This document shows, in pieces, positions 1-48,942 of a stretch of 48,942 nt of DNA. The DNA is taken from assembly GCA_035506535.1 (NCBI GenBank), contig DATJPE010000082.1, positions 1 through 48,942 on the forward strand, written 5' to 3'. A model generated the notes under the pieces. The model was not told the DNA's origin. It saw only the letters and a list, made by a program, of their open reading frames with translations, and made no database searches. The position numbers and the translations under genes were made by a program. The stretch comes from Actinomycetes bacterium. GTDB lineage: Bacteria; Actinomycetota; Actinomycetes; DATJPE01. Each line of letters opens with the position of its first letter. Within the stretch, counting starts at the first letter, position 1.

Positions 1-406
1 CGGACGTACGGCCCTTCTCGACCCGCTTCAGCTCGTCCCAGCGCGCCTCGACGTGGGCGGCGGAGTCGGCGGTGGCGTCACCGAAGACGTGGGGGTGCCG
101 GGCGATCAGCTTGTCGACGATCCCGCCGGCGACGTCGTCGATGTCCCACGACGGGTCGTGCTCCTCGGCGAGCCGCGCGTGGAAGACGACCTGCAGCAGC
201 AGGTCGCCGAGCTCCTCGCGGAGTGCGGCGTCGTCACCGCCCTCGATCGCCTCGACGGTCTCGTACGCCTCCTCGAGCAGGTAGGTCACCAGCGAGGCGT
301 GTGTCTGGGCGGCGTCCCAGGGACAGCCGCCCGGCGAGCGCAGGCGGTCCATGACCGCGACGAGGTCGAGCAACCGAGCCCCCCGGGGGGCCGGCTCGGG
401 CGTCAC
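1..406 (-). CDS. mazG: MazG nucleoside triphosphate pyrophosphohydrolase (3' part outside window)
   Basis: MazG hydrolyses (d)NTPs to NMP and pyrophosphate and is thought to clear aberrant nucleotides. About 135 codons are visible and the end lies beyond base 1. The family N-terminus is clear: a CPWD motif (PGGCPWDAAQTH), then LLEEAYETVEAI and EELGDLLLQVVFHA, the acidic EExxE...E/D helices that bind Mg2+, then ARHPHVFGD. The chosen GTG start at 406 overlaps the stop of the upstream lipoprotein gene as GTGA, which suggests translational coupling; an internal ATG about 20 codons on is possible. It is the last visible gene of the mfd run. The family call is firm; only the C-terminus is missing. 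Confidence 0.92.
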   Translation of the reverse strand, partial: MTPEPAPRGARLLDLVAVMDRLRSPGGCPWDAAQTHASLVTYLLEEAYETVEAIEGGDDAALREELGDLLLQVVFHARLAEEHDPSWDIDDVAGGIVDKLIARHPHVFGDATADSAAHVEARWDELKRVEKGRTS

Positions 407-1098
407 GACGCCGCGGGCGAGGCGGCCGGGGTGGACGGCGCCGGGTTCGACGTACCCGGGCTGCTCGAGCTCGACGACTCCGGTGACGCCCCGGGCACGG
501 CCGAGCCGGCGGGCAGGCTCAGGTCGTTGACCACCGGCAACAGCTGGAGGTTGGCCGGGTCCCACACGCCGTAGCGGGGGCTGACGGTGACTCCGAGCTC
601 CTTGCCCAGCTTGACGAAGTAGGCCTGCAGCACCTGCTCCTGCTGGGCCTGGGACTGGCCGGGGGCGAGCTTGGCGGTCAGCTTGCGCTCGAGCAGGACG
701 TCACCGGCGTACTGGTTCAACGCGCTCGGCGGGATGGACGCCTGCTGGGCGGCCTCCTGCTGGAGCTCGGCCAGCCCGCTGGTGCCCACGGTCTGGGAGA
801 TGAGCGTGGCGATCTCGCCCTGGGAGACCGTGATGCCCTCCCGAGCCGCCGCGGCGACGAGCAGCTCGTGGTGGATGAACCGCTCGACGTTGCGATCCAT
901 GATCGTCCCGGAGTCGGTGTTCTCGGGGGCGGCGCCGCCCATCGCCTGCAGGGTCTCCTTGGTGTCGGCCTGCACCTGCGACTCGGACAGGCGGGCCTGG
1001 CCGACGAAGGCGGCGGCGCCGGCCTGGCCGGGCTTGCAGGCGGAGAGCAGGAGCGGCAGGGTCAGCGCGGCGACGGCGACCGTGAGGCGCTTGTTCAC
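403..1098 (-). CDS. SurA N-terminal domain-like lipoprotein
   Basis: A 231-aa exported protein. The N-terminus is a lipoprotein signal with a basic MNKR start, a hydrophobic core and lipobox LSAC, so Cys21 should be lipidated. Residues about 30-150 are helical and resemble SurA/PpiC-type chaperone N-domains ([25 protein letters not shown] is the kind of region seen, here with [12 protein letters not shown]). No parvulin PpiC catalytic domain is evident, so a holdase or cell-envelope role is inferred rather than isomerase activity. The C-terminal 40 residues are Ser/Pro/Ala-rich low complexity. The gene overlaps mfd upstream (ATGA) and mazG downstream (GTGA). Its position between mfd and mazG recurs in actinobacteria, to my knowledge. 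Confidence 0.8.
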
Positions 1099-4000
1099 TC
1101 GGTTCCCTTCCTGTCCTGGGCGGGCGGCGGATCGGCGGCGGCGGTCGATGCGGGGGAGATCACGGTGTCGATGACCTCCCTTGCCCAGTCCAGCAGTTCG
1201 GTGTCGCGCAGCGGCGTACCCGCGACGCGGGCGGTCGCCGGTCGCGGCAGGAGGATCGTACGGACCGCCGGCTTGACCACGCTCCCCGGGTAGAGCCGCG
1301 TCAGCCGGACCCGGGCCGAGTCGGGCAGCTCGACCGGGGCGAAGCGCACGCTGGTGCCCTGCACCGTGACCTCGGCCAGCCCCGCCTGGCGAGCGCGTGC
1401 CCGGAAGCGGGCGACCTCGAGGAGGTTCTCGACCGGACGCGGCAGCGGGCCGTAGCGGTCCAGCAGCTCCTCGCGGACCGCCACGACGTCCTCGTCCTTG
1501 GTGATGCCCGCGATGCGCTGGTAGGCCTCGAGCCGCAGCCGCTCGCCGGGGACGTAGTCGTGCGGCACGTGGGCGTCGACGGGCAGCTCGACCCGCACGT
1601 CCGCGACCTCCTCGACCTTCTCGCCGCGGTACTCCGCGACCGCCTCGCCGACCAGGCGGACGTACAGGTCGAAGCCGACGTCGGCGATGTGGCCGGACTG
1701 CTCGCCGCCCAGGAGGTTCCCCGCGCCCCGGATCTCCAGGTCCTTCATCGCCACGCGCATGCCCGCCCCGAGCTCGGTGTTCTGCGCGATGGTGGCCAGC
1801 CGCTCGTGGGCGGTCTCCGTCATCGGCTTCTCGGGCGGGTAGAGGAAGTACGCGTACGCGCGTTCGCGCCCGCGCCCCACCCGTCCGCGCAGCTGGTGCA
1901 GCTGGGACAGGCCGAAGGTGTCGGCACGCTCGACGACGAGGGTGTTGGCGTTGGCGATGTCGATGCCGGACTCGATGATCGTGGTGCAGACGAGGACGTC
2001 GAACTCCTTCTCCCAGAAGCCGACGATCACGCGTTCCAGGAGGTCCTCGTTCATCTGGCCGTGGGCCACCTGGATGCGCGCCTCGGGCACGAGGTCGCGC
2101 AGCCTCGCCGCAGCCCGCTCGATGGACTCGACCCGGTTGTGGATGTAGAAGACCTGACCCTCGCGCAGCAGCTCGCGCCGGATGGCCGCCGTGATCTGCC
2201 GGTCGTCGTAGGCGCCGACGTAGGTGAGGACGGGATGCCGTTCCTCCGGCGGCGTCGTGATCGTCGACATCTCCCGGATGCCGGTCACCGCCATCTCCAG
2301 CGTCCGCGGGATCGGCGTGGCCGACATGGTCAGGACGTCCACGTGGGTGCGCAGCGCCTTGAGGTGCTCCTTGTGCTCGACCCCGAACCGTTGCTCCTCG
2401 TCGACGACGACCAGGCCGAGGTCCTTGAACGTCACGCCGGTCCCGAGCAGGCGATGGGTGCCGATCACGACGTCGACGGCCCCTGACGCCAGGCCGGTGA
2501 GGACCTCCTCGGCCTCCTTGTCGGTCTGGAAGCGGGACAGCGCCGCGACCGTCACCGGGAAGTTCGCATACCGCTCCCCGAAGGTCTCCACGTGCTGCTG
2601 CACGAGCAGCGTGGTCGGGACGAGGACGGCGACCTGCTTGCCGTCCTGCACGGCCTTGAAGGCGGCCCGTACGGCGATCTCGGTCTTGCCGTAGCCCACG
2701 TCGCCGCAGACGATCCGGTCCATCGGGGCCGGCCGCTCCATGTCCGCCTTGACCTCCTCGATGGTGGAGAGCTGGTCCGGCGTCTCGACGTACGGGAAGG
2801 CGTCCTCCAGCTCTCGCTGCCAGGGGGTGTCGGGGCCGAAGGCGTAGCCGGGGGCGGCCATGCGCGCGCTGTAGAGCCGGATCAGCTCGCCGGCGATCTC
2901 CTTGACCGCCTTGCGCGCGCGCCCCTTCGCCTTGGCCCAGTCCCCGCCGCCGAGGCGGTGCAGGGCCGGGGCCTCGCCGCCGACGTAACGCGTGACCTGG
3001 TCGAGGGAGTCGCTCGGGACGTACAGCCGATCTCCGGGCTGGCCGCGCTTCGAGGGGGCGTACTCGATGACGAGGTACTCCCTGGTGGCGCCCTGCACCG
3101 TGCGCTGGACCATCTCGACGTAGCGGCCGACGCCGTGCTGCTCGTGGACGACGTAGTCACCGGCGCGCAGCTGGAGGGGGTCGACGACGTTGCGCCGCCG
3201 CGAGGGCATGCGCCGCATGTCCTTGGTGGACGTGGTCTGCCCGACGAGGTCGGCCTCGGTGAGGACGAGCAGCCTGAGCCCGTCGTGGGAGAAGCCGTGG
3301 TCGAGCTCGCCCGTCGTCACGATCGCGACGCCGGGCTCGACGTCGGAGGGCACGTCGACCTCGAGCCGGGCGGGGACGTCGGCGTCGGCGAGGCGTTCGG
3401 CCAGCCGCTGGGCGGGACCGTGGCCCTCGGTGACCAGGGCCACGGTCCAGCCCTCGCGCAGGGCGGCGCGTACGTCGGCCAGCGCGCGCGAGGTGTCTCC
3501 GCGGTAGGCCTCGGCGGCCCGGAAAGCCGCGACGAGCGCGTCGGTGGGCGCCGTCTCCTCGTCGAGGCCGAACGGAGTGACCGTCCACCAGGGAACCCCG
3601 ACGGCGAGGGCGTGGGCGCGGACGTCGGTGAGGGTGCGGAACGCGGCCGCCCCGAGGTCCAGCGGCGTCTCGCCCCCGACCGCGGCCGCCGCCCAGGAGG
3701 CGGCGAGGAACTCCTCGCTCGTGGCCACGAGGTCGTGGGCGCGGGTCCGGACCCGCTCCGGGTCGGCGACCACGACGTGGGCGCCCGCGGGCAGGCGGTC
3801 GACGAGCAGCTCGAGGCCGTCGACGAGCACCGGGGCGAGGCTCTCCATGCCTTCCACCGCGATGCCCTCGGCGAGCTGCTCGAGGACGTCGGCCACGCTT
3901 GGGTGCTCGGCAGCGAGCGCCTTGGCGCGAGCACGTACCTCGGGGGTCAGCAGCAGCTCCCGGCACGGCGGCGCCCAGAGACCGTGCGGGGCGACCTCGA

Positions 4001-4676
4001 GGCTGCGCTGGTCGGCGACCTTGAACCAGCGGACCTCCTCGACCACGTCGCCCCAGAACTCGACCCGGACCGGGTGCTCCTCGGTCGGCGGGAACACGTC
4101 GAGGATCCCGCCGCGGACCGCGAACTCACCGCGCCGCTCGACGAGGTCGACCCGGGTGTACGCCGCCGCCGCGAGTGCCTCGACCACCTCGCCCAACGGC
4201 GCCTCGTCGCCGGGCCGCAGGCCGACCGGACGGAGGTCGCCGAGGCCGGGGACGAGCGGCTGGAGGACCGAGCGCACCGGGGCGACGACGACGCGCAGCG
4301 GACCTGTCGTCGGGTCGCTCGGGTCGGGGTGCGCGAGCCGGCGCAGCACGGCGAGCCGGCGGCCGACGGTGTCGGCCCGGGGCGAGAGGCGCTCGTGGGG
4401 CAAGGTCTCCCAGGCCGGGAAGTCCGCCACCTCATCCGGCGCGAGGAAGCAGCGCAGCGCGGCGGCGGTGTCCTCCGCCTCTCGACCGGTTGCCGTCACG
4501 AGCAGCACCGGCCGCCCGGCGCCGCTGGGCGGGTCGGCGGCGAGCAGCGCGGCCAGGGCGGGGCGAAGGGCAGGTGGGGCCACGACCTCCAGCGATGGCA
4601 GCCGCCCCGCCCCGCGCAGCATCTCCGCCACGGCGGCGTCGCGCCGGACGAGGTCCAGCAGTCCGGCCAGCGGCAT
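1095..4676 (-). CDS. mfd: Transcription-repair coupling factor Mfd
   Basis: Mfd pushes RNA polymerase stalled at DNA lesions off the template and recruits UvrA. The 1193-aa product has the full family layout: a UvrB-like N-terminal module, an RNA polymerase-interacting CarD-like domain near residue 505 ([15 protein letters not shown]), helicase motor with Walker A near 660 (GDVGYGKTE), DEEQ box near 755, SATPIPRT, then [13 protein letters not shown] near 930, and the C-terminal TRCF domain. I start at the ATG at 4676, with GGAAGGA upstream, rather than the ATG 21 bases earlier that places this Shine-Dalgarno inside the gene. It overlaps the lipoprotein gene by ATGA. Confidence 0.97.
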
Positions 4677-4750
4677 GAGAGGAGGTCCTTCCACCATGGT
4701 TGCGTCCAGCGATCACGAGCCACCCGCGGTCGCGGCCGGGGATCACGTCG

Positions 4751-4863
4751 TCCGAGGAGACCCCGTACGTCCGACGCACCCGCACGTCCGGGGAGCCGGA
4801 CACGTCCGAGGAGACCCCGTACGTCCGAGGACCTGGGACGTCCGAGGAACCCCGTACGTCCGA
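4751..4863. repeat. Three direct repeats in front of mfd
   Basis: A 24-base unit beginning TCCGAGGAGACCCC and ending GTACGTCCGA occurs exactly at 4751-4774 and 4805-4828, and with one base missing at 4841-4863. Extra ACGTCCG half-units lie between them. The repeats lie 75-190 bases upstream of the mfd start. They could be regulatory sites or simple expansion; the sequence does not decide. Confidence 0.8.
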
Positions 4864-4889
4864 AGGGCTCGCGTTCCCAGCCTAGGCGG

Positions 4890-5007
4890 CGCCCCGTGTC
4901 AGCCGTTCACGCACGCGGCCTTGGCGAGGTGCCGGATAACGGGAGCCGCCCGGTGCCCTTGTCATGCGTTCTGACAAGGCGCCTTTGCGAAGCGCCTGAC
5001 ACGGGGC
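4890..5007. repeat. Dispersed palindromic repeat, family 3 (two inverted partial copies)
   Basis: Arms CCCCGTGTCAG (4891-4901) and CTGACACGGGG (4997-5007) face each other. Inside the right half, CTTGTCA (4968-4974) and TGACAAG (4982-4988 approximately) form a second hairpin. The right half, about 4957-5007, aligns over about 50 bases with the palindrome at 41674-41723, sharing CGTGTCAGGCG, CCTTGTC and AACG. The left half looks like a partial second copy in opposite orientation. Confidence 0.75.
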
Positions 5008-5019
5008 AGCGACGGCGGG

Positions 5020-5583
5020 TCAGCCGTTGAAGGCGTTCTGGGCGGCCTCGAGGCCCTGCTCGATCAATGCCTCGACCGCGTCCGCGGCTCGCTCGAGGTG
5101 CACGTCGAGGTCCTTGGCCTCGGCGGCGCTGAAGTCGCGCAGCACGTACACCGCGGGGTCCTGCCGGCCCGGCGGACGACCGATCCCGAACCGCACCCGC
5201 AGGTAGTCGGGCCCGAGCGCGCGGGTGAGCGAGCGCAGCCCGTTGTGGCCGTTGTCCCCGCCGCCCCGCTTGAGCCGCAGCACGCCGTAGTCGAGGTCGA
5301 GCTCGTCGTGGACGACGATGATCTGCTCGGCGGGGACCTTGAAGAAGTCGCGTACGGCGACGACGGGCCCGCCGGACTCGTTCATGTACGAGCGCGGCTT
5401 CGCGAGGACGACCCGCTGGCCCGCGATGCGACCCTCGAGCACCTCGGCCCGGCCCTTGTGCGCCTTGAAGCACCCGCCGAGGCGTTCGGCGAGGACATCC
5501 AGCACGAGATGCCCGACGTTGTGCCGGTTGGCGACGTACTCCGGCCCGGGGTTGCCGAGACCGACGACCAGCCAGGGGTCCAG
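5020..5583 (-). CDS. pth: Peptidyl-tRNA hydrolase (CTG start)
   Basis: Pth releases peptides from peptidyl-tRNA that drops off ribosomes. From CTG at 5583 the product is 187 aa, the normal family length, and opens [23 protein letters not shown] with the catalytic His in NRHNVG; later come [18 protein letters not shown] (catalytic Asp) and [12 protein letters not shown]. Between an in-frame stop inside rplY and the conserved Trp there is no ATG, GTG or TTG. The CTG at 5583 has GGAGG (5595-5591) 7 bases upstream; CTG 5589 is the alternative. Starting at the first ordinary start codon would delete the active-site His. The gene begins two bases after the rplY stop, so the pair is one transcription unit. 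Confidence 0.93.
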
Positions 5584-5585
5584 GG

Positions 5586-6206
5586 TCAGGCCTCCTCGGC
5601 CGTCGCCGCCTCGGCCGGGGTCTCCGCCTCGCCCTCGGCGCCCTCGCTCACCTCAGCCTCGACGACCTCCGCCTGCGGCGCGAGGACGTGGACGACGAGG
5701 GTCTCCGGGTCCAGGAGGAGCGTGACGCCGTCCGACAGCGCCAGGTCGCCCGCGTGGACCGCGGTGCCGGGCTCGGCGCGGTCGAGGTCGACGACGATCT
5801 CGCTCGGGATCGCGGTGGCCGACGCCTCGACGTTGATCGTCGTGTGGGCGAGGTCGAGGATGCCGCCCGACCCGGGGGTCCCGGTGACGCGCAGCGGCAC
5901 CTCGACGCTGACCCGCTCACCGCGCGTGACGATGACGAGGTCGACGTGCTCGAGGGTGAGCCGGACCGGGTCGCGCTGGACCGCCTTGGGCAGCGCGAGC
6001 TGCTTGCCCGACTCGAGGTCGAGCTCGAGGAGGACGTTGGGGTGCTTGAGGGCCAGCATGAGGTCGTGCTCGGGGAGGGAGACGTGGGTGGTGGCGTTCC
6101 CGTGGCCGTACAGCACGGCGGGCACCTTCGAGCCGCGCCGCAGCCGTCGGGCCGCGCCCTTGCCGAACTCGGTGCGGGACTCGGCGGCGATACGGAACTC
6201 GGGCAT
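5586..6206 (-). CDS. rplY: 50S ribosomal protein L25/CTC (TL5 type)
   Basis: L25 binds 5S rRNA in the central protuberance. The 206-aa protein is the long CTC/TL5 form: an N-terminal L25 domain (residues 1-90, with [14 protein letters not shown] and the [15 protein letters not shown] stretch) followed by a beta-rich C-domain ([40 protein letters not shown]). The last 30 residues are an acidic Glu/Ala tail, common in actinobacterial versions. ATG at 6206 starts MPEFRIAAE and has GGAG about 9 bases upstream. It lies downstream of prs and is joined to pth at the other end. Confidence 0.96.
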
Positions 6207-6390
6207 CGGGGTCGCTCCTGTCGTCAGGCGGTACGTGCGCCGCGCGGCGTACGGCGACAGCGTCCACTGACGACCGCGTCGATCACGAAGTCGCGACGCT
6301 GCGGCGCCGCCCTCCCTCGCCGGGGCGCCCCTGAGGATACGGGACCCCTGCCGCGCCCCCAAACCGCCCACCTCCCGCCGCCCGCCCCTG

Positions 6391-6452
6391 TCTTTGGAAT
6401 GAACGCGGCGTTGTGGCGCTAGGTATGCAACAACGCCGCGTTCATTCAAAGA
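6391..6452. repeat. Dispersed palindromic repeat, family 1, copy 1
   Basis: A 22-bp stem with one bulged G: the left arm 6391-6413 contains GAATGAACGCGGCGTTG and the right arm 6431-6452 its complement. The 17-base loop contains TAGGTATGCAA. It lies between prs and rplY and could end or attenuate the transcript, but no U-tract follows. A second copy is at 12609-12657, with the same stem core and the loop core TAGGTNTGCAA conserved. Confidence 0.9.
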
Positions 6453-6483
6453 AAAGGGGGGCAGAGGACGAGGGGTGAGCTGG

Positions 6484-7461
6484 TCAGGCGTTGCCGTCGA
6501 AGAGGCTGGTGACCGAGCCGTCGTCGAAGACCTCACGGATGGCACGGGCGATCAGCGGGGCGATCGAGAGCACCGTCAGCTTGTCGAAGCGGCGCTCCTC
6601 GGGGATCGGCAGCGTGTTGGTGACCACGACCTCGCCGATGCGGGAGTTCTTGAGCCGGTCCACCGCGGGCCCGGACAGCACGGCGTGGGTGGCGGCGACC
6701 ATGACCTCGGCGGCGCCGTTGTCGAACAACGCGTCCGCCGCCTTGATGATGGTCCCGGCCGTGTCGATCATGTCGTCGACCAGGACGCAGGTCCGTCCGG
6801 CCACGGCCCCGACGACCTCGTGGACCTTCACCTCGTTGGCGATGGTGGGGTCACGCCGCTTGTGGATGATCGCCAGCGGGGCGTTGAGGGTGTCGGTCCA
6901 GCGCTCCGCGACGCGCACCCGCCCGGCGTCCGGCGAGACGATGGTCAGCCGGGCCCGGTCGACGCGCGAGCCGACATGCTGGGCCAGCAGGGGCAGGGCG
7001 AACAGGTGGTCCACCGGCCCGTCGAAGAAGCCCTGGATCTGGCTGGTGTGCAGGTCCACCGTCATCAGCCGGTGGGCGCCGGCCGCCTGGAACAGGTCCG
7101 CGAGCAGCCGGGCGGAGATCGGCTCCCGCCCGCGGTGCTTCTTGTCCTGGCGGGCGTACCCATAGAAGGGGATCACCACGGTGATCCGCTTGGCCGAGGC
7201 GCGCTTCAGCGCGTCGACCATGATCAGGTGCTCCATGATCCACTTGTTGATGTCCGCCGTGTGCGACTGGATCACGAAGGCGTCGCTGCCGCGGACCGAC
7301 TCCTCGAAGCGGACGAAGATCTCGCCGTTGGCGAAGTCGTACGCCGCCGTCGGCACGATGTCCACGCCGAGATGCTCGGCCACCTCGTGGGCGAGCTCAG
7401 GGTGAGCGCGGCCACTGAAGAGCTTGAGCGTCTTCTCCGTGGGGTTCTTGATGCCGGTCAC
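6484..7461 (-). CDS. prs: Ribose-phosphate pyrophosphokinase
   Basis: Makes PRPP from ribose 5-phosphate and ATP for nucleotide, His and Trp synthesis. The 325-aa protein matches the class I length. Visible motifs: [20 protein letters not shown] at the N-terminus, [20 protein letters not shown], the ATP region [38 protein letters not shown], and the PRPP-binding loop [14 protein letters not shown] near residue 230. The GTG start at 7461 overlaps the glmU stop as GTGA, so the two are probably coupled. A strong hairpin repeat follows downstream. Confidence 0.97.
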
Positions 7462-8966
7462 GCCCCCTGCCCCTCGCGCTCGATGGTCGGCCTCTGGGAC
7501 GTCGATTGTGCCGCCTCGGTGTGTGCGGCCTCGCCAGCCGCGCGGGCCTCCGCGCGGGCGGCGGCCTCCGCCGACGCCGTACCCGGTCGCTTGCGCCCGA
7601 CCCACCCCTCGACGTTGCGCTGACGGCCCCTGGCGACCGCCATCGCCCCCGGCGGCACGTCCTTGTCGATCACGGAGCCCGCCGCGGTGTAGGCGCCGTC
7701 CCCCACCGTCACGGGCGCGATGAGCATGGTGTCGCTGCCGATACGTACGTGGTCCCCGACCACGCTCGCGTGCTTGGCCAGGCCGTCGAAGTTGACGAAC
7801 ACGGTGGCGGCGCCGATGTTCGTGCCCTCGCCGATGACCGCGTCGCCGACGTAGGACAGGTGGGGCACCTTCGAGCCCTCGCCGACGATCGAGTTCTTGA
7901 TCTCCACGTAGGCCCCCGCCTTCGCACCGGCCTCGAGACGGCTGCCCGGACGCAGGTAGGTGAAGGGGCCGACGTTGGCCCGCGGGCCGATCTCGCTCTG
8001 ATGGCACTCGGCTCGCACGACGGTGGCGTCCTCCCCCACGACGGTGTCGACGAGCGTCACGTCCGGCCCCACCTGCGCCCCGGACCGGATGACCGTGCGA
8101 CCGTGCAGCTGGACGTTCGGGTGCAGGACGACGTCGGGCTCCAGGACCACGTCCGGGTCGATCCAGGTGCTCGCCGGGTCGACGACGGTCACGCCCTCCC
8201 GCTGCCACGACTCGACCGTGCGCTCGCGCAGGACCGCGCCCGCGGTGGCGAGCTGGACCCGGTCGTTGACGCCGATCACCTCCACTGGGTCGTCGGCAAC
8301 GCAGGCGCCCACGACCCGGCCGTCGGCCTCGAGGACGTCGATGACGTCGGTGAGGTACTCCTCGCCCTGGACGTTGTCGGTCGTCAGCCGCTGCAGCGCG
8401 CCGGCCAGCGCCGTGCAGTCGAAGGCGTAGATCCCGCTGTTGACCTCGGGGATCGACAGCTGCTCCGGGGTCGCGTCGGCGACTTCGACGATCCCGCGCA
8501 CGCGGCCCTCCTTGTCGCGCAGGATCCGCCCGAGGTCCGCCGGGTCGGCGAGCTCGGCGGTCAGGACGGTGGCGGACGCGCCCGCCTCGACGTGCTGCTC
8601 GACGAGACCCACCAGCGTCTCCCCGGTCAGCAGCGGCGTGTCGCCCGTGGTGACGACGACCGTGCCCTCCAACGGGGGCAGGGCCGCCAGGGCCACCGCC
8701 ACGGCGTGGCCGGTCCCCAGCTGCTCGTGCTGGACGACGGTGCGCGCCGCGGGCGCGACGGCGCGTACGTGCTCCGCGACGAGCTCGCGCTCGTGGCCGA
8801 CCACGACGACGAGGTGCTCCGGGGCCAAGGCGGCGGCCGCCGCGAGGACGTGACCGAGCAGGGAACGCCCACCGACCTCGTGCAGCACCTTCGGCGTACG
8901 CGAGCGCATCCGCGTGCCCTCGCCGGCAGCGAGGACGATGACGGCGGCCGGTCGGCTGGGGCTCAC
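7458..8966 (-). CDS. glmU: Bifunctional GlmU (UDP-GlcNAc pyrophosphorylase / GlcN-1-P acetyltransferase)
   Basis: GlmU makes UDP-GlcNAc, the precursor for peptidoglycan. In the 502-aa protein the N-terminal uridyltransferase domain shows [22 protein letters not shown] (residues 13-34), the GTGHAV motif near 86 and TGDTPLLTG. From about 265 a left-handed beta-helix of hexapeptide repeats carries the acetyltransferase ([41 protein letters not shown]). A 40-residue Ala/Glu-rich tail ends the protein. The GTG start has GAGGAG upstream. The gene begins the conserved glmU-prs-rplY-pth-mfd-mazG run. Confidence 0.97.
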
Positions 8967-9077
8967 GCGGCTCCTCGGCGTCGAGGGTCGGGCGGGGTCG
9001 GTCGCGGACGTTGGCCGTCAGGCTACCTGCCGTTCACCCCCCTGCCGAGGGCCGGAGTCATCCCCGCGGGGGGTCCG

Positions 9078-9151
9078 CTCCGCCGCCTGGCCTCGATCCA
9101 GGACCTCCGAGCTTCAAAGGCTGGTGGGCTACCTGCTTACCCCACGGCGGA
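9078..9151 (-). tRNA. tRNA-Gln (anticodon TTG), somewhat irregular
   Basis: A 74-base cloverleaf reads on the minus strand. The acceptor is TCCGCCG/CGGCGGA plus discriminator G. The D-arm is GGG...CCC with AGG in its loop, the anticodon loop is CTTTGAA (anticodon TTG), and the T-stem is CCTGG/CCAGG. CCA is not encoded. Two oddities: a C-C mismatch at the second pair of the anticodon stem, and a T-loop of ATCGAGG with A instead of T at position 54. The site upstream of glmU is a usual place for tRNA-Gln in this group. The 5' end overlaps the tail of the neighbouring pseudogene. Confidence 0.82.
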
Positions 9152-9881
9152 TTGGCCGGACAGTTCCGGCGGACCCAAGGCTATCGGTGCGCCATCTGGC
9201 ATCCCCGGCGCGCGACGCAGGCTCTCGAGCGCAGCGAACGCCCAGCGCTCGATCTTCTGGCACAGCTCACGCGCGTCCAGCACGGACACCGACAGCACAC
9301 CCCGGGAAGACTCATCGACCCGACGGCGGTTCGTCTTGGCGTTGTGCCGCTTGATCGTGGTGCGGTAGCAGGCGGCGGGGTCGAGGTCGAGCTGCCGCAC
9401 CCAGAACGCCAACGCGGCCTCGGCGTCGGCGGTCTCGTGAATCGTCAGGTGTGGTAACGGCGCCGGCTTCGCGGAACCTCGAGCAGGTCGAGCCAGGCGA
9501 GAAAGGCAGCCAGGACGAGCACATCCGAGTTGGTGAACTGCACCTGCTCGCGGCGGTCGTACGGCTTGTCCTTGCCACCCTCGCACCAGTACGCCATGGC
9601 TCCGAGGGCAAGCAGCGCCCTGGGTCGGTCATCCAGGCCAACTCTCGGGCGGCCGTCAACGTCGTCTGTTGACGCAGCCACTCGCGCCGGGACATGACAC
9701 GAGAGGACGGCGCGCCAGGGCCGCCGGTACGTCGAGGTCGGGCGAGCGGCAGGTCGTGGACCCAGGTCCAGGCCGTCGAGCGGGCGATGCCGAGCTCAGC
9801 GGCGATCTCCGGGATCGAGTAGCCGGAGCGGCGCAGGCGCAGCGCCTGCTCACGCTCCTGCGCTGGGCGGCGTACGGTCAT
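9137..9881 (-). pseudogene. Broken HTH-domain protein gene with two frameshifts
   Basis: Three frames read in succession give one protein of about 245 aa. The first (from ATG 9881, behind GGGGGAGG) carries an HTH: RRPAQEREQALRLRRSG, then IPEIAAELGIARSTAWTWV. The second continues RALLALGAMAYWCEGGKDKP and TNSDVLVLAAFLAWLDLL. The third continues LTIHETADAEAALAFWV and TIKRHNAKTNRRRVD. The second break is near 9455, where an extra AC in CACAC turns YHLTIHE into YHT plus a stop. The first break lies about 9620-9660. I recall intact actinobacterial proteins with this architecture but know no function. The end at 9137 runs into the tRNA-Gln gene. Confidence 0.8.
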
Positions 9882-9964
9882 GGGGGCCTCCCCCGTGCTG
9901 AGCGGTGGCTCAGCCAGGACCGTGGCGCGGACCACCGACAGGAACCCTCGCGCACCTTGCGGAC

Positions 9965-9993
9965 CTACGGTTGCGTAGGTTACGGTTGCGTAG
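9965..9993. promoter_or_regulatory. Tandem operator, probable TetR site, before the desaturase
   Basis: CTACGGTTGCGTAG (9965-9978) is an interrupted palindrome, CTACG-N4-CGTAG. It is repeated 15 bases on as TTACGGTTGCGTAG (9980-9993). It sits 40-70 bases upstream of the desaturase start. A TTGCGG at 9955 could be a -35 element. The regulator coded immediately downstream (TetR family) is the likely ligand; that is inference. Confidence 0.75.
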
Positions 9994-10033
9994 CCATCCC
10001 GGCGCTGTGAGCGCCCCGACCGGAAGGTCCACC

Positions 10034-11032
10034 GTGACGCCTCCGACGCCCGTCGAGCTCGATGTCGCAACCGCCGACGTCGACACCCCCAGCGACGTCG
10101 AACGCCTGCGCGAGAACAACGCCTCCAGCGGCGTCCCGACCACCGAGCGAAAGCACGCCTGGGAGCAGGTCGCGCTGGTCGGCTTCGTCGTCGTGCCCTT
10201 CCTCGCCCTGCTCGCCGCGATCCCGGTCGCCTGGGGATGGGGAATCGGGTGGACCGACCTCATCCTCGCGTTCGTGTTCTACGTCGTGTCCGGCGCGGGC
10301 ATCACCGTCGGGTTCCACCGCCACTTCACCCACGGGGCGTTCAAGGCCAAGCGTCCGCTGCGCATCGCGCTGGCGATCGCCGGCTCGATGGCGATCGAGG
10401 GTCCGGTCATCCGCTGGGTCGCCGACCACCGCAAGCACCACGCGCACAGCGACCGAGAGGGCGACCCGCACTCCCCCTGGCGCTACGGCGAGTCGTTCTG
10501 GGCGCTCACCAAGGGCCTCTACTACGCGCACGTCGGGTGGCTCTTCGACGTCGAGCAGACCAGCCGCGCGAAGTACGCCCCTGACCTGCTCAAGGACAAG
10601 GACATCGTCCGGATCTCCCGCAACTTCCCGTGGATCGTGGCCTTCTCGACCCTCGCCCCGGCCGTCATCGGCGGCCTGGTGACCTGGTCGTGGGTCGGCG
10701 CGCTCACCGCGTTCTTCTGGGCCGGGCTGGTACGGATCGCGCTGCTGCACCACGTGACGTGGTCGGTCAACTCCATCTGCCACGTCTACGGCACGCACCC
10801 GTTCAACTCCCGCGACCGTTCCGGCAACGTCAAGTGGCTGGCCCTCCCGTCCTTCGGGGAGTCGTGGCACAACATGCACCACGCGGACCCCACCGCGGCC
10901 CGCCACGGCGTCCAGCGGGGCGAGATCGACATCAGCGCGCGCATGATCCAGGCCTGCGAGAAGTTCGGCTGGGCCTATGACGTCCGCTGGCCCAAGCCGG
11001 AGCGCCTCGAGGCACGCCGCGCGACCACGTGA
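10034..11032 (+). CDS. Acyl-CoA/fatty acid desaturase, membrane di-iron type
   Basis: Introduces a double bond, probably Delta9, into saturated acyl chains at the membrane using a di-iron centre. The product is 332 aa. All three histidine boxes are present: GFHRHFTH, HRKHHAHSD and HNMHHAD. Two hydrophobic hairpins flank them (VALVGFVVVPFLALLAAIPVAWG; the region after RNFPWIVAF). I use GTG 10034, which has GGAAGG 6 bases upstream; GTG 10007 is possible. The stop overlaps the following TetR gene as GTGA, so enzyme and regulator form an operon under the tandem operator at 9965-9993. Confidence 0.93.
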   Translation: MTPPTPVELDVATADVDTPSDVERLRENNASSGVPTTERKHAWEQVALVGFVVVPFLALLAAIPVAWGWGIGWTDLILAFVFYVVSGAGITVGFHRHFTHGAFKAKRPLRIALAIAGSMAIEGPVIRWVADHRKHHAHSDREGDPHSPWRYGESFWALTKGLYYAHVGWLFDVEQTSRAKYAPDLLKDKDIVRISRNFPWIVAFSTLAPAVIGGLVTWSWVGALTAFFWAGLVRIALLHHVTWSVNSICHVYGTHPFNSRDRSGNVKWLALPSFGESWHNMHHADPTAARHGVQRGEIDISARMIQACEKFGWAYDVRWPKPERLEARRATT

Positions 11033-11703
11033 CCGAACCGCTCGACGAGGGCCCGCACGACGCGCCGGTCGAACCACGCCGTGAGCCGGTGCCGATCCCG
11101 CGCGGGCGGATGTCCGGGAACGAGCGTCGGGCGCAGTTGGTCGAGGTCGGGCGCAAGCTGTTCGCGCAGAAGGGGCTCGAAGGCACCTCGGTCGAGGAGA
11201 TCGCCAGCAAGGCCGGCGTCTCCAAGCCGGTCGTCTACGAGCACTTCGGAGGCAAGGAAGGCCTGTACGCCGTGGTCGTGGACCGCGAGATGCAGCGCCT
11301 GCTCGACGGCGTCACTGGTGCCCTCACGGGGGGGCATCCGCGAGAGCTGCTCGAGCAGGCGGCGATGGCGCTGCTCGACTACATCGACGCGGACCCGGAC
11401 GGCTTTCGCATCCTGGTCCGCGACAGCGGGGTCGGCTCCTCGACCGGAACCTTCGCCAGCCTGATCAGCGACATCGCCTCCCAGGTCGAGCACCTGCTGG
11501 CGACCGAGTTCAAGACCCGGAACTTCGACCAGAAGCTGGCGCCGCTGTACTCGCAGGCCCTCGTCGGCATGGTCGCGCTCACCGGCCAGTGGTGGCTGGA
11601 CACCCGCAAGCCGAAGAAGGCCGAGGTGGCCGCGCATCTGGTCAACCTCGCGTGGAACGGTCTGTCGCACCTCGAGGCCAAGCCCCAGATCCCGCGTTCC
11701 TGA
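11029..11703 (+). CDS. TetR family regulator, likely of the desaturase operon
   Basis: A 224-aa one-component regulator. After a 27-residue polar leader comes the TetR_N HTH (NERRAQLVEVGRKLFAQKG, then TSVEEIASKAGVSKPVVYEHFGGKEGLYAVVV); the rest is the helical ligand domain with GTFASLISDIASQVE. It is translationally coupled to the desaturase (GTGA). TetR regulators of desaturases commonly sense acyl-CoAs and autoregulate (family knowledge). The tandem CTACG/CGTAG operator upstream of the operon fits that model. Confidence 0.92.
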   Translation: MTEPLDEGPHDAPVEPRREPVPIPRGRMSGNERRAQLVEVGRKLFAQKGLEGTSVEEIASKAGVSKPVVYEHFGGKEGLYAVVVDREMQRLLDGVTGALTGGHPRELLEQAAMALLDYIDADPDGFRILVRDSGVGSSTGTFASLISDIASQVEHLLATEFKTRNFDQKLAPLYSQALVGMVALTGQWWLDTRKPKKAEVAAHLVNLAWNGLSHLEAKPQIPRS

Positions 11704-11707
11704 CCCG

Positions 11708-12496
11708 TCAGCCCGTGCCGTCGGCCCGTCGGCGGGCGACGGCGAAGAGGCGCCGGAAGGGCAGCACGGTCCCGTACGCGCGCTGCGGGTACGCGGTCCG
11801 CAGACGTGGCGCCAGGTCCGCCTCGAACTCGGCGGCCTCCTGCGCGTCGAGCACCGACAGGACCGGCCGCAGCGCGGTGCCGCGGACCCACTCGAGGACC
11901 GCGTCCCGTCCCTGCAGCACGTGCAGGTACGTGGTCTCCCAGGCGTCCACGTCGCAGCCGAGGCCGGCCAGCCGCTCGAGGTAGTCCTCCGGTGTCGCGA
12001 CCGCCGGTTCACGGGCCGCCTCCTGCCCCAGGCGCTCGCGCCAGCGTGGCTGCGCTCGTACCTCGGCGATCGCCGTGTGCGACGGCGAGGCGAAGTTCGC
12101 CGGCACCTGGATCGCCAGCCAGCCGCGCGGGGAGAGGGCGTCCACCAGCCGGCCGAGCAGCTCGAGGTGCCCGGGCACCCACTGCAGCAGCGCGTTGGCC
12201 ACCGCGACGTCGACCGCTCGTTCCGACGCCCAGCTGCGGACGTCGGCGAGCACGAACTCAAGGCGGGCGTCGATCGCGTGCTCCTGCGCTGCGGCCACCA
12301 TGTCGGGCGAGCTGTCGACGCCGGTCACCATGGCCCCCGGCCAGCGCTGCGCGAGCTCGGCGGTGAGGTTGCCTGGCCCGCACCCGAGGTCGACGACCCA
12401 CTGCGGGTCATCGGCGCCCACCCGCGCGAGCAGGTCGCGGAAGGGCCGCGCCCGCTCCGCGCCGTACCGCAGGTAGTGCTCCGGGTCCCACCGCAT
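11708..12496 (-). CDS. tam: SAM methyltransferase, trans-aconitate 2-methyltransferase-like
   Basis: A 262-aa class I methyltransferase. The N-terminus MRWDPEHYLRYGAERARPFRDLL is typical of Tam. Motif I is VVDLGCGPGNLTAELA (residues 34-49), the acidic end of motif II is TGVDSSPDMV, and DVAVANALLQWVPGH follows. Tam methylates trans-aconitate, an inhibitor of aconitase; the substrate here is inferred from similarity. It is convergent with the TetR gene, with four bases between stops. A dispersed palindrome lies upstream, in the space shared with the divergent MarR gene. Confidence 0.85.
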   Translation of the reverse strand: MRWDPEHYLRYGAERARPFRDLLARVGADDPQWVVDLGCGPGNLTAELAQRWPGAMVTGVDSSPDMVAAAQEHAIDARLEFVLADVRSWASERAVDVAVANALLQWVPGHLELLGRLVDALSPRGWLAIQVPANFASPSHTAIAEVRAQPRWRERLGQEAAREPAVATPEDYLERLAGLGCDVDAWETTYLHVLQGRDAVLEWVRGTALRPVLSVLDAQEAAEFEADLAPRLRTAYPQRAYGTVLPFRRLFAVARRRADGTG

Positions 12497-12608
12497 GGCC
12501 TCCGCCTCCGTTTCCCTCCGCTCCCCCGCCGCCTGCCGCGCCCGCCCCCTGCCGCCTGCCGCCTGCCGCGCCCGCCCCCCGCCGCGCCCTACTCCACCGA
12601 CTCTTCCG

Positions 12609-12657
12609 AATGAACGCGGCGTTCTTCCAATAGGTCTGCAAGAACGCCGCGTTCATT
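12609..12657. repeat. Dispersed palindromic repeat, family 1, copy 2
   Basis: An 18-bp perfect stem beginning AATGAACGCGGCGTT (12609-12626 with 12640-12657) and a 13-base loop holding TAGGTCTGC. It is the second copy of the element at 6391-6452. Here it lies between two divergent genes, so it cannot be a simple terminator for either. Confidence 0.9.
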
Positions 12658-12685
12658 GCAACGATCCCCCGGGTGACGGGAACTA

Positions 12686-12718
12686 TCTCGACGTCGAGAG
12701 ACCGCTCGTGACTAGGCT
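12686..12718 (+). promoter_or_regulatory. Palindromic operator and -10 box of the MarR gene
   Basis: TCTCGACGTCGAGA (12686-12699) is a perfect 14-bp palindrome. TAGGCT (12713-12718) is a good actinobacterial -10 box, and exactly 7 bases separate it from the GTG at 12726, the leaderless arrangement. The palindrome covers the expected -35 position, as expected of an autorepressor site. Confidence 0.75.
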
Positions 12719-12725
12719 CACCGGC

Positions 12726-13268
12726 GTGCAGGAGCAGTCCGGGCGGGACGCGCGGGACGAGGTCGACCGCCTCGTCGAGGCGTGGCAACGGGAGCGCCCC
12801 GACCTGGACGTCTCGCCGCTGCGGGTGCTGAGCCGGATCAGCCGCCTGGCCAAGCACCTCGACCGTGCCCGGCGCGCGGCCTTCGGCGCGCACGACCTCG
12901 AGGCCTGGGAGTTCGACGTCCTGGCCGCGCTACGGCGCGCCGGGCCGCCGTACGTGCTCTCGCCCGGCCAGCTCGTCGACCGGACCCTCGTGACCTCGGG
13001 CACCATGACCAACCGCATCGACCGGCTGCAGGCCGGTGGGCTGGTCGAGCGCCTCCCCGACCCGAGCGACGGCCGCGGCGTCCGGGTCCGGCTCACCCCC
13101 GCCGGAAAGGCGCGGGTCGACGCCGCCCTGGCCGACCTGCTGACGCACGAGCGCAGCATCCTGGAGGTCCTCGAGCCGGCCGACCGGGACCGGCTGGCCG
13201 ACCTCCTGCGCGACCTGGTGCACCCCTTCGAGGCCACCCGCGCCCCGGTGGACTCAGCGGGCAGCTGA
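12726..13268 (+). CDS. MarR family regulator (leaderless)
   Basis: A 180-aa winged-helix regulator. It shows RISRLAKHLDRARRAAFGAH, then the HTH and wing: LSPGQLVDRTLVTSGTMTNRIDRLQ and LVERLPDPSDGRGVRVRLTPAG. The family binds palindromes as dimers and often responds to phenolics or oxidants. I choose GTG 12726 because TAGGCT lies 7 bases before it; GTG 12708 would add six residues upstream of the -10 box. It is divergent from tam. The palindrome over its promoter suggests autoregulation; no target other than itself or tam is evident nearby. Confidence 0.92.
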   Translation: MQEQSGRDARDEVDRLVEAWQRERPDLDVSPLRVLSRISRLAKHLDRARRAAFGAHDLEAWEFDVLAALRRAGPPYVLSPGQLVDRTLVTSGTMTNRIDRLQAGGLVERLPDPSDGRGVRVRLTPAGKARVDAALADLLTHERSILEVLEPADRDRLADLLRDLVHPFEATRAPVDSAGS

Positions 13269-13352
13269 ACCCACGCCGAGCCGGACATCAACCAACGCCA
13301 GCCGGCATCAGCACGGCGTCGAGCGTGGCCTCGGCCCGACCTCGGCACGGCG

Positions 13353-14249
13353 TCAGCCGGTGTCCTCCACGACGCGGGCGCCGGCCACCGGCCCGTCGGC
13401 GCGGGCGACTGCGCGGCAGACGTCGGCCGCCGTCAGGGCGACCGCGAGATCCAGGGCGTGCTCCTCGTCACGGGCCAGGAAGGCGCACGTGGGGCCGGAG
13501 CCGGACACGATGGCGCCCAGCGCGCCGTACTCCTCGCCCACGTCGAGGGTCAGCCGCAGCCGCGGCCGCAGGGAGACCGCGGCCCGCTGCAGGTCGTTGG
13601 ACAGGGAGCGCCCGAGGGCCACGGCGTCGCCCGCGCGCAACGCCGACATGAGCGCGTCAGAGACCTCCGGCTCCAGCCCGATGGCGGCCAGCCGGTCGTA
13701 CTCGGCGTACACCTCCGCCGTGGACAGCCCGTGCTCGGCGAAGGCGAGCACCCAGTGGAACCGTCCCCGCGCGAGGGCGGAGGTGAGCCGGGTGCCCGTG
13801 CCGAGCCCGACCGCGGTCCCGCCGAGGAGCGCGAACGGTACGTCGGCACCGAGCCCCGCCGCCAGGGCCATCAGCTCGTGGCGCTCGAGGTGGGTCCCCC
13901 ACAGCGCGTCGCACGCGAGCAGCGCGGCGGCGGCGTCGGCCGAGCCGCCGGCCATCCCCCCGGCCACCGGGATCGTCTTGCGCAGCTCGAGGTGCACGTC
14001 GGCGTCGACGCCGGTGGCCTCAGCGAGGGCGAGCGCGGCTCGCACCGCGAGGTTGTCGTCGCCGAGCGGGACGTCGCCGTCGCTGATCCCGGACAGCGAG
14101 ACGCTCACCCGGCCCGATCCCGGGCTGGCCACCACCTCGTCGTAGAGGCCGACGGCGTGGAAGACGGTCACGAGGTTGTGGTAGCCGTCGGGACGTCTGG
14201 CGCCGACCGACAGCTGCAGGTTGACCTTGGCCGGGCTGCGCGCCGTCAC
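13353..14249 (-). CDS. ispE: 4-diphosphocytidyl-2-C-methyl-D-erythritol kinase
   Basis: Third kinase-step enzyme of the MEP isoprenoid pathway; a GHMP kinase. The 298-aa product opens VTARSPAKVNLQLSVGARRPDGYHNL and has the ATP loop PVAGGMAGGSADAAAALL near residue 95 and the GHMP C-terminal motif SGSGPT near 250. Start GTG 14249 gives the usual family N-terminus; GTG 14294 would add 15 residues and neither has a clear Shine-Dalgarno. It lies 56 bases after rsmA in the conserved metG-tatD-rpfB-rsmA-ispE order. Confidence 0.95.
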   Translation of the reverse strand: MTARSPAKVNLQLSVGARRPDGYHNLVTVFHAVGLYDEVVASPGSGRVSVSLSGISDGDVPLGDDNLAVRAALALAEATGVDADVHLELRKTIPVAGGMAGGSADAAAALLACDALWGTHLERHELMALAAGLGADVPFALLGGTAVGLGTGTRLTSALARGRFHWVLAFAEHGLSTAEVYAEYDRLAAIGLEPEVSDALMSALRAGDAVALGRSLSNDLQRAAVSLRPRLRLTLDVGEEYGALGAIVSGSGPTCAFLARDEEHALDLAVALTAADVCRAVARADGPVAGARVVEDTG

Positions 14250-14305
14250 CGCACGACGGTGGGCGGCGTGGATCGACCCGAGGTTGCTGGACACTGATCG
14301 AGACC

Positions 14306-15175
14306 CTAGGTCAGCCGAGCCTCGGCGAGCGACGTGAACTGCTCGAGGCTCAGCCGTTCGCCGCGCAGGCCGGGGTCGATGCCCGCCTGGCGCAGCAGCC
14401 GCTCCGCGGCCTCCGCCGAGCCGGCCCAGCCGGCCAGGGCGGCGCGCAGGCTCTTGCGCCGCTGCGCGAAGGCGGCGTCCACGACCGCGAAGACCTCCTC
14501 CCGGCTTGCTCTCGTCGCCGGCGGCGGACGGTGGTGGACGGCGACCAGCCCCGAGTCGACGCGCGGCGCCGGCCAGAAGACGCTGCGGCCGACGGCGCCG
14601 GACCGGCGGACCTCGCCGTACCAGCGCGCCTTGACGGACGGGACGCCGTACGTGCGGCTGCCGGGTTCCGCCGCCAGTCGCGCGGCGACCTCGGCCTGGA
14701 CCATGACCAGGGTCCGCCGAAGGCTCGGCAGCAGCTCCCACAGGTGGAGCAGGACCGGCACGGCGACGTTGTACGGCAGGTTCGCGACGAGCGCGCTCGG
14801 CTGGTCATCCGGTACGCCCTGCAGGCGCAACGCGTCCTCGGTCAGCACCGTGAGGCGGGGCAGCAGCGCCGGCGCGCGAGACCCGACGGTGTCGGGCAGG
14901 GCCGACGCGAGCACGGGGTCCACCTCGACGGCGACCACTCGGCGGGCGACCTCGAGCAGGCCGAGGGTCAGCGAGCCCAGACCGGGCCCCACTTCGAGGA
15001 CGACGTCGTCCGGACCGAGCTCGGCGGTACGCACGATGCGCCGCACGGTGTTGGCGTCGATGACGAAGTTCTGCCCGAGCTGCTTGGCCGGGCGAAGACC
15101 GAGTCGTGCTGCGATCGCGCGGACGTCGGAGGCACCGAGCAGCGGGGAACCCGCCGCCGGTGAGACCTCGCTCAC
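14306..15175 (-). CDS. rsmA: 16S rRNA dimethyladenosine transferase RsmA/KsgA
   Basis: Dimethylates A1518 and A1519 of 16S rRNA late in 30S assembly. The 289-aa protein has the signature [25 protein letters not shown] motif [16 protein letters not shown] near residue 57, and the catalytic [14 protein letters not shown]. The C-terminal helical domain contains [12 protein letters not shown]. The GTG start overlaps the rpfB stop as GTGA, indicating coupling with the resuscitation factor, a known actinobacterial arrangement. Confidence 0.97.
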
Positions 15176-16155
15176 GTGTAGAGCTGGGAACCGCAGACCG
15201 GCCAGGGGGAGGTTCCCCGGCGCTGGTAGAGCAGCTTGGCCCGCTTGGTCTGCTCGGCACGCGACGCATCGCGCGGGTTGCCCGTCCCGCCGACGGAGTG
15301 CCAGGTGCCGACCGAGAACTGATAGAGGCCGAAGTAGTCGCCGCCGCCGCCGACGGCGCGCGGGTTGTCACCGGACTCGCACACCGCGAGCGCGTGCCAG
15401 TTCAGGGAGTCGACGGAACGATGGCGCACGGTGCGCTTGGTGCCGTATCGCACGATGCTGGCGAGAGCGCCGCGGACGGTGGTCCGGTGCAGCACCGTCT
15501 TGCGGTACACCTTGCCGTCATGGAGCACGACCCGATAGGTGTACGCGACGATGCCGTTGCGACCGGATCGCACGAGCTTTGTCTTGCCCTTGGCCATCTT
15601 CGGGTCGGCCCGCCGGATGACCTGGTGGGCGACGGTGACTCGTGCGTGCTGGACCACATAGGTCACGCGGACGACGTGGATGTTCATGCCCGACCGCGTC
15701 GTCGCGGACTCTCCCGGGCGGACGAGGTCGTGGGCCCCGACGGTGACGTCCGCCTGTGCCAGTGCACCGCTGACGGTGTTCGCAGTGGTCATCAGTGACG
15801 TGGCCTGCCCGTCGTGGAAGACGTGGACGAGGTTCGCCGGGCGGGTCGAGGTCGAGGCGAGGGCGAGCGTGCGGGCCACCAGATGCTCGCCGGCCAGGCT
15901 GGGCTGCGAGGTGGCCAGGTCGCTCGAGGCCGAGTACGCCGTCACGGTGGCCGAGCCCGAATACGGCGCCGCCTCGTGCAGCGCTGCCGCGGAGTACGGC
16001 CCGGCCGCGCGTCGGTGCGACGCGGAGTCGGTGCCCGCGTGCAGGTACGCCGCCGTCCCGCCCACGAGGGCGGTGACGACGAGAGCGCGAGTCGCGAGCC
16101 CGGCGACACCGCCGGCTCTGCCCCGCGTCTCGTGCGGACGTACATGCGCGTGCAT
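15172..16155 (-). CDS. rpfB: Resuscitation-promoting factor, RpfB-like
   Basis: Secreted muralytic enzyme that helps resuscitate dormant cells. In the 327-aa protein a hydrophobic N-terminal segment ([19 protein letters not shown]) serves as signal or anchor. One DUF348 unit ([23 protein letters not shown]) is visible, where M. tuberculosis RpfB has three. A G5 domain follows (about 165-230, with [17 protein letters not shown] after it). The C-terminal lysozyme-like Rpf domain has the catalytic Glu in [12 protein letters not shown] and [20 protein letters not shown] 16155 ([12 protein letters not shown]) is preferred over an upstream start that adds ten residues. Confidence 0.95.
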
Positions 16156-16404
16156 CAGGCTCCAGACCTCGCAGGGTCCGGGCACGGGAGGTGACCGAGG
16201 ACCCGTTCACGACGCGCGGTGGTGACTGCCACGATCGGGCGCCACGCAGTGGTGGATCGGGTCCGCACGGTCACCGGGGTGGTTCCCGACCCCGGCCGAC
16301 GACTCCGGCCGAACCTAGTCCACCGGCCGATGGGCGTACCACCCGATCAGAGGATTCTGTGGACTTCGTCACGCGATTCTGTGTGCCACCACGGGACGGA
16401 TGGT
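16156..16404. other. rpfB upstream region with paired direct repeats
   Basis: About 250 non-coding bases between tatD and rpfB. GATTCTGTG occurs at 16353-16361 and 16375-16383, 22 bases apart, about two helical turns, as expected for a dimeric activator site. The rpfB promoter should lie here. I looked for a c-di-AMP (ydaO) riboswitch and saw no convincing core. Confidence 0.5.
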
Positions 16405-17283
16405 TCAGATGTGACCGAAGGTGCGCGTGGTGGTCGCGTCGACAGCGCCGGCGAGATCCTCGACGGAGACGCCCTTGACCTCCGCCATGGCGCGCAACGT
16501 GTGCGGGATCAGGTACGAGGCGTTGGGCCGACCTCGATAGGGCGTGGGCGCGAGGAAGGGCGCATCGGTCTCCACGACGACCAGGTCCAGCGGCGCGACG
16601 ACGAGTGCGTCACGTACCTGCTGCGCGTTGCGGAAGGTCACCGTCCCCGCGAACGACATCACCCACCCGCGGTCGGCGCAGATGCGGGCCAGCTCCGGAC
16701 CGCCCGAGAAGCAGTGGAAGACGACGCGGTCCGGCGCGCCCTCGGAGTCCAGAACACGCACCACGTCGTCATGCGCGTCGCGGTCGTGAATCATCACCGG
16801 CTTGCCGTGGCGTTTGGCCATCTCGATGTGCCGGCGAAACGACTCCTCCTGGATCGGGCGCCCGTCCGGCGGAGTGCGGAAGTGGTCCAGCCCGGTCTCG
16901 CCGATGGCGCGCACGCACGGGTCGGACGCGAGATGGTCGATCTCCTCCCATGCCTGCTCGAGGGCGCTACGACCGTGCTCGGCGTACATCTGCGGCGCTT
17001 CGTTCGGATGCAGCGCGACGGTCGCCACGATGTGCTCGTACGTCGTCGCCGCGCGCACCGACCATCGCGAGCTGGGCAGGTCGCAGCCGACCTGCACGAT
17101 GCCGCGCACACCGACGGACCTCGCGCGGCGCAACGCCTCCTCGACGTCGAGCCATGTCTCGCCGTCCCCGATGTCGAGATGGCAGTGCGAGTCGACGACC
17201 TCGCGAGGCAACGGTTCCGGCAGCTCGGGATAGGTCTGGTCGCGAGAGCCGTCCCGCCGCTGCCGAACGGGCTCAGCCGTCAT
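16405..17283 (-). CDS. tatD: TatD family metal-dependent DNase
   Basis: A 292-aa TIM-barrel hydrolase of the TatD family, a 3'-exonuclease-type DNase that also may act in stress responses. Metal ligands are visible in order: VVDSHCHLD near residue 30, IGETGLDH (Glu) near 125, MIHDRDAHDD, FHCFSGG and the final catalytic Asp in VETDAPFLAPTPYRG. A 28-residue polar N-terminal extension precedes the barrel. It overlaps the DinB gene as ATGA and ends 249 bases before rpfB. Confidence 0.94.
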   Translation of the reverse strand: MTAEPVRQRRDGSRDQTYPELPEPLPREVVDSHCHLDIGDGETWLDVEEALRRARSVGVRGIVQVGCDLPSSRWSVRAATTYEHIVATVALHPNEAPQMYAEHGRSALEQAWEEIDHLASDPCVRAIGETGLDHFRTPPDGRPIQEESFRRHIEMAKRHGKPVMIHDRDAHDDVVRVLDSEGAPDRVVFHCFSGGPELARICADRGWVMSFAGTVTFRNAQQVRDALVVAPLDLVVVETDAPFLAPTPYRGRPNASYLIPHTLRAMAEVKGVSVEDLAGAVDATTTRTFGHI

Positions 17284-17750
17284 GCGAGACCCTGCCGAGC
17301 ACGACGGATCTGGTCGGCGTGGTCGTGTGCGTGGTCGGCGTAGATGCGCAACCAGTCGTCGATGGTGTAGGCGCCGGACTCCGAGTGCAGGCCGGCCCGC
17401 TCCCAGTCGATGTCGTCAGCCAGCGAACGCAGGATCTCGAGAGACGCGGCCCGCACCGCCGAGAACACGCCGAGCGCCGCGTCGACGGGACGATCGGCGT
17501 AGTGCAGCCGGACCGCCCATCCGGCCTCGTCGTATCCCTGGATCTGCGGCGTGCCCTCGTCGGCGATCAGTCGGCGCAGCCGCAGGTAGCTGTTCGTCTC
17601 GCTGTCGGCGAGGTGGTGCACCACCTGGCGCGCCGACCACTCCCCGGCCGCTGCCCGATCCATGTCCTCGGCCGACGCGCCCGCCAGAGCAGCACGAACC
17701 TGCGCGACACCGTCGGCGTAGCGAGCGAGCAGGTCCTCTCGGTCGTTCAT
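17280..17750 (-). CDS. DinB family protein
   Basis: A 156-aa four-helix-bundle protein of the DinB/YfiT type. The metal-binding histidines are recognisable: VHHLADSETNSYLRLRRL near residue 45 and HAHDHADQIRRAR at the end. Members are thiol transferases or unknown. It is locked between metG and tatD by ATGA overlaps on both sides, so it is co-expressed with a tRNA synthetase and a DNase; the substrate is unknown. Confidence 0.88.
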   Translation of the reverse strand: MNDREDLLARYADGVAQVRAALAGASAEDMDRAAAGEWSARQVVHHLADSETNSYLRLRRLIADEGTPQIQGYDEAGWAVRLHYADRPVDAALGVFSAVRAASLEILRSLADDIDWERAGLHSESGAYTIDDWLRIYADHAHDHADQIRRARQGLA

Positions 17751-19348
17751 GGTGCGGACTCCTCGTCGAGCCGCGGGAACAGCGCGGCGCCCTTGGCGAG
17801 CCGTGCTCCCGCACTCAGCTGCCCCCAGCGACCGGCGTCCTGGACCCGCTGGTCCGCGAGGTCCCCGAGCACCTCCTGCGCCCCGAGCATCGACCACAAC
17901 CGCTGCGACGCGGTCGGCATCGTCGCGTGGTGCAGGACGGCGACGACACGCAGACCCTCGGCGGCGGTGGCGAGGATGGTGCCGACGCGAGCACGTACGA
18001 CGGGGTCGGCGATCTCCTTCGCCAGCTTCCAGGGTTCCTGCGCCGTGAGATAGCCGTTCAACGTGGTCACCAGGTCTCCGACGGCGGCGATCCCGCCCGC
18101 GAAGTCGAGCACGAGGAAGCGCGCATCGGCTTCCGACGCCGCACGGGCCGCGGCGTCGGAGACATCGACCTCGGCTGGCGTGGGATCGACAGCCTCGGGG
18201 AGCACGCCGTCGAAGTAGCGGTCGGTCATGGCGGTGACCCGCGACGCGAGGTTGCCGAGCCCGTTCGCCAGTTCGGCGGTGTAGCGCGCGCTCATGTCCT
18301 CCCACGAGAAGGACCCGTCCTGCCCGAACTGGATCGCGCGCAGGAAGTACCACCGGAACGCATCGACCCCGAAGTGGTCGGTGATCTGCGACGGTGCGAT
18401 CCCGGTGAGCTTGGACTTGCTCATCTTCTCGCCGCCGACGAGCAGCCAACCGTGGGCGAACACCTTGCGGGGCAAGGGAAGTCCGGCGGCGAGCAGCATC
18501 GCGGGCCAGATGACGGCATGAAAGCGGAGGATGTCCTTGCCGACGAGATGGACGTCGGCGGGGAACGTGGAGGCGAACTTCTCCGCGCCGGGGCTGCCCT
18601 CGGGGTCGTCGAGTCCCACTGCCGTGGCGTAGTTGAGCAGCGCGTCGAACCACACGTAGACGACCTGCGTCGGGTCCCACGGAACCGGGATGCCCCAGTC
18701 GAAGCTCGATCGCGAGATGGACAGGTCCTCGAGGCCCTGACGGATGAACGACAGCACCTCGTTGCGCGCACTCGCCGGCTCGACCGCTTCCGGGTGAGCC
18801 GCGTAGTGGTCGAGCAGCGCGTCGGCGTAGCGCGAGAGCCGGAAGAACCAGTTCGTCTCGGACAGCTGCTCGACGGGACGGCGATGGATCGCGCACACGA
18901 GCTGGCCGGCGAACTCGCCTTCGCCCTCCACGAGGTCGCCCGGGAGCTTGAACTCCTCGCAGTGGATGCAGTACGGCCCCTCGTAGTCGCCCTGGTAGAT
19001 CTCGCCCTCGTCGTACAGCCCCTGCAGGAAGGTCTGGACGCGCTCGACGTGGCGGGGCTCGGTGGTACGGATGAAGTCGTCGTTGGCGATCCCAAGGTCG
19101 CGCCACAGCGGCCGCCACGCGGTGTCCACCAGCCGGTCGGCCCACGCCTGCGGGGTCTCGCCGTTGGCCTCCGCCGTGCGCAGCACCTTCTCCCCGTGCT
19201 CGTCGGTCCCGGTGAGGAACCACACGTCCTCGCCGCGCTGGCGATGCCATCGGGTCAGGACGTCGCCGGCCACCGTCGTGTACGCGTGCCCGATGTGCGG
19301 GGCGTCGTTGACGTAGTAGATCGGCGTCGTCAGGTAGAAGGCCTTCAC
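17747..19348 (-). CDS. metG: Methionyl-tRNA synthetase
   Basis: Charges tRNA-Met. The 533-aa class I enzyme begins MKAFYLTTPIYYVNDAPHIGHAYT with the HIGH motif as HIGH at residues 18-21. It has a reduced zinc knuckle (YCIHCEEF, VCAIHRRP), the KMSKS loop as GGEKMSKSKLTGI near 310, and an anticodon-binding helical domain. There is no C-terminal tRNA-binding extension, which fits the short MetS type. It is the first gene of the metG-DinB-tatD run and lies nine bases after the rsmI stop. Confidence 0.97.
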   Translation of the reverse strand: MKAFYLTTPIYYVNDAPHIGHAYTTVAGDVLTRWHRQRGEDVWFLTGTDEHGEKVLRTAEANGETPQAWADRLVDTAWRPLWRDLGIANDDFIRTTEPRHVERVQTFLQGLYDEGEIYQGDYEGPYCIHCEEFKLPGDLVEGEGEFAGQLVCAIHRRPVEQLSETNWFFRLSRYADALLDHYAAHPEAVEPASARNEVLSFIRQGLEDLSISRSSFDWGIPVPWDPTQVVYVWFDALLNYATAVGLDDPEGSPGAEKFASTFPADVHLVGKDILRFHAVIWPAMLLAAGLPLPRKVFAHGWLLVGGEKMSKSKLTGIAPSQITDHFGVDAFRWYFLRAIQFGQDGSFSWEDMSARYTAELANGLGNLASRVTAMTDRYFDGVLPEAVDPTPAEVDVSDAAARAASEADARFLVLDFAGGIAAVGDLVTTLNGYLTAQEPWKLAKEIADPVVRARVGTILATAAEGLRVVAVLHHATMPTASQRLWSMLGAQEVLGDLADQRVQDAGRWGQLSAGARLAKGAALFPRLDEESAP

Positions 19349-19357
19349 TAGGTCAGG

Positions 19358-20206
19358 TTATCCAGCCCCGCCAGCCGGTTTCGTCGCGACGGACGCGGCG
19401 TAGACGCGGTTGCGCGGCACCCCGGTGTCCGCGGCCACCTCGGCGACCGCGTCCTTGCGGGACCTGCCCTCCCGCACCTGCTCGGCCACCATCTGCGCCA
19501 GCGCCGCGTCGTCGTACGTCGTCGCGGCGGCGGCGCCGCCGACCACGACGGTGACCTCACCACGAACGCCCGCCGCCGCCCACGCTGCCAGCTCGGCAAG
19601 CGGTCCGCGGCGGATCTCCTCGTAGGTCTTGGTCAGTTCCCGGCAGACCGCCGCCGGGCGCTGCTCGCCGAAGGCTCGCGCCATCGCGTCCAGGGACTCC
19701 GCGAGCCGGTGCGGTGCCTCGAAGAAGACCAGCGTCCTGGACTCGGTGGCCAGCGAGTGGAGGGCGCGGTCGCGTTCGCCGGCCCTGCGCGGCAGGAAAC
19801 CCTCGAAGCAGAAACGGTCCACCGGCAGCCCGGAGACCGCTAGGGCGGTGAGCGCCGCCGACGGCCCCGGGACGGCGGTGACCCGTACGTCGTGCGCGAC
19901 CGCGGCGGCGACCAGCCGGTAGCCGGGGTCGGAGACCGAGGGCATGCCGGAGTCGGTGACGACCAGCACCCGTTCCCCGTCCAGGAGCGCCTGGACGAGG
20001 GAGGGCGTACGCGCCTGCTCGTTGCCCTCGAAGAAGGACACGACCCGGCCCCCGATCGTGACCCCGAGGTCCCGGGCGAGGCGCCGTAGCCGTCGGGTGT
20101 CCTCGGCCGCGACGACGTCGGCCCGCGCGAGCTCCTCGCGCAGCCGCGGGGAGGCGTCGGCCGGGTCACCGAGTGGTGTCGCGGCCAGCACCAGCAGTCC
20201 AGCCAT
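19358..20206 (-). CDS. rsmI: 16S rRNA (cytidine-1402-2'-O)-methyltransferase RsmI
   Basis: Methylates the ribose of C1402 in the decoding centre. The 282-aa protein starts LLVLAATPLGDPADASPRL, a variant of the family LVxTPIGNxxD motif, and continues AEDTRRLRRL, VVSFFEGNEQAR, LVVTDSGMPSVSDPGYRLV and VPGPSAALTALAVSGLP, then FCFEGFLPRR. The C-terminus has a small helical region with a DVAAEQV-like DAVAEVAADTG motif. It is divergent from the mannosyltransferase. Confidence 0.96.
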   Translation of the reverse strand: MAGLLVLAATPLGDPADASPRLREELARADVVAAEDTRRLRRLARDLGVTIGGRVVSFFEGNEQARTPSLVQALLDGERVLVVTDSGMPSVSDPGYRLVAAAVAHDVRVTAVPGPSAALTALAVSGLPVDRFCFEGFLPRRAGERDRALHSLATESRTLVFFEAPHRLAESLDAMARAFGEQRPAAVCRELTKTYEEIRRGPLAELAAWAAAGVRGEVTVVVGGAAAATTYDDAALAQMVAEQVREGRSRKDAVAEVAADTGVPRNRVYAASVATKPAGGAG

Positions 20207-20327
20207 CCCCCGTGCCTACCACGCCCCGGACCCCGGCAGCGCCCCGGACCCGGGCAGCGCCGCGATGCCGGGCCGAGTCGTGGCGCTGTGGCCGGGTCGC
20301 GACGCGGGGCCGGTGGCGGCGGCGGCT

Positions 20328-20333
20328 TACGAT
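20328..20333 (+). promoter_or_regulatory. -10 box of the leaderless mannosyltransferase gene
   Basis: TACGAT stands 7 bases before the GTG at 20341, the spacing expected when transcription starts at the start codon. No Shine-Dalgarno is present before that GTG. Confidence 0.7.
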
Positions 20334-20340
20334 GCTCGGC

Positions 20341-21963
20341 GTGACGGCGACGCTCGAGCGACCCACGGGGTCGCCGCCCCCGGTACCGCCCTCGGCCGAG
20401 GTCACCGCGCATGCCGAGGACCTGCGCGACCGGCTGAGCCCGCCCTTCCCCTCGCGGGGCATCCGGGGCTGGATCGGGCCGCTCGCGGTGACCGCGCTGG
20501 CGTTCTTCCTGCGGATCTGGCACATCTCCTCGCCGCGCGCGTTCGCCTTCGACGAGACGTACTACGCCAAGGACGCCTGGTCCCTGCTGCACTTCGGCTA
20601 CGAGCGGCAGCCGGTCGCCAACGCCGACAACATCTTCTTGTCCGGCAACGGCCACATCTTCGGCACCTCGCCCGAGTGGGCGGTCCACCCCCCGCTCGGC
20701 AAGTGGGTGATCGCCGTCGGGGAGCTGTTCTGGGGGATCACCCCGTTCGGCTACCGGATCATGTCGGTCGTCTTCGGCACGGTCAGCGTGCTCGTCCTCT
20801 CGCGGACGGCCCGCCGCATGTTCCGCTCGGACCTGCTCGGGACCGCCGCCGGGCTGCTGCTGGCGCTGGACGGGCTGGCCATCGTGATGAGCCGGGTGTC
20901 GATGCTCGACATCTTCCTCATGGCGTTCGTCCTCTTCGCCTTCGCCTGCCTGGTCCTCGACCGGGACCGGGTACGCGCCCGGCTGCTCGACTGGTCGCTG
21001 GCGACGATGGCCAGTACGTCGGAGCCGGGGCCGCCGCCACGCGACGCGCTCGGCCCCGGGCTCGGCGTACGTCCCTGGCGGCTGCTGGCGGCGTTCTTCC
21101 TCGGCTGCGCCTGCGCCACCAAGTGGAGCGGCGTCTATTACCTGGTCGGTTTCGCCGCGATGTCGTGGCTCTGGGACCGGTCGGCGCGTCGCGCCGCGGG
21201 GATCGCGCACCCGACGCTCGCGAGCGGGAGCAAGGACCTGCTGGCCAACGTCGGGTCGTTCTTCCCCCTCGCCTTCGTCGTCTACACCGTCAGCTACACC
21301 GGGTGGTTCGTCAACAAGGGTGCCTACCTGCGCGACTGGGCGGCGACGGCCGGGGCGCAGACGAAGTACCCGTGGATTCCGGACGTGATCCGTAGCTGGT
21401 GGCACTGGCACGCGGTGACGCTGAACTTCCACGACCACCTCTACACCCCGCACGCCTACGAGGCCGGCCCCGGCAAGTGGATCATCATGGCGCGGCCGAC
21501 GCAGATGTACGCGGTCTACCCGAAGTGCCCGTGGAACCCCTCGATCGACTGCGCCGCCGACATCGTCTCCCTCGGCAACCCGATCATCTGGTGGACCGGC
21601 TGCGTGGCCTTCCTCTGGTGCGTGTGGCTGCTGCTGAGCCGGTGGGACTGGCGGGCCGGCGCCACCCTCATGGGCCTCGCGGCCGGGTGGCTGCCGTGGT
21701 TCTGGAACCTCAAGCGCACGACGTTCACGACGTACGCCGTCATCTTCGTGCCCTACGTCGTGCTCGCCTGCGTCATCGCGCTCGCGTCGGTCATCGGTCC
21801 CGCCCGTGCCTCGCCGATGCGGCGCACGATCGGAGCGGCCGTCGCCGGCAGCTGGGTTCTGGTCGTCCTCGTGGTCTCCCACATCCTCTTCCCGGTGTGG
21901 ACGGGAGAGCTGATCACGCGGGTCCACTGGAACCACCTCATGTGGTTCCGCAGCTGGATCTAG
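20341..21963 (+). CDS. pmt: Dolichyl-phosphate-mannose-protein mannosyltransferase (PMT family)
   Basis: Transfers mannose from polyprenyl-phosphate mannose to Ser/Thr of secreted proteins during Sec export. The 540-aa polytopic protein has about ten membrane segments. The GT39 hallmark FAFDETYYAKDAW (Asp-Glu, catalytic) follows the first segment, then VHPPLGKWVIAVGE and GFRI-like FGYRIMS. A C-terminal PMT_4TMC region includes WNLKRTTFTTYAVIFVPY. Start GTG 20341 is chosen for the -10 box 7 bases before it. Divergence from rsmI is the usual actinobacterial neighbourhood. Confidence 0.95.
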   Translation: MTATLERPTGSPPPVPPSAEVTAHAEDLRDRLSPPFPSRGIRGWIGPLAVTALAFFLRIWHISSPRAFAFDETYYAKDAWSLLHFGYERQPVANADNIFLSGNGHIFGTSPEWAVHPPLGKWVIAVGELFWGITPFGYRIMSVVFGTVSVLVLSRTARRMFRSDLLGTAAGLLLALDGLAIVMSRVSMLDIFLMAFVLFAFACLVLDRDRVRARLLDWSLATMASTSEPGPPPRDALGPGLGVRPWRLLAAFFLGCACATKWSGVYYLVGFAAMSWLWDRSARRAAGIAHPTLASGSKDLLANVGSFFPLAFVVYTVSYTGWFVNKGAYLRDWAATAGAQTKYPWIPDVIRSWWHWHAVTLNFHDHLYTPHAYEAGPGKWIIMARPTQMYAVYPKCPWNPSIDCAADIVSLGNPIIWWTGCVAFLWCVWLLLSRWDWRAGATLMGLAAGWLPWFWNLKRTTFTTYAVIFVPYVVLACVIALASVIGPARASPMRRTIGAAVAGSWVLVVLVVSHILFPVWTGELITRVHWNHLMWFRSWI

Positions 21964-21972
21964 GGGGCACTC

Positions 21973-22815
21973 ATGCCGGCACCGCCGTACGCCGTCACCG
22001 GAGCCACCGGCCAGATCGGCGGACGGGTCGCGAGAGCCCTCGCAGCGGCCGGGGCTGCCCAGCGGCTGGTGGTCCGGGACTCCTCCCGGGCGCCGAGGCT
22101 CCCGGGTGCCGAAGTGGCCGTCGCGTCCTACGACGACGCCGAGGCCATGCGGTCGGCGTTCGGCGGCGTCGAGACGCTCTTCATGGTCTCGGGCGAGGAG
22201 AACCCCGACCGCCTCGCGCAGCACCTGCGCTGCGTCGACGCCGCGGTGGCCGCGGGCGTCCGGCGCATCGTCTACACGTCGTACTTCGGGGCGGCACCTA
22301 ATGCCACCTTCACCCTGGCCCGCGACCACTGGGCCACCGAGGAGCACATCAGGGCGAGCAGACTGGGCTGGACGTTCCTGCGGAACAACCTCTACGCGGA
22401 CTTCTTGCCTCTCATGGTCGGCGAGGACGGCGTCATCCGCGGTCCCGGCGGGGATGGTCGGGTCTCGGTGGTCGCGCGCGATGACGTGGGCGCCGTCGCG
22501 GCGCGGGTCCTGCTCGACGTCGGCCGTCACGACGGGACGACGTACGGCCTCACCGGACCGGAAGCGCTGTCCTTCGACGAGATCGGGCACCTGCTCTCCG
22601 GCGCCGTGGGTCGCCCGATCAGCTATCAGGACGAGACCCTGGAGGAGGCGTACGCCTCGCGTGCCAGGTACGCCGCCCCGGCGTGGCAGGTGGACGCGTG
22701 GGTGAGCATGTACGTCGCCATCGCCGCCGGCGAGATGGCGGAGGTCACCGATGCGATCCCGCGCGTGCTCGGCCGCCCGGCGACCCCCTTCGTCGAGGTC
22801 GTCGCGCGCGGCTGA
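21973..22815 (+). CDS. NmrA/SDR-type NAD(P)-binding protein
   Basis: A 280-aa atypical short-chain dehydrogenase. The Rossmann motif is VTGATGQIGGRVARAL at the N-terminus, and the cofactor-phosphate region is VVRDSSRAP. TLFMVSGEE, RIVYTSYFGA and WTFLRNNLYADFLP follow, typical of NmrA-like and quinone oxidoreductase 2-like proteins. A Tyr-x3-Lys catalytic pair is not evident, so it may be a redox sensor or a quinone reductase. It follows the mannosyltransferase by nine bases with a GGGGG ribosome site, but a functional link is not apparent. Confidence 0.88.
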   Translation: MPAPPYAVTGATGQIGGRVARALAAAGAAQRLVVRDSSRAPRLPGAEVAVASYDDAEAMRSAFGGVETLFMVSGEENPDRLAQHLRCVDAAVAAGVRRIVYTSYFGAAPNATFTLARDHWATEEHIRASRLGWTFLRNNLYADFLPLMVGEDGVIRGPGGDGRVSVVARDDVGAVAARVLLDVGRHDGTTYGLTGPEALSFDEIGHLLSGAVGRPISYQDETLEEAYASRARYAAPAWQVDAWVSMYVAIAAGEMAEVTDAIPRVLGRPATPFVEVVARG

Positions 22816-22841
22816 CCGGCCGCTGGACCGCTGCGGGCGGG

Positions 22842-24056
22842 TCACCGTCGCAGCGGTGATCGTTCGGGGCGCCTGAAGCGCCACTGGTCACCGGATCGAG
22901 TGATGGTCAGGTCCTGGGCGTGGGCGTGGTCGTGGTGGGCCCAGCAGAGCAGGATCGAGTTCGCGACCGAGGTCGGTCCGCCCAGCGCCCAGGGGATGAC
23001 GTGGTGCACCTCGCACATCCTTGGCGGGGCGTGGCAGCCGGGGTAGGTGCAGTGCTCGTCCCGGGCGATCACAGCGCGCCGCTGCTGCGGGGTGACGGTG
23101 CGACGGGCGCGCCCGACGTCGAGCGGCTCGCTGGCGGGGCCGAAGACGATGCGCGTGACCTCGGCGTCGCAGGCGATGCGGTCCAGCACCACTCTGGGGA
23201 TCGGGGTCTGGGTGTTGGTGAGGGTGGCGGGGTCGACGCCGGCGGCGTGCGCAGCGGCGACCAGGGTGGGGTAGTCGACGGTGACGTTCAGGTGGGGGCG
23301 CACGACCGCGTCGCGGGCGTGCTGCCCGCTGTCGAGGGCGAAGCGGGCCATCGCGGTCAGCGCGTCGGCGGCACGACGACGCGGGGTGCGGGTGTCGCCG
23401 GCGTCCGGAACGCCGGTGATGGCACGCAGGGCGGTGCGCAGCAGCTCACCGCTCTCGTGCGAGACGAAGCCACTGATGTCGGTGCCGTCGGTGGTGTCCG
23501 CGAGCTCCAGCCAGTACCCGTCCCGGCTGCGCTCACGCGCGGCGTAGCTGCGGTCGTCGGCGTCGGGATCGACGCGGTAGCCCCAGTACCGCAGCGCGCG
23601 CGAGAATGCCCAGCAGTCCAGCTCGGCGGCCTTGTCGAGCAGGAACGCCTCCCCGGTCTCGGGGTCCTCGAGAGCGGCGATGCGCGCGGGGGAGGTCGGG
23701 GCGTGCCGGGCGAGCAGCTTGGCCTTGTCCAGGGAGAGCCGACCCGCGCACAGCGCGGCGGCGGTCAGCGGCAGGTGCTCGCGCAGGGTCTCGGCGAAGG
23801 CCAGGTCGCCGCGCTGGGTGCCGAGCGTGGTGTCCTCGCTGCGCGCCAGCGCGGCCGGCATCGAGCGGGAGCCGTCCAGCGCCCACGACCCCGAGGAGGA
23901 CACGTTGGCCAGGGCGGCCGCACGTACCCCGGCCAGGCGGCTCATCACACCCCCGATCCCCGCGGCGAGCTCCTGCGCCTCACTGCCCGACATCGCCGCC
24001 ACATCCAGGGCGGCGAGCCGGTCGGTGATAGCCGCCAGCTCGTTGAGGACCTGCAT
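22842..24056 (-). CDS. DUF222 / 13E12-repeat HNH endonuclease-like protein
   Basis: A 404-aa member of the actinobacterial 13E12 REP family. DUF222 fills residues about 1-300 (LSLDKAKLLARHAP, RRRAADALTAMARFAL). The C-terminal HNH domain has RDEHCTYPGCHAPPRMCEVHHVIPWALGGPTSVANSILLCWAHHDHAH, read as two Cys, the HH of the fold and the final Asn/His residues, so it looks catalytically intact. ATG 24056 follows GGGGGAG. A LexA-like box lies just upstream. Known relatives in mycobacteria are DNA-damage induced; the molecular role is unresolved. Confidence 0.93.
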   Translation of the reverse strand: MQVLNELAAITDRLAALDVAAMSGSEAQELAAGIGGVMSRLAGVRAAALANVSSSGSWALDGSRSMPAALARSEDTTLGTQRGDLAFAETLREHLPLTAAALCAGRLSLDKAKLLARHAPTSPARIAALEDPETGEAFLLDKAAELDCWAFSRALRYWGYRVDPDADDRSYAARERSRDGYWLELADTTDGTDISGFVSHESGELLRTALRAITGVPDAGDTRTPRRRAADALTAMARFALDSGQHARDAVVRPHLNVTVDYPTLVAAAHAAGVDPATLTNTQTPIPRVVLDRIACDAEVTRIVFGPASEPLDVGRARRTVTPQQRRAVIARDEHCTYPGCHAPPRMCEVHHVIPWALGGPTSVANSILLCWAHHDHAHAQDLTITRSGDQWRFRRPERSPLRR

Positions 24057-24073
24057 CACGACTCCCCCGGTAT

Positions 24074-24089
24074 TCGAACGTCTGTATGA
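24074..24089. promoter_or_regulatory. Degenerate LexA (SOS) box before the DUF222 gene
   Basis: TCGAACGTCTGTATGA fits TCGAAC-N4-GTTCGA with two mismatches in the second half-site. It lies about 20 bases upstream of the gene start, where a repressor would act. SOS control of 13E12 genes is established in mycobacteria; here it is inferred. Confidence 0.5.
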
Positions 24090-24198
24090 ACAGTAGGGGA
24101 GCCCACCGACAGACCCAAGCCCCAGATCCCAGGCTGTGGAAACAGATTCGGCCGGTCTGGCCGGACGCCGCGCGCCGGCGGAGAACGCCCGCGCGGGT

Positions 24199-24858
24199 CT
24201 AGCCGAGAGGCAGGTCCTGCGAGGCCTTCGTCCGCCACTGCGCGTCCGGGGCGGCGGCGCGTACGAGCCGGATCGCCCGCTCGAAGTACGTGATGAGTCC
24301 GGGGTCGGTGACCAGGGCGCCTTCTCGCCGCACCGCCTCGAGCCAGGCCAGGTCGCGCGCGACATAGGCGACATAGGCCTGCTTGGCTCGTACGAGGCCG
24401 CGGTTCCACGGCATCACCCGCAGGCGCGAGCACGCCCGCTGCGCCTTGCGCACGTCGGCCGCGCCGGACGCGGCGGCTCGCCGGACCAGCGACGAGGAGA
24501 GCACCCGGTCCGTGCTGACCGGGGCCGTCGGGTCCGAACGTGCCCCGATCGTCGCCAGGGCTGCCGTGGACACCGCGCCCTGCGCCGAGCCGATGCACGA
24601 GATCAGCGCCGCGTACTCGCGGGAGCGCTCGTGGCGCTGTGCCCAGAGCGCCCCTGAGGACAGGACCAGTGCCAGCACCGCGACCAGCGAGGTGACCACA
24701 CGAAGCCGTCGGCTCATGCCGGTGCGGGGGCTGCCGGCCAGCACCTCGACGTCGTCGTCGACCCGGACCCCGTCCGCCCAGTCCGCCGGTTCCCACCTCG
24801 AGTCGGCGGGTACGTCGACCAGCCCGGGGTCGGGGTCGGTCGCCGGCCACGTCGCCAT
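24199..24858 (-). CDS. Single-pass membrane protein, unknown function
   Basis: A 219-aa protein I do not recognise. An acidic cytoplasmic stretch (residues 1-50, many Asp and Pro) is followed by SRRLRVVTSLVAVLALVLSSGALWAQ, one transmembrane helix near 54-77. The remaining 140 residues should be extracytoplasmic and helical, with a Cys pair (ISCIGSAQGA, RACSRL). ATG 24858 gives this start; nine more codons upstream are possible. It is divergent from the AraC gene, 26 bases apart, so both promoters must overlap. Confidence 0.7.
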   Translation of the reverse strand: MATWPATDPDPGLVDVPADSRWEPADWADGVRVDDDVEVLAGSPRTGMSRRLRVVTSLVAVLALVLSSGALWAQRHERSREYAALISCIGSAQGAVSTAALATIGARSDPTAPVSTDRVLSSSLVRRAAASGAADVRKAQRACSRLRVMPWNRGLVRAKQAYVAYVARDLAWLEAVRREGALVTDPGLITYFERAIRLVRAAAPDAQWRTKASQDLPLG

Positions 24859-24884
24859 GCCCCTAGTCTGCGACACTCCATCCC

Positions 24885-25355
24885 ATGGCAGCGGTCCCGC
24901 CCGTCCGTCATCTGATGCGGGCCAAGGATCTCGCCGACGCGCGCTTCTTCGAGCCGCTGGGCGTCGACGACCTGGCCCGGGCGGCCGGGCTGTCGCGCGC
25001 GCACTTCAGTCGGGAGTTCCGGCGCTGGTTCGGCGAGTCGCCGCATACCTACCTGCTGACTCGACGGCTGGAACGCGCCGCCGCCCTGCTGCGCAACACC
25101 GACCGCTCCGTGGCCGAGATCTGCATGGCGGTGGGACTCGCGAGCGTGGGCTCGTTCACGTCGTCGTTCACGCGGACATACGGGATGCCGCCGACGGCCT
25201 ACCGCGCGACGTACCCGCCGGCGGTGACCCACGCGAGGCTGCCGACGTGCGTCCTGCGGGCGTACGGCCGTCCGGCGCCGGTCGGCACGACCCGCGCCCT
25301 TTCGCCGGAGGAGACAGCACACCAGGAGAAGACCAGGGTCCTCACGCCCGCCTAG
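24885..25355 (+). CDS. AraC family regulator (DNA-binding domain only)
   Basis: A 156-aa regulator in which the two AraC helix-turn-helices occupy residues 15-105: LGVDDLARAAGLSRAHFSREFRRWFGESPHTYLLTRRLERAAALL and SVAEICMAVGLASVGSFTSSFTRTYGMPPTAYR. There is no N-terminal sensor domain. The last 45 residues are unstructured. It is followed by a VOC protein after 35 bases. AraC plus VOC pairs of this size are common in actinobacteria, so the VOC gene is the likely target. Confidence 0.93.
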   Translation: MAAVPPVRHLMRAKDLADARFFEPLGVDDLARAAGLSRAHFSREFRRWFGESPHTYLLTRRLERAAALLRNTDRSVAEICMAVGLASVGSFTSSFTRTYGMPPTAYRATYPPAVTHARLPTCVLRAYGRPAPVGTTRALSPEETAHQEKTRVLTPA

Positions 25356-25390
25356 CCTTCCGGCAAGTGACGCCACCAAGGAGGCACAGG

Positions 25391-25822
25391 GTGATCAGGA
25401 TCTCGACGGCGCAGCTGTGGGTGCACGACCAGGACGTCGCGCTCGACTTCTACACGCGCAAGGTCGGCTTCGAGGTGCGCATGGACGTGACGTTCCCAGA
25501 GCTCGGGAACTTCCGATGGCTGACCGTGGGCCCGGTCGGCCAGGACGACGTGGCCATCGTGCTGATGGCGATCCCGAGTCCGCCCGTCATGGACGAGGCG
25601 ACGAGGGAGGACGTGCGAACCCTCATGGGCAAGGGCTTCGCCGGCACCGTGTTCCTCACGACCGACGACTGCTGGAAGGCCTACGAGGACATGAAGTCGC
25701 GCGGCGTCGAGTTCTTCGGCGAGCCCGAGGAGCAGCCCTACGGGATCGACACCGGCTTCCGCGACCCGTCCGGAAACAACCTGCGGATCGGCCAGCTCCG
25801 CGACGACCTCGGGCGTCTGTGA
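25391..25822 (+). CDS. VOC (glyoxalase/bleomycin resistance) family protein
   Basis: A 143-aa protein built of two beta-alpha-beta-beta-beta modules: STAQLWVHDQDVALDFYTRKVGFEVRMDV and then GTVFLTTDDCWKAYEDMKSRGVEFFGEPEEQPYGIDTGFRDPSGNNLRIGQ. Metal ligands of the VOC fold would be His13 and Glu-like positions, but the last usual Glu is replaced by Arg-Ile-Gly, so activity is uncertain. GTG 25391 follows AAGGAGGC. TAGCCT at about 25352, inside the araC stop region, could give it a separate promoter. Confidence 0.9.
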   Translation: MIRISTAQLWVHDQDVALDFYTRKVGFEVRMDVTFPELGNFRWLTVGPVGQDDVAIVLMAIPSPPVMDEATREDVRTLMGKGFAGTVFLTTDDCWKAYEDMKSRGVEFFGEPEEQPYGIDTGFRDPSGNNLRIGQLRDDLGRL

Positions 25823-25900
25823 CAGCCCCGCTCCCCAGTGACCGGCAGGACGTGGGGTCACCCATCGCGGAAGATCCTTGCGTCGGGCCGGAAGGACGCG

Positions 25901-26470
25901 CTACCCCACAGAGAAGTAGATGCCTGCCGCCAGCATGACCACCCCGCACGTCAGCGTCCACGTCCGGAACCTTCGAGGAACCGCTCCGAGCAGGCCAAGG
26001 GCCGCGACCACCACACCCGCTGCCACGCACAGCCACGGAGACAGGAACAGCAGCACGCAAGCCAGAGAGAGACCGCCCAGCAGCAGTGCTATGCCGGGCA
26101 GATGATCGACTGGGGACGACGTCCGGCCTTGGCCGTCCTCCGGGACGACCTCTCGCGGCGTACCTCGACGCGCGAATCTGAGACCGATACCAACAACAGC
26201 CGCGAATTCAAGAAGAAGGACGATCAAGAAAGCCAGAAGGAAGGCTCCGCCCACCAGACTCGGCATCAGGACCGCAACGGGGACCGCGGCCTGCGGGGCC
26301 GCGATGAACAGCCAGATCCCGGCGAAGCTCGCGTCGGCCGACGGTGTCAGGTAGACGATGTATTCCCATGCGGTCAGGCCCATGACGAGCACCAGGTAGG
26401 CGATCAGAGCGCCGAGCCATCGAGGGACGGTTCCGACGAGGTCCCTCAAGCTGCCGGAGTGAGCCGTCAT
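25901..26470 (-). CDS. Integral membrane protein, unknown function
   Basis: A 189-aa protein with about five hydrophobic helices: WLGALIAYLVLVMGLTAW, FAGIWLFIAAPQAAVPVAVLM, GGAFLLAFLIVLLLEFAAVVGIGL, GIALLLGGLSLACVLLFL, and a last pair ending at ...GVVMLAAGIYFSVG. A charged linker (GTPREVVPEDGQGR) separates helices three and four. No family recognised. ATG 26470 (MTAHSGSLRDLVG) has a GGAG ribosome site; the longer frame to 26545 lacks one. Confidence 0.65.
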   Translation of the reverse strand: MTAHSGSLRDLVGTVPRWLGALIAYLVLVMGLTAWEYIVYLTPSADASFAGIWLFIAAPQAAVPVAVLMPSLVGGAFLLAFLIVLLLEFAAVVGIGLRFARRGTPREVVPEDGQGRTSSPVDHLPGIALLLGGLSLACVLLFLSPWLCVAAGVVVAALGLLGAVPRRFRTWTLTCGVVMLAAGIYFSVG

Positions 26471-26673
26471 CGAACCTGCTCCGCCATCAAGGAGCCGGCC
26501 ACTCGGGAGCCAGTCCGCGCATGAGCTTGGAGTGGGCGTCGGCACGTCCTCGGCATGTCCCCTGCCTACAGCCAGCCCAGTGTCGGAGCTTCACGGGTCA
26601 TCGCGCCAGCGTGAAACAGAGTATCGACCGGCGAGGGCTCTGGTGGACGATGCGGCACTTTGCCCCCCATCCG

Positions 26674-27288
26674 CTAGCCCGTGCTAGTGCCCCTCTTCCA
26701 AAGCCGAGTCAACGAACTCACTCTGATGCCAATGCGCCGAGAACCATACGTTCGGTACCCGGATAGCTCGACTCGTTGGATCTCGTGGTCGGACGCCTTG
26801 ATGCCACCCCCGCTGAGCCCGACGTACATCGACCCGAACTCGACCGTCGACGCCCAGACGTCAGGCGCCAGATCCATGTACAGGAACTCACGTCGGCACC
26901 CATCGATCACGAAACTCCTCGTGTGCCACCCCGATGCCGACTCCGGCTCCTCCCCGGACCGTACGCGTCGCTCCTGCTCTCTCATCTTGTCCAACTCATC
27001 GTGAGGCAGCCCCAAGAAGTCCATGGCTGCGCCCGCGCCCATCGTGAAGCTATGGAGGCTCGTAATCTCTCCCAGTCCCCCGTGCGGCCCCGTGGGGAAC
27101 CTCTCGCGATGAAACGCGGTCGCGATCTGGACCCAGCCGGTGCCGTCCTCGTGACGAAGAACCGCGTACTCGATCAACCGAGTGTTCGGCCGATAGCTAG
27201 TTGATTCCAGCCACCTCTTCCCGGTGAAGCTCTCATCGAGACCGAACGCGTACCCGAAGGGCAGCTCGAGGTCATCCACGTGAGTCAC
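26674..27288 (-). CDS. Hypothetical soluble protein
   Basis: A 204-aa reading frame with a start MTHVDDLELPFGYAFGLDESF and no signal peptide or membrane helix. Composition is normal for a folded protein with alternating hydrophobic strands (RLIEYAVLRHEDGTGWVQIATAFHRERF, EFLYMDLAPDVWASTVEFGSMYVGLSG). I do not recognise the family. GC is slightly lower than in its neighbours. The C-terminal 15 residues are poor in features and the true end is as given by the stop. Confidence 0.55.
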   Translation of the reverse strand: MTHVDDLELPFGYAFGLDESFTGKRWLESTSYRPNTRLIEYAVLRHEDGTGWVQIATAFHRERFPTGPHGGLGEITSLHSFTMGAGAAMDFLGLPHDELDKMREQERRVRSGEEPESASGWHTRSFVIDGCRREFLYMDLAPDVWASTVEFGSMYVGLSGGGIKASDHEIQRVELSGYRTYGSRRIGIRVSSLTRLWKRGTSTG

Positions 27289-27384
27289 CTAACCACCTGA
27301 CGTCGGGCAGGTATCAGCGAAAGAGCCTGCTGAACACTTCCGTGACAATTGGTTACGCGGCCTGCGCGTCTGGCGACGCAAGGG

Positions 27385-27990
27385 CTAGAGCCAGCCACGG
27401 TCCTCCGCCACCCGGACGGCCTCCGCCCGCGTGCGCGCGCCTGTCTTGCCGATCGCCGAGGACAGGTGGTTTCGCACCGTTCCCTCGGACAGCACGAGCG
27501 CGCTGGCGATGTCTGCCACGGTGCCGCCATCCCGGGCCACCTGCAGCACCTCGCGTTCCCTAGCCGTCAACGGGTTGTCGCCGGTCGCGAGGGTTTCGGC
27601 GGCGAGCGCGGGGTCGACGACTCGCAGTCCTGCGTGCACCCGTCGGATCGCGTCGGCCAACTGGTCTGCAGGTGTGTCCTTGACCATGAAGCCAGTGGCC
27701 CCAGCCTCCATCGCCCGACGCAGGTAGCCGGGCCGACCGAACGTTGTCACGACCAGGACACGAGTGCTCGGGAGCGACTGACGGAGTCGAGCGGTCGCGG
27801 AGATGCCGTCCAAGCCAGGCATCTCGACATCGAGAAGGGCCACGTCCGGGTGAGTCTCGAGAGCTGCCGACACGACCTCATCGCCGCGACCGACCTCGGC
27901 CACGACCTCGAGATCGGCCTCGAGGGAGAGCAGTGCGGAAAGAGCACCGCGCACGAGATGCTGGTCGTCGGCGAGCAGGAGCCTGATCAC
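27385..27990 (-). CDS. LuxR/NarL-type response regulator
   Basis: A 201-aa two-component regulator. Receiver domain: LLLADDQHLVRGALSALL with the acidic pair, phospho-acceptor Asp in HPDVALLDVEMPGLDG near residue 53, Thr in VLVVTTFGRPG, and Lys in GFMVKDTPADQL. Output HTH: LTAREREVLQVARDGGTVADIASALVLSEGTVRNHLSSAIGKTG. GTG start overlaps the kinase stop as GTGA. It is the last gene of the ABC exporter/two-component operon and probably binds the palindrome at 30907-30922. Confidence 0.95.
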   Translation of the reverse strand: MIRLLLADDQHLVRGALSALLSLEADLEVVAEVGRGDEVVSAALETHPDVALLDVEMPGLDGISATARLRQSLPSTRVLVVTTFGRPGYLRRAMEAGATGFMVKDTPADQLADAIRRVHAGLRVVDPALAAETLATGDNPLTAREREVLQVARDGGTVADIASALVLSEGTVRNHLSSAIGKTGARTRAEAVRVAEDRGWL

Positions 27991-29159
27991 GCAGGGTCCG
28001 GGGCCCGCCGACCGAGGTCGACCAGGAGTCGGAATCCACCGGCGGGTGGCGAGTCGGTCAACAGCCGCCCCCCGGCCTGGGCGACCCGTTCCCGCAGACC
28101 GCGAAGGCCGGTCCCGTCGGTGCCGGCACCGACCGACCCGCGCCCGTCGTCAGACACCTCCAGGGTCTCCGGTGTGATGACCACGGTGCAGGAACGGGCG
28201 CCGCTGTGCCGGAGCACGTTCGTGACCCCCTCGCGGACGGCGAACCCGAAGAGACGCTGCGACTCGGGAGGCACCGCCACCGTCGTGTCGGGGTCGGGCA
28301 GGCGCGCGGCGATGCCCGCGCTGTCCAGAGCGCTGCGCGCCGACGCGAGCTCACTGGCCAGCGAGACCTCGCGTGACCCGGTCACCGTCGCCCGAATGTC
28401 TCGCAACGCTTCCCGCGCGAGGCGCTCGACATCCGCGATCTCGGTTGCCGCCCGCTGAGGGTCGATGGAGGTGAGACGTCGGGCGAGCTCAGCCTTCTTG
28501 GTGATGACGGTGAGGCTGTGGCCAAGGATGTCGTGCAGGTCGCGAGCCATCCGCTCGCGTTCCTCGAGGACGACCAGTCGCGCATCCTCCTCCTGCGCGG
28601 CCACCAGGGCGCGGTTGCGCTCAGCCATCCGGACGACTCCGAACATGGCCATCGAGGCGGCCAGGATCGAGAACGCTTGGTTGGCGGGGTCGGTCCACCC
28701 TGGCACGACCAGCGTCAGCGCGACCGCGATCACGACGAGGAGGAGCGATGCCGGGATAGCTCGGTCCACGGGGAGCGCCGCCTGTGCAGCGACTCCGACG
28801 AACACCAGCGTGTTGAGACCCGACTGTCCAGCCAACGGCAGGATCGCCAGCGCGATGACGAACATGGCCAGCGGGAACACCCAGGCACGCGGATGACGAT
28901 TGAGCCGGAACGGTCCGGAGACCCCGATCAGGTAGATCAGGGCGAAGGCGCCGAGGAGCGCGACGCCCAGACCCCTCAACCAGATCGACTGTCCGCTGTC
29001 GACGATGTCCTGCAGCGGCTGCACGAGGAACACCAGCCACACCGCCGCGAAGACGATCCCGACGCGCCAGCCGGGGCGGCGGGAAGCGCCCCGATCAACG
29101 GTCCCGGACGGCAGCTGATACCAAGCACGAGCCACGGTGGCAGGGTACGTCGGGGACAT
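27987..29159 (-). CDS. DesK-type sensor histidine kinase
   Basis: A 390-aa membrane kinase. About six transmembrane helices fill residues 25-170. The HisKA_3 dimerisation domain shows ERERMARDLHDILGHSLTVITKKAEL with the phospho-His in LHDILGH. The HATPase domain has EGVTNVLRHS and SDDGRGSVGAGTDGTGLRGLRERV. The start ATG 29159 lies one base after the permease stop. DesK kinases paired with ABC exporters usually sense membrane or antibiotic stress; that is family-level inference. Confidence 0.94.
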   Translation of the reverse strand: MSPTYPATVARAWYQLPSGTVDRGASRRPGWRVGIVFAAVWLVFLVQPLQDIVDSGQSIWLRGLGVALLGAFALIYLIGVSGPFRLNRHPRAWVFPLAMFVIALAILPLAGQSGLNTLVFVGVAAQAALPVDRAIPASLLLVVIAVALTLVVPGWTDPANQAFSILAASMAMFGVVRMAERNRALVAAQEEDARLVVLEERERMARDLHDILGHSLTVITKKAELARRLTSIDPQRAATEIADVERLAREALRDIRATVTGSREVSLASELASARSALDSAGIAARLPDPDTTVAVPPESQRLFGFAVREGVTNVLRHSGARSCTVVITPETLEVSDDGRGSVGAGTDGTGLRGLRERVAQAGGRLLTDSPPAGGFRLLVDLGRRAPDPA

Positions 29160-29160
29160 G

Positions 29161-29901
29161 TCAGATCCGAAGGGTGTCGCGAACGTAGGCCCGCCGGGCG
29201 AGCCTGGCCAGGACAACCGTCCATACGGCCAGCACGAGCCAAGCCTTCAACGGCCACCACTCCTGCGTGTACGCCGACTGCCCCGCCTGTACCAGCCAGT
29301 ACGACGGCAACAGCTGAACCGCGTCATGCAGCCATCCGGTGTCACCGCCGACCGGTCCCCACGCACCGCCGAGCAACGCGAACAGTGCCGAGGTTCCGCC
29401 GAGGGCCGGCCCCATCGAATCGATCGTGAGCACGTGCCCGAACCAGATGCCCATGGCAGCGAAGGGGACGAGGCCGAGGAGGATCAGCAGGGTCATTCGT
29501 ACCCATGACCCGAGTGAGAGCGTTACGCCGAAGGCGATGCCAGCCGTGTAGAGGAGGACGATGCTGGTCACCGCCACCGCGTAGCCGCTGAGCACCTTCG
29601 CCCCGAAGTACGTCCGCACGCTCAGCGGCGTCAAGCGCAGCTGGCGCACCCAGCCGACGGCCCGCTCAGCGGCTATCCGCGCGCCGCCGGCGATGGTCGC
29701 TGTCATCGAGCCCCAGGCCACCATTCCCACCATGGAGTACAACACGAGGGGAATCCCGGTTCCGGCGAAGTCCTTGGCGTCCCGGTTGGCACTCACCGTG
29801 ATGACGTACAGGATCAACGGAAACGCCAAGGAGAACGCGAAGAATCGCCAGTTGCGGTAGCTCCGTAGCACCTCGAAGCGAACATACGTCGCCGTGATCA
29901 C
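29161..29901 (-). CDS. ABC-2 type exporter permease
   Basis: A 246-aa protein with six predicted membrane helices. ABC2 membrane features include RSYRNWRFFAFSLAFPLILYVITV at the N-terminus, GMVAWGSMTATIAGG, RAVGWVRQLRLTPLSVRTYFGAKVL (the cytoplasmic coupling segment) and AMGIWFGHVLTIDSMGPALGGTSALFALLGGAW. It overlaps the ATPase gene by ATGA. With that ATPase it should form a homodimeric-permease exporter. Confidence 0.93.
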   Translation of the reverse strand: MITATYVRFEVLRSYRNWRFFAFSLAFPLILYVITVSANRDAKDFAGTGIPLVLYSMVGMVAWGSMTATIAGGARIAAERAVGWVRQLRLTPLSVRTYFGAKVLSGYAVAVTSIVLLYTAGIAFGVTLSLGSWVRMTLLILLGLVPFAAMGIWFGHVLTIDSMGPALGGTSALFALLGGAWGPVGGDTGWLHDAVQLLPSYWLVQAGQSAYTQEWWPLKAWLVLAVWTVVLARLARRAYVRDTLRI

Positions 29902-30848
29902 GCCGACACCTCGCTGTCAGGGGCCGAAGACCCGGTGGGCCGTACCGATTCGGCACCGTCGCCAACCAGCTGCCGGAAGGCCTCGTCGAGGCCGCCGCCT
30001 CGAACCTCGATGTCGCGCAGCTGCTGATATCTCGGGAGCAGCGCGCGCAGGGCTTCGTCGGAGTTGCTGCACGCGAGAACGATCGAGTCGCCGCGTCGGT
30101 CAGCACCCGTGACGCCCGGGAGCTTCAGCAGCTCGGACGGTTCGATGTCGGGAAGGGTGGCGCGGATCGTCCGGACGTCGACGATCGATTTCACCTCGGT
30201 CGCCGACCCATCTGCGACGATCCTCCCCTGTGCCATCAGCACGATGCGATCCGCGAACTCGTCGGCTTCTTCGAGGTAGTGAGTGGCGAAGACAACCGTC
30301 CGCCCCTCGGCGGCATATCCCCTGATTGCATCCCAGAAGGCGTGACGGGCCTGTACGTCGAGTGCGGCGGTGGGCTCGTCCAGGATGAGCAGGTCCGGGT
30401 CACTGACCATCGCGATCGCGAACCTGACCCGTTGGGTCTGGCCGCCCGACAGCTTGTTCGCCTGCTTGTCCGCGACCTCTGCCAGGCCGGTGAGCTCGAG
30501 GACTCGGTCCACCTCGCGCGGCCGCGAGTACAGCGACGCCATGACCCCGATCAGCTCACGGACCGTCGTGTTCATGATGAGACCACCGGTCTGGAGCATG
30601 GCTCCGACCTTGCCGGCCGCGATCGCCTCGGCTGGGGACCCGCCGAACAGCTCCACCGCACCGGAGTCGGCTCTACCCAGGCCGAGCACGATGTCCAGGG
30701 TCGTCGACTTGCCGGCGCCGTTCGGGCCGAGAAGGGCTACGACCTCTCCGGGCGCGATCGTCAGGTCGATGCCGTCGACGGCTTTCGAGCCGCCGTACGC
30801 CTTCCGTACGTCACGAAGGGCGATCACGGGCGCATGCATGGCTGTCAT
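29898..30848 (-). CDS. ABC exporter ATP-binding subunit
   Basis: A 316-aa ATPase. Walker A is LLGPNGAGKSTT near residue 40, the Q-loop GAMLQTGGL, signature LSGGQTQRVRFAIAM, Walker B LLILDEPTAALD, and H-loop VVFATHYLEEAD. The C-terminal 90 residues form the DrrA-like extension typical of drug and lipid exporters. ATG 30848 is chosen because CAGTCT lies 7 bases before it (leaderless pattern); GTG 30854 and a later ATG are alternatives. First gene of the four-gene operon. Confidence 0.95.
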   Translation of the reverse strand: MTAMHAPVIALRDVRKAYGGSKAVDGIDLTIAPGEVVALLGPNGAGKSTTLDIVLGLGRADSGAVELFGGSPAEAIAAGKVGAMLQTGGLIMNTTVRELIGVMASLYSRPREVDRVLELTGLAEVADKQANKLSGGQTQRVRFAIAMVSDPDLLILDEPTAALDVQARHAFWDAIRGYAAEGRTVVFATHYLEEADEFADRIVLMAQGRIVADGSATEVKSIVDVRTIRATLPDIEPSELLKLPGVTGADRRGDSIVLACSNSDEALRALLPRYQQLRDIEVRGGGLDEAFRQLVGDGAESVRPTGSSAPDSEVSA

Positions 30849-30906
30849 GCCCACGAGACTGGTCGGCGAGCCGCGATCTGCTAAGTGCGAGGCGTCCTGA
30901 TCACGT

Positions 30907-30922
30907 CATGACATCTGTCATG
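30907..30922. promoter_or_regulatory. 16-bp palindrome upstream of the ABC/two-component operon
   Basis: CATGACATCTGTCATG is CATGACA-TC-TGTCATG, a perfect inverted repeat, about 60 bases before the ATPase start. This is the usual spacing for an activator site. The NarL-type regulator of the same operon is the obvious candidate ligand. Nothing else in 30923-31056 is recognisable. Confidence 0.7.
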
Positions 30923-31056
30923 GAGACGCCAGATCGGCCGTTGCGGCTGCTGGACCGCACCTGCGGATGTCGGGCGCGCGGCTGCCAGCCCCAAGACCTC
31001 AAGGTGTGCACTATGACGCGACACAGGTGGCACCGATGTCGCGAGACATCACACTT

Positions 31057-31101
31057 GTGGAGCTGAGGGGATTTGAACCCCTGACCCCCTCGATGCGAAC
31101 G
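31057..31101. repeat. attL: duplicated 3' part of tRNA-Ala
   Basis: 45 bases identical to 38807-38851. They correspond to the tRNA from the anticodon stem to the acceptor end. The 5' half of the tRNA is missing here, so this copy is the scar of integration. Left of it, the chromosome reads as a 3' end of C-A-A rather than CCA. Confidence 0.95.
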
Positions 31102-31304
31102 GTAAAACGGACACCTCCCGCCGTCGCGAGCCCCGATGTCGCTAAGGTCAGAACCCTTGTAATGACTTCATAAATGGCCGCTCAGAGATGTCCAGTGTTG
31201 CTTCGTGTCGCCTCGCACCATCTCACCCGGCGAGGGTCAAATGAGGGTCAAGGACGCCTACACTCGACCCGGAGCAAGGCGCGCGGGACTGGAGGTGAGC
31301 CGCC
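31102..31304. other. Non-coding lead between attL and the integrase
   Basis: Holds a tandem AGGGTCAA pair (31233-31253) that is also present near the right end. GGAGGTGA, the ribosome site for the integrase, is at 31291-31298. An ATG at 31241 opens a frame different from the integrase and is probably not used. Confidence 0.6.
31233..31253. repeat. Left copy of the end-proximal AGGGTCAA tandem
   Basis: Two AGGGTCAA units 11 bases apart, in the same orientation. A 21-base stretch matches 38730-38750 with one difference. Lying 132 bases inside attL, it could be an arm-type integrase or excisionase site. Confidence 0.65.
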
Positions 31305-32642
31305 CTGGGCCACTCACGCAGACGGCGCGGCCGAGACGGTCAGCCCCGCTTCACTGCCTACTACGACGATGGCCGGGGTCGCCGCCGCTCCGCTGGGACC
31401 TTCCCCAGTCAGAAGGCCGCGGACAAGGCGTGGCAGCAGGCCGAAGCCCGGGTCGCCGAGGGCCGTGGTGGCCAGAGCCAGCGCGGCCGGCTCACCTTCG
31501 AGCGATACGTGCGCGAGGAGTGGTTTCCGAACCATGTGATCGAGCTGAGCACCCGCCAGAACTACACCTACTGCCTTGAGCGGAACGTGCTGCCGTTCTT
31601 CGGTGAGTTCCGGATGGTCGACGTCATGCCGGGCGATGTCCGCGAGTGGGTAACTGGCTTGCAAGCCGCTGGGGTGAAGCCGCCCACGATCCGCTACGCG
31701 ATGACCGTGCTCTCCGCGGTCTTCACCACCGCCCTCAACGACCAGATCACTTTCCTGCACCCGTGCATGGGCGTGAAGACCCCAGCGGTTGCCACGAAAC
31801 GCCGGCGGATCATCACCCCGGAGCAGTTCGCCGACCTGCTCGCCGCGCTGCCGTCACGTGAGTTGCAGCTGCTGGTGGAGACCGACATCGAGACGGGGCT
31901 GCGCTGGGGCGAGCTCATCGAGTTGCGCAAAGGTGACATCGACTGGGACACACGAGTGCTCACGGTCTCACGGGTCGCAGGGGAACTCGCGTCCCGGTTC
32001 ACCCCTGACGGCCAGCGTTTCTTCGTCAAGGCCTACCCCAAGGACACCGAATGGCGGGCCCTCACCCTCTCCACTCACATCGCGCGACAGCTCGAAGCTC
32101 ACGCGGCGCCCCTCGGAGACGACGACCTGCTGTTCCGCGCGCCCCATCCCGTCGGAGCCGCTCGCCGGCGCCGACCCGAGACTCTGCCCGACCCCGTCAC
32201 TTTGGGCGTGACCGCTCCGAACGAGTTGGGTCGCTGCTACCTGCACGGCACCCTCTCCGCCTACAGCGCCGGGAGATGCCGCTGCCAGTACTGCAAAGAC
32301 GCAGTCGCCGCCTACCGAGCCCAACGCCGCGCCGACGGCAAGGACCAGCCGAGGCGACCCCGAACTTTGGACACCGACGGCCACATCCCCCGCGCCTGGT
32401 TCCGTCAACAAGTCTGGACTCCCGCACTTCGAGCCGCCGGTGTCGGGTTCCACGTCCGCTTTCACGACCTCCGACACGCCCACGCCTCCTGGCTGCTCGC
32501 CGGCGGAGCCGACATCCAGATCGTCAAAGAACGCATGGGGCACTCAAGCATCACCACGACTCAGAAATACCTGCACACGCTCCCTAACGCCGACCAAGCG
32601 GCCGTCACCGTGTTGGACGCGATGCGCAGGGGCGCTGTCTGA
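31305..32642 (+). CDS. int: Tyrosine-type integrase with CTG start and Cys-rich insert
   Basis: Catalyses site-specific recombination at the tRNA-Ala. From CTG at 31305 the protein is 445 aa, opening LGHSRRRRGRDGQPRFTAYYDDGRGRRRSAGTF, the AP2-like arm-binding domain of this family. The core-binding helices follow (LSTRQNYTYCLERNVLPFFGEF). Catalytic residues are all present: Arg in ETGLRWGEL near 200, His and Arg in FHDLRHAHASWLL near 387, and the nucleophile in TTTQKYLH near 420. GGAGGTGA ends 6 bases before CTG; the frame has a stop at 31296 and no ATG/GTG/TTG before 31509. Residues about 305-355 hold a Cys/His insert (CYLHG...CRCQYC). Confidence 0.92.
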   Translation: MGHSRRRRGRDGQPRFTAYYDDGRGRRRSAGTFPSQKAADKAWQQAEARVAEGRGGQSQRGRLTFERYVREEWFPNHVIELSTRQNYTYCLERNVLPFFGEFRMVDVMPGDVREWVTGLQAAGVKPPTIRYAMTVLSAVFTTALNDQITFLHPCMGVKTPAVATKRRRIITPEQFADLLAALPSRELQLLVETDIETGLRWGELIELRKGDIDWDTRVLTVSRVAGELASRFTPDGQRFFVKAYPKDTEWRALTLSTHIARQLEAHAAPLGDDDLLFRAPHPVGAARRRRPETLPDPVTLGVTAPNELGRCYLHGTLSAYSAGRCRCQYCKDAVAAYRAQRRADGKDQPRRPRTLDTDGHIPRAWFRQQVWTPALRAAGVGFHVRFHDLRHAHASWLLAGGADIQIVKERMGHSSITTTQKYLHTLPNADQAAVTVLDAMRRGAV

Positions 32643-32653
32643 CCGGCGCGCTG

Positions 32654-33997
32654 TCAGCGTCCGATGACGAGGCCGGCCGCGTGATACGCGACAACGCAAA
32701 GTAGGACGAGCGCTAGGGGCCACAGCAGCCGCGGACGATGGCGCCATATGAGGAGGGCCCCGACAGTAACCACCGCTAGCTTGGCACCGAAGCCCACAAG
32801 ACGAACAACGGGGTTCGCCTCAGCGACGCGATGCGATGCGATGCCGACCCAAGTGGCAGCTGCATCAACTCCGTTGGCAGCAAGCAGGATCGCGAGCGCC
32901 AGCATGATTCTCGCGCTGAGGGACTCACAGAACACCAAGCAAGGAAACGCAACGACTGCCGGGATTGATGTTGTAACCGCCGCCCAGGTGAACGCGGCTC
33001 CGCTGGTTCCCGCTACCGACTGCGGTGCGCTGAACGGATGCCCATCAAGGACTGTGTCCGCGCCCGTTGGCACGAGACCGCGCCACGACAGCCACTGCCA
33101 CAACGTCAACACCGCAATCGTTGCGACGGCGGCCGCGACTATTCGCAATCTGCACCGAAACCCGTCGCCAGGCATATACAGGGCGGCCCCGGCCCCGGCA
33201 GCTCCGATGGCCAAGGTGGGAAGCATGCATCCAAGCCAGCCTGGCACGTCACCGGCACGCCCGAGCACTGCGTTGGTGGCAACCATTGACACCAACCAAA
33301 GTAGGAAGGCCGTGGTGGCGACAGCGGCGAGGCGAACCTCCCGAGACGGAGGCTTAGATGGAGGTGCCCCCTGGGCGGGGACGATCGCTCGTGACCCGGT
33401 GATCGCCTTGCATGCCGTGAATGCCAAGAGCCAGACCAGTCCGAAGTCAACAATCGGCGCCAGCAGACCTGACACCACCACCGCCGCGTTGGACCGCTCG
33501 TGCCAACCTTGGTAGTGCTCCCATCCGTGAGAGATTCCAGCTGGCCAGCCAGGAAGCCGCCCACTCGGCGATGTCCGGTCCCGGTGAACCAGCGCGACAG
33601 TGATAGCGAGCGCGATCGCGGAAGCCAACCTAGGGGAAGGCAGGTGTCCACGTATGGGAATTTGAGCTGCGCTAATGGCGATTGCCGTCGCGACGCAAGT
33701 CCAGAATGCAATCGATGCTAGGTCGTAGCGGAATCCATGTCGGAGCCAGTCCCAAGCAGGCGTCTGATAGCGGTAGCTCGCAGGTGGCAGGGATGCCGTG
33801 TGCGTGTAGAGAAGGCACTGCAAGAGCACCCACCCCAACATTGACGCAGGCAGGATTACACCGCTGGCCCAAATCCGGCGCCAGTCCTTGCCCAACCGCC
33901 AGGTCGACGCCGACAGGGCCCCCGAACCAACCGTCACATACTGGTCATCGGTACATGTGCGGTCTGTCTGTACCGGTCTATCTGTACCGGTCTGCAC
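32654..33997 (-). CDS. Polytopic membrane protein with DUF5658-like C-terminus (element cargo)
   Basis: A 447-aa protein with about nine membrane helices and a long, polar central loop. The last 80 residues (ANGVDAAATWVGIASHR, then VAEANPVVRLVGFG and two helices) resemble DUF5658. The function is unknown. The first 20 codons are the 14-bp repeat region at 33960-33994, so the true start is probably the GTG at 33937. It converges with the integrase, with 11 bases between the two genes. Its composition is less GC-rich than the host genes. Confidence 0.7.
   Translation of the reverse strand: MQTGTDRPVQTDRTCTDDQYVTVGSGALSASTWRLGKDWRRIWASGVILPASMLGWVLLQCLLYTHTASLPPASYRYQTPAWDWLRHGFRYDLASIAFWTCVATAIAISAAQIPIRGHLPSPRLASAIALAITVALVHRDRTSPSGRLPGWPAGISHGWEHYQGWHERSNAAVVVSGLLAPIVDFGLVWLLAFTACKAITGSRAIVPAQGAPPSKPPSREVRLAAVATTAFLLWLVSMVATNAVLGRAGDVPGWLGCMLPTLAIGAAGAGAALYMPGDGFRCRLRIVAAAVATIAVLTLWQWLSWRGLVPTGADTVLDGHPFSAPQSVAGTSGAAFTWAAVTTSIPAVVAFPCLVFCESLSARIMLALAILLAANGVDAAATWVGIASHRVAEANPVVRLVGFGAKLAVVTVGALLIWRHRPRLLWPLALVLLCVVAYHAAGLVIGR
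33960..33994. repeat. 14-bp iterated repeat at the membrane gene start
   Basis: TCTGTACCGGTCTA and TCTGTACCGGTCTG follow head to tail (33967-33994), preceded by a half unit (33960-33966). Each contains the palindrome ACCGGT. They lie where the promoter or operator of the membrane-protein gene should be. Iterons for replication are an alternative reading. Confidence 0.7.
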
Positions 33998-34262
33998 GAG
34001 CGGGGCGAGCCGCCGCGAGAGTAGTTCCCCCTCACCCGAGGATCATCGCTGCGCCTGGCCGACGCGACCACCTTCGTCACTTGGCCTGAGTGACAAGTTT
34101 CACCCGTTCGGCGTAGCCTCCTGGCCGTGGCGCTCGAAGGGGCGCCGCTTCACGAAGAAGCAGCCGATCCAAAACAAGTACTGCGCATAACTCGAATTCT
34201 GCTTGTGCAGCATAGCCACGCAACAAGTTTCTTCAGAAAACCATTCGATACCGGAGGCGAAT
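33998..34262. other. Divergent intergenic region, low GC
   Basis: No supported gene. The GC content falls towards the right. It must contain promoters for the leftward membrane gene and the rightward secreted protein; I cannot place either with confidence. CCGGAGG at about 34251-34257 is the ribosome site of the latter. Confidence 0.5.
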
Positions 34263-34769
34263 GTGACACCAAATTCGATCAGCGTAGAAAGTCCAATGGA
34301 CCCTGGAATTCGCGAACGAAGCCGGAGAACTCACAAGTCATTGTCGGCGCTTACCGGTGTCGTCGTGACGGCAATGCTGGCCGTCCTCGTACCGGCCGTT
34401 AGCGCGCAGGCAACCTCGTACGGAGATCAGACGGTTTATGGAGTGCCGAGTTCCGCACAAGAGGCATCGTTCGACAATTCCTCCGGAACCGGAGAGGGCG
34501 TCTTCTTTATAGTGGGCGGTATCCGGCTCTTTGACGAGCAAGACGGCACTGTCATCACAGACACCTCAGGGCGCGAGGAGACCATCTGCACGACTACTTC
34601 GGGCTCACGAGTCTCTCCATTTTCCTTCTACAGCGGTGGCTGGTACAGCGGGCATACCCTTGGCGTCGTTTACTTTGACAACACAAAACCAAGCGGTGAT
34701 GCGCACTCTTACGTTTCCTGGAATGGTCACAACTGGCAGATATCTGGAGCCACCAACGCGCATAGTTGA
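34263..34769 (+). CDS. Small secreted protein of unknown function (element cargo)
   Basis: From GTG 34263, 5 bases after GGAGG, the product is 168 aa. A 30-residue polar leader (VTPNSISVESPMDP...) is followed by a Sec signal: SALTGVVVTAMLAVLVPAVSAQA, cleavage expected after AQA, near residue 50. The mature part of about 118 aa is rich in Gly, Ser, Thr and aromatic residues (FFIVGGIRLF, YSGGWYSGHTLGVVYF, YVSWNGHNWQISG) and has one Cys. No family recognised; I considered lactococcin 972-type bacteriocins and rejected them. GC is near 50%, well below the host, so it is foreign even to the element. Confidence 0.7.
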   Translation: MTPNSISVESPMDPGIRERSRRTHKSLSALTGVVVTAMLAVLVPAVSAQATSYGDQTVYGVPSSAQEASFDNSSGTGEGVFFIVGGIRLFDEQDGTVITDTSGREETICTTTSGSRVSPFSFYSGGWYSGHTLGVVYFDNTKPSGDAHSYVSWNGHNWQISGATNAHS

Positions 34770-34973
34770 TAGTTCTAACAACCCACCAATATTCGTCGAA
34801 TCTGAGGAGGCTATTGCTAAGCCAGGCCGTCAACGGCACCCCGGGGCGATCGCTGCACCGACTTGCCTGGTTCGTAGTCCCGAGGACGTTGTGATCAGCG
34901 TGGCGTGAGCGGATAGACGAAGACCTCCGGTACGGAGGGGGTTACCACACCAACCCTCGCCCGGAGGTCTTCG
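34770..34973. other. Intergenic region ending in an IS-type inverted repeat
   Basis: No gene supported. CGAAGACCTCCGG (34918-34930) and CCGGAGGTCTTCG (34961-34973) form a 13-bp hairpin immediately before the transposase remnant; its TTG start abuts the right arm. Similar hairpins precede IS481-type transposase genes, as I recall them. Confidence 0.6.
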
Positions 34974-35270
34974 TTGATCCACGCCAACGCCCCGCTGACC
35001 CCGATCGGTCGTCAGCGCCTCGCCGAGTCGATCGTGGTGCACGAGTGGCCGGTGCGTCGGGCCGCCGAACGGTTCCAGGTGTCGTCGGCGACGGCGTCGA
35101 AGTGGGCGGCGCGCTACCGCGATGGGCTGCCGATGACCGACGCGTCCGCGGCGCAGCCCGTCTCGCTGCCCGCGACGGCTGAAATGGCGGATCGTCAAGC
35201 TGCGGTACTGCCGACGGTAGGAGCCGCACCGCATCGCCGCATCCTCGGTGTGCGCGGGCCTCAACGGGGA
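34974..35270 (+). pseudogene. IS481-type transposase remnant
   Basis: From TTG 34974 the frame reads MIHANAPLTPIGRQRLAESI, then HEWPVRRAAERFQVSSATASKWAARYRDG, the N-terminal HTH of IS481 transposases. After MTDAS the sense continues in another frame: RPRRSPSRCPRRLKWRIVKLRYCRR, then a stop (TAG where the family has TGG, Trp), then EPHRIAA. The rest, including the DDE domain, is absent. So a frameshift, a nonsense change and a truncation are all visible. Confidence 0.85.
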
Positions 35271-35363
35271 ATGGACCTCTGGCGTCAGACATGTGCATCG
35301 TGGGTGCTACCGTCGAAGCCGGAAACCGTTGTCCCGTAACGTGATTCTGGTTGGTGTCGGTTC

Positions 35364-38249
35364 GTGTTGTCCAGTGCGAAGATCGGCCGATCGTCGTGGC
35401 GGTACTACCAGGCCACGGTCGCTGGCGGTGCGTGCGAGTACTACAGCGAGAACGGGGAGGCGCCCGGCCGCTGGCACGGCAGCGGCCTCCCTCAGCTTGG
35501 TCTGCTGGCGGGCGGGGTGGTCGAGGAGCGGGAGCTGGAGGCGCTGTTCGGGCGCGCCCTCTCCCCGTCCACGGGCGAGCAGCTGGGTGCGGCGTGGGGC
35601 GATCGGTCGGTCACCGGGTACGACCTGACGTTCTCCGCCCCGAAGTCCGTCAGCGCCCTCTGGGCGCTCGGTGACGGGCACTGGGTGACGGAGATCGAGA
35701 CCGCGCACGCCGCCGCCGTGAAGGCGGGTCTGGACTACCTGCAGCAGGTCGCGGGGTACTCCCGGCGCGGCCGCAACGGCATCCACCAGGTCCCGACCGC
35801 CGGGTACACGGCCGCGTTGTTCGACCACGGAACCTCCCGCACCGGAGACCCGCAGCTGCACACCCACGCCCTGGTCGTGAACAAGGCGCGCTGCGCCGAC
35901 GGGGCGTGGCGCACCCTGGACGGGCACGAGGTGTACCACCACAAGAAGGCCGCCGGGGCGCTGTACCAGGCGGCACTGCGCGCCGAGCTCACCCACCGGC
36001 TCCCCGTCCTGTTCGGGGACGTCTCCGAGCACGGGCAGGCCGACATCACCGCCGTGCCCGAGCAGCTCCTGCAGGCGTGGTCGAGTCGGACCAGCGCCGT
36101 CATGTCGGACGCGGTCCCGACGATCGCCGACGCCGAGGAGGCCCTCGGTCGATCGGTCACCGCGGATGAGCGGGCCCGGATCATCAAGGCCGCGGTCCTC
36201 GCCACCCGACCGCGCAAGGAGCACCACGCCGGCGGCCCGGACCGCCGGACCACCTGGGCCGCGCAGGCCGCGGCGCACGGCATCACGCCGGGGAGTCTGC
36301 TCGACGCCGTGGCAGGAGCGTCGGCGGCAAGCCCTAAGGCAAGCCCCGGCGCAACCCCACCCGTGGCGACACGGCCCGAAGTGTTAGCGCGGGACGCGCT
36401 GCTCGCCGACGCGGTGTCCGTGGTCGGCCGGTCGAAGGCGGTGTGGTCCCGCGCGGACCTGACCATCGCCATCGCCGCCCGGATCGACCGCCTGGATGAG
36501 CCGAAGCCAGCGACCGCAGCCGACACTGTCGCACTGGTCAGCGACCTCACCGACACCGCTCTCGAGGTCGGCCCGGGTGGCCGGAGATGGCGGGCGAACC
36601 GTGGTGTCGGCCCCCTCGGCCGGAGCGGTGTGGTGCCCCTGGGCCTGGACCAGGCCGGCGACACCGCCCGCGCCTCCGACCCCCGGTACGCCTCCGCCGA
36701 GCTGGTCGCCATGGAGGCACGCATCATCGGCCACGCCATGCTGCGCATCCCGCTCACCGCCGCCCGGCTCGCGCAGGCCGCCCTCGACCTCGACGCCGCC
36801 ACCGCGGGCATCGCAGACTCAGGGTCGGGCCTGTCCGCGGAGCAGCGCGAGGCGGCGGTCATGCTGCTCGCCGCCCAGGACCGGATCAGCGTGATGACCG
36901 CCCCCGCCGGGGCAGGGAAGACCACCACGATCGGCGCCGCGGTCCGCGCCTGGCGCGCCACCGGTGTCCAGGTCAGCCTGCTCGCTCCGTCCGCCCGCGC
37001 CGCCGCCGAACTCACCACGGCTGCAGCGGGCGCCGGGGGCACAGGGGAGGCTGGGACCACGGTCGCCCGGTGGCTGCTCACCCATGACAACCAATCCCGT
37101 CGCCGCGCGCCAGGGGGCGGGCGGTCGGTGATCCTGGTCGATGAGGCGTCGATGCTGTCCACCCTCGACCTGGACCGCGTCTTCACCCACGCCGTTGTGA
37201 GCGGCTCCCAGGTGGTCCTGGTCGGCGACCCCGCGCAGATCGGCGCCGTCAACGCACCCGGCGGCATGTTTGCCCACCTCACCGAGCTTCTCGCCCGCGA
37301 TCGGGTGGACCTGAATGAGCTGCACCGCTTCACCCACCCTTGGGAGGCCGACGCGTCGCTGCGGCTACGCGCCGGCGACCCGGCCGCGCTGCGCGCGTAC
37401 CTCGACCACGACCGGATCCACCCCGCCAGCGACATCCAGGACGCCGCCGACGCTGTCTTCGACCGCTGGCAGGAAGTAGTGGACGCCGGGCGGGACGCGT
37501 TGATGCTCGCCCAGTCCTGGGCCGACGTCACGGCCTTGAACACCCGCGCCCGAGCCGCCGCCATCGCCCAAGGCCACGTGCACGGCCCCGATCTCCTGAC
37601 CGTCGTCTCCCGCAGCGCGAGCACCCGCGGGCACCCGGAACCCCGCAGCTGGCGGGCCGGGGACCTGCTCCTCGCGAAACGCAACACGACGAGCATCCGG
37701 CTCGGGCGCCGGCAGCTCCGGAACGGGGACCGGCTCCGCGTCCTCGACGGCGCACCCGGCGGCGGGCTGCGGGTCCAAGCCCTCCACGACGACGCGATCA
37801 CCGACCTGCCGGTCGACTACCTCGCCCGGCACGCCGAGTACGGGTGGGCTACCACCATCGACGCCGGGCAAGGCGCCACCACCGACATCGCTGTCCTGCT
37901 CGCCCGCACCGGACTCGACCGGGAACACCTCTACGTCGCGATGACCCGCGGACGCAACGAGAACCACGTCCACACCACCCCCGAAACCGACACCGGCGAC
38001 GCCGGACCCCACCGCACGCGAACCTCGGCCATCACGGCCGGACCCGTGCCGGTCGACGAACAACAGGCCGCCGTGAGCCTCCTGGCGCGCGCGTTGGCCA
38101 CCTCAGGCAGCGGCCAGGCGGCGCACGCCGTCATCGGCCGTACCCAGACGTCGCGCCAGCGAAGTTTGAGGCTGGCCGCAGACCAGGCGAGGCGCCGCGA
38201 CCCCGTTGTGGCGCCGCCAGGCGACGACACGCGCATGTTGACCCGCTAG
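35364..38249 (+). CDS. MobF (TrwC/TraI-type) relaxase-helicase
   Basis: Nicks oriT and unwinds the plasmid-like form during conjugative transfer. The 961-aa protein has an N-terminal TrwC relaxase domain: two Tyr pairs (WRYYQ, EYYSEN) and GEAPGRWHGSG, GYDLTFSAPKSVSALWAL, and the metal triad in GDPQLHTHALVV near residue 165. The helicase has Walker A TAPAGAGKTTTIG near 515, VILVDEASML, LVGDPAQIGAV and the C-terminal WATTIDAGQGATTD...EHLYVAMTRGRNENH. GTG 35364 is the start. No break is seen, so the gene should work, but no partner coupling protein is nearby. Confidence 0.95.
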   Translation: MLSSAKIGRSSWRYYQATVAGGACEYYSENGEAPGRWHGSGLPQLGLLAGGVVEERELEALFGRALSPSTGEQLGAAWGDRSVTGYDLTFSAPKSVSALWALGDGHWVTEIETAHAAAVKAGLDYLQQVAGYSRRGRNGIHQVPTAGYTAALFDHGTSRTGDPQLHTHALVVNKARCADGAWRTLDGHEVYHHKKAAGALYQAALRAELTHRLPVLFGDVSEHGQADITAVPEQLLQAWSSRTSAVMSDAVPTIADAEEALGRSVTADERARIIKAAVLATRPRKEHHAGGPDRRTTWAAQAAAHGITPGSLLDAVAGASAASPKASPGATPPVATRPEVLARDALLADAVSVVGRSKAVWSRADLTIAIAARIDRLDEPKPATAADTVALVSDLTDTALEVGPGGRRWRANRGVGPLGRSGVVPLGLDQAGDTARASDPRYASAELVAMEARIIGHAMLRIPLTAARLAQAALDLDAATAGIADSGSGLSAEQREAAVMLLAAQDRISVMTAPAGAGKTTTIGAAVRAWRATGVQVSLLAPSARAAAELTTAAAGAGGTGEAGTTVARWLLTHDNQSRRRAPGGGRSVILVDEASMLSTLDLDRVFTHAVVSGSQVVLVGDPAQIGAVNAPGGMFAHLTELLARDRVDLNELHRFTHPWEADASLRLRAGDPAALRAYLDHDRIHPASDIQDAADAVFDRWQEVVDAGRDALMLAQSWADVTALNTRARAAAIAQGHVHGPDLLTVVSRSASTRGHPEPRSWRAGDLLLAKRNTTSIRLGRRQLRNGDRLRVLDGAPGGGLRVQALHDDAITDLPVDYLARHAEYGWATTIDAGQGATTDIAVLLARTGLDREHLYVAMTRGRNENHVHTTPETDTGDAGPHRTRTSAITAGPVPVDEQQAAVSLLARALATSGSGQAAHAVIGRTQTSRQRSLRLAADQARRRDPVVAPPGDDTRMLTR

Positions 38250-38419
38250 GCGCACACCTCCTGACACCACCCGCGATGCGCCGGCACGAGCAGGGCGACC
38301 CTGCGGCCGCAAGACTCGAGGACTGGCGGGCAGTGACCCTCGATGTTCAGGGGTCTCTTTGCACACCTCTAGGTACGGGACGTCAGCCGGCGACCCGCCC
38401 CGTCCGAGAGGAGCAGACC

Positions 38420-38638
38420 ATGACCCGCGACGAGCTCGACCACCTCCCCCCGATGCTCGACGTCCCAGCCGCCGCCCGCGTCCTCTGCATCGGGCGAACC
38501 CTCGCCTACGAACTCGTCCGCACCAACCGCTGGCCCACCCCGGTCCTCCGTGTCGGCAAGCTGATCAAGATCCCCAGCGCACCGCTCCTGAAGCTGATCG
38601 ACGACGGAGGAGCGGACCACCAGCGAGAGTCCGCCTAG
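38420..38638 (+). CDS. xis: Excisionase-like HTH protein
   Basis: A 72-aa protein of the MerR/AlpA-like excisionase type: PPMLDVPAAARVLCIGRTLAYELVRTNRWPTPVLRVGKLIKIPSAPLLKLI. It would bend DNA at the ends and steer the integrase towards excision. ATG 38420 has GAGAGGAG 8 bases upstream. It sits 170 bases after the relaxase and beside attR, far from int, whereas int and xis are usually adjacent in actinobacterial elements. Confidence 0.8.
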   Translation: MTRDELDHLPPMLDVPAAARVLCIGRTLAYELVRTNRWPTPVLRVGKLIKIPSAPLLKLIDDGGADHQRESA

Positions 38639-38729
38639 GAGACGCCGGGGATCGACAGCCCAACGAAGCGCTGACTGATGCGCGCCACCGAGTGAGCGTG
38701 GTCAGACCCGCGAAGTGCCGCCCAGTTCA

Positions 38730-38750
38730 AGGGTCAAACGAGGGTCAAGG
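38730..38750. repeat. Right copy of the end-proximal AGGGTCAA tandem
   Basis: Same 11-base-spaced AGGGTCAA pair as at 31233-31253, same orientation, 57 bases inside attR. Presence at both ends supports a role in recombination. Confidence 0.65.
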
Positions 38751-38804
38751 CCTTGAAGTGCAGCCGCCGGCTGGTGTGCGAATGGCCTCTGACCAGGCCA
38801 TACA

Positions 38805-38881
38805 TGGTGGAGCTGAGGGGATTTGAACCCCTGACCCCCTCGATGCGAACGAGGTGCGCTACCGGACTGCGCCACAGCCCC
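38805..38881 (-). tRNA. tRNA-Ala (anticodon CGC), hosting attR
   Basis: A 77-base cloverleaf. The acceptor is GGGGCTG/CAGCTCC with the G3-U70 pair that marks alanine tRNAs, the anticodon stem is CCTCG/CGAGG, the loop TTCGCAT (anticodon CGC) and the T-arm AGGGG-TTCAAAT-CCCCT. CCA is encoded at 38807-38805. The 45-bp att repeat 38807-38851 covers its 3' part. Confidence 0.97.
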
Positions 38882-38951
38882 CTGAATCGGGAGACACGAG
38901 GTTACCAGGAGCGCGCGGTGCCGAGGCCGGGGCGAGGTGCCCAGCGGGGGC

Positions 38952-39851
38952 TCAGTCCCCGACCGCTCGCCGGCGCTCGATGACCACCTGACCGGTCACG
39001 ATGCTGTCGCCGGAGGCCCGCTCCAGGCGTACCTGGCTGGCCTCCTCGGCCTCCAGCCGCGCCTGCTCGCGGCGTTCCTCCTCCAGGGCCGCCAACTCGT
39101 CCTCGTCGAGGTGGCCCGAGGTCCATGCCCCGGGGGCGGTCAGGTCGATGACACGCACGGAACGCGGTGCCTTCGGCGCGAGCACGTACGTCGGCAGCGG
39201 CACCGGGACCGGTTCCCAGGTGCCGTCGTCGGCCTGGGCGTCGTAGAACCCGTCGGCAGCGGCGACGGCCGGCTCCGCGCCGACGCCCGCGGTCGTCGCG
39301 GACGCCTCACCATGGGCCGGGTCCAGCGTGCGTGCGGCGACCGGGCGAGTCACCGGCAGGACGGTCTCGACCTCGTACTCCCGCGGCGCGGCCGGGCGAG
39401 CCACGCGTCGGGCCTGGGTCGTCGCGTGCTGGCGACGCCGGCGGTCCACCGCGCGCTGCTGCGACACCTGCCGGCGCAGGTGGACGAGGAAGCCCAGCAT
39501 CAGCAGGGCGGGCACGGCGACTGCCCACACGGGCGCGAAGCCCATGAGAGAGGCGCCGGCGATCACGAACAGCAGACCCGCGAGGACCGCCATCGTCCGT
39601 CGCCGGCGGGCCGCGAGGCGGGAGCGCGCAGCGGCGACGGTCAGGGGACGACCGTCGACGGTGACCGGCTCGTCGTGCCGGGCGGGCATCACCACCTCGC
39701 GGCGGTCGCCGGCTCTGCGGTTCGACAGGTGGTGCATGGCGTTGGCGAATCTGTCCACAGAGCGTCGTTCCTCCACGATCCGGTCGTGCCGCCACAGCCA
39801 CATGGGGAGAAGGACGCAGGCCCAGAGGGCGATGATCACCGCATAGAGCAC
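38952..39851 (-). CDS. SepX/GlpR-like divisome membrane protein
   Basis: A 299-aa protein with one N-terminal helix (MLYAVIIALWACVLLPMWLWRHDR), then an acidic/basic cytoplasmic region, a second hydrophobic pair (TMAVLAGLLFVIAGASLMGFAPVWAVAVPALLMLGFLVHLRR) and a long hydrophilic tail with LDEDELAALEEERREQARLEAEE. This matches Streptomyces SepX and Corynebacterium GlpR, which bind the gephyrin-like MoeA paralog Glp and organise division. The moeA/glp gene is five genes upstream in the same orientation. The name is by architecture and context. Confidence 0.8.
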   Translation of the reverse strand: MLYAVIIALWACVLLPMWLWRHDRIVEERRSVDRFANAMHHLSNRRAGDRREVVMPARHDEPVTVDGRPLTVAAARSRLAARRRRTMAVLAGLLFVIAGASLMGFAPVWAVAVPALLMLGFLVHLRRQVSQQRAVDRRRRQHATTQARRVARPAAPREYEVETVLPVTRPVAARTLDPAHGEASATTAGVGAEPAVAAADGFYDAQADDGTWEPVPVPLPTYVLAPKAPRSVRVIDLTAPGAWTSGHLDEDELAALEEERREQARLEAEEASQVRLERASGDSIVTGQVVIERRRAVGD

Positions 39852-40010
39852 GTGATCCCCCTCACGCGGTGCGCCGGATCCGTCACGGGCTCCGACGCTA
39901 CGTCCGACGGGCCGACGTACCGCGCATCTGCCCGGTGTGTCGTGACCAACGCCACTGCGAGCCTTGGCGCCACCGATGCCGTACGGATGACGCAGCGAAG
40001 GGCAGCGGCG

Positions 40011-40616
40011 TCAGGGTGGCGCGGGGCGGGTGGCCACCCAGCGGTGGTGGAGGCCCTGCGGTACGTCCTCCGCGTTGAGCACGTACACGAGGTGGTCGCG
40101 CCAGTCGCCGTCGATGTGCAGGTAGCGCGTGCGCAGGCCCTCCTCGCGGAAGCCCAGCTTCTCGACGACCCGGCGGGAGGCGACGTTCTCGGGACGGATG
40201 TTGACCTCGATGCGGTGCAGGCCGAGGCCGTACCAGCAGTGGTCGCACGCCAGCGCGACCGCGGTCGGGATCACCCCTCGGCCCGCGACGGCCTGGTCAA
40301 CCCAGTAGCCGATGTGCGCCGCGCGCAGGGATCCCCAGGAGATGCCACCGACCGTGAGCTGGCCGACCAGCCGGTCGTCGTAGGTCACCACGAACGGCAG
40401 CACCCGCCCGGCGCGGGCCTCGCCGCTGAGGTGGCGCACCATCGCGCTGAAGGTCGGCACCGGTTCGTGGACCGGGTCCGGGCTGGTCGCGTCCCACGGC
40501 CGCAGCCACGTCGCGTTGCGCGAACGCACTTCGCGCCAGGCCGCCCGGTCGCGCTGCCGCAGGGGTCGCAGGGCCACCCGCCCGTCGCTCAACCGGACCG
40601 GCCAGCCGCGGCTCAC
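40011..40616 (-). CDS. rimJ: GNAT acetyltransferase, RimJ/RimL type
   Basis: A 201-aa N-acetyltransferase: LSDGRVALRPLRQRDRAAWREVR opens the GNAT fold; the acetyl-CoA site shows GYWVDQAVAGRGVIPTAVALACDHCWYGLGLHRIEVNIRPEN followed by ASRRVVEKLGFREEGLRTRYLHIDGDWRDHLVYVL. The family acetylates ribosomal or other N-termini; the target here is unknown. GTG start overlaps the mog stop (40613-40616). It is part of the galU-moeA-rimJ-sepX order. Confidence 0.92.
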   Translation of the reverse strand: MSRGWPVRLSDGRVALRPLRQRDRAAWREVRSRNATWLRPWDATSPDPVHEPVPTFSAMVRHLSGEARAGRVLPFVVTYDDRLVGQLTVGGISWGSLRAAHIGYWVDQAVAGRGVIPTAVALACDHCWYGLGLHRIEVNIRPENVASRRVVEKLGFREEGLRTRYLHIDGDWRDHLVYVLNAEDVPQGLHHRWVATRPAPP

Positions 40617-41119
40617 GGCGCCTCGGCCGTGCTGTCACCCGGGTGCCCGTGCCGTCCCCGGGCCTGCTCGAGCAGGTGGTGCAGCACCGGACCGATGACG
40701 GCGAGCCCGTCGCGGACCGCGCCCGGGGACCCGGCGAGGTTCACGACCAGCGTGCCCTCCGCGAGGCCGGCGAGGCCACGCGACAGCACGGCGCCCGGGA
40801 CACCGTGCGCGACGCCGTACGCCCGCACGGCCTCCGCGATCCCCGGCACCTCGCGGTCGATGACGGCGCGCGTCGCCTCGGGGGTGAGGTCGTCCGGCGT
40901 GAGGCCCGTACCGCCGGTGGTGACGATGACGTCGTAGCCGGCGAGGACGGCCGCCCGAAGCACCTGTTCGACCGGTACGCCGTCCGCGACCACCGACGGG
41001 CCGTCGACGGCGAGCCCGAGCTCGCGCAGACCCTCGACGAGCAACGGCCCGCTGACGTCCGGCTTGCGGCCGGCGGCCACCCCGGAGGAGACGGTCACCG
41101 CGAGGGCGCGCAGGCTCAT
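40613..41119 (-). CDS. mog: Molybdenum cofactor protein Mog/MoaB
   Basis: A 168-aa MPT-binding domain protein that adenylylates molybdopterin. Motifs: AVTVSSGVAAGRKPDVSGPLL, VVADGVPVEQVLRAAVLAGYDVIVTTGGTGLTPDDLTPEATR with the key GGTG-TPDD signature, and VNLAGSPGAVRDGL. It lies downstream of moaC and moeA, with only rimJ between it and sepX. The nearby MoaC and MoeA genes support a cofactor role, although the MoeA paralog may serve division. Confidence 0.94.
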   Translation of the reverse strand: MSLRALAVTVSSGVAAGRKPDVSGPLLVEGLRELGLAVDGPSVVADGVPVEQVLRAAVLAGYDVIVTTGGTGLTPDDLTPEATRAVIDREVPGIAEAVRAYGVAHGVPGAVLSRGLAGLAEGTLVVNLAGSPGAVRDGLAVIGPVLHHLLEQARGRHGHPGDSTAEAP

Positions 41120-41168
41120 CGCCGACCCCCCGCCCGAACGCGTGCGCCGCCCCAGCGGCGGCGGACGC

Positions 41169-41741
41169 TCATGGCCGGCTCCAGTCGCCCGACGTACCGC
41201 CCGTCTTGGACTCCACGCGCACGTCGGTGATCTGCGCCGCCGGGTCGACCGCCTTGACCATGTCGATGAGGGCCAGGCCCGCGACCGCCACCGACGTCAG
41301 CGCCTCCATCTCGACGCCGGTACGGTCCGCCGTCCGCACCGTCGCGCGGATCGCGACCGCGTCGTCCTCGACGGACAGCTCGACCTCGACCCCGTGGATG
41401 GCGATGGGGTGGCACAGCGGGACCAGGTCCGGCGTGCGCTTGGCGGCCTGGATCCCGGCGATCCGCGCGACCGCGAGCGCGTCGCCCTTCGGTACGCCGT
41501 CGCCGCGCAGCAGCTCGACCACGGTGGCCGAGACCCGGACCCGGCCCGAGGCGGTGGCCGTGCGCGCGGTGACCGGCTTCGCCGTGACGTCGACCATGCG
41601 GGCCGCGCCCCGCTCGTCGACGTGCGTCAGCCCCGACGGCGCGGCCCCGGAACCACCAGGGGCCGGATCCACCGACGTGTCAGACGTTTCGACAAGGGGC
41701 CTTGTCACAACGCCTGACACGTCGTCAGGGCCCCGCGTCAT
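41169..41741 (-). CDS. moaC: Cyclic pyranopterin monophosphate synthase MoaC, N-terminus from a repeat
   Basis: MoaC makes cPMP, the first cofactor intermediate. The core is normal: LTHVDERGAARMVDVTAKPVTARTA, KGDALAVARIAGIQAAKRTPDLVPLCHP and GVEMEALTSVAVAGLALIDMVKAVD. From ATG 41741 (ATGA overlap with moeA) the product is 190 aa, about 30 longer than most MoaC. The extra residues include those encoded by the palindromic repeat at 41674-41723. No ATG/GTG exists nearer to the core; a CTG at LTHVDERG is the alternative. Confidence 0.92.
   Translation of the reverse strand: MTRGPDDVSGVVTRPLVETSDTSVDPAPGGSGAAPSGLTHVDERGAARMVDVTAKPVTARTATASGRVRVSATVVELLRGDGVPKGDALAVARIAGIQAAKRTPDLVPLCHPIAIHGVEVELSVEDDAVAIRATVRTADRTGVEMEALTSVAVAGLALIDMVKAVDPAAQITDVRVESKTGGTSGDWSRP
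41674..41723. repeat. Dispersed palindromic repeat, family 3, inside moaC
   Basis: GACGTGTCAG (41674-41683) pairs with CTGACACGTC (41714-41723). The stem continues inward with few mismatches to a GG loop at 41698-41699. It aligns with the copies near 4957-5007. It encodes part of the MoaC extension in frame. Confidence 0.85.
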
Positions 41742-42961
41742 ATGCCGCGCCGCTCGAGGACCATGACGGTGACGGGGGAGCCCTCGACCACGCGGGTCAC
41801 CGCCTCCGGCACCACGATGAACGCGTTGGCGTCGCCGAGGGCGCGCACGTGGTGGCTCGCCTGCCCCGTGACCGGGCGCACGACGTAGCGCCCCTCCTCG
41901 ACCGAGAGCACGCCGCGCGCGAACTGCCGCTTGCCCTCCGGGGAGGAGAACGACCCGAGGCACACCGCGCGGACCTCCGGGCGGGTCAGCGTCTCCGACC
42001 CGAGCATCTTGCGCAGGACCGGCCGACCGAAGACCTCGAAGGACACGTACGCGCTCACCGGGTTGCCCGGGAAGGTGAGGATCGGCGTCTCGTCGGGTCC
42101 GATCGTCCCTCGGCCCTGCGGCAGCCCGGGCTGCATCGCCACCGCGTCGAAGCTCACCGTGCCGAGCCGGCCGAGGACCTCCTTGACGACGTCGTAGGCA
42201 CCCTTGCTCACCCCGCCCGTCGTGATGACGAGGTCGGCGCGGATGAGCTGGTCCTCGATCGCGTTCATCAGGGCCTGTGGCTCGTCGGCGACGATGCCGA
42301 CCCGGAACGCGGTCGCCCCCGCCTCCTGGGCCGCCGCGGTGAGCATGAACGAGTTGGACTCGTTGATCTGCCCGCTGCCGAGGTGCTGGCCGGGCTCGAC
42401 CAGCTCGCTGCCGGTCGACAGCACGACGACCCTCGGCCTCGGCCGGGCAAGGACCCGGTCGCGGCCCACCGCCGCGAGCAGCCCCAGGTGGCGCGGGCCT
42501 AGCCGCGTCCCCGCCGCGAGGACGACGTCCCCCGCGCTCACATCGTCCCCGGACCGGCGGATGTGCCGTCCCACCTCGACCGGCGCCTTCACCGACACGC
42601 GCGCGATCCCCTGGTCGGTCAGCTCCACCGGCACGATCGCGTCCGCGCCCGCGGGGACAGGAGCGCCGGTCATGATGCGGACGGCGGACCCGGGGGTGAG
42701 CGCGTAGGCCGAGACGACACCGGCGGGCAGGTCCCCCGTCACCGGCAGCACGACAGGCGAGTCCTCCGTGGCGCCGGTCACGTCCTCGGCGCGGACGGCG
42801 TACCCGTCCATCGCGGAGTTGTCGAAGGGCGGCAGCGGGTACGGCGCCACGACGTCCTCGGCCAGCGAGCACCCCAGGGCGTCGAGCAGCTGCAGGGACA
42901 GCGGGGACAGCGGGCTGACCGGTTCCAGGCAGTCCGCGAGGTGGGCGTCGACGCTCTTCAC
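41738..42961 (-). CDS. moeA: Molybdopterin molybdotransferase MoeA / gephyrin-like Glp
   Basis: A 407-aa MoeA: PPFDNSAMDGYAVRAEDV (signature), VRIMTGAPVPAGADAIVPVE, the MPT domain LSTGSELVEPGQ, NSFMLTAAAQEAG, VITTGGVSKGAYD, LTFPGNPVSAYVSFEVF and the C-terminal barrel. It inserts molybdate into molybdopterin. In Corynebacterium a MoeA paralog (Glp) with the receptor GlpR organises division. Its place after galU and before rimJ-sepX matches the glp neighbourhood, so either role is possible. ATGA overlaps join it to galU and moaC. Confidence 0.94.
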   Translation of the reverse strand: MKSVDAHLADCLEPVSPLSPLSLQLLDALGCSLAEDVVAPYPLPPFDNSAMDGYAVRAEDVTGATEDSPVVLPVTGDLPAGVVSAYALTPGSAVRIMTGAPVPAGADAIVPVELTDQGIARVSVKAPVEVGRHIRRSGDDVSAGDVVLAAGTRLGPRHLGLLAAVGRDRVLARPRPRVVVLSTGSELVEPGQHLGSGQINESNSFMLTAAAQEAGATAFRVGIVADEPQALMNAIEDQLIRADLVITTGGVSKGAYDVVKEVLGRLGTVSFDAVAMQPGLPQGRGTIGPDETPILTFPGNPVSAYVSFEVFGRPVLRKMLGSETLTRPEVRAVCLGSFSSPEGKRQFARGVLSVEEGRYVVRPVTGQASHHVRALGDANAFIVVPEAVTRVVEGSPVTVMVLERRGI

Positions 42962-43848
42962 CGGCTGCTCGCGAGGTGCTCCCCGAGCCAGGCCCGCAGC
43001 GGCGGGCCGAGGTCGTCGCGCTCCAGCGCCAGCCGCACCACCGCCTTGAGGTAGTCGAGGCGGTCACCGGTGTCGTAGCGCCGGCCCCGGAAGACCACGC
43101 CGTGCACGCCACCGCCCGCCTCCGGCGGCGCCACGGTCAGCTCGCGCAGCGCGTCGGTCAGCTGGATCTCCCCACCACGCCCCGGGGGTGTCCGCCGGAT
43201 CGCCTCGAAGATCGAGGCGTCGAGCACGTAGCGCCCGATCACCGCGAGCGAGCTCGGCGCCTCGCCGGGGGAGGGCTTCTCGACGAGGTCGGTGACGCGC
43301 ACCAGGTCGTCCTCGCCGGTGGGCTCCACGGCGGCGCAGCCGTAGAGGTGGATCTGCTCCGGCGGCACCTCCATGAGCGCGAGCACCGAGCCGCCGAAGC
43401 GGCCCCGGATGGCCGTCATCACCGACAGCAGCGGGTCCCGCGGGTCGATGAGGTCGTCGCCGAGCAGCACCGCGAACGGCTCCTGCCCGACGTGCTGGGC
43501 CGCGCACAGCACGGCGTGGCCGAGGCCGAGCGGGTCGCCCTGGCGCACGTAGTGGACGGTCGCGAGCTCCGCGGAGCGGCGTACGGCCGCCAGCCGGGCC
43601 AGGTCCCCCTTGGCCGTCAGCGCCTCCTCGAGCTCATACGCCCGGTCGAAGTGGTCCTCCAGCGCCCGCTTGTTCCGCCCGGTCACCAGCAGGACGTCGT
43701 CGAGGCCCGCGGAGACCGCCTCCTCGACGACGTACTGGATCGCGGGCTTGTCGACGACGGGCAGCATCTCCTTGGGCGTCGCCTTGGTCGCGGGCAGGAA
43801 CCGGGTCCCCAACCCGGCCGCGGGGATCACGGCCTTGGTCACGGTCAT
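42958..43848 (-). CDS. galU: UTP-glucose-1-phosphate uridylyltransferase
   Basis: Produces UDP-glucose for envelope glycans and trehalose. The 296-aa nucleotidyltransferase begins VTKAVIPAAGLGTRFLPATKATPKEMLPVVDKPAIQYVVEEA, shows GDDLIDP and VEKPSPGEAPS, and ends in a charged tail. ATG 43848 starts it, divergent from the cyclo-ligase. The stop overlaps moeA as ATGA, which makes it first gene of the cofactor/division cluster. Confidence 0.97.
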   Translation of the reverse strand: MTVTKAVIPAAGLGTRFLPATKATPKEMLPVVDKPAIQYVVEEAVSAGLDDVLLVTGRNKRALEDHFDRAYELEEALTAKGDLARLAAVRRSAELATVHYVRQGDPLGLGHAVLCAAQHVGQEPFAVLLGDDLIDPRDPLLSVMTAIRGRFGGSVLALMEVPPEQIHLYGCAAVEPTGEDDLVRVTDLVEKPSPGEAPSSLAVIGRYVLDASIFEAIRRTPPGRGGEIQLTDALRELTVAPPEAGGGVHGVVFRGRRYDTGDRLDYLKAVVRLALERDDLGPPLRAWLGEHLASSR

Positions 43849-43982
43849 GGCCGAACCCTATGGCCCCGCCTCGGGGCGACGTGGCGTCCGCGCCCAGGCG
43901 CCGTCGAGGGGGTTTGTTGCGCGCTCAGCGAAATTCGCCGGAGCGTCGCGCGGAGCCGGCTCGGGGCTGCCACCATGTGCGC

Positions 43983-44582
43983 GTGCACACGTCCGCCGTG
44001 GACCGCGCCGTCACGAAGCGGGAGCTGCGCCAGCGGCTGCTGGCCGCCCGCGCCGAGCTGACCCCCGAGCGCCTCGCCGCCGCCGGGAGCTCCCTCGCCG
44101 AGCAGGTCCTCGCGCGCCCGGACGTCGCCGGCGCGCGGACGGTCGCCGCGTACGTCTCCGCCGGCAACGAGCCCCCGACCGGGCGGCTGCGCGCGGCGTT
44201 GCGCAGCCGCGGCGTCAACGTGCTGCTGCCGGTCCTGCTCCCCGACGGCGACCTGGACTGGGCCCAGGACCAGGGCGACGCGTCCCTGGTCGCCGGACGC
44301 TTCGGCATCCTGCAGCCCGCCGGCCCGTGGCTCGGCCGCGGGGCCGTGGCCCACGCCGACGTGGTGCTGGTCCCGGCGCTCGCCGTCTCCGCGACGGGCG
44401 TGCGGCTCGGGCGCGGTGGCGGGTCCTACGACCGGGCGCTGCCGCGAGTTCCGGAGGGCGTACCGACCCTGGCCCTCCTCCACGAGGGCGAGGTGTTGCA
44501 GTCCCTGCCGTCGGACGAGCACGACGTCGCCGTCACCGCCTGGATCGTCGCGCGGTCTCGAGCCGGCGACGTCAGGCCGTGA
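43983..44582 (+). CDS. 5-formyltetrahydrofolate cyclo-ligase
   Basis: Converts 5-formyl-THF to methenyl-THF with ATP. The 199-aa product has the N-terminal basic helix (VTKRELRQRLLAARAEL), YVSAGNEPPTGRL, LVPALAVSATGVRLGRGGGSYDRAL (ATP/folate loop) and ALLHEGEVLQSLPSDEHDVAVTAWIV. GTG 43983 is chosen since CACCAT ends 6 bases before it; GTG 43977 is the alternative. It converges with crcB, the two coding ends overlapping by 11 bases. Confidence 0.93.
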   Translation: MHTSAVDRAVTKRELRQRLLAARAELTPERLAAAGSSLAEQVLARPDVAGARTVAAYVSAGNEPPTGRLRAALRSRGVNVLLPVLLPDGDLDWAQDQGDASLVAGRFGILQPAGPWLGRGAVAHADVVLVPALAVSATGVRLGRGGGSYDRALPRVPEGVPTLALLHEGEVLQSLPSDEHDVAVTAWIVARSRAGDVRP

Positions 44583-44919
44583 GGCTGACGCCGAGCGCCG
44601 CGACCCCGACGCCGAGGGCGACCGAGACCAGCACGTTGAGCAGGGCCGCGCGCTCCGAACCCTCGCTGACCAGCCGCGAGGTCTCGTAGCCGAAGGTCGA
44701 GAACGTCGTGAGGGCGCCGCAGAAGCCCGTCCCGAGCAGCAGCCGAACGTCGGCGGAGGCCGCCCCGGCCAGGCAGCCGAGCACGAAGCAGCCCGCGACG
44801 TTGACCACCAACGTACCGAGCGGGACCAGCGTGCGGCTGCGCGCCGAGACCGCCCGGTCGACCAGGTAGCGCACCGGGGCCCCCACCGCACCACCGACGA
44901 GGACGAGCAGCCAGTTCAT
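44572..44919 (-). CDS. crcB: Fluoride channel subunit CrcB/Fluc (distal)
   Basis: A 115-aa four-helix Fluc subunit that forms a dual-topology dimer for fluoride efflux. The signature is [18 protein letters not shown] near residue 70, with [14 protein letters not shown] before it and [17 protein letters not shown] after. It is the last gene of crcB-DUF190-crcB, joined to the middle gene by ATGA. Two unlike subunits in one operon suggest a heterodimeric channel. Confidence 0.94.
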
Positions 44920-45275
44920 CCCTCCTCGCGCTCGGGATGCGCCGTGTAGACGACCACCTCCACCGGGTCGACGAGCACCAGCCCGCCCGCGACGAGCTCC
45001 TCGATCTCCGGCAGGAAGGCCCGGATCCGGTCCTCGCGGTCGACGATCACGACGGCCACCGGCAGGTCCTCGCTGAGGCTGAGCACCCGCGTGGTGTGGA
45101 CGTGCCGCGACGCGCCGAACCCCTCGATGCCGCGGAAGACCGAGACCCCGGCCAGGCCCTGGGCGTGGGCGCGCTGGACGATCTCGTGATAGGCGGGGTG
45201 GTGGTGGTGCTGGTCGCTGTCGCCCATGATCACGGTCAGCCGCAGGGCGTTGGTTCCGGCGTCGAGCATGTTCAC
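44916..45275 (-). CDS. DUF190 protein between two crcB genes
   Basis: A 119-aa PII-like DUF190 domain protein: [44 protein letters not shown], then [23 protein letters not shown]. It has a run of four His near residue 20. DUF190 proteins are thought to modulate fluoride export or sense nucleotides. GTG 45275 overlaps the upstream crcB stop (GTGA); its stop overlaps the distal crcB. Confidence 0.9.
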
Positions 45276-45679
45276 AGCCTCCCTCGGGTGACCTGCCGGC
45301 CCAGGGCGTAGCCGACACGGACCGCCAGCAGTCCCAGGACGACGCTCGCGGCGACGTACGCCGTCGCCGTCCCCCAGGCGCCCGCGCGCGCCATCCCCTG
45401 GGTCTCCACGGCGTACGTCGAGAACGTCGTGAACCCGCCCAGCACGCCGATGCCCAGAAACGGGCGGGCGTAGCGGCGCGGTCCCCAGACCTCGAGCACG
45501 AACCACATGAGCACGCCGATGAGCAGGCAACCGCTGACGTTGGTCAGGAACGTCGCCCAGGCGAACGCGGCGGGATCCCGGTGGGGTAGCCCGAGCGCGA
45601 GCGCGTACCGGGCCAGCGAGCCCAGCGCGCCCCCGAGGGCGACGACCGCCACCACGTCGAGGTCACGGGCCCGCGGCAC
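45272..45679 (-). CDS. crcB: Fluoride channel subunit CrcB/Fluc (proximal, leaderless)
   Basis: A 135-aa Fluc subunit with [27 protein letters not shown] and [18 protein letters not shown], then a last helix pair. The GTG start has TACGCT 6 bases before it, the leaderless pattern. I searched the upstream region for a fluoride riboswitch and saw none. It heads the three-gene fluoride module and is divergent from the nitroreductase. Confidence 0.94.
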
Positions 45680-45758
45680 GGGCCCAGCGTAGGGACCCGG
45701 CCCAACAGAGCCCGGCAGGGGAATGCCCCGGAGGCGGTCGAGGTTTGAGAGCTATATA

Positions 45759-45772
45759 GTTGAAGTGTCAAC
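45759..45772. promoter_or_regulatory. Inverted repeat before the nitroreductase
   Basis: GTTGA-AGTG-TCAAC, next to a TATATAG stretch at 45753-45759, about 25 bases before the nitroreductase start. TTGA-N4-TCAA sites are typical for MarR-type repressors in actinobacteria. The regulator would be coded elsewhere. Confidence 0.6.
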
Positions 45773-45796
45773 ACTACGGACCACGAAAGGACCGCG

Positions 45797-46420
45797 ATGA
45801 CCGTCCTCGACGAGCGAACCGCCCTCACCACCGTCCCGCTCCACCCGGTGCTGGCGGAGCGGTGGAGCACCCGCGCGTTCGACGCCTCCTCGGTCGACGA
45901 CGACCAGGTCGTCGCGCTGCTCGAGGCGGCCCGGTGGGCGCCGAGCGCGATGAATGCGCAGCCGTGGCGCTTCCTGGTGGGCCGGCGCGACGAGCTCGGC
46001 CCCGACCGCACGTGGCAGCTACTGCATGACAGCCTCGCCGAGGGCAACCGGCTGTGGGCCGACCGTGCCCCGCTGCTCATCGCGGCGCTCGCCCGTACGA
46101 CCGACCCGGACGGGCGGCCGCGCCCGGTCGCGCCCTACGAGCTCGGCCTCGCGGTCGCCCAGCTGAGCATGCAGGCCCACGCCGACGGCCTGTCGGTCCA
46201 CCAGATGGGCGGGTTCGACTCCGAGGCGCTGAGCCTCGGGCTCGACGTACCGTCTGACTTCTCCGCCGTCGTCGTGCTGGCCGTCGGACGTCGCGGCTCC
46301 GACGACCACCTCCCTGACTTCCTGCGGGAGCGCGAGCGGGCACCGAGGCAGCGGCTGCCGCTGGAGGAGATCGCGTTCGCGGAGACCTGGGGCAGCCCGG
46401 CCGAGCTTCGCACTTGGTGA
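45797..46420 (+). CDS. Nitroreductase family oxidoreductase
   Basis: A 207-aa FMN-dependent reductase. The FMN site is RWSTRAFDASSVDD (Arg-Ser/Thr-x-Arg) near residue 20 and EAARWAPSAMNAQPWRFLVG near 50. Substrate unknown; the family reduces nitro groups, quinones or enones with NAD(P)H. The ATG follows AAAGGA. The region before it carries a MarR-like inverted repeat, which suggests induction by electrophiles. It is followed by a palindromic repeat and converges with the VOC gene. Confidence 0.93.
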   Translation: MTVLDERTALTTVPLHPVLAERWSTRAFDASSVDDDQVVALLEAARWAPSAMNAQPWRFLVGRRDELGPDRTWQLLHDSLAEGNRLWADRAPLLIAALARTTDPDGRPRPVAPYELGLAVAQLSMQAHADGLSVHQMGGFDSEALSLGLDVPSDFSAVVVLAVGRRGSDDHLPDFLRERERAPRQRLPLEEIAFAETWGSPAELRTW

Positions 46421-46437
46421 CCCGCGCTGCCCAGCGC

Positions 46438-46492
46438 ACCTGTTAGGCGTTCGTCGGGCTATCCGCCTGTGGACGCCTAACAGGTCGCGAGC
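46438..46492. repeat. Dispersed palindromic repeat, family 2, copy 1
   Basis: Stem ACCTGTTAGGCGT (46438-46450) with ACGCCTAACAGGT (46473-46485), loop with GGGCTATC, followed by CGCGAG. It lies between convergent genes, where it could act as a bidirectional terminator. Second copy at 47463-47515. Confidence 0.88.
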
Positions 46493-46502
46493 CCAGGCCG
46501 GG

Positions 46503-46871
46503 TCAGCCCGGCGGCAGCACGTCGATGTCGAACTCGTTGCCGTCCGGGTCGGCCATCACCCGCCATCGGAAGCCCTCGAGCTCTCGGGTCCGGCCCGGCT
46601 CGAGCCAGCGGCCACCGAGCGACTCGATCTCGGCGGTCGCCGCATCCAGGTCGTCGACGACCAGGTCGAGGTGGAGCCGGTTCTTGCCGGTCTTGGCCTC
46701 GGGCACGCGTTGGAAGCCGACCGTCAGCCCGCTCTCGGTGGGTGAGAGCACGAGGAACTCCCCCGCGCCGATCTCGGTGTCGACCGCAACGCCGAGCAGC
46801 GCGCACCAGAACGGGGCCAGCCGGGCAGGGTCCCTCGAGTCGATGACGAGATAACCGATCGCAGCCGCCAT
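46503..46871 (-). CDS. VOC family protein
   Basis: A 122-aa single-module protein, MAAAIGYLVIDSRDPARLAPFWCALLGVAV, then LHLDLVVDDLDAATAEIESLGGRWLEPGRTRELEGFRWRVMADPDGNEFDIDVLP. The Asp-x-Glu-x-Asp-like end (EFDID) carries the usual metal ligand Glu. The ATG at 46871 gives the standard start. It could be a glyoxalase, lyase or resistance protein; no neighbour narrows it down. Confidence 0.9.
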   Translation of the reverse strand: MAAAIGYLVIDSRDPARLAPFWCALLGVAVDTEIGAGEFLVLSPTESGLTVGFQRVPEAKTGKNRLHLDLVVDDLDAATAEIESLGGRWLEPGRTRELEGFRWRVMADPDGNEFDIDVLPPG

Positions 46872-46946
46872 CTGGGCCTCCACCGGCGCCGGGACCCTCG
46901 GACGGGGCCTGGCCCGAGAGGCACAGCCTAGGGCCGCGGCGTTCGC

Positions 46947-47013
46947 TACGATTGGCACTCGACACCCGAGAGTGCCAGCCGGCACTCGACACCCGAGAGT
47001 GCCAGCGGCACTC
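46947..47013 (+). promoter_or_regulatory. -10 box and CIRCE-like HrcA sites before fmdB
   Basis: TACGAT (46947-46952) is a -10 box. Directly after it stand GGCACTC-N9-GAGTGCC (46954-46976), a second identical site with the same 9-base spacer (46981-47003), and a half-site GGCACTC (47007-47013). GCACTC-N9-GAGTGC is the core of the CIRCE element bound by the heat-shock repressor HrcA. Confidence 0.8.
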
Positions 47014-47051
47014 GAACGTGATGCCAACCCCAGACCTGCGGAGAGTGGACG

Positions 47052-47444
47052 GTGCCGACCTACCAGTACGTGTGCACCGAGTGCGGCCAGCCCCTCGAGG
47101 CCGTCCAGTCCTTCAGCGACCCCGCGCTGACCACGTGCCCGGTCTGCGAGGGACGGCTGCGCAAGGTCTACTCGGCGGTCGGCGTCGTCTTCAAGGGCTC
47201 GGGCTTCTACCGCACGGACAGCCGTACGTCGGGCTCCGGCAAGCCCGCCTCAGGCAAGGACAAGGCCGCGGCATCGGCCGACGGCGGCGCGACGTCGAGC
47301 TCGAGCTCCGCCGCCGGCGCCTCCTCCGCTGCCTCGTCCTCAGGCGGCTCGACGTCCGGCGGCTCCTCCGCCGGCGGCTCCTCCTCCGGCGGCTCCTCCT
47401 CCGGCAGCTCCCCCGCCGGCGGCTCCTCCGGGTCCGCCACCTGA
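47052..47444 (+). CDS. FmdB-type zinc ribbon protein
   Basis: A 130-aa protein with an N-terminal CxxC zinc ribbon: MPTYQYVCTECGQPLEAVQ and TTCPVCEGRLRKVYSAVGVVFKGSGFYRTD, the FmdB signature. Residues 60-130 are a Ser/Gly/Ala-rich low-complexity tail. The family may be a small regulatory or RNA-associated protein; function unproven. CIRCE-like sites next to its -10 box suggest heat-shock control. GTG 47052 is the start. Confidence 0.92.
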   Translation: MPTYQYVCTECGQPLEAVQSFSDPALTTCPVCEGRLRKVYSAVGVVFKGSGFYRTDSRTSGSGKPASGKDKAAASADGGATSSSSSAAGASSAASSSGGSTSGGSSAGGSSSGGSSSGSSPAGGSSGSAT

Positions 47445-47462
47445 GCCGGCCCGGGCCGGCGC

Positions 47463-47515
47463 TCTGTTAGGCGTTCGTGGGGCTATCGACCGGTGGACGC
47501 CTAACACGGTCGCGA
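47463..47515. repeat. Dispersed palindromic repeat, family 2, copy 2
   Basis: TGTTAGGCGT (47465-47474) pairs with ACGCCTAACA (47497-47506). The loop holds GGGGCTATC and GTCGCGAG follows, as in copy 1. Upstream, GCCGGCCCGGGCCGGC (47445-47460) is a separate perfect palindrome directly after the fmdB stop, a possible terminator stem. Confidence 0.88.
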
Positions 47516-47576
47516 GGCTCGGGACCTTGTGGACGACGCGGAGGCGGGGGCCGGCCTGGTCGCTAGCCTCGCGGGC

Positions 47577-48386
47577 ATGACTGCGACGGCGGACGTCGGG
47601 ATCCTCGGCGGCTCCGGCCTCTACCACCTCCTCGACGACGTCGAAGAGGTCGTCGTCGACACGCCGTACGGCGACCCGTCCGAGCCACCCCTCGTGGGCA
47701 CCGTGGCCGGCCGCCGGGTCGCGTTCATCCCCCGCCACGGGAAGGACCACCGCTTCCCGCCGCACCGGGTCCCCTACCGCGCCAACCTGTGGGCGCTGCG
47801 CGCGCTCGGTGTACGCCAGGTCCTCGCCCCGAGCGCGGTCGGCGGCCTGTGGCCGGACCTCGGCCCCGGCAGCCTCGTCGTGCCCGACCAGGTGGTCGAC
47901 CGCACCGTCGGCCGGAAATCGACCTACTACGACGACGCCGCGGTCCACGTCTCCTTCGCCGACCCGTACTGCCCCACCGGGCGGCAGGCGGTCGTGGACA
48001 CCGCCCTTCGCAGCGGCTGGGACGCCATCGACGGCGGGACCCTCGTGGTGATCCCAGGGCCGCGCTTCTCCTCGCGGGCGGAGTCCCGCTCGTACGCCGC
48101 CAACGGCTGGACGATCGTCGGCATGACCGGCCTGCCCGAGGCGGTCCTGGCCCGGGAGCTCGCCCTCTGCTACACCACGGTGGCCCTCGTCACCGACCTC
48201 GACGCCGGCGTCGAGGAGGGCTCCGGCGTGACCCACGCCGAGGTGTTCGAGGTGTTCGCCCGGGAGGTCGTACGCCTGCGTGCCCTGCTCCTCGACGTGG
48301 TCGCCGCCCTGCCCGCCGAGGGCGAGCTCACCTGCCCGTGCCGCGGCTCGCTGGACGGGTTGCGGCTGCCCTTCGTCCTGCCGTGA
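47577..48386 (+). CDS. mtnP: S-methyl-5'-thioadenosine phosphorylase (leaderless)
   Basis: Cleaves MTA to adenine and methylthioribose-1-phosphate in methionine salvage. The 269-aa product has VGILGGSGLYHLLDD, the phosphate-site RHGKDHRFPPHRVPYRANLWALR, IPGPRFSSRAESR and the MTGLPEAVLARELALCYTTVALVTDLDAG end. ATG 47577 lies 7 bases after TAGCCT (47564-47569), the leaderless arrangement. The stop overlaps the next gene as GTGA. The Asp in TDLDAG fits adenine recognition. Confidence 0.94.
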   Translation: MTATADVGILGGSGLYHLLDDVEEVVVDTPYGDPSEPPLVGTVAGRRVAFIPRHGKDHRFPPHRVPYRANLWALRALGVRQVLAPSAVGGLWPDLGPGSLVVPDQVVDRTVGRKSTYYDDAAVHVSFADPYCPTGRQAVVDTALRSGWDAIDGGTLVVIPGPRFSSRAESRSYAANGWTIVGMTGLPEAVLARELALCYTTVALVTDLDAGVEEGSGVTHAEVFEVFAREVVRLRALLLDVVAALPAEGELTCPCRGSLDGLRLPFVLP

Positions 48387-48942
48387 GCAGCCTGGGGCTG
48401 TCCCGGCCGACCGCACCCTTGGTCCACGGGCTGCTCCGGCGCGCGTTGCGGCATCGGCGCCTGCTCGCATCCGCCCTGCTCGCGGGCGCCGTCGTCTGCG
48501 CTCTCGACGTCCTGGCCCCGCCCCGGCAGCCGACGGTCGCCGTGCTCGTGGCGGCACGCTCGCTGCCGGCGGGCTCGGTGCTCGCCGCGTCCGACGTACG
48601 CGTCGCCCACCGTCCGGCGTCCACCTCGCCCGCAGCCCTGCGCTCCGCCGCCGAGGCGCTCGGCCGGGTGCTCGCCGCGCCGGTCGGCGCGGGCGAGGCG
48701 CTGACGGCCCAGCGTCTGGTCGGGCCCGGGCTGGCCACCGCGCTCGCTCGGCAGGGCCACGTAGCAGCGCCCGTACGTCTCGCGGACGCCGACGTGGCGA
48801 ACCTGCTGCGCACCGGCGACACGGTCGACGTCGTGCTCGCGGCCGGGACGGCGTCCTCGCTGCCCCACGCCCAGGTCGTCGCGCACGCGCGCGTGATCAC
48901 CGTCGTGGCCGGCGGCTCCGGCAGCCTGCTGGACCCGGCATC
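48383..48942 (+). CDS. SAF-domain CpaB/RcpC-like pilus protein (5' part)
   Basis: About 186 codons visible, cut by the window end. A transmembrane segment (RLLASALLAGAVVCALDVL) is followed by an SAF domain: VAVLVAARSLPAGSVLAASDVRVAHRP, GRVLAAPVGAGEALTAQRLVGPG, then a second repeat AAPVRLADADVANLLRTGDTVDVVLA. This is the layout of Flp pilus assembly protein CpaB. GTG 48383 overlaps the phosphorylase stop. Whether Tad pilus genes follow cannot be seen here. Confidence 0.85.
   Translation, partial: MSSLGLSRPTAPLVHGLLRRALRHRRLLASALLAGAVVCALDVLAPPRQPTVAVLVAARSLPAGSVLAASDVRVAHRPASTSPAALRSAAEALGRVLAAPVGAGEALTAQRLVGPGLATALARQGHVAAPVRLADADVANLLRTGDTVDVVLAAGTASSLPHAQVVAHARVITVVAGGSGSLLDPA

What the first reader, a model, noticed from the sequence alone, without database searches (positions are those of the whole stretch)
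31057..38851. Minimal mobilizable element: integrase, relaxase, excisionase and two orphan cargo genes
Only an integrase, a full MobF relaxase-helicase and an excisionase-like gene serve mobility. There is no coupling ATPase, no replication gene and no pili. The cargo is a polytopic DUF5658-like membrane protein and a low-GC secreted protein on opposite strands. That pairing could be a secreted effector with a membrane partner or immunity protein.
Basis: inference. Interest (0 to 1): 0.7.

Follow-up and report, generated by a model that had tools for sequence, protein, structure and literature searches.

The report
Small tRNA-integrated mobilizable element, MobF family
This is a small DNA element parked in a bacterial tRNA gene that carries its own cut-and-paste and DNA-transfer enzymes but must borrow another element's secretion channel, and it belongs to a previously unlisted family of such hitchhikers in Actinobacteria that share one transfer-start signal and swap their passenger genes.

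Summary
31057-38851 is an integrated element of 7,750 bp bounded by an exact 45-bp repeat; the right copy is the 3' part of tRNA-Ala(CGC). It holds a tyrosine integrase, a DUF5658-ending membrane protein, a small exported protein, an IS481 scrap, an intact MobF relaxase-helicase and an AlpA/Xis-like protein, with no coupling or T4SS ATPase. Three things were missed. (1) Paired arm sites (AGGGTCAANNGAGGGTCAA) flank both att cores. (2) A probable oriT lies 78 bp upstream of the relaxase: CAGACATGTGCAT plus a 3-nt-loop hairpin. The block occurs once in each of 22 related relaxase loci, always 36-100 bp upstream of the relaxase, and nowhere else in 358 kb. (3) The same genome carries a second, decayed sister element near tRNA-Thr. 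So this is one member of an actinobacterial family of MobF integrative mobilizable elements (tRNA/tmRNA sites, interchangeable cargo). A 2017 review says no known canonical IME has a MobF relaxase. The membrane/secreted pair recurs next to the same relaxase in another actinobacterial order, convergent rather than divergent. Membrane homology is firm only in the DUF5658 domain, secreted homology only at the mature termini. An effector/immunity role fits the family's cargo but is unproven.

The parts
31057..31101 (.). attL: 45-bp core repeat (copy of the tRNA-Ala 3' part)
   Evidence: exact repeat of 38807-38851
31233..31251 (+). putative integrase arm-binding site AGGGTCAAATGAGGGTCAA
   Evidence: one of only two copies in the window with up to 2 mismatches, 0 expected
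31305..32642 (+). tyrosine integrase, 445 aa, probable CTG start after GGAGGTGA (31291-31298); conventional start 31509
   Evidence: PF00589 8.7e-21; phrog_1 integrase 1.2e-59 from residue 10 of the longer frame; sequence
32654..33997 (-). polytopic membrane protein (about 10 hydrophobic segments), DUF5658 at C-terminus
   Evidence: PF18902 3.1e-5; C-terminal 87 aa 47% identical to G059 homolog, E 4e-17; hydropathy
34296..34769 (+). small exported protein, 157 aa, signal peptide with predicted cleavage AQA/TSYG (mature part from 34413)
   Evidence: sequence; hydropathy; mature termini shared with the G059 exported protein
34974..35150 (+). remnant of an IS481-type transposase N-terminus
   Evidence: LZ_Tnp_IS481 1.6e-5
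35286..35311 (+). probable oriT: CAGACATGTGCAT followed by a hairpin (GCATC-GTG-GGTGC)
   Evidence: 13-bp block in 22/22 relatives 36-100 bp upstream of the relaxase, nowhere else in 358 kb; hairpin excess 0/5000 shuffles
35364..38249 (+). MobF relaxase-helicase, 961 aa
   Evidence: TrwC 2.5e-75, AAA_30 2.3e-48; NCBIfam MobF
38420..38638 (+). excisionase/AlpA-like HTH protein, 72 aa
   Evidence: HTH_17 0.042; 79% identical sister-element protein with HTH_17 4.7e-5; same place after the relaxase in relatives
38730..38748 (+). putative second arm-binding site AGGGTCAAACGAGGGTCAA
38807..38851 (.). attR: 45-bp core repeat within tRNA-Ala
38805..38881 (-). tRNA-Ala(CGC), integration target, kept intact
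   Evidence: ARAGORN

Best explanation
This is an integrative mobilizable element of the type that brings its own relaxase (iMOB). Shown by sequence: Int and Xis-like genes with a tRNA-Ala att core and arm sites; an intact MobF relaxase-helicase; a conserved site just upstream of it; and no transfer channel. Inferred: Int, with the Xis-like protein, excises the element at the 45-bp core and closes it into a circle, restoring attP and placing xis and int next to each other (attP lies between them). The relaxase then nicks the hairpin site at 35286-35311 (oriT), unwinds one strand with its helicase domain and stays bound to it. A helper conjugative element in the cell supplies the coupling protein and type IV channel. 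In the recipient the circle reintegrates into tRNA-Ala. The membrane and exported proteins are an inherited cargo pair, most likely a surface or secreted factor with its membrane partner; toxin plus immunity is the leading specific guess. Step probabilities: mobilizable element 0.93; motif is oriT 0.8; pair is functionally linked 0.55; effector/immunity 0.25.
For: Exact 45-bp att in tRNA-Ala. Paired arm sites beside both att cores, 0 expected by chance. Intact relaxase with the N-terminal YY...YY tyrosines, the HTH histidine motif, Walker A and Walker B read from the sequence and family hits. The oriT block occurs once per element in 22/22 relatives, always 36-100 bp upstream of the relaxase on the same strand, and nowhere else in 358 kb; hairpin signal 97 against 17 +/- 6 in shuffles. 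Related relaxases lie in 13 of 394 class genomes, with recombination modules next to tRNA or tmRNA genes and other att-bounded examples of 9.4-13.2 kb. A sister element in the same genome sits near tRNA-Thr. The cargo pair recurs beside the relaxase in G059.
Against: No excision, nicking or transfer was observed. The integrase needs a non-standard start codon, or is damaged at its N-terminus. The Xis-like protein is only a weak profile match. No empty site could be compared, because the genome is the only one of its order held. A helper T4SS in this genome was not searched for. For the cargo, only one independent second case of the pair is known.
Confidence: 0.85

Rival explanations
1. It is a decayed remnant of a larger conjugative element (ICE) that lost its coupling protein and T4SS genes.
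For: The IS481 scrap and the low-GC stretch show rearrangement inside the element; the integrase start is unusual.
Against: The same small core (relaxase, Xis-like, integrase, tRNA/tmRNA site) without T4SS genes recurs in several families, with att repeats at 9-13 kb; the relaxase frame is fully open.
Confidence: 0.08
2. The two cargo genes are unrelated passengers that happen to be neighbours.
For: Their relative orientation differs (divergent here, convergent in G059). The N-terminal 350 aa of the membrane proteins show no significant similarity. Most family members carry other cargo.
Against: Both genes are absent from the other related loci tested but sit together beside the relaxase in G059. 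The exported proteins share mature N- and C-terminal ends, 11/20 matches, 0 of 200,000 shuffles (the anchors were chosen after seeing the alignment).
Confidence: 0.4
3. The pair is a surface or entry-exclusion module that keeps related mobile elements out of the cell.
For: It is carried beside the mobilization module; a polytopic membrane protein plus a small exported protein is compatible with known exclusion pairs (general knowledge).
Against: The element has no transfer channel of its own to exclude; no sequence match to any exclusion protein.
Confidence: 0.1
4. The conserved CAGACATGTGCAT hairpin is a transcriptional operator for the relaxase gene, not oriT.
For: It lies 36-100 bp upstream of the relaxase start in every relative.
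Against: An invariant half-site followed by a 3-nt-loop hairpin whose 3' arm varies while pairing is kept resembles relaxase recognition sites; more distant actinobacterial MobF plasmids have a similar ACATTTGCA sequence upstream of the relaxase (read by eye).
Confidence: 0.15

Closest known systems
Canonical integrative mobilizable elements (own relaxase, no coupling protein or T4SS), as reviewed in PMC5704250; 'iMOB' in PMC11389934
   Different: The 2017 review lists canonical IMEs with MobP, Q, V or C relaxases, none with MobF, and only one in Actinobacteria (ATE-1, MobV).
Actinomycete integrative conjugative elements (AICEs, pSAM2-like; PMC3218068)
   Same: Actinobacterial hosts, tyrosine integrase, tRNA target sites.
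   Different: AICEs carry a replication initiator and an FtsK/TraB-type dsDNA translocase; this element has neither and uses a MobF relaxase.
Mobilizable MobF plasmids of Corynebacterium and Mycobacterium (pGA2, pMM23)
   Same: MobF relaxase-helicase, about 37% identical over 60% of its length, typed as mobilizable.
   Different: They are plasmids with replication genes; the exact 13-bp oriT block is absent from the stretches examined.
Pfam DUF5658 (PF18902)
   Same: C-terminal domain of the membrane protein.
   Different: Elsewhere it is found in short open frames of about 90-216 aa; here it caps a 447-aa polytopic protein beside an exported protein. No paper in the library mentions DUF5658.

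Membership tests
Integrative mobilizable element (iMOB) | Encodes a site-specific integrase | tested here: met
   PF00589 8.7e-21; phrog_1
Integrative mobilizable element (iMOB) | Bounded by att direct repeats at a specific target | tested here: met
   45-bp exact repeat in tRNA-Ala; arm sites
Integrative mobilizable element (iMOB) | Encodes a relaxase | tested here: met
   MobF
Integrative mobilizable element (iMOB) | Carries an oriT | tested here: inconclusive
   strong candidate by conservation and hairpin, not shown biochemically
Integrative mobilizable element (iMOB) | Lacks coupling protein and mating-pair formation genes | tested here: met
   ORFs between the att sites and their Pfam hits
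Integrative mobilizable element (iMOB) | Excises and is mobilized in trans by a helper | not testable with these tools
   needs experiment
MobF relaxase family | TrwC-type relaxase domain fused to an SF1 helicase | tested here: met
   TrwC 2.5e-75 and AAA_30 2.3e-48; NCBIfam MobF above cut-off
AICE (pSAM2-like) | RepSA/RepAM/Prim-Pol replication gene and FtsK/TraB translocase | tested here: not met
   none among the element's proteins
DUF5658 protein family | Domain above Pfam gathering score | tested here: inconclusive
   25.1 bits against cut-off 25.2; the G059 homolog passes with 28.4
Toxin-immunity (bacteriocin-type) pair | Exported protein kills cells that lack the partner; partner protects | not testable with these tools
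   no family match; structure models unusable

The most novel reading that the evidence does not exclude
An undescribed actinobacterial family of MobF-driven integrative mobilizable elements with one shared oriT (invariant CAGACATGTGCAT plus 3-nt-loop hairpin), swappable integrases for different tRNA/tmRNA sites and a rotating cargo bay; one cargo type is a new secreted-protein/DUF5658-membrane-protein antagonism or exclusion system.
Probability: 0.3. Interest if true: 0.7.

Novelty: new variant of a known kind. Interest (0 to 1): 0.5.

Why it matters
MobF is a common relaxase type in Actinobacteria, yet the 2017 IME review lists no canonical IME that uses it. A family that shares one recognisable transfer-start sequence gives a search key for hitchhiking islands in Actinobacteria and makes helper-dependence testable. 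Family members carry MerB (alkylmercury lyase), a DNA methyltransferase, toxin-antitoxin-type genes and a helveticin-like protein, so the family moves selectable genes between distant lineages. The recurrent membrane/exported pair is a concrete candidate for a new two-gene module.

Tried and rejected
Same-set search in close relatives: the genome is the only member of its genus, family and order held. Weak hit to the secreted protein in G293: lies in a long open frame antisense to a plausible secreted protein in high-GC DNA, judged chance. Secreted and membrane proteins in plasmids, phages and viral contigs: none. AlphaFold on both cargo proteins, single sequence: pLDDT 33 and 44, unusable, so no fold search was run. 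PDB sequence search: only marginal, uninformative hits. oriT pattern with a perfect hairpin in viral contigs: none. DNA folding of the whole upstream region: not significant; the signal is local. PADLOC and PHROGs: nothing for the cargo. Idea that the integrase is frameshifted: less likely than a CTG start, because a Shine-Dalgarno-like sequence and homology reach residue 10.
Full report
WHAT IS THERE. The element runs from 31057 to 38851. Its two ends are an exact 45-bp repeat. [quoted passage not shown] A second, independent sign of a real attachment site is a pair of 19-bp motifs, AGGGTCAANNGAGGGTCAA, at 31233-31251 and 38730-38748, one on the inner side of each core. Allowing two mismatches there are only these two in 48.9 kb, and none in 100 shuffles. 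They look like the arm-type integrase sites of a phage-like attP. In the excised circle the order is xis, arm site, core, arm site, int.

GENES. The integrase has a tyrosine-recombinase catalytic domain. No ATG, GTG or TTG precedes codon 31509 in frame, but GGAGGTGA at 31291-31298 stands six bases before an in-frame CTG at 31305. The PHROG integrase profile matches from residue 10 of that longer reading. A CTG start is therefore the simplest reading. The relaxase is a full MobF relaxase-helicase with open frame. The Xis-like protein is weak by profile but 79% identical to its counterpart in the sister element, which does match HTH_17. Between the secreted gene and the relaxase lies an IS481 transposase N-terminus. 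No replication, coupling or pilus gene is present.

FAMILY. The same genome has a second element on contig 18, near tRNA-Thr. Its relaxase is 77-87% identical but broken into three frames, its Xis-like protein is 79% identical, its integrase is only distantly related, and it carries a DUF433/PIN-like pair. In a sample of 394 genomes of the class, 13 (this one included) carry relaxases at least 53% identical to the N-terminal domain. Their surroundings show a common plan: relaxase, Xis-like, integrase, then tRNA-Ser, Met, Leu or tmRNA. Three further cases have a detectable second att copy, 9.4 kb (L064, tRNA-Ser), 9.4 kb (L066, tmRNA) and 13.2 kb (L057, tRNA-Ser) away. Cargo differs: MMPL transporter and MerB (L057), DNA methylase (L054), DUF5615/PIN-like toxin gene (L066), nucleotidyltransferase (L052), helveticin-like beta-propeller (L066). 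In the window's element the core lies between xis and int, whereas in the relatives it lies after int: the integration module has been exchanged.

PROBABLE ORIGIN OF TRANSFER. Aligning the DNA upstream of the relaxases shows a block CAG[AG]CAT[AG]TGCAT in all 22 close relatives (window and sister element included), at 35286-35298 in the window. It occurs once per element, 36-100 bp upstream of the relaxase on the same strand, and nowhere else in 358 kb of fetched sequence. It is followed by an inverted repeat with a 3-nt loop, fully paired (G-T allowed) in most of the 22 and with one mismatch in most of the rest, although the 3' arm varies; two show none. The summed score is 97 against 17 +/- 6 in shuffles, 0 of 5000 reaching it. 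MobF relaxases recognise such a hairpin next to the nick (general knowledge), so oriT is the best reading. It is not proven, and the strand and nick position are not assigned. The 22 sequences are related, so the shuffle test overstates independence.

CARGO. The membrane protein has about ten hydrophobic segments and ends in DUF5658. The exported protein has a clear signal peptide and no relatives in any library searched. A sampled genome of another order, G059, carries upstream of the same relaxase type (73% identical, with the oriT block) an exported protein of 128 aa and, convergent with it, a 401-aa membrane protein with the same DUF5658 end (47% over 87 aa, E 4e-17). The N-terminal parts of the two membrane proteins are not significantly alike. 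The exported proteins share the ends of their mature parts (TxYGxxTxYG and GAxNxHS; 11 of 20 anchored positions, 0 of 200,000 shuffles; anchors chosen after inspection), while an unanchored comparison of the mature parts is not significant. The other related loci gave no match to either cargo gene. So the pair has travelled with this mobilization module at least twice, in different relative orientation. That supports a link but argues against a fixed operon. A truncated, frameshifted membrane gene alone lies beside tRNA-Ser on G059 contig 317.

MECHANISM. Shown: site, ends, genes, conserved site. Inferred: excision by Int with the Xis-like protein, nicking at the hairpin, strand transfer through a helper's channel, reintegration in tRNA-Ala. 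The cargo function is a guess by association with the family's other cargo.

KNOWN OR NEW. By definition this is an IME with its own relaxase. The 2017 review of IMEs says that canonical IMEs use MobP, Q, V or C relaxases, none MobF, and lists one from Actinobacteria (PMC5704250). MobF relaxases are well represented in Actinobacteria (PMC3218068) and dominate Mycolicibacterium plasmids (PMC8190616). I found no later paper describing this family, but the library holds open-licence papers only. I rate it a new variant of a known kind.

Noticed in passing
window 32244-32303: The integrase carries an HGTLSAYSAGRCRCQYCKDA zinc-binding-like insert within the catalytic half; the same segment matches PHROG profiles that include an HNH endonuclease family. 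The pattern was not found in the other loci of the family.
   Followed up: partly
L021 (G059:C317) 5171-6459: A frameshifted DUF5658-type membrane gene sits directly behind tRNA-Ser, and an 18-bp piece of the tRNA 3' end recurs at its truncated end, as if an element had been reduced to 1.2 kb of cargo between att-like repeats.
   Followed up: partly
L011 6005-8637 (G000:C18): Sister element near tRNA-Thr with a DUF433/MerR antitoxin-like gene and a DUF5615 PIN-like gene next to the integrase.
   Followed up: partly
L066 9801-10859: Low-GC gene in a tmRNA-integrated relative encodes a beta-propeller protein (Phage_RBD_prop), helveticin J-like by eye.
   Followed up: no
L065 9871-14099: Tandem signal-peptide proteins with a VHTYYVLAGATPVLVHNC-type (pretoxin-like) stretch alternate with small acidic proteins upstream of the relaxase: looks like a polymorphic toxin/immunity array (one frame gave no Pfam match).
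   Followed up: no
L083, L084, L087 upstream of mobF: Corynebacterium and Mycobacterium MobF plasmids have ACATTTGCA roughly 60-110 bp before the relaxase, similar to the ACATGTGCA of this family; perhaps a wider actinobacterial MobF oriT signature (by eye).
   Followed up: no
window 6364-6459 and 12575-12657: Two 83-nt copies (73% alike) each containing an AATGAACGCGGCGTT inverted repeat, far from the element.
   Followed up: no
window 46954-47006: Two perfect 26-nt tandem copies GGCACTCGACACCCGAGAGTGCCAGC, 27 nt apart, each with inverted-repeat symmetry (CIRCE-like or terminator-like).
   Followed up: no
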